Below, in pieces: positions 1-21,202 of a DNA stretch of 21,202 bases. Positions within the stretch are counted from its first letter, which is position 1. Each line of letters starts with the position of its first letter. Source of the stretch: a virus; the IMG/VR virus record IMGVR_UViG_3300029319_000575, positions 908 to 22,109 of that record. One strand, 5' to 3'. Position numbers and translations under genes: made by a program. A model generated the notes under the pieces. That model worked only from the letters and a program-made list of their open reading frames with translations, had not been told where the DNA came from and did not search any database.

Positions 1-1982
1 TCAATCAAGTTAGCAGCATCGGCATATATGCTATTGACTACACCACCACTAGGATTAAGAATAGATCCTTTTGCAACATACTTAACAAAACCAGTTGGTT
101 CTAATGATACATTATAGAATTCATCAGCACCTTGATTACTTAGAGGATCTAATTTAACATATAATTTATCATCAGATTTAGCACCAATCCTGTAACCATT
201 AATAGTAGCAGCAGGACGAGTTAGTGGATCACTGATCTCATCACTACCTAAGAACAACTTAGTATAGTTTTGTGATGTTGCAAGTGTTCCCTGTATATCA
301 ATAGTGTAGTAGTTAATCTTTTCTGTGCTTGCTGCATTATCAGTAACTACCTTTGGTGGAATGATATCTGTAAGATATCCACCCTTGTCTTGGTTGAATG
401 CAAATCCTTTGAAACCAATAGCATGTAAGGATGTGTTACCAAAGTTAGAGTTAGAGTTGGTGATTGACATGTCACCACCTGACTCCATCAAGAAGTGATC
501 AGCAAAACCAACAGCAAAGATACTAACACACTGGATGAATGAATCTTCAGATGCTCTAACGTGGAAGTTTCTCCAATCATCTTTCCAGAACGCATCACCT
601 TTTGTATGGTATGGAACTGTTGCAAATGCATCTGTTAAGGATGCTTGATTGAATGTGTTTGTAAACTCATCATATCTAATGAATGCTCTGTCGTCTTTCT
701 GTAGAGATACACCAGTATACTGAGCGATAACCATTGATTTAAAACCAGTGGCTTTTAGACCATTTGCCCAGATACCGCAAATTCCCCATGTAGAACGAAT
801 AGAACAGTTGAACACGTAGGGGGATGCAGACTCAACACTGTCAACTTCTGCTTTTACGACTGCATTGGAATTTAAGCCGTTTGCTGTAGTATAAGTTGTA
901 CCACTAACAAGACTTGTGCTTGTACCTAAAGCACTTACACTGCCAGGAATTTGGTAGGAAAATTTTTTCTTATCTACCAAATCAAGAGATGAAATTGCAA
1001 ATGTACCATCTATCTGGTCATCCAGACCATTACTTTCAACAGCAATAAACTGGTTCTTAAAGTAACCATGATTAACTTTTGTAGTTACTTCAACTGTAAT
1101 AGTTCCTCTTGGAGAAGAATCTGTACACTTAATGCTCTCAATAGCACGGATATCAGAAAGAGGACCTACAATTCTGTTCTCTTCAATTCTATCTCCAAAC
1201 TCATTCGCATCATCAATTGTTGGTTGATACTGTGAAAATGCCTTAGCAATTTTCTGATAATATATTCCTAACTCTTCCTTATCTGCATATTCAAATACAG
1301 TTAGTTTGTGGTGAGAGAAGTTTGGAACAGCAAGATCAGTCCATGCACTGCCAGGACTATCAGCAGGTGGTGTTTGATAATAAACTTTACCTACACCATC
1401 AGTTGCATTATATAATGGAGAAGTCGGTTCTAAGTCACCATCCTTAATAGTAAACTGCCAGAAGTAAGTACCACCAGTTACATTGAAGATTGCTGATCTT
1501 GGTTCAATTGGGTCAGCAGGATCGGGAACATATAGAGGACGTACAATAGTTCTACGTAGATCGTAACCAATGATAGAAGAACCACGAGGAATAATAACAC
1601 CACCTTCAGTGTTATTAAATTTGTAGAGGATATTATTTGGATCGGAAAGGTCTAGAATGGAGTCATCGTTCCACTCACTTAATGCTTGGTCAAAGTTAAA
1701 TTCATTGATACCATTAGTAGAAGTAAGACCAGGACGGTTATCAATGTAATGGTTACCAGGCATCACCATGACAGTGAATTGGTCAAACCTATCGTTGTCT
1801 ATTCCAGGTACGTAGGAAAAACGTGAAATTTCTATGAATGCTCTCTGTAAAGACTTAAACGGTCTGATAGGAGAGTTACCTCTGTTATTCAGTTCATCTG
1901 AAGCGTTAAAGTCGTCAGGTGAGACATACAAATACTTACCAGTTTTTGAACTAATAAGATTATCAAGTCTTGTCAATGCCAT
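1..1982 (-). CDS. Large virion structural protein, N-terminal part (runs off the window)
   Basis: An open frame of 660 codons starts at ATG 1982 (MALTRLDNLISS) and runs off the left edge without a stop, so only the N-terminal part is visible. The N-terminus, with the stretch YVSPDDFNASDELNNRG and a later NHYIDNRPG, resembles large structural proteins I recall from T4-like cyanophage genomes, where they are annotated only as virion structural proteins. The many short Gly/Asn/Ser-rich strands suggest a beta-rich, possibly right-handed beta-helix fold such as a tail-fibre or baseplate appendage; that is inference. A T4-type late box lies about 36 bases upstream, which fits late expression. The preceding stable-RNA block ends in a terminator, so this gene is probably its own late unit. 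Coding on this strand is secure; the exact role is not. Confidence 0.8.
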   Translation of the reverse strand, partial: MALTRLDNLISSKTGKYLYVSPDDFNASDELNNRGNSPIRPFKSLQRAFIEISRFSYVPGIDNDRFDQFTVMVMPGNHYIDNRPGLTSTNGINEFNFDQALSEWNDDSILDLSDPNNILYKFNNTEGGVIIPRGSSIIGYDLRRTIVRPLYVPDPADPIEPRSAIFNVTGGTYFWQFTIKDGDLEPTSPLYNATDGVGKVYYQTPPADSPGSAWTDLAVPNFSHHKLTVFEYADKEELGIYYQKIAKAFSQYQPTIDDANEFGDRIEENRIVGPLSDIRAIESIKCTDSSPRGTITVEVTTKVNHGYFKNQFIAVESNGLDDQIDGTFAISSLDLVDKKKFSYQIPGSVSALGTSTSLVSGTTYTTANGLNSNAVVKAEVDSVESASPYVFNCSIRSTWGICGIWANGLKATGFKSMVIAQYTGVSLQKDDRAFIRYDEFTNTFNQASLTDAFATVPYHTKGDAFWKDDWRNFHVRASEDSFIQCVSIFAVGFADHFLMESGGDMSITNSNSNFGNTSLHAIGFKGFAFNQDKGGYLTDIIPPKVVTDNAASTEKINYYTIDIQGTLATSQNYTKLFLGSDEISDPLTRPAATINGYRIGAKSDDKLYVKLDPLSNQGADEFYNVSLEPTGFVKYVAKGSILNPSGGVVNSIYADAANLI

Positions 1983-2017
1983 ATCTTCTACTGTAGATTG
2001 TTAGTCCGATCTCGTTT

Positions 2018-2025
2018 TATTTATA
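2018..2025 (-). promoter_or_regulatory. T4-type late promoter box
   Basis: The minus strand reads TATAAATA, an exact match to the T4 late -10 box used by the gp55-type sigma factor. It lies 36 bases before the ATG at 1982 of the large structural gene and just downstream of the stable-RNA terminator, so it is placed to start late transcription of that gene. No -35 element is expected for this promoter class. Confidence 0.65.
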
Positions 2026-2087
2026 CAAGTAGAAGACGTAATATGACTTGGGTTCTAAGATTTAAGTTTAGAGTAATTTGAACCATT

Positions 2088-2110
2088 AAAAAAGAGGGCA
2101 TTTCACCCTC
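2088..2110 (-). terminator. Intrinsic terminator after the tRNA/tmRNA block
   Basis: On the minus strand a GAGGG/CCCTC stem with a 7-base loop (TGAAATG) is followed directly by six T. It lies just past the 3' end of the tmRNA coding piece and so ends the tRNA-tmRNA transcript before the structural gene. Confidence 0.8.
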
Positions 2111-2365
2111 AAGAGTTGTTGGATTACAAGGACAACTTATCCCCGATCTCTCCTATGCAGTCGCTAGTTCACGAGTGCGAGAGAATGCAACGATTTTATT
2201 CGCTGCGAAGTTAGATGTTTTTGCATCTATGGTTTGCTTATCCAAGCAGGTTTCAGTCACAATCGTAATACCCCGTCAAAACCAGTGCAGCCCCATGAGT
2301 GGAGCTGAGGGGAGTTGAACCCCTGTCCGAAGCTATTCGTAAAGTCACCTATCCCCAGAAGGGGA
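2111..2365 (-). ncRNA. ssrA: Circularly permuted two-piece tmRNA precursor
   Basis: Read on the minus strand, the tRNA-like 3' half comes first: T-arm AGGGG-TTCAACT-CCCCT, acceptor strand CAGCTCC at 2307-2301, discriminator A at 2300. Only five bases (CTCAT) later comes the tmRNA 5' end, GGGGCTG at 2294-2288, followed by a D-loop-like region ending in GACGGGG. GGGGCTG pairs with CAGCTCC over 7 bp, including the G3-U70 pair that identifies alanine tRNA. A tag frame follows at 2203-2153, then a hairpin AGTTGT/ACAACT (2137-2132 with 2119-2114) and the terminator. This is the order expected for permuted genes of the marine cyanobacterial lineage, which make separate acceptor and coding RNAs. CCA is not encoded. 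Outer ends are approximate; a GGGGA (2144-2140) to TCCCC (2365-2361) pairing could join the two pieces. Confidence 0.92.
2153..2203 (-). other. tmRNA tag reading frame
   Basis: From the resume codon GCG (2203-2201) the frame reads ANKIVAFSRTRELATA and stops at TAG (2155-2153). From memory, the Prochlorococcus tag is ANKIVSFSRQTAPVAA, which is also 16 residues and shares ANKIV.FSR, so the frame and resume point are well supported. The C-terminal half differs: it ends in LATA instead of the usual ..VAA or ..LAA. A resume point one codon earlier (GCA) would add one Ala and keep the frame. Confidence 0.88.
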
Positions 2366-2437
2366 TGCCAATAGTCGGATTTGAACCAACGACCTTCTCT
2401 TTACAAAAGAGTTGCTCTACCACTGAGCTATACTGGC
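2366..2437 (-). tRNA. tRNA-Thr(UGU)
   Basis: A 72-base cloverleaf. Acceptor GCCAGTA pairs with TATTGGC, with discriminator A. The D-arm is GCTC/GAGC, the anticodon loop TTTGTAA (anticodon TGT), and the T-arm GTTGG-TTCAAAT-CCGAC. The outermost anticodon-stem pair (27-43) is an A-A mismatch. CCA is not encoded. Its 3' end directly abuts the tmRNA acceptor piece. It reads ACA codons. Confidence 0.95.
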
Positions 2438-2448
2438 AAAAAATTAGG

Positions 2449-2530
2449 TAGGAGTGGCGAGACTTGAACTCGCACGACCTGAAGGTCAACAGATTTTAAG
2501 TCTGGTGTGTCTACCTATTCCACCACACTC
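2449..2530 (-). tRNA. tRNA-Leu(UAA)
   Basis: An 82-base class II tRNA with a long variable arm. Acceptor GGGAGTG pairs with CACTCCT (outer G-U) and the discriminator is A. The anticodon loop CTTAAAA gives anticodon TAA, and the T-arm is GCGAG-TTCAAGT-CTCGC. CCA is not encoded. It reads UUA codons. Confidence 0.95.
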
Positions 2531-2533
2531 CCC

Positions 2534-2609
2534 CACGACTCAGATAGGATTTGAACCTATGACCGACTGCTTAGAAGGCAGTTGCTCTACTCCACTGAGC
2601 TACTGAGCC
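2534..2609 (-). tRNA. tRNA-Arg(UCU)
   Basis: A 76-base cloverleaf. Acceptor GGCTCAG pairs with CTGAGTC, with discriminator G. The anticodon arm is ACTGC-CTTCTAA-GCAGT (anticodon TCT) and the T-arm ATAGG-TTCAAAT-CCTAT. CCA is not encoded. It reads AGA codons. Confidence 0.95.
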
Positions 2610-2613
2610 AAGG

Positions 2614-2685
2614 TAGGACTACCGAGAATTGAACTCGGTTCACTCCGTTATAAGCAGAGGGCATTAACCAATATGCGATAGTCCC
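2614..2685 (-). tRNA. tRNA-Ile(UAU)
   Basis: A 72-base cloverleaf. Acceptor GGGACTA pairs with TAGTCCT, with discriminator A. The D-arm is GCAT/ATGC, the anticodon arm CTCTG-CTTATAA-CGGAG, and the T-arm ACCGAG-TTCAATT-CTCGGT. The loop places TAT at 34-36 after U33, so this is a UAU isoleucine tRNA. Bacteria usually read AUA with a CAU tRNA modified by lysidine. It is first in the tRNA block, 7 bases after the HNH gene. Confidence 0.92.
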
Positions 2686-2692
2686 GATACCT

Positions 2693-3046
2693 TTAGGAGG
2701 GTAGCAATATTAAATCAGGTAACTGTTTGATACCTGCATGAACCATACGATGACAGTTAGCACATAACGGAACACACTTGTCAACTTCAGACTTGAGTTT
2801 ATCATAAGGACCTGTGCGTGTCAACCCTGTGATACTAACGGTTTTTTTACTGTTGTCTGCGTGATGTAGATCCATACAGCATAGAGGATACTGTATATTA
2901 CAGACGACACAAGGATGTGATTTGGCATCATCAACCAACTTCTGTCTATTTTCAGGACCACGTTGGTTTATTCTTTTAGTTTTACCACGTTTTCTAGCCC
3001 ACTCCTTCTGGTATTCTTTATTTTTTTCTTTATCTTTATAGGGCAT
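2693..3046 (-). CDS. HNH endonuclease-like protein
   Basis: A 117-residue protein with a basic, Lys-rich N-terminus (1-40) followed by a zinc-bound HNH fold. It has C46xxC49, then D59-L-H61-H62 as the HNH core, then C95xxC98-H99 and H103. The conserved His-Asn-His framework and both zinc Cys pairs look intact, so a nicking or double-strand nuclease is plausible. The ATG at 3046 overlaps the end of the oxygenase gene by 11 bases, with no clear ribosome binding site. The gene lies just upstream of the tRNA block. Free-standing HNH genes of this kind are common in T4-like phages and may be homing endonucleases; no intron or split gene is visible here, so target and role are unknown. Confidence 0.82.
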   Translation of the reverse strand: MPYKDKEKNKEYQKEWARKRGKTKRINQRGPENRQKLVDDAKSHPCVVCNIQYPLCCMDLHHADNSKKTVSITGLTRTGPYDKLKSEVDKCVPLCANCHRMVHAGIKQLPDLILLPS

Positions 3047-3551
3047 TGAACCAATTACAATTTATAACACATCTAACTTTAGTATCTGTCTGAGTAACAC
3101 CTCTGTGTAAAATATTAGATGAAAATACCGCCATGCGATTTGCTACAGATTCAACTATGGTTCCATCTTCAAACTCCGTGTATCCATTACATGTATTAAC
3201 ATAATAGATACATGTTGTCATATGGTTTGCTGGTTTAAGTGTTGCTGGATCACAATAATCATGATGAAATTCACTATATCTTCTTTTACCAGAATTAGGT
3301 TCTAAATTAGATTTTATTCTATAAACACCAAGTACATGAAACCTTTTCATTAGAGGTGCTACCAAACCAAACCAATCAGACTTTCTACCTATACTGTAAA
3401 ATTGGTGAGTAAATTGATGATCATCATCACCACCTCTTACCTTATTAGGAGAATACTTCCAAGGAAAATCTCCTCCTGCACCCATCATAGTATCAGAAAG
3501 ATATGTCCATTCACTATTACTCAAGTAGTCATCAATTACTTGTACTGCCAT
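3036..3551 (-). CDS. 2-oxoglutarate/Fe(II)-dependent oxygenase
   Basis: A 171-residue protein of the prolyl-4-hydroxylase-like 2OG-Fe(II) superfamily. The facial triad is visible: H96-x-D98 (in EFHHDYCD) and distal H149 (ILHRGV), with R160 eleven residues later at the usual place for binding 2-oxoglutarate. Length fits the small single-domain phage members. Such enzymes hydroxylate proteins or nucleic acids; the substrate cannot be read from sequence. T4-like cyanophages often carry several copies, and a link to nitrogen or 2OG status has been suggested for them in general. Its start at 3551 overlaps the preceding 48-residue gene by 20 bases, and its end overlaps the HNH gene, so the three are probably translated from one mRNA. 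Confidence 0.85.
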   Translation of the reverse strand: MAVQVIDDYLSNSEWTYLSDTMMGAGGDFPWKYSPNKVRGGDDDHQFTHQFYSIGRKSDWFGLVAPLMKRFHVLGVYRIKSNLEPNSGKRRYSEFHHDYCDPATLKPANHMTTCIYYVNTCNGYTEFEDGTIVESVANRMAVFSSNILHRGVTQTDTKVRCVINCNWFNAL

Positions 3552-3678
3552 TCTCTTGTTTTTTTATGAAAGCACGTAGTTCTGGTGTTTCATCCCAAGA
3601 CCATATATTAGTATGCTTAGGATTTTTTTTCTTTTGTACGAATATTTTTTTCACTGTTTCGCTGCTCCTTAATTTCAT
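3532..3678 (-). CDS. Small basic protein between the cpeT-like and oxygenase genes
   Basis: A 48-residue frame from ATG 3678, overlapping the stop of the cpeT-like gene as ATGA, which favours translational coupling. An internal GTG (codon 9, 3654) sits 10 bases after AGGAG and would give a 40-residue product, so the true start is open. The sequence is Lys-rich at the start (KKIFVQKKKNPKH), then has a Trp-rich WSWDETPELRAFIKKQ helix. No domain is recognised. Overlap on both sides and a stop just inside the oxygenase gene argue that it is a real gene. Confidence 0.6.
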   Translation of the reverse strand: MKLRSSETVKKIFVQKKKNPKHTNIWSWDETPELRAFIKKQENGSTSN

Positions 3679-4151
3679 AATGCTATTGGTTTGTCAGTTT
3701 TCTTTAGATCATATATAACGTCACTACCCCAAACAAGTTTGTCATCTCTCCAACCTTGATCCCTACTCTTGTAGTATTCTCCATTGAACTTTACTGTAGA
3801 TTTTACCACACCACCACGAATAATGCAAGCGTTTGTCTTGACTCTACCATCATAGTGATCACCAAGAGAGTTAAATATCATGTCACAGCACTCGGAATGA
3901 CTTTCCCAATTAGGTGTCCAATTCTCTACTATTACAGCACCATCTTCTTCTCTGACACGATGCCATTTGTTTCTATATGGATTTTCTTCACCCATATAAT
4001 GATACCACTGTTTAGATGTTAACTCAGTATCACTAATACGTTCCCACCTAAGTTTACAGTGAGCATACATGGAAGGATTGGATGATGCTTGAGTCCAATT
4101 ATCATAAAATCCCTCTAACTTATTACAGAAATCTTCTACTAGACTAGGCAT
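3675..4151 (-). CDS. cpeT: CpeT-like phycobiliprotein lyase
   Basis: A 158-residue protein resembling the T-type (CpcT/CpeT) bilin lyases in their short cyanophage form. Shared features are an N-terminal helix with F.DNWTQASSNPSMYAH (about 15-31), a middle SECCDMIF (86-93) like the CD motif of the family, and a C-terminal SRDQGW...WGSDVIYDL (129-149). Host enzymes attach or chaperone bilins on Cys of phycobiliprotein beta subunits in the cytoplasm. Phage versions may have a different role in pigment handling. The ho1 gene lies 0.8 kb upstream, so both pigment functions are clustered. The stop overlaps the next gene as ATGA. A weak promoter-like TTGTTC...TATATG may precede it. I am fairly sure of the family, less of the activity. 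Confidence 0.72.
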   Translation of the reverse strand: MPSLVEDFCNKLEGFYDNWTQASSNPSMYAHCKLRWERISDTELTSKQWYHYMGEENPYRNKWHRVREEDGAVIVENWTPNWESHSECCDMIFNSLGDHYDGRVKTNACIIRGGVVKSTVKFNGEYYKSRDQGWRDDKLVWGSDVIYDLKKTDKPIAL

Positions 4152-4180
4152 AAATATTTGTTAAATTTAAGGTGTAATTG

Positions 4181-4209
4181 TTGATACCAACACATATATA
4201 GTGTAGAAT
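4181..4209 (+). promoter_or_regulatory. Sigma70-type promoter for the small plus-strand gene
   Basis: TTGATA (4181-4186), a 17-base spacer, and TAGAAT (4204-4209) give a good host sigma70 match, with one mismatch in each box. Transcription would start near 4216, about 57 bases before the ATG at 4273. It faces away from cpeT, so it forms a divergent intergenic region. Confidence 0.6.
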
Positions 4210-4272
4210 TAGGAAGAACAAGATGAAGTGAATTTTCTTCGTTATGAGTCCAATTAATTCAAGAGGTGTTCT

Positions 4273-4425
4273 ATGCACAATATCATAAGTAGTAATCAAC
4301 TTGCAGAGTGGAAACACTCAGAACTCAAACACGATATAGACAAAGTAGATGATTATTATAACTGTATGATAGACGCAGAAGAAACGCACTCAGACAAACG
4401 AATATGTTTAGAACTACTAGATTAA
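4273..4425 (+). CDS. Small acidic hypothetical protein (isolated plus-strand unit)
   Basis: A 50-residue frame from ATG 4273 to TAA 4423-4425, with AGAGG 7 bases before the start as ribosome binding site. The product (MHNIISSNQLAEWKHSELKH...) is mostly helical, acidic, with two Cys and no recognised domain. It resembles the style of small host-takeover proteins of cyanophages, but I cannot name one. It is the only plus-strand gene between 1 and 18.6 kb. It has its own sigma70-type promoter and a strong terminator ten bases after the stop, so it looks like a complete early transcription unit set into minus-strand genes. Confidence 0.72.
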   Translation: MHNIISSNQLAEWKHSELKHDIDKVDDYYNCMIDAEETHSDKRICLELLD

Positions 4426-4434
4426 GCAAACCAC

Positions 4435-4458
4435 GACCCCCGAAAGGGGGTCTTTTTT
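4435..4458 (+). terminator. Strong intrinsic terminator
   Basis: GACCCCC and GGGGGTC form a 7-bp stem closed by a GAAA tetraloop and followed by six T on the plus strand. It ends the small plus-strand gene. The minus strand has no T-run after the stem, so it is one-directional. Its T-run overlaps the stop codon of the opposing 87-residue gene. Confidence 0.92.
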
Positions 4459-4720
4459 ATGAATCATCATCTTTATATGTTCCGTTCTCATTCCAATTGT
4501 CAATAAAAGCTCTACGTTGTTCCCAAGTTTGACCACTGGTAGAACCTTTACAAGGATTGATACAACCTTTTGATTTACCATATCCATAATCTTTTAATGT
4601 ATTACAAACTAGACCTGCGAGATCATGAGGATCTCCTAGTTTTCCTGTTGACCAATATAATTGTCCACCAAACCATTGTGCATTACAAGTAGGACATGTT
4701 GCGTTGCTAAAAGAATCCAT
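4457..4720 (-). CDS. Cys-rich small hypothetical protein (possible zinc binding)
   Basis: An 87-residue protein starting at ATG 4720, four bases after the stop of the upstream zinc-ribbon gene. It has C9-P-T-C12 near the N-terminus, further Cys at about 39, 53 and 57 (GCINPC), and an acidic Asp-rich tail. The spacing suggests one or two zinc-binding knuckles, but no family is recognised. It ends the ho1 gene row and converges on the plus-strand small gene. Confidence 0.7.
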   Translation of the reverse strand: MDSFSNATCPTCNAQWFGGQLYWSTGKLGDPHDLAGLVCNTLKDYGYGKSKGCINPCKGSTSGQTWEQRRAFIDNWNENGTYKDDDS

Positions 4721-4724
4721 ATTT

Positions 4725-4877
4725 TTATTTGTGATGAAATACTTCTACGTATGATTGACATTTAGGACAAGTAAAACTAGACCAGAAATCATATTCAGAC
4801 TCCTCTCCGTCATTTATATCCTCCATGTCAAAATCTGCTCCCCAGATTAACTCAGTACCACAGTGCCAACAATTCAT
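4725..4877 (-). CDS. Zinc-ribbon microprotein
   Basis: A 50-residue frame from ATG 4877. It has C3-W-H-C6 at the N-terminus and C37-P-K-C40 near the C-terminus, separated by an acidic stretch rich in Asp and Glu. This is the layout of a minimal zinc ribbon. Similar short proteins starting MNCWHCGTELIWG occur, as I recall, in T4-like cyanophages without known function. Its ATG overlaps the stop of the upstream membrane peptide as ATGA, so it is probably translationally coupled to it. Confidence 0.72.
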   Translation of the reverse strand: MNCWHCGTELIWGADFDMEDINDGEESEYDFWSSFTCPKCQSYVEVFHHK

Positions 4878-4957
4878 TTTTTAAAAACACCAAATTTTGC
4901 TAGTAAGTATACTGAAAGTATAGTCCAGAAGACTACTTCTAATCCAACATTATTCAT
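4874..4957 (-). CDS. 27-residue single-span membrane peptide
   Basis: A frame of 27 codons (MNNVGLEVVFWTILSVYLLAKFGVFKK). Residues 5-24 are hydrophobic and the end is dibasic, giving one predicted membrane span. It is too short for composition statistics. But its ATG overlaps the stop of ho1 as ATGA, and its own stop overlaps the next ATG as ATGA. Such an exact double overlap would be unlikely by chance. Function unknown. Confidence 0.6.
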   Translation of the reverse strand: MNNVGLEVVFWTILSVYLLAKFGVFKK

Positions 4958-5658
4958 TTTCTAAATCTTTTTGATACAATCATTTCTTGTAAAAAATCTT
5001 GGGCAAAACTATTTAACAACTGCCAAAAAGATTTAGCAGCATTACCTTGAATCTCTTCAAACATATACATGTTTAATCTAAATGCATAGTTTGCTTCTGC
5101 AATCAAAGCATTTGTTTCACTCTCAGTCATTCCTAGGTTATTGAGAATTTCTCTATAATTATTTTTAAAATCTTTTGCATTTGGAATGTCAGGAAACTCA
5201 TAAAATTTCAATCCTTTACCCACTGGTGGTTTAAGAACACGTTCTGTAATTCCTTTTAGAATTTTACCACCTGATAGGTCACCAATATATCTGGTGTAAT
5301 GATGTGCAATAAGAAGATATGGATCTTGCTCTGCTACTTCATGAATCCTATAGAAATAAGTTGCAGCAGCTTCTGAAGGTTCTTGCATATCTCTCCATTC
5401 AGGACCGTAATAATATTCCAGATCCTCTTCAATATACTTCTTTCTTTCTAATTCTGGATAGTATATTGCTTTGACTCTAGGGTCATCAGAATTTTTGATG
5501 TGAAATTCCATCACGTCATAAACGAAATAGAAATTGGTGAGCAACTTACGATACTCTTCTGGATCTAATACCCCTCTAAGAAAGGAAGATACAAACTTAG
5601 TATTTTCTGCTGCTGTGTGAGACTTTTTAGTCCCTTCTTTTAGTGCTGTTGCTAACAT
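4954..5658 (-). CDS. ho1: Heme oxygenase
   Basis: A 234-residue heme oxygenase of normal cyanobacterial length. Proximal haem ligand H14 lies in KKSHTAAENT, and the family signature LIAHHYTRYIGDLSGGK is at 116-132 with the distal-helix glycines G126 and G130-G131 and D127. It opens haem to biliverdin IXalpha, CO and iron using reductant such as ferredoxin, in the cytoplasm; biliverdin is the precursor of phycobilins. No bilin reductase (pebS, pcyA or pebA) is in this window, so the product would feed host reductases or one encoded elsewhere. It starts two bases after the stop of the 103-residue membrane protein gene and overlaps the next small gene as ATGA. Phage ho1 genes are known auxiliary metabolic genes taken from cyanobacterial hosts. 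Confidence 0.96.
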   Translation of the reverse strand: MLATALKEGTKKSHTAAENTKFVSSFLRGVLDPEEYRKLLTNFYFVYDVMEFHIKNSDDPRVKAIYYPELERKKYIEEDLEYYYGPEWRDMQEPSEAAATYFYRIHEVAEQDPYLLIAHHYTRYIGDLSGGKILKGITERVLKPPVGKGLKFYEFPDIPNAKDFKNNYREILNNLGMTESETNALIAEANYAFRLNMYMFEEIQGNAAKSFWQLLNSFAQDFLQEMIVSKRFRK

Positions 5659-5659
5659 A

Positions 5660-5971
5660 TTAATCTGTTTCTAACCAAATAATATAATCATCGGGATCTA
5701 TATCTTCCCATGTAAGACCAGGTTCATTATAATCACGAAAATCTCCTGTTGGAGGAGGAACTATTGGTTCATAAGTTCCACGTGGTCTATCATAGTTATC
5801 TATGAGTGCTTCAACTGCTGTGTCAAACCATCTGTTCATTGACTTTGCCATAGCACGATAAGATGTACCGACATACATTTGTCCTGTTACAACAGCAACA
5901 GTAGCAGCACCCCAGAACATATAATAAAATCTAGATTTCATTTGTGCCCTAACTTTTTCTTTACTCGGCAT
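5660..5971 (-). CDS. Membrane-anchored hypothetical protein upstream of ho1
   Basis: A 103-residue protein with a basic N-terminus (MPSKEKVRAQMKSR) and one hydrophobic segment at about 16-35 (YYMFWGAATVAVVTGQMYVG), followed by a soluble acidic, Pro-rich tail ending in WEDIDPDDYIIWLETD. This looks like a single-pass inner or thylakoid membrane protein with the tail on one side. No family is recognised. It is the first gene of the ho1 row. Its stop is one base from the ho1 start, so co-translation is likely. The start at 5971 has no clear ribosome binding site. Confidence 0.75.
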   Translation of the reverse strand: MPSKEKVRAQMKSRFYYMFWGAATVAVVTGQMYVGTSYRAMAKSMNRWFDTAVEALIDNYDRPRGTYEPIVPPPTGDFRDYNEPGLTWEDIDPDDYIIWLETD

Positions 5972-6004
5972 AATATATCATTATCATCCACTACAATATA
6001 GCAT

Positions 6005-6032
6005 AAAAAAGGAGGGGATGCAACCCCTCCTT
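6005..6032 (-). terminator. Intrinsic terminator of the outer-membrane-like gene
   Basis: On the minus strand AAGGAGGGG and CCCCTCCTT form a 9-bp stem with a 6-base loop, running into a continuous T-run. It lies 22 bases past the stop at 6054 and separates this gene from the ho1 row. Confidence 0.92.
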
Positions 6033-6053
6033 ACAATCTGTTATGTTATGAAG

Positions 6054-6425
6054 TTAGAATGTGTACTTCACACCAACTTTACCACCCCAGTTTACATCAT
6101 CTTCAGCAGTTACACCAGAGATTTCACCGTATAATCCAGTGCTATCTGTGATCGCCTTTGATCCACCAAGGTAACCGATTAGTTCAGTGTCACCGAACTC
6201 GTCAGCAGCTTCTGTGTGAGTTACTGTAGGACCACCAGAAACATACCAGTCAATTCCGTTAGGAGTTGTACCTTCGTATCCAAGTTGGAATTCCCATGTA
6301 CCAGACTCATATGCTCCGTCTGGATATGAACCACTTGCTTCTACATTAACGTAAGGACCAGCAAAAGCGGCTCCAGAGAATAGAAGAGGTGTTGCTGCAA
6401 GAGCAGCTAATGTTGATTTAATCAT
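6054..6425 (-). CDS. Secreted outer-membrane beta-barrel-like protein
   Basis: A 123-residue protein from ATG 6425. Residues 1-22 form a clear Sec signal peptide (MIKSTLAALAATPLLFSGAAFA) with an AFA cleavage site before GPYVNVEASG. The mature part of about 100 residues alternates polar and hydrophobic strands (WEFQLGYEG, WYVSGGPTV, LIGYLGG, LYGEISG, WGGKVGVKYTF). It ends in Phe, the usual C-terminal signal of outer-membrane barrels. A small barrel or porin-like protein placed in the host envelope is the best guess. An upstream in-frame ATG at 6485 would bury the signal peptide behind 20 residues and lies inside a leader hairpin, so I prefer 6425. It has its own promoter, leader and terminator, so it is a single-gene unit, probably early. 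Confidence 0.78.
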   Translation of the reverse strand: MIKSTLAALAATPLLFSGAAFAGPYVNVEASGSYPDGAYESGTWEFQLGYEGTTPNGIDWYVSGGPTVTHTEAADEFGDTELIGYLGGSKAITDSTGLYGEISGVTAEDDVNWGGKVGVKYTF

Positions 6426-6443
6426 TTTTGTATTTTTTTGTCT

Positions 6444-6529
6444 CGCAGATACTAAAAAACCTGCGGATGATAATTTCCCCGACATGGGAAACTGTTTACA
6501 TCTACGCAGGGTACGATCTTTCGGGCCTG
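6444..6529 (-). promoter_or_regulatory. Attenuator-like structured leader
   Basis: Four segments in the 5' leader can pair in competing ways: CAGG (6529-6526), CCTGCG (6510-6505), CGCAGG (6465-6460) and CTGCG (6448-6444). Segments 2 and 3 pair, extended by GATG/CATC (6502-6499 with 6469-6466) and an inner TTTCCC/GGGAAA hairpin. Six T follow at once (6459-6454), as in an intrinsic terminator. Segment 1 can instead pair with 2, and segment 4 with 3. No known riboswitch is recognised. Confidence 0.5.
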
Positions 6530-6546
6530 TGTGTGTAATGTTATTT

Positions 6547-6575
6547 ATTATACATTTTCTTCGGGATCATGTCAA
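6547..6575 (-). promoter_or_regulatory. Exact-consensus sigma70 promoter
   Basis: On the minus strand TTGACA (6575-6570), a spacer of exactly 17 bases, and TATAAT (6552-6547) match the bacterial sigma70 consensus in all 12 positions. Transcription would start near 6540, giving a leader of about 115 bases before ATG 6425. It implies strong use by the unmodified host polymerase, i.e. early in infection. Confidence 0.9.
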
Positions 6576-6627
6576 GCTCTTGTTTCTTAACACAACAAAG
6601 TAAATCTTATGAGACATATAAGAAAAA

Positions 6628-7716
6628 CTAATTTAAGTAAATCTTGGATCCAGCATCTATATCTACATCCCTATCTGCATCTATAACAATATCATTCTTT
6701 GATTTTATCTTAATATCATTAGATACAAACGAAGGAAGAGAGAATCCACCTGATGTCATAGCAATACCTGTTGCAGATTTCAAGTTAAGGTTAGCACCTG
6801 TGCTTATAGTTCCAAGACCAGCTACTGATTTAATATCAAATAAAGCTTTTGCTGATAATTGCAAATCAACACCTGCCTTTATTTGTATACTTCCTGTCTC
6901 AGATTCTATATTCATACCACCAAAACCTGCACTAGGAGCATTCAATCCTATGTGAAGACCATATAATCTGTTTAATACGAGTGGTACACCCTTTAATGCT
7001 TTATTACCTTGAATTCTATGTGCTGCTACTCCACCTACATCCAAATCATAGTCGCCACCAATTCTACGATTGATGTGTCCAGAGATAACAATATTGTCAG
7101 ATGATCTAACATCACTTGATGTCATCTTACGTTCTTGAACTTTATGTTCAAGTTTCTCACCTTCTTCTGTTTTGGTTACATATTCTTCGTTAATATCAGC
7201 AGCTACTAATTTTAAAAGAGCAGTAGTATCAATAGTGATTCCACCTGGTCCTTTGATGATAAGAGTATCAGTTGCATCAATAACAATATTGTCTGCTTTT
7301 ATTGTGTGAGTGCCATGTGTTTCCTCTAATACATCACCATAATTAATTGCTTCTGCTGCGATTATTTTTTCGTCTTCTCCCTCTTGTAAAAAACTTTTCT
7401 TAAACCCTGTTCTCTCTATTATAGTAGGACCAGACTTAGTTATCTGTCCTCCTCTAGAGATAGTGACAAGTTTTCCATTACCAAACTGTTTACCAGCTGT
7501 TTGTATATTAATGTTTCCATTTTGAAATACATGTATTCCATGACCAAAATCTTTACTGCCAAGAAAAGTACTTTTAATATCAGTTCTTATAGTAAAACTT
7601 TCATTGTTAACTTCAACTATCTTATGGGTATTGCCTGTTGATGGTTGTGTTTCATTTTCTGTAGTAGGTTCTACTAACGAAGAAGAAGCGTTAAATTTTT
7701 CAGAAGTTGTAGTCAT
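6628..7716 (-). CDS. Baseplate spike-like beta-helix protein
   Basis: A 362-residue protein from ATG 7716, preceded by AAGAGGT as ribosome binding site. An upstream TTG at 7734 in frame is less likely because it overlaps the previous gene. From about residue 40 it has repeated short strands with alternating hydrophobics and Gly/Asp turns (NIVIDATDTLIIKGPGG, GSIQIKAGVDLQL, NDIVIDADRDVDIDAG). This is typical of the triple-stranded beta-helix found in gp5 C-terminal and VgrG spikes. It follows directly after the gp5-like gene, whose product has the OB-fold but lacks this helix, so it probably supplies the needle part of the central spike. No enzyme motif is seen. Confidence 0.72.
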   Translation of the reverse strand: MTTTSEKFNASSSLVEPTTENETQPSTGNTHKIVEVNNESFTIRTDIKSTFLGSKDFGHGIHVFQNGNINIQTAGKQFGNGKLVTISRGGQITKSGPTIIERTGFKKSFLQEGEDEKIIAAEAINYGDVLEETHGTHTIKADNIVIDATDTLIIKGPGGITIDTTALLKLVAADINEEYVTKTEEGEKLEHKVQERKMTSSDVRSSDNIVISGHINRRIGGDYDLDVGGVAAHRIQGNKALKGVPLVLNRLYGLHIGLNAPSAGFGGMNIESETGSIQIKAGVDLQLSAKALFDIKSVAGLGTISTGANLNLKSATGIAMTSGGFSLPSFVSNDIKIKSKNDIVIDADRDVDIDAGSKIYLN

Positions 7717-7724
7717 AATACCTC

Positions 7725-10568
7725 TTATGGACAATCAATATAAGTTCCAGTTCCAACCTTAGCAGAACCAACTCTAACACGTTCATCAGGGTCTAGACAA
7801 ACAAATGATGGTATAAATCTTGCTCCTATTCCACCACCACCAGAAATAATAATTTCTGGATACTCTTCAAATGTAACAGTTCTATCTTTAATTCTAACAG
7901 CGATTACTTGTCCATCTGTATTGATTTGTGCTTCGGCAATATCTCTTGATTTACCAACAAAAACTGTTGGAACAGAGGTATAACCTCTGCCTGGTGATAT
8001 CATAGTAAATGAATCAATAATACATTCTTTACTAGCAGTAGATGGTGTGTTAATTTTGTATCCAAATCCAGGATTAACAATACGAACTTCCTTAGCAAAT
8101 CCATCATTATCTAATAAAACCTCACCCGTTGCTCCATAACCATTACCCGTAATGAAAACTGCTGGACGTTCTACAAAACGATCACCAGAATCTTGTATAG
8201 GTATTTCAAGAACTCCACCATTATTATTTGTTATAATTTGACCTGCTATTGGCAATCTATTGCTGCTACTACCAGTAGTATCAACTTCTGAAAGATCTTC
8301 AAGTCTATTTCTATCTTCAGCACTTAGACTACTGAGTTCAGAAGATATTATAACACTTGCTTGTGCTCCTGTACCAGGAATTGCAAATACAAATGTTTCT
8401 TCTGACTCAATAAAAGCATCCTTTTTAATACCTATCACAACTTTAGCACTATAACCTTCAAGATCTTCTACAATAAATGTATCTGTTAATGTATTAGACG
8501 TAAAATCACTTGGTGTGATACCAGTTCCAACTAAATTATAACTTAATTTAGTTCCTACAGCAACATTAGTTGTGACAATCGTGAATGTAACAAAATCTCC
8601 TTCTTTAACTGTTGCTTTATCAGCAGTAACTGAGTAGCTAGCAACAGTAGACGGTGCTTCTCCACTCTCAGAGGGATTTACAACATCAACCCAATTATCA
8701 GGATTTTCTACATTAACATTAGGAAAATCTATATTTGATACTTCTTCATCATCATCATCGTCACCAATAACCTGACTTGGATCATCAATACCTTTAACAG
8801 GACTGATAGTACATCTTGCAATATTATTGAAAAAGAATGATGGAAATTCCGTTCCTGCACTAGGTGTATCTGGAACTATCTTTAAAAAGAAATCTTCTTT
8901 AAGTTCTGATATGTTATCTTGGAATGTTTTAACCTCAATCGTTTTAGATGTTTGACCTCCTGTAAATCCTAATACACCACTAACATCTTCATAATCTACA
9001 TCTTTGGTAGCAGTACCATCTGATACACTAAATTCAACACTAGAAGATTCACCAAGATATCCACTTCTCTCAACAGTAAATATTGCAGTTTCTCCTTCCT
9101 TAACCGTAATATCTTTTACGAGATATTTAATTGTTAGATCTGGTTTTTGAATACCACCAACAAATACAATATTAGTATCACGTAATTTAGTTCCCTGATA
9201 CGCATCATCACAACTATAAGTTGCCCAATCTTGACCAGTTCCCCAGTTATTAAGATCCTTTAATAGTCTATCAAGAAAATCCTCTCCATCATCACCAGAA
9301 TTATCAGTACAAATTGTCTTTTTAGGATTACATTTTTCAACAGGTCCATTACATTCTATACCAAGAAGATTTAATACTTTATTGATTGCTTCTCCAATTA
9401 TATTAAGTGGTGCAGCAATTGCACCTAAAATATTTTGTAATGGTCCTAAAATACTTTGAAGAAGATCATTCATCAATGATTGAATTTTATTTAACAATCC
9501 TTGTACAAATTCATCAACTTGACATGCTGCTTGTTTGTAGAGATTAAAAAGGTAACCAAAAATAATATTCTCCAACCATTCAGCAAGACGAGTTGCAAGA
9601 TCTTTCATTGTACATCCAACTTTTTTTAGTTGTTTGTTGATACGCTCTGTAAGTTTATTCAGTCCTCTTCCATTTTTATCAGGTTTTAGAAGTGATTTTG
9701 TAATCCATTTAGATGCTTCTTTAATTTTGTCTAGAACAAATCCTTTTATGTTAGCAATAAATGTTCTCATTATGAGAATTGCTTTGTCAACATATTCTCT
9801 ACCAAGGTCTATCTGATCATATATCCCACCAGACAACTCACCTACAAGATATGTTCCTAACTTACCATCATTTCTTTGAATTTCATATAACATTTCAGAG
9901 AACAATCTGGTATACTTAGATTTTACATCAGTTTTACATGTGCTTGGTCTTTCTACACACACTTTTGTACCAGCAGGATTTACATTACTATTTTCTGCAT
10001 CCTGAGCAGTTTGTAATCCATCTTTGTTACTTTCAATTAATTCATTAGTATCAGTAGTTGTTGTTTCTTCACCAGTTGTTACATGACCTGCATCTGTATT
10101 ATCATATTTAACAGTTTCTTCTGATGACACATCAGCTGGAAGTGTTGTGTATGGAAGAAATGATGTAAATGCTTGACATTCTTTTGTTGGATCTTCTCCC
10201 TCTAATTCTTTGTCAGTTGAGTGAGCAACAGCACCAATAGATCCAATAACACATGGATGTTGTTGTTCATTGTCAAGGAAAAATCCTATTACCCAAGATC
10301 CCTTATTAAGTTTATTTGAAACTGTTGTGCTAGCACCAGGTATATGCGGTGTAGTTACAGGAAATGTAGAAATTGCCCAAGGCAAATCCTCAGTCTTAAC
10401 AGAATTACAATTTTTTGGATGTAATCCTACAATTCTTACTTTACATCTTCCAGACTTTTTAGGGTCTTCAGTAGTCGGTGTCTCAACTTGTCCAATCCAC
10501 CATTTGAATCCATCAGATCCTATTTGGTGAATTGGATAAAGTTCATTTAGGGCAGAATCAATCGTCAT
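7725..10568 (-). CDS. 5: gp5-like baseplate hub protein with Calx-beta domains
   Basis: A 947-residue protein. Residues 21-115 form the gp5/VgrG-type OB-fold (FKWWIGQVE, GRCKVRIVGLHP, DLPWAISTFP, GSWVIGFFLDNEQQHPCVIGSIG). Residues 213-405 are helical and hydrophobic in part. A first Calx-beta-like domain is at about 478-590 (ITVKEGETAIFTVERSG, SDGTATKDVDYEDVSG, ELKEDFFLKI) and a second at 645-740. Residues 800-925 hold GYGA/GFGYK/GRGY repeats. T4 gp5 instead has a lysozyme domain after the OB-fold; none is seen here. It overlaps the upstream 75-residue gene by 11 bases. The beta-helix needle seems to be encoded by the next gene. It would sit at the centre of the baseplate hub, under the gp27-like protein. 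The gene 5 assignment rests on the OB-fold and context. Confidence 0.78.
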   Translation of the reverse strand: MTIDSALNELYPIHQIGSDGFKWWIGQVETPTTEDPKKSGRCKVRIVGLHPKNCNSVKTEDLPWAISTFPVTTPHIPGASTTVSNKLNKGSWVIGFFLDNEQQHPCVIGSIGAVAHSTDKELEGEDPTKECQAFTSFLPYTTLPADVSSEETVKYDNTDAGHVTTGEETTTTDTNELIESNKDGLQTAQDAENSNVNPAGTKVCVERPSTCKTDVKSKYTRLFSEMLYEIQRNDGKLGTYLVGELSGGIYDQIDLGREYVDKAILIMRTFIANIKGFVLDKIKEASKWITKSLLKPDKNGRGLNKLTERINKQLKKVGCTMKDLATRLAEWLENIIFGYLFNLYKQAACQVDEFVQGLLNKIQSLMNDLLQSILGPLQNILGAIAAPLNIIGEAINKVLNLLGIECNGPVEKCNPKKTICTDNSGDDGEDFLDRLLKDLNNWGTGQDWATYSCDDAYQGTKLRDTNIVFVGGIQKPDLTIKYLVKDITVKEGETAIFTVERSGYLGESSSVEFSVSDGTATKDVDYEDVSGVLGFTGGQTSKTIEVKTFQDNISELKEDFFLKIVPDTPSAGTEFPSFFFNNIARCTISPVKGIDDPSQVIGDDDDDEEVSNIDFPNVNVENPDNWVDVVNPSESGEAPSTVASYSVTADKATVKEGDFVTFTIVTTNVAVGTKLSYNLVGTGITPSDFTSNTLTDTFIVEDLEGYSAKVVIGIKKDAFIESEETFVFAIPGTGAQASVIISSELSSLSAEDRNRLEDLSEVDTTGSSSNRLPIAGQIITNNNGGVLEIPIQDSGDRFVERPAVFITGNGYGATGEVLLDNDGFAKEVRIVNPGFGYKINTPSTASKECIIDSFTMISPGRGYTSVPTVFVGKSRDIAEAQINTDGQVIAVRIKDRTVTFEEYPEIIISGGGGIGARFIPSFVCLDPDERVRVGSAKVGTGTYIDCP

Positions 10569-10785
10569 ATACTAGGCACTCTGGTTCGTCTGGATGCATT
10601 TCACAGAACAATTCTAAAGCATTAGGGTCATGATGATCACCTGCTTCAATCTCATCTTTATGATGTTCTGCATAAGTTTCTAGTTCTTCTAGTTCTACTT
10701 TTGCATGTCTACGTGCAGCAGGATTTGATGTTGGATCTTCTATGATATCTCTATCTTTTTTAATATGTTGTTCTATGGTGTCCAT
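10558..10785 (-). CDS. Small acidic protein between gp27-like and gp5-like genes
   Basis: A 75-residue protein from ATG 10785, with AAGGAG five bases upstream as a strong ribosome binding site. It is helical and very acidic, His-rich in the middle (AEHHKDEIEAGDHHDPN), and ends in LELFCEMHPDEPECLVYDD with two Cys. No family is recognised; the C-terminal pattern recalls small conserved proteins of cyanophage tail operons. It is flanked tightly on both sides by hub genes, so an assembly factor or minor baseplate part is possible, but that is inference from position only. Confidence 0.7.
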   Translation of the reverse strand: MDTIEQHIKKDRDIIEDPTSNPAARRHAKVELEELETYAEHHKDEIEAGDHHDPNALELFCEMHPDEPECLVYDD

Positions 10786-10794
10786 ATGTTCTCC

Positions 10795-12204
10795 TTATTT
10801 TACTATACTTTCTTGATCTTTGATTCCTTGGGAATCTCTTACCAAGTCTAACACAGTATATACATTTCTGCTATCAGTCATGTTGAATTGATGATTTACT
10901 TGTTTGATCATATATGTACCACTGTGTTCTGGATCGTAAGTAGTATCTCCTTTTACAGCTTCTGATGCTTGTTCAGGAATTCTTATTTCAATTTTATCAC
11001 CCGCACATAATTCAAGATGTCCTGTTAAAGATATAGTTAATTGTTGATTAAACAATATACCTGCTCTTGCAAGACCTTGAGATAGATAATTTAATTGATA
11101 ATCCTGATAAGGATGACTACCATCTCCACCATTTTCGGTAGAAGCAATTTTGGGATCTGGATTCCAAACCTCATTATCAAGAATAGTTGACATTACTCTC
11201 GTTGGAATTTTTGATAATTTACGTTGACCTTCGGGTAGTTTTGTTTGACTACCTAAATGTTCCATATCATCCCATGTATTAGTAAGAGAATAAAGTTGCT
11301 CCTTGTATGTTAGTGTATTTATGTCAATAGAACACATGAGAGAGGAGTAATGACCCTCTCTCAATCTTTTAATCATATCAAATTCTTGACCAAATACAAT
11401 TTCTTGTATTCTGTTTAGAGAAGGATTATTAAGTTTAGCAGGTTGCCAGAAAAACTTATCTCCTATAACTGGACTTTTATCAGAAATTAAAGTATCAATA
11501 GATTTAAACACAAATCCTCTATTGGTTTGGAAAAATAGAAAACCAGCAGATCCAGATCCTTTTTCAGATTCAGAATCTATTGCATCAGTAACAACCTCAG
11601 TCGTTTCTTCTTTTGAATCATCTGTTGTAATCGCAATTTTTTCTGATATAGACTTCTTTAAAAATGATTTAATCAATGTATATGGAGTTTTCTTTATAGG
11701 AAGGAGTTTAATACTTGTTACTGACCTTTCTACATCTATTGATGTACTAGGAATTTCCATATCCTCAGTTAACAATTCTGTCACTATTTCAGAGATATTA
11801 CCTTTTAACTGTCTACTAATAACAGTTCCCTCATTACGCAATCCCTCATATGATATTAATCCTAAAGTATAAGTTTGTTTTCTCTCATTTCCAACTCTAT
11901 TAGAAATATTCCATACACGGAAATCATACGTATATCTACCTTTATTTTCACCAGAAGTTTCAGTTAAATCATCAACTTCAACAACAACTCTTTCAAATCC
12001 CTGAATAGGCATTGTAGAAATAATATTTTCTACATTGTCTTGTATTACCATAGTAGCAGCATATGATGGCCACATGATATCCTCATAATATTGAAACTGT
12101 TTACACATATCACCAGAGAGGTCAACATATGGTTTCGCTTCTTCACCTACCTTATACAAGGACATCCGAATAACTTTAAATTCTGTTGCGTAATTTTTAC
12201 TCAT
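10795..12204 (-). CDS. 27: gp27-like baseplate hub protein
   Basis: A 469-residue protein, somewhat longer than T4 gp27 (391). The N-terminal part (MSKNYATEFKVIRMSLYKV...) and the central TYTLGLISYEGLRNEGTVISRQLKGNISEIVTELL (about 122-157) resemble the gp27/gpD-type hub proteins that form the ring holding gp5. The region 285-330 (REGHYSSLMCSIDINTLTYKEQLYSL) and the C-terminal LCAGDKIEIRIPEQ...SGTYMIKQVNHQF also fit the tube-like beta domains of this family. It lies five bases after the previous tail gene and directly before the small acidic gene and the gp5-like gene. Identification rests on motif memory and order, not an alignment. Confidence 0.68.
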   Translation of the reverse strand: MSKNYATEFKVIRMSLYKVGEEAKPYVDLSGDMCKQFQYYEDIMWPSYAATMVIQDNVENIISTMPIQGFERVVVEVDDLTETSGENKGRYTYDFRVWNISNRVGNERKQTYTLGLISYEGLRNEGTVISRQLKGNISEIVTELLTEDMEIPSTSIDVERSVTSIKLLPIKKTPYTLIKSFLKKSISEKIAITTDDSKEETTEVVTDAIDSESEKGSGSAGFLFFQTNRGFVFKSIDTLISDKSPVIGDKFFWQPAKLNNPSLNRIQEIVFGQEFDMIKRLREGHYSSLMCSIDINTLTYKEQLYSLTNTWDDMEHLGSQTKLPEGQRKLSKIPTRVMSTILDNEVWNPDPKIASTENGGDGSHPYQDYQLNYLSQGLARAGILFNQQLTISLTGHLELCAGDKIEIRIPEQASEAVKGDTTYDPEHSGTYMIKQVNHQFNMTDSRNVYTVLDLVRDSQGIKDQESIVK

Positions 12205-12208
12205 CTAA

Positions 12209-14035
12209 TTATACCGAATATGGTGATATGTAAGTTCCATCTTTCAATGGATTACCTCTTACTGCAATTGCTGAATATTCTATCTGTTGATCTCCACCAT
12301 CTTTATTAACACTTGCGTTATTCATAACTACCTGACTTTCTGGGTTAGCTAATGAATCTGAAATTTGAGTTACCTCATCTTGCATTGACATATTATATGC
12401 TATCTCAGAAGTTCTTAGTCCATAATTAGGTGAATTAAGATAATCATATGCATTATCATAAGTAACATTCTTAGCAAAGAACTGACTATCTCCAGAATTA
12501 ATAGATCCCAACATATCTAGTTCATCATATTGTCTATGTCTTTCAAATATATTATAAAGAGTAGAACCAGGTGGATGTGGATTTTGTTGTGATGTTCCAT
12601 CGGGATGATTGGGATCATATTTCATTTTGTCAATAATAGTCTTACCATCTTTCTTACCACCAAATGGCCAACCACCATAACCATATCCACCAGTGCCGTT
12701 AACACTCATTCTATTATAAGTGGTAGATCCACCTCTACCATATGATGATCCACCACGTCCATATGACGAACCACCAGTTCCAAGAATAAAATCTTTAAAT
12801 CTACCAAATAATCCTTTCTCTCTTCTTCGTTTACCTCCACCAGCACTTCTATAATCTTCTCTGCCATCATCTTCTGGTGCTAAATCAGCAGACAATACAT
12901 CAGGAATTCCAAAAGCTGATGCTATGGGAGAACTCAAAGATTTTAAAGATGCTGCAACTACAGATGAAATATTTCCTGAACGTAAAACTTTATTCATTAA
13001 TCCCATAGTAACTAAACCAGCTGCTTTAGCTGGTAACTGTATTGCTTTTGAAAGCATTTCTCCCATACCTGATCCACCACCTCCAAATGAAATACTAGGA
13101 GCACTAGCCATAGTAACATTTGGTGTAAAAGATGGTCTCATTGAATCAGCATTATCAGTACCTCTCTCTGCCATCATTGGCATAGTTGCTATTGGTTTCT
13201 TTCCTATAGCACTTGGTTGATTTTGAGTAAAATTATTATCAAGAGGAATAACCGCTTCATCACCATGAAGAACAGCAAGATATCCACTATCAGGACCTGA
13301 AGCAATACCACCTTCAGCAAACTCACCTGCAAATGGTAATTCAAGTTGATCTTCGTTTTGTGGTGGTGTATCAACAATGGGACCTCTATCATCTTCTGCT
13401 ATATCTCTTTCTTGCATCTGACGAATTTCTTCTCTATCCATGTCTTGCATGAGAATTTCATTAGCAGTTGAGAAATCAGTTTCTGCAGCTTGTTTTGCTT
13501 GCTGAGACTTAGTTTCTCTCTCATCAGCAAGAACTTTTTCTTGATTATTAGAATATCTTAAAGCATCAATAATAGCATCTAATTTTGTCTCAAGACTATC
13601 AGAACTCTGCTCTAATTTTTTATAGGTTTTATCAATACCATCTTTTGCAACTATTATACCCTCAGTTGTCGCATCTGATTTCTCATTTAAAGAATTTAAA
13701 CTAGAATTTAATGATATTGCTACAGCAACTAAGAAATTACCAAGTGCTCTATCTTGAACTACAACTGCTTTTGATCTTGGATTAGTATTATTAATGGTTG
13801 GTCTTCTAACCAAACCATCAAAAGGAGTTCTAGTTACAATATCTGGATTTATAGGACCTCTTCCACCACCACCACTGCCACCGCCACCAACCATAGGATC
13901 TGTACCAGATACTCTTGATGCACCTTTTCCTTGAGAAATATAATTACGGTCTTCCCAGTCAAAATATGCTGACAATGCTCTTTTAGTAATTGCTGTTGAT
14001 AAATCACCAGTAAATGTTGGGGTTAATGATGCCAT
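12209..14035 (-). CDS. Tail structural protein related to the tape-measure-like protein
   Basis: A 608-residue protein whose start codon shares an A with the upstream stop (TAATG). Its first 20 residues (MASLTPTFTGDLSTAITKRA) match the start of the 964-residue neighbour (MASLQKTYSGDLTTAIAGKL), and both end in a similar Tyr-Thr/Ser-Val. A Gly-rich linker follows at 50-60, a coiled-coil-like region at about 100-215, and EGGIASGPDSGYLAVLHGDE with AVIPLDNN at 241-267. That last motif is common near the end of tail tape measures. Residues around 420-440 have SSYGRGG repeats. It probably belongs to the tail core or hub (position of T4 genes 28/29), but I cannot name a T4 equivalent. Confidence 0.68.
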   Translation of the reverse strand: MASLTPTFTGDLSTAITKRALSAYFDWEDRNYISQGKGASRVSGTDPMVGGGGSGGGGRGPINPDIVTRTPFDGLVRRPTINNTNPRSKAVVVQDRALGNFLVAVAISLNSSLNSLNEKSDATTEGIIVAKDGIDKTYKKLEQSSDSLETKLDAIIDALRYSNNQEKVLADERETKSQQAKQAAETDFSTANEILMQDMDREEIRQMQERDIAEDDRGPIVDTPPQNEDQLELPFAGEFAEGGIASGPDSGYLAVLHGDEAVIPLDNNFTQNQPSAIGKKPIATMPMMAERGTDNADSMRPSFTPNVTMASAPSISFGGGGSGMGEMLSKAIQLPAKAAGLVTMGLMNKVLRSGNISSVVAASLKSLSSPIASAFGIPDVLSADLAPEDDGREDYRSAGGGKRRREKGLFGRFKDFILGTGGSSYGRGGSSYGRGGSTTYNRMSVNGTGGYGYGGWPFGGKKDGKTIIDKMKYDPNHPDGTSQQNPHPPGSTLYNIFERHRQYDELDMLGSINSGDSQFFAKNVTYDNAYDYLNSPNYGLRTSEIAYNMSMQDEVTQISDSLANPESQVVMNNASVNKDGGDQQIEYSAIAVRGNPLKDGTYISPYSV

Positions 14036-16929
14036 TATACTGTATACCTTGCTAAGTTATATGCTTCAAAAAAGTTACCTTCTTTTTGAGTTCCACCAAA
14101 AGAAATTAAATTTTGACTGGTATTAACAGTCTGATTATTAATGATTACAATAGGAAGACGTGATGATGCTTGTCTTTGTGCCATTAATCTTTCACTACTA
14201 CCATTTTCAACCATATTTGTCATAGTTGATGCTAAATTACTATTTGCTTCAATGTTATTTAATGTGCTTGTATCACCACTATTTGTAGGTGGTTTTAATC
14301 TTTGTAAAAGACCATTTGGTGTTGATCCTTCTGCACCGACAACCAAATTAATTAATTTATCAGCATTAGAATATCTCTCAGCACTACCAGGTTCAAAGAA
14401 ATCAACACTAGTATGCCATCCTGACATATTACCTGCATTATTTGGTTGTAATTGTGGTACACCAGGTGTATCTACACTCACAAATCCTACCGAACCAAGA
14501 AGATCACCAGCAGCTACTTGTTGTCCTGTTTTGACAGCAATGCCACCATCAGGAAAATGTGAATAAAGAGAATCAAATTCTTTTCCATTACTAGGATCTA
14601 CACTACGAACAACCACTACATTACCATATCCTTTACCATACAATAACCCAGTCTCAAGAACATAACCAGGAAACAGGTTGTAATTATTTTTATAATCCTG
14701 AAAACTAAAATCAACACCTGGTTCTCCAGATCTATCTCTACCTTGTTGACCATGAAATTCTATTGTTGATGAACCACCTTCACCTCTTTTATTACTAAGA
14801 AAATTAGGAATTGAAACCTCTTTACCAAAAAATGTACCTAGGGTAAATTTACCATCATCACGCTCACCTCCAGTAAATTGCCTTACATAATCTAATGATT
14901 CGTCTATGTATTGCACACCTCTACCAATTTTTTCTGTTGTATTTCCTAAAAATTGTACTACTCGTTCGCCAAGATTTGGCTTATCATCATCGTCATCATC
15001 TGTTGTAGGTTCTTCCTCTTTCTCTGGTTTTTCTCTCTTTCTCAATTCAGCTTCTTTATTTTGACTTGATTGCAAATCACCACCACCTACATTACCAGAT
15101 ACGTCAAAAGTATAATTTGATGCTCCTGTGGGATATGAACCAAGTCCAGCCTCTCCTATTAGTCCTCCAACTTCTGCTCCAAATCCAGTTGCTTCACCAA
15201 ATGCTTTCGTAACACCAAGTATTTCTGATATTGAATCAACACCTCTCAACATATTAGGAGATATATTAGGAGTTCCTCCTTCAAATTGATTTGCATCTAG
15301 TTCTAATGCTTGTATAAAGAAGGAATTTATATTTTCCTCTGATAAGTTAAGTAAGTTTGGTAATATATGGGCATCAAAAGCTTCTCTATCAATATCACGT
15401 AAAATATCAGCCATAACAACTCCCCAACCTCCATAAGGTATGGCACTACCAAATGATAACAACATACCCAAAGGATCACTCCCACCAAAAAGAGGACTTA
15501 TACGACCTAGACCTTCTCCAAAAGCGTATAAAGTTCCTAGACCTGGAGCAAATGTTTTTCCACCACCTGCACCAGCTTTTATCATTAAGTTCTCCATCCC
15601 CTCTTTTCCAAGTTTTTGAGTAAGTTTTCTTTGAATTAGAGGGTTTTTAAAAGCAGCAATTAAACCTTTTGATGTAAGAAGTTCATCTGATAAATTAGTA
15701 GCTACTTTACTTCCTGCTTTTTTTGATGCTGTTGTTGATAATTTTTTAGAAATAGATTTTCTTGCTGATTTACTAATTGCTCTAGGTGCTTTTCCTAAAA
15801 TTTGATCACTAATTTCAGGAAAAAAACTTTTTTGAATATATTGAGAAGTTCTTTTCTGAAAAGCTTTTCTAGATGCTTGACTATTTAAGACTGTTGCTCT
15901 GTTTGCAAAGGCATTAATAATTTTATCTGCAACTAGATCAGCATTAGCAGTTCCAGCTGAATATAACAATCTAATGTAATTAGGAATATCTCCTATAAAT
16001 CTTCCAAATCTGTTACCTTTAACTATAGCACTAGCAGCCCTATATGATTTGAGTGATTGTAATCTTTTTGTAGCACTTTTTGTTCCAAGTTTTCCAACAC
16101 CCCTTACGAACGCTCTTCTTCCTACTTCATCAGCAGTACCTTTTGCAAATACTCTTGCACCTCTACCAATTAATCTTAAACCTTTTTTTCCGAAAATTGA
16201 ACTGGTAATAGCTTTTATTGCTGTGTTTACAGCAGCTTTTACTGCCACTTTTACGGGATTCATGGCAAATCTTGTTACTCTACCAAGAGGTTTTACGTTT
16301 TTACGTAATAATCTTGCTCTTGCTCTTAATCCCTTTGGAACTACCCTTTTGTATAAATTTCTTACAAGCCTTGCGGTCATTCTATTTCCAACTATTCCCT
16401 GAAGTAATGTCCCCACGATACCTATATTACTTCTTCCAGTTGTCTTACCATAAGCAAAAGTTCCTGAAAGATCTAAAGCTCCTTCCAAGTTCATTTCTAA
16501 TTGCTTATATTTGCCTTCTGCTTCAAGTTTTTCTTTTATGGCATTTTTCGTTCCAATAACATTTAATATTTGATCAAATTTGTCTTCTAATATTTGATTT
16601 TGATTAATTAATAGTTTTTGAGTATCCGCTACACCACCAGCTAATGAAGTTACTTTAGATGATATTGCACTATATGTTGCTTGTGCCTTTATTAACTTTC
16701 CATCTATGGGTGTAAAAAAATTTACTATTGTCTCCCTAAGATCCATGTCTTTTACTGGGACAGATTCTGGATCCTCTTTTTTTGCTTTTACTGCTGCTTG
16801 TTTGACATCCTGAGACGCATTTGTTTTTTCTAACTGATTTTTCTCATCAGCATCTTTTATGGCTTCATAAAGTTTACCAGCAATTGCTGTTGTTAAATCT
16901 CCTGAATATGTCTTTTGTAATGATGCCAC
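14035..16929 (-). CDS. Tape-measure-like tail protein with degenerate M23 domain
   Basis: A 964-residue protein starting at GTG 16929, which shares its first base with the stop of the short -1 frame gene. The N-terminus (1-20) is shared with the next gene's product. Residues 75-150 are helical. A long Arg/Lys-rich helical stretch covers 180-400, and a Gly-rich hydrophobic part about 440-530 could insert in a membrane. An M23 (LytM) peptidase-like domain lies at 720-850: GYGNVVVV, LYSHF, VKTGQQVAAGDLLGSVG, SGWHTSVDFFEPG. Of the zinc ligands only D740 remains clearly; E736 replaces the first His and S841 the last. So it may bind rather than cut peptidoglycan. Position after the gp26-like gene and size fit a tape measure. 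Confidence 0.7.
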   Translation of the reverse strand: MASLQKTYSGDLTTAIAGKLYEAIKDADEKNQLEKTNASQDVKQAAVKAKKEDPESVPVKDMDLRETIVNFFTPIDGKLIKAQATYSAISSKVTSLAGGVADTQKLLINQNQILEDKFDQILNVIGTKNAIKEKLEAEGKYKQLEMNLEGALDLSGTFAYGKTTGRSNIGIVGTLLQGIVGNRMTARLVRNLYKRVVPKGLRARARLLRKNVKPLGRVTRFAMNPVKVAVKAAVNTAIKAITSSIFGKKGLRLIGRGARVFAKGTADEVGRRAFVRGVGKLGTKSATKRLQSLKSYRAASAIVKGNRFGRFIGDIPNYIRLLYSAGTANADLVADKIINAFANRATVLNSQASRKAFQKRTSQYIQKSFFPEISDQILGKAPRAISKSARKSISKKLSTTASKKAGSKVATNLSDELLTSKGLIAAFKNPLIQRKLTQKLGKEGMENLMIKAGAGGGKTFAPGLGTLYAFGEGLGRISPLFGGSDPLGMLLSFGSAIPYGGWGVVMADILRDIDREAFDAHILPNLLNLSEENINSFFIQALELDANQFEGGTPNISPNMLRGVDSISEILGVTKAFGEATGFGAEVGGLIGEAGLGSYPTGASNYTFDVSGNVGGGDLQSSQNKEAELRKREKPEKEEEPTTDDDDDDKPNLGERVVQFLGNTTEKIGRGVQYIDESLDYVRQFTGGERDDGKFTLGTFFGKEVSIPNFLSNKRGEGGSSTIEFHGQQGRDRSGEPGVDFSFQDYKNNYNLFPGYVLETGLLYGKGYGNVVVVRSVDPSNGKEFDSLYSHFPDGGIAVKTGQQVAAGDLLGSVGFVSVDTPGVPQLQPNNAGNMSGWHTSVDFFEPGSAERYSNADKLINLVVGAEGSTPNGLLQRLKPPTNSGDTSTLNNIEANSNLASTMTNMVENGSSERLMAQRQASSRLPIVIINNQTVNTSQNLISFGGTQKEGNFFEAYNLARYTV

Positions 16930-17078
16930 TATCGTTTTGCTTTCGCTGCTTCTTGTTTTTGTTTTAGTTCTTCAAGATATTGGACTAAGAAAGTAGTATA
17001 TACTTCCTTTTCCCAAGGTAACATATTTTCAATTTCATTCAAACTGTATTTATGATACTGCATTAAGGCAAAATTCAT
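16929..17078 (-). CDS. Short ORF in the -1 frame after gene 26, probable frameshift extension
   Basis: From ATG 17078 this gives 49 residues (MNFALMQYHKYSLNEIENML...), helical, ending in a Lys/Gln/Ala-rich tail. The same frame is open upstream through 17120 and joins the gp26-like gene at a slippery heptamer. Frameshifting there would add 63 residues (RIALFQNNLEGYFRMNFAL...) to make a fusion of about 299 residues. That is the gpG/gpGT layout of tail assembly chaperones, always placed just before the tape measure, as here. Separate initiation at ATG 17078 is also possible: GGAAGGG lies about ten bases upstream. By position it corresponds to T4 gene 51. The stop TAG shares its G with the next gene's GTG. 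Confidence 0.78.
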   Translation of the reverse strand: MNFALMQYHKYSLNEIENMLPWEKEVYTTFLVQYLEELKQKQEAAKAKR

Positions 17079-17087
17079 TCTAAAGTA

Positions 17088-17126
17088 CCCTTCCAGATTA
17101 TTCTGAAAGAGTGCTATGCGAAAAAA
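17088..17126 (-). promoter_or_regulatory. -1 programmed ribosomal frameshift signal
   Basis: On the minus strand T TTT TTC (17126-17120) is a slippery heptamer in the correct phase with the gene 26 frame (AGT TTT TTC GCA TAG). Eight bases later a stem of 9 bp (CTCTTTCAG, 17111-17103, with CTGGAAGGG, 17096-17088; two G-U pairs) closes a 6-base loop. The zero-frame stop TAG lies in the spacer. The -1 frame runs directly into the short downstream ORF. These are the standard parts of a -1 frameshift site. Confidence 0.75.
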
Positions 17127-17827
17127 CTCTGTAATCCCTCAATCGTGTACGAAGACTCTTTACCAGTCTTAGGATTTACCACTTTAAAGGTGTGACTCAG
17201 TTTAGGAGAAGTTTCATAGAACTTTTGAATTTTCTCAAACTGTTTAGTGGTCAGACTATCAACAAATGTGCGAAATTCCTTCTTTGTAGTGGTGCTTGAG
17301 TCATATACCTCTTCATCATCAAATATCTGATCTATAGAATCTGCAATAAATTCATAAACCTCATCAGTCTTCATTTCTTTCTGTAAAAACTCTCTATCTA
17401 CAAATTCTTTCATACTGGGATATCTCATAACAAGACCAGTTTTATCATCAAACATAATTTTCTTATCATGTCCTTCAGGTTTAAAAATTTCAACTTCATT
17501 AATATTGATATTTGCTTCTACCTGTGTTTCGTTATCATCTTGACATGTAACTGTCAAAGTAATAGTTTCACCAATAGATGCTCCCCTAATCTTCAAAAAC
17601 AAATATTCTAGATCAAAACTAGGCAGAGATTCCACCTTAATCCTTGTAATAACGCAATTTTTGATTAAATCTTTAACTGCACCAATTACCTGTTTTTCGT
17701 CCTTTGACTCAAGTGCCATTAAAAGCACTTTTTCCTCTTTTACAAGAAATGGACGATATTTGATAGTTTTGCCTGTGGAGGGTAATTCAAGTTCATAAGT
17801 AGGATACCCAAGTTTCGGTAATGCCAT
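17114..17827 (-). CDS. 26: gp26-like baseplate hub assembly protein / tail chaperone
   Basis: A 237-residue protein from ATG 17827 (MALPKLGYPTYELELPSTGK). The frame is open further upstream to 17875, but that would cover the late promoter, so the ATG is preferred. It resembles cyanophage proteins annotated as gp26 baseplate hub subunit: an N-terminal beta part with TGKTIKYRPFLVKEEKVLLMAL (about 17-38), then KDLIKNCV, LPSFDLEYLFLKIRGASIGE and an acidic helical C-terminal half. T4 gp26 is needed for hub assembly and is not a major part of the finished baseplate, consistent with a chaperone role. The last codons hold a slippery site leading into the next ORF. It follows a terminator and has its own late box 21 bases upstream. 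Confidence 0.78.
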   Translation of the reverse strand: MALPKLGYPTYELELPSTGKTIKYRPFLVKEEKVLLMALESKDEKQVIGAVKDLIKNCVITRIKVESLPSFDLEYLFLKIRGASIGETITLTVTCQDDNETQVEANININEVEIFKPEGHDKKIMFDDKTGLVMRYPSMKEFVDREFLQKEMKTDEVYEFIADSIDQIFDDEEVYDSSTTTKKEFRTFVDSLTTKQFEKIQKFYETSPKLSHTFKVVNPKTGKESSYTIEGLQSFFA

Positions 17828-17847
17828 AAAAACAATTTCAAGTCGTA

Positions 17848-17855
17848 TATTTATA
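17848..17855 (-). promoter_or_regulatory. T4-type late promoter box for the hub cluster
   Basis: An exact TATAAATA on the minus strand, about 20 bases before ATG 17827 and just after the terminator of the tail-tube gene. It probably drives the whole hub cluster from gene 26 to the spike gene, whose members are spaced or overlapped by 11 bases or less apart from the 35-base gap before ATG 17078. Confidence 0.7.
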
Positions 17856-17873
17856 TATAGCGACTTTTTGAAC

Positions 17874-17902
17874 AAAAAAATAGCGAGAAAAATTTTCCCG
17901 CT
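17874..17902 (-). terminator. Intrinsic terminator after the tail-tube-fold gene
   Basis: On the minus strand AGCGGGA and TTCTCGCT form a stem through an A/T-rich loop, followed by A and seven T. It lies 26 bases past the stop at 17929 and just before the late box of the gp26-like gene, separating the two units. Confidence 0.75.
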
Positions 17903-17928
17903 TTTATGGAATCAAAAAGTCAATTTTG

Positions 17929-18660
17929 CTATCCCTGATCAAATGATGGAACTGGTCTTGTTCCTCCAAGAGTAGTGTCATCTGTTAAGACACCATCTGT
18001 TGATGGAATTGATTTTATATCACCGTAGATAACAGTGTGCCTTGAGTAATACAAACTTACGTTTACTCTTGTAATTTGTGATGAACCATATGAAAGAGGT
18101 ACAGCATCTATGGAATATGGGTAAGCATTCTCAAGAATATATGTCATTGGAATTCTTCCATTAGAAGCAGTAGCGTTAGGTTCTGTCTTCATAATATAAA
18201 CATTACAAGTACAATCATCAGGATAAGCTAATCTATTTACTCTATATCTGTTACGAGGACTCATACCTTTTACAGATTTATAATCATCTATGGTTACCAT
18301 TGGTTCAGCTTCACCGTAAATAAAATTATACCAATGATTAAGGAATTTTGCTGGTAACATATCTGCATCACAAAGAAATCCTAAACCAACATCAGTAAAC
18401 ATTCTTGAGTGTGGATATTGCACAGCAGCTTCACCAAGATATCTTCCACTCAATTGCCCTGTGGCACTCTGAACATTTGGTAACTGTGCTTCATCACACA
18501 ACATAGTAATGATATCCTTACTGTTCTTGTAATAACTAGCAGGAAATTTACTTCCAGAAGGAAACTCAAATTCTACGTCAAAACCAGTAGTCAGAGACAT
18601 ACCTTTCTGTTTACCAATTCTTGACATGAATTGATCTATTTGGGATACTCTTGCTGCCAC
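17929..18660 (-). CDS. Tail-tube-fold protein (gp19/gp54 type)
   Basis: A 243-residue protein read from GTG 18660; an ATG at codon 12 (18627) is an alternative, and neither has a clear ribosome binding site. The segments TTGFDVEFEFPSG, DEAQLPNVQSATGQLSGRYLG, EAAVQYPHSRMFTDVGLGFLCDADM and KFLNHWYNFIYG follow the pattern of T4-type tail tube proteins. It is longer than T4 gp19 (163) and shorter than gp54 (320). It could be the tube subunit or the tube initiator; the neighbourhood of gene 48 on the other strand favours an initiator-like role. It is divergent from gene 4, with only 32 bases between, and ends in its own terminator. Confidence 0.65.
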   Translation of the reverse strand: MAARVSQIDQFMSRIGKQKGMSLTTGFDVEFEFPSGSKFPASYYKNSKDIITMLCDEAQLPNVQSATGQLSGRYLGEAAVQYPHSRMFTDVGLGFLCDADMLPAKFLNHWYNFIYGEAEPMVTIDDYKSVKGMSPRNRYRVNRLAYPDDCTCNVYIMKTEPNATASNGRIPMTYILENAYPYSIDAVPLSYGSSQITRVNVSLYYSRHTVIYGDIKSIPSTDGVLTDDTTLGGTRPVPSFDQG

Positions 18661-18692
18661 TCTAAATATAATTGTTGGATTCTATATTATAT

Positions 18693-19127
18693 ATGGCTTA
18701 TTCTGGACTTTACAAACCATTACACCCAAAAAAGTATCGTGGGAATCCATCTCGCATAGTTTATAGATCACTATGGGAGAAAAAATATATGAAGTATTGT
18801 GACCACACAGACTCTATTTTAGAGTGGGGAAGTGAGGAAATCATAATACCTTATCGTTCTCCTATAGATAATAGAGTACACAGATATTATCCAGACTTTT
18901 ACATCAAGGTACGTGAAAAAAGCGGAAAGATATCTAGGTACATCGTTGAAATTAAACCAAAAAAACAAACTAAACCCCCTTATGGTAAAGATAAGAGAAC
19001 TGCTGCCTACAAGAAAGAAGCTCTAACTTTTGCAAAGAACCGTGCTAAATGGAACGCTGCTGAAGAGTTCTGTGATGACAGGCAGATGAAATTTTTAATA
19101 CTCACAGAAGATCATTTAGCGGTATGA
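18693..19127 (+). CDS. 4: gp4-like head completion protein, PD-(D/E)xK nuclease fold
   Basis: A 144-residue protein from ATG 18693 (MAYSGLYKPLHPKKYRGNP), close to T4 gp4 (150). An upstream TTG at 18672 is less likely. It has the features of a TnsA-like PD-(D/E)xK nuclease: YRSLWEKKYMKYCD with E29, YYPDFYIK with D68, and IVEIKPK with E86-x-K88, in the usual spacing. T4 gp4 is needed to finish filled heads so that tails can join. A nuclease trimming DNA at the portal would fit, but that is inference. It opens the plus-strand late unit, four bases before the next gene. Confidence 0.85.
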   Translation: MAYSGLYKPLHPKKYRGNPSRIVYRSLWEKKYMKYCDHTDSILEWGSEEIIIPYRSPIDNRVHRYYPDFYIKVREKSGKISRYIVEIKPKKQTKPPYGKDKRTAAYKKEALTFAKNRAKWNAAEEFCDDRQMKFLILTEDHLAV

Positions 19128-19131
19128 AACA

Positions 19132-19830
19132 ATGGCAACAGGATTTAAGGACATACAAGTCCCATCATTGGATGAGGACGCAGGTTATGAAACGATATTT
19201 GAAAAATTAAAACAAGAAGCAAATGGAGAGAATCAATCTTTCCTATGGTATAGAAATAAAATTAGAAGTTATGCACTAGGACTTAGTGCTAAACCAGAAG
19301 CAGTTGTAAAGAGTGAACTGCGAGATAGAGCAGGTAAAGAAGAACATGAGGATGAAAATCAAATCAGAAAGTATGCAGTCTCTGGACACATGTACATCTT
19401 TGAATATAAAGCAAAGATGGCTTCAAAACTGGCGTACTATGATGAATTTCCGCTTGTTTATGTAATTAAAGCATCTAGAACTGAGTTTTGGGGACTGAAC
19501 TTACATTATATGTCACCAAAGAAGAGAGCATGGGTAGTAAAGAGACTGTTAGATGGAAAAATAGATGCACCTCGCAGCTGTTTTCATAAATACTTGTCTA
19601 AATATGTTGAAGGATATTATCTTGACTTAGCTGCATCAGAGTGGGCTACAGCAATATTACTCCCAATTGAAACTTTTGTGAGACAAAATAGAGGTAAAGG
19701 TGGAAAACAATCCTATCCTATGGAAGTTGTATGGGATGAAACAAACGAAAACTTCTACGATAAAATCAAACAAAGGAGAGTCATTCGTGGTTATGGTAAA
19801 CAAAAAGATCGCACAATGGTTAACTTATGA
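19132..19830 (+). CDS. Conserved phage protein after gene 4, unassigned
   Basis: A 232-residue protein from ATG 19132. Residues 1-80 are helical and charged; the second part, from about residue 87 (HMYIFEYKAKMASKLAYYDEFPLVYVIKA), followed by FWGLNLHYMSPKKRAWVVKRLL, forms a compact domain I recall from many T4-like marine phages next to gene 4. Some are annotated as DNA end protector gp2 because of gene order, but I see no proof of that here. The protein is basic and could bind DNA. Its stop overlaps the gp48-like start as ATGA, so it is probably translated together with the tail tube cap. Confidence 0.6.
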   Translation: MATGFKDIQVPSLDEDAGYETIFEKLKQEANGENQSFLWYRNKIRSYALGLSAKPEAVVKSELRDRAGKEEHEDENQIRKYAVSGHMYIFEYKAKMASKLAYYDEFPLVYVIKASRTEFWGLNLHYMSPKKRAWVVKRLLDGKIDAPRSCFHKYLSKYVEGYYLDLAASEWATAILLPIETFVRQNRGKGGKQSYPMEVVWDETNENFYDKIKQRRVIRGYGKQKDRTMVNL

Positions 19831-21202
19831 GTAAGTACTACGAATTAGCCCCTTTGGGAAATGAAATTAATAATAATTTATCAGAGATAGTTGGTCAATT
19901 TCCAAATTTAACCTACGATCAAATTGATACAATATTAGATTACCCAGTAAGTGAATATCCAAAAGTCAATGACAACGGTAATGTTATTGCAAGCGACATT
20001 ACAATAGATGGTGTCAAAACCAGAGTTATAATGTCAATGGAGTTGAAAAAACAATTATCAGATTATTTGGAAAGTGATGCTGCAACAAGAGATCAATTAG
20101 GTCTTTGGAGTGGAGGTACTCAAGATAATATCAAACCTGATAAAAATAACACAGTTAGATGGCCTAGTGATACAATTCATAAAGACACTGATTATATATT
20201 TTTTCAATTTGGAAAGTATCAACCTCCATTCTCTAGAGATGTTACAAAATTACGAACACAGGTTGGATGGGATAATTTTGTAGAAAATAATAAAGAAGGA
20301 CTTCAGCAAGAAAATGTTAGAGATGGTTTAGTAAATTATACCACTGATGCAGCTACTTTAAGAATGTATAGAGCTTCAGAACAACTTGAGCTTTATAACT
20401 ATAATATAATGCTACCCATGCCACAAGATTTATCTAATGAATTTCAAGCACAGTGGCAAGGAAAACAATTCACTGCTACAGGTAGAGCAGCTGTTGCTGC
20501 ATTGGGAGCAGGTAATTTTAGTTATGCAAACGAAGTTGTTAAAAATATAGCAGGTAACGCTAAAGCATTACAGACTGCATTGAATACAGCAGTATTGAAC
20601 TCAATACCAGGTGTTGGTGGTAACTTATCATTCAATGATGTCAGTGGTTCCACTAGAGGTATTGTTATTAACCCTAATGCAGAACTACTTTATGACTCTC
20701 CAGAAATGAGAGAGATCGGAATGATATTCAAATTAGTTGCACAAAATGAACAAGAATCAAAAGATATTAGAAGAATATGTCAACTATTCAGATATTCTTC
20801 CTTACCTAGATGGGGTGGGGGTGGACAGCAGAATGATACCACTGCTGATGGTACAGTAGTAAATGTATTTTCTGGACAATCTACAATTGTAGGATCAAAT
20901 TACACTGGAATTGGTAATAGAGATACAGCAGAAAACAGAGATTTTGACAAACAATTTGATGTTACTAGTGAAGATAATTGGATTAGAGTTCCTGATCTAT
21001 GTAAATTTACTTTTATGAGAGGTGACGAACCTCATCCATATATTCCACAGTTTAAACCATGTGCTATACAAGCAGTTGAGGTTAACTATACACCTGATGG
21101 AACATATGCTACATATCAAGGACTTGATGGTGCTCCTGTTGCTGTAGAACTGAGACTTAACTTCATGGAAACAAAACTCATATATGCAAATGAAATATCC
21201 TT
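19827..21202 (+). CDS. 48: gp48-like baseplate tail tube cap (runs off the window)
   Basis: An open frame of 458 codons from ATG 19827 to the window edge, with no stop. It starts MSKYYELAPLGNEINNNLSE. The recognisable part is near the right edge: VPDLCKFTFMRGDEPHPYIPQFKPCAIQAVEVNYTPDGTYATYQG and VAVELRLNFMETKLIYANEI. These match the C-terminal part of gp48-type tube cap proteins, which have a tail-tube-like fold. It is already longer than T4 gp48 (364). It overlaps the previous gene as ATGA. It would sit on the baseplate hub and start tube growth together with the gp54-like protein. Confidence 0.8.
   Translation, partial: MSKYYELAPLGNEINNNLSEIVGQFPNLTYDQIDTILDYPVSEYPKVNDNGNVIASDITIDGVKTRVIMSMELKKQLSDYLESDAATRDQLGLWSGGTQDNIKPDKNNTVRWPSDTIHKDTDYIFFQFGKYQPPFSRDVTKLRTQVGWDNFVENNKEGLQQENVRDGLVNYTTDAATLRMYRASEQLELYNYNIMLPMPQDLSNEFQAQWQGKQFTATGRAAVAALGAGNFSYANEVVKNIAGNAKALQTALNTAVLNSIPGVGGNLSFNDVSGSTRGIVINPNAELLYDSPEMREIGMIFKLVAQNEQESKDIRRICQLFRYSSLPRWGGGGQQNDTTADGTVVNVFSGQSTIVGSNYTGIGNRDTAENRDFDKQFDVTSEDNWIRVPDLCKFTFMRGDEPHPYIPQFKPCAIQAVEVNYTPDGTYATYQGLDGAPVAVELRLNFMETKLIYANEIS

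Follow-up and report, generated by a model that had tools for sequence, protein, structure and literature searches.

The window analysed here is the whole 21,202-nt stretch of viral DNA from IMG/VR record IMGVR_UViG_3300029319_000575 (positions 908 to 22,109), and all coordinates below are window positions. On its minus strand, a homologue of gene 26 of T4-like phages ends in the codons AGT TTT TTC GCA TAG, which contain a slippery heptamer in the phase of the gene. The features of the locus are as follows:

18660-17929 (-), tail tube protein gene, directly upstream of gene 26 (PF23849 Phage_TTP_2, E 1.6e-52; PHROG 45, E 4e-36)
17827-17114 (-), gene 26 homologue (237 aa), predicted short zero-frame product, G-like or TAC-N-like (PF12322, PHROG 150, fold model)
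17126-17120 (-), slippery heptamer T_TTT_TTC, in phase with gene 26 (sequence and relatives)
17116-17114 (-), zero-frame stop TAG, one codon past the heptamer (same spacing in 211 of 212 related loci)
17112-17102 / 17097-17087 (-), putative stimulatory stem-loop, 11-bp stem and 4-nt loop, 7 nt past the heptamer (folding)
17120-16929 (-), -1 frame extension, 63 aa after ..QSFF, T-like C-terminal part of a predicted 299-aa gp26-51 fusion (PHROG 634, PHROG 150)
17078-16929 (-), ATG-started 49-aa ORF of the type annotated as gene 51 in relatives, within the -1 frame
16929-14035 (-), gene in the tape measure position, 964 aa, with an M23 peptidase-like segment at about 737-815 (assigned by position and size, not by family match)

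The initial annotation had described an in-phase T TTT TTC at the end of a gp26-like gene, an 8-base spacer containing the zero-frame stop, a 9-bp stem-loop and an open -1 frame leading into a 49-residue ORF. The heptamer, its phase and the open frame are as described, and the stop does lie inside the spacer; the spacer measures 7 nt rather than 8, and the stem 11 bp, closed by a 4-nt loop, rather than 9. From 17126 the -1 frame runs without a stop as far as the TAG at 16931-16929, giving a junction that reads ..QSFF-RIALFQNNLEGYFRMNF.. and continues into the 49-aa ORF. The GTG start of the next gene, at 16929, overlaps this stop. With 32 in-phase X_XXY_YYZ heptamers among the roughly 6,200 codons of the window, the motif carries little weight by itself; the one at 17126-17120 is the only one placed within a few codons of a gene's end and followed by a conserved -1 continuation.

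The order of genes, from tail tube through gene 26 and the extension to the gene in the tape measure position, is that of lambda (tail tube, G, T, tape measure). Gene 26 thus sits between the tail tube gene and a tape measure gene recognized by position and size, and in Cr30 the label tail tape measure protein is given to a gene two ORFs further on. As a separate observation, TATAAATA, the T4 late-promoter -10 sequence, occurs at 17848-17855 (-), about 20 bases ahead of the gene 26 ATG.

Conservation was assessed in 212 non-identical related loci, which form 81 clusters below 75% nucleotide identity and span Kyanoviridae, KVP40, Otagovirus, Pootjesviridae, Cr30 and uncultivated phages. All 85 loci of a first round retained the heptamer, its spacing and the -1 extension, and in the full set both an X_XXY_YYZ heptamer in the zero frame and the -1 extension are present in 212 of 212. 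The heptamer is exactly TTTTTTC, ten bases ahead of the stop, in 209 of these; the variants are TTTTTTT in Cr30 and TTTTTTG in phiM9, and Astolliot carries TTTTTTC one codon nearer the stop. The alignment of relatives that had been proposed as a check therefore bears out heptamer, phase and -1 continuity throughout, with a downstream stem in most loci, and such conservation removes chance as the origin of the heptamer.

Constraint on the slip site extends to synonymous positions. Among 78 unique sequences, the two Phe codons of the heptamer show no synonymous changes, while other conserved Phe codons are a mixture of TTT and TTC. Ranked by synonymous entropy, these two come lowest among 77 conserved degenerate codons, and they are the only two without any synonymous change.

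Outside this set, the -1 continuation also persists in Ackermannviridae and in Vibrio phage D504, which is related to them, and the heptamer is absent in four of the five checked. The four Ackermannviridae-type gp26 homologues lacking it (L092 3308, L093 4245, L095 4209 and L098 4170) end in ..TTTC.. followed by the stop, with a TAATG overlap in three of them. The Ackermannviridae-type homologue in nACB2 (L097) has T_TTT_TTT.

The stem-loop begins 7 nt from the heptamer, within the range of about 5-9 nt expected for a stimulatory structure. Its energy is -13.8 kcal/mol, and folded with its flanks the region reaches -16.9 kcal/mol, a stability matched by 3 of 200 shuffles (dinucleotide z -2.44). 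Across the relatives, mean folding energy in 50-nt windows is -12.9 kcal/mol at the site, compared with about -4 to -7 elsewhere. Measured against synonymous recodings of the same peptide, the hairpin has a mean z of -2.6 in 190 sequences (-3.3 in the sequence studied here), whereas a control region just downstream gives 0.04. The hairpin is thus selected beyond the amino-acid sequence.

The hairpins themselves differ among clades. Stems are about 10 bp in the clade of the window and 10-12 bp in another, at least 15 bp in some S-PM2 relatives and 7 bp in the L243 group, and the hairpin is weak in a few loci. Within clades most stem pairs are invariant and some are compensatory; one pair, for instance, occurs as T-A, A-T and G-C. 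Because of these differences, no structure common to the pooled alignment emerged from consensus folding, and the analysis relied instead on per-locus folding with synonymous randomization; no Rfam family covers the slip site. We tentatively propose, at somewhat short of even odds, a broader picture in which the slip site has been frozen to the base across Kyanoviridae and several other T4-like lineages while the hairpins of each clade varied in sequence, length and register, as if repeatedly rebuilt, and in which the 'gene 51' annotated in many cyanophage genomes does not stand as a separate gene.

The two frames could in principle be joined by transcriptional slippage on the run of T residues rather than by ribosomal frameshifting, and a six-T run is indeed found in nearly all loci. 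However, the run is short, and the heptamer hardly varies in its ribosomal phase, which slippage by RNA polymerase would not need, or in its final C. The retention of a hairpin at ribosomal spacing despite sequence change also argues against slippage, which we regard as very improbable.

The product of the -1 extension matches PHROG 634, 'baseplate hub assembly catalyst' (E 6e-25). When aligned to PHROG 150, which has 282 positions, gp26 covers 5-232 and the extension covers 231-276, so that the two lie end to end along a single family profile. The first ATG of the -1 frame moves among loci, from +2 to +95 nt past the stop, while the frame stays constant. In the 120 loci where that ATG is 35 nt or more beyond the stop, the region ahead of it contains no -1 stops (0 of 120), compared with stops in 120 of 120 and 109 of 120 for the other two frames. 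Variability in this region falls at the third codon position (entropies 0.46, 0.41 and 1.14), and the residues (I/V)ALF(H/Q)NxLEGYY are conserved. By these sequence measures, the -1 region ahead of the first ATG is protein-coding, and the -1 frame is under protein-level selection from the slip site onward.

These data bear directly on a rival reading in which the heptamer is incidental and gene 51 stands alone as a small gene, its translation starting at an ATG of its own (window position 17078) or following reinitiation past the gene 26 stop. Relatives are annotated in this way, GGAAGG lies upstream of the window's ATG, and an ATG occurs 5 nt past the stop in about one third of loci and 2 nt past it in five. 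Nevertheless, the first ATG shifts between loci without loss of the frame or of the conserved residues upstream, the heptamer shows no synonymous variation, the Shine-Dalgarno-like sequence of the window falls inside the 3' arm of the stem, and T4 gp51 itself has a gp26-like domain fused to the extension. We therefore consider a separate gene 51 improbable, if slightly less so than slippage, and suggest that 'gp51' in these phages is probably the C-terminal part of a gp26-51 fusion. Where an ATG lies 5 nt past the stop, reinitiation could additionally yield a separate gp51.

The gp26 protein of the window belongs to PF12322 T4_baseplate (E 4e-73) and PHROG 150 (E 2e-79). NCBIfam was uninformative, and no solved structure is related to gp26 by sequence. 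AlphaFold2 models were obtained for gp26 (pLDDT 85.9) and for a T4 gp51-type protein (pLDDT 85.7). The top Foldseek match of the gp26 model in the PDB is the HK97 tail assembly chaperone (TAC) 2OB9, at an E-value of 0.4 that is insignificant alone; the T4 gp51-type model has no chaperone among its PDB matches, and none of those matches reaches a significant level. With VIA-align, residues 1-95 of gp26 align to 3FGX (Z 7.9), HK97 gp13 (2OB9; Z 7.8) and YqbN (3KLU; Z 7.6), followed by 4.7 and 2.9. Although these Z-scores are under 8 and moderate, they stand clear of the rest, and the model is suggestive of a TAC fold in the gp26 N-domain. Identity to the three proteins is about 4-12%; gp26 is roughly twice as long and has further domains.

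T4 gp26 and gp51 are paralogues, both of them PF12322 proteins, encoded on opposite strands. T4 gp26 ends at the position of the slip site, whereas T4 gp51 carries on through the extension (PHROG 150 over 13-280) and is homologous along its length to the gp26-51 fusion. T4 thus uses two genes for a short form and a C-terminally extended long form with a common N-domain, the long one bearing the same extension, where the phage of the window would make such a pair from one gene with a -1 slip site. In a tree of the N-domain, the loci with the extension in the -1 frame form one group (96). The root and deep branches of this tree are unresolved, and its use for dating the T4 gp26/gp51 duplication was rejected.

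Because T4 gp26 and gp51 match the short and the frameshifted long form, gp26 would act as G and gp26-51 as GT. We conclude, with a probability of about 0.92, that gene 26 of this T4-like marine phage encodes a tail assembly chaperone which a -1 frameshift yields in a short and a long version. The signal and its phase, the conservation, the selection on the hairpin, the homology and the fold resemblance are direct results of computation; from them we infer that ribosomes shift, how often they would do so, and the chaperone action of the products. Most ribosomes would halt at the TAG and release the 237-aa, G-like short form. A minority would pause at the hairpin, allowing the two Phe-tRNAs on T_TTT_TTC to re-pair one base back; translation in the -1 frame would then add 63 residues to give the 299-aa, GT-like fusion. 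By analogy with lambda, the shared N-domain would coat the tape measure protein and the extension would recruit tail tube subunits. In T4, the same pair of proteins comes from the separate genes 26 (short) and 51 (long).

The gpG/gpGT-type frameshift first read from the sequence is thus supported by phase, conservation, gene order, modelled fold and T4 gp51 homology. The proposal that gp26 and a gp51 equivalent form the G and GT pair holds as far as the pair itself is concerned, with gp51 as the C-terminal part of the fusion rather than a separate partner. As in lambda, the slip would occur near the end of the short ORF and the extension ends at the tape measure gene. The slippery heptamer of lambda G/GT differs from T_TTT_TTC, no sequence similarity to lambda is claimed, and most relatives of the phage studied here retain a hairpin past the slip site.

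Vladimirov, Gautam & Davidson (2022, Virology 566:9-15) reportedly dealt with the tail assembly chaperones of T4-like phages. Judging from its title, from papers citing it and from the homology found here, that work appears to name genes 26 and 51. The pairing, which the initial annotation had not known to be described for T4-like gene 26/51, thus seems to have been published in outline in 2022. Of two citing papers, one refers to poly-T frameshift signals in T4-like TAC-N genes (PMC12846349), and the other to some T4-like phages that have a separate short gene and a fused long gene instead (PMC10885494). The latter, on PRFect, makes no mention of cyanophages or baseplate genes. A review describes G/GT frameshifting as widely conserved with T4 as an exception (PMC5009743), and a review of T4 describes gp51 as required yet absent from the particle, and gp26 and gp51 as hub assembly chaperones (PMC3004832).

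The phage of the window, a marine cyanophage, is, on very good support, a further case of an already known chaperone system. The extent of conservation among cyanophages and the turnover of the hairpins may add to what is known; should the 2022 paper have left cyanophages aside, both the family-wide signal and this turnover would be undescribed. These findings would correct the annotation of genes 26 and 51 in many cyanophage genomes, and tie abundant marine T4-like phages to the general rule of tail-chaperone frameshifting that counts T4 as an exception (PMC5009743). Together with T4, these phages form a natural contrast of a protein ratio set by frameshifting with one set by two paralogous genes. 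Additionally, hairpin turnover beside an invariant slip site provides a useful data set on frameshift stimulation.

Several annotations in the relatives and in the window are also worth recording. In S-CAM7 (L087 1501-2208), gene 26 is annotated 46 codons short, with its start at 1639 where the conserved start is 1501, and the S-CAM1 record (L081) is without any gene 51 annotation. The window carries a permuted cyanobacterial-type tmRNA gene at 2095-2382 (-), beside tRNA genes (Rfam RF01851, 117 bits against a gathering threshold of 70), for which ARAGORN gives a tag ending in ..ANKIVAFSRTRELATA. S-CAM1 and S-CAM3 have similar DNA that is left unannotated or labelled hypothetical protein. Four tRNA genes are predicted at 2363-2685 (-), for Thr(tgt), Leu(taa), Arg(tct) and Ile(tat), and the Thr tRNA prediction overlaps that of the tmRNA. 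Also on the minus strand are a heme oxygenase gene at 4954-5658 (-) (PF01126, E 6e-71) and, at 7725-10568 (-), a gene for a Gp5 OB-domain protein with a Calx-beta domain (PF06714, PF03160).
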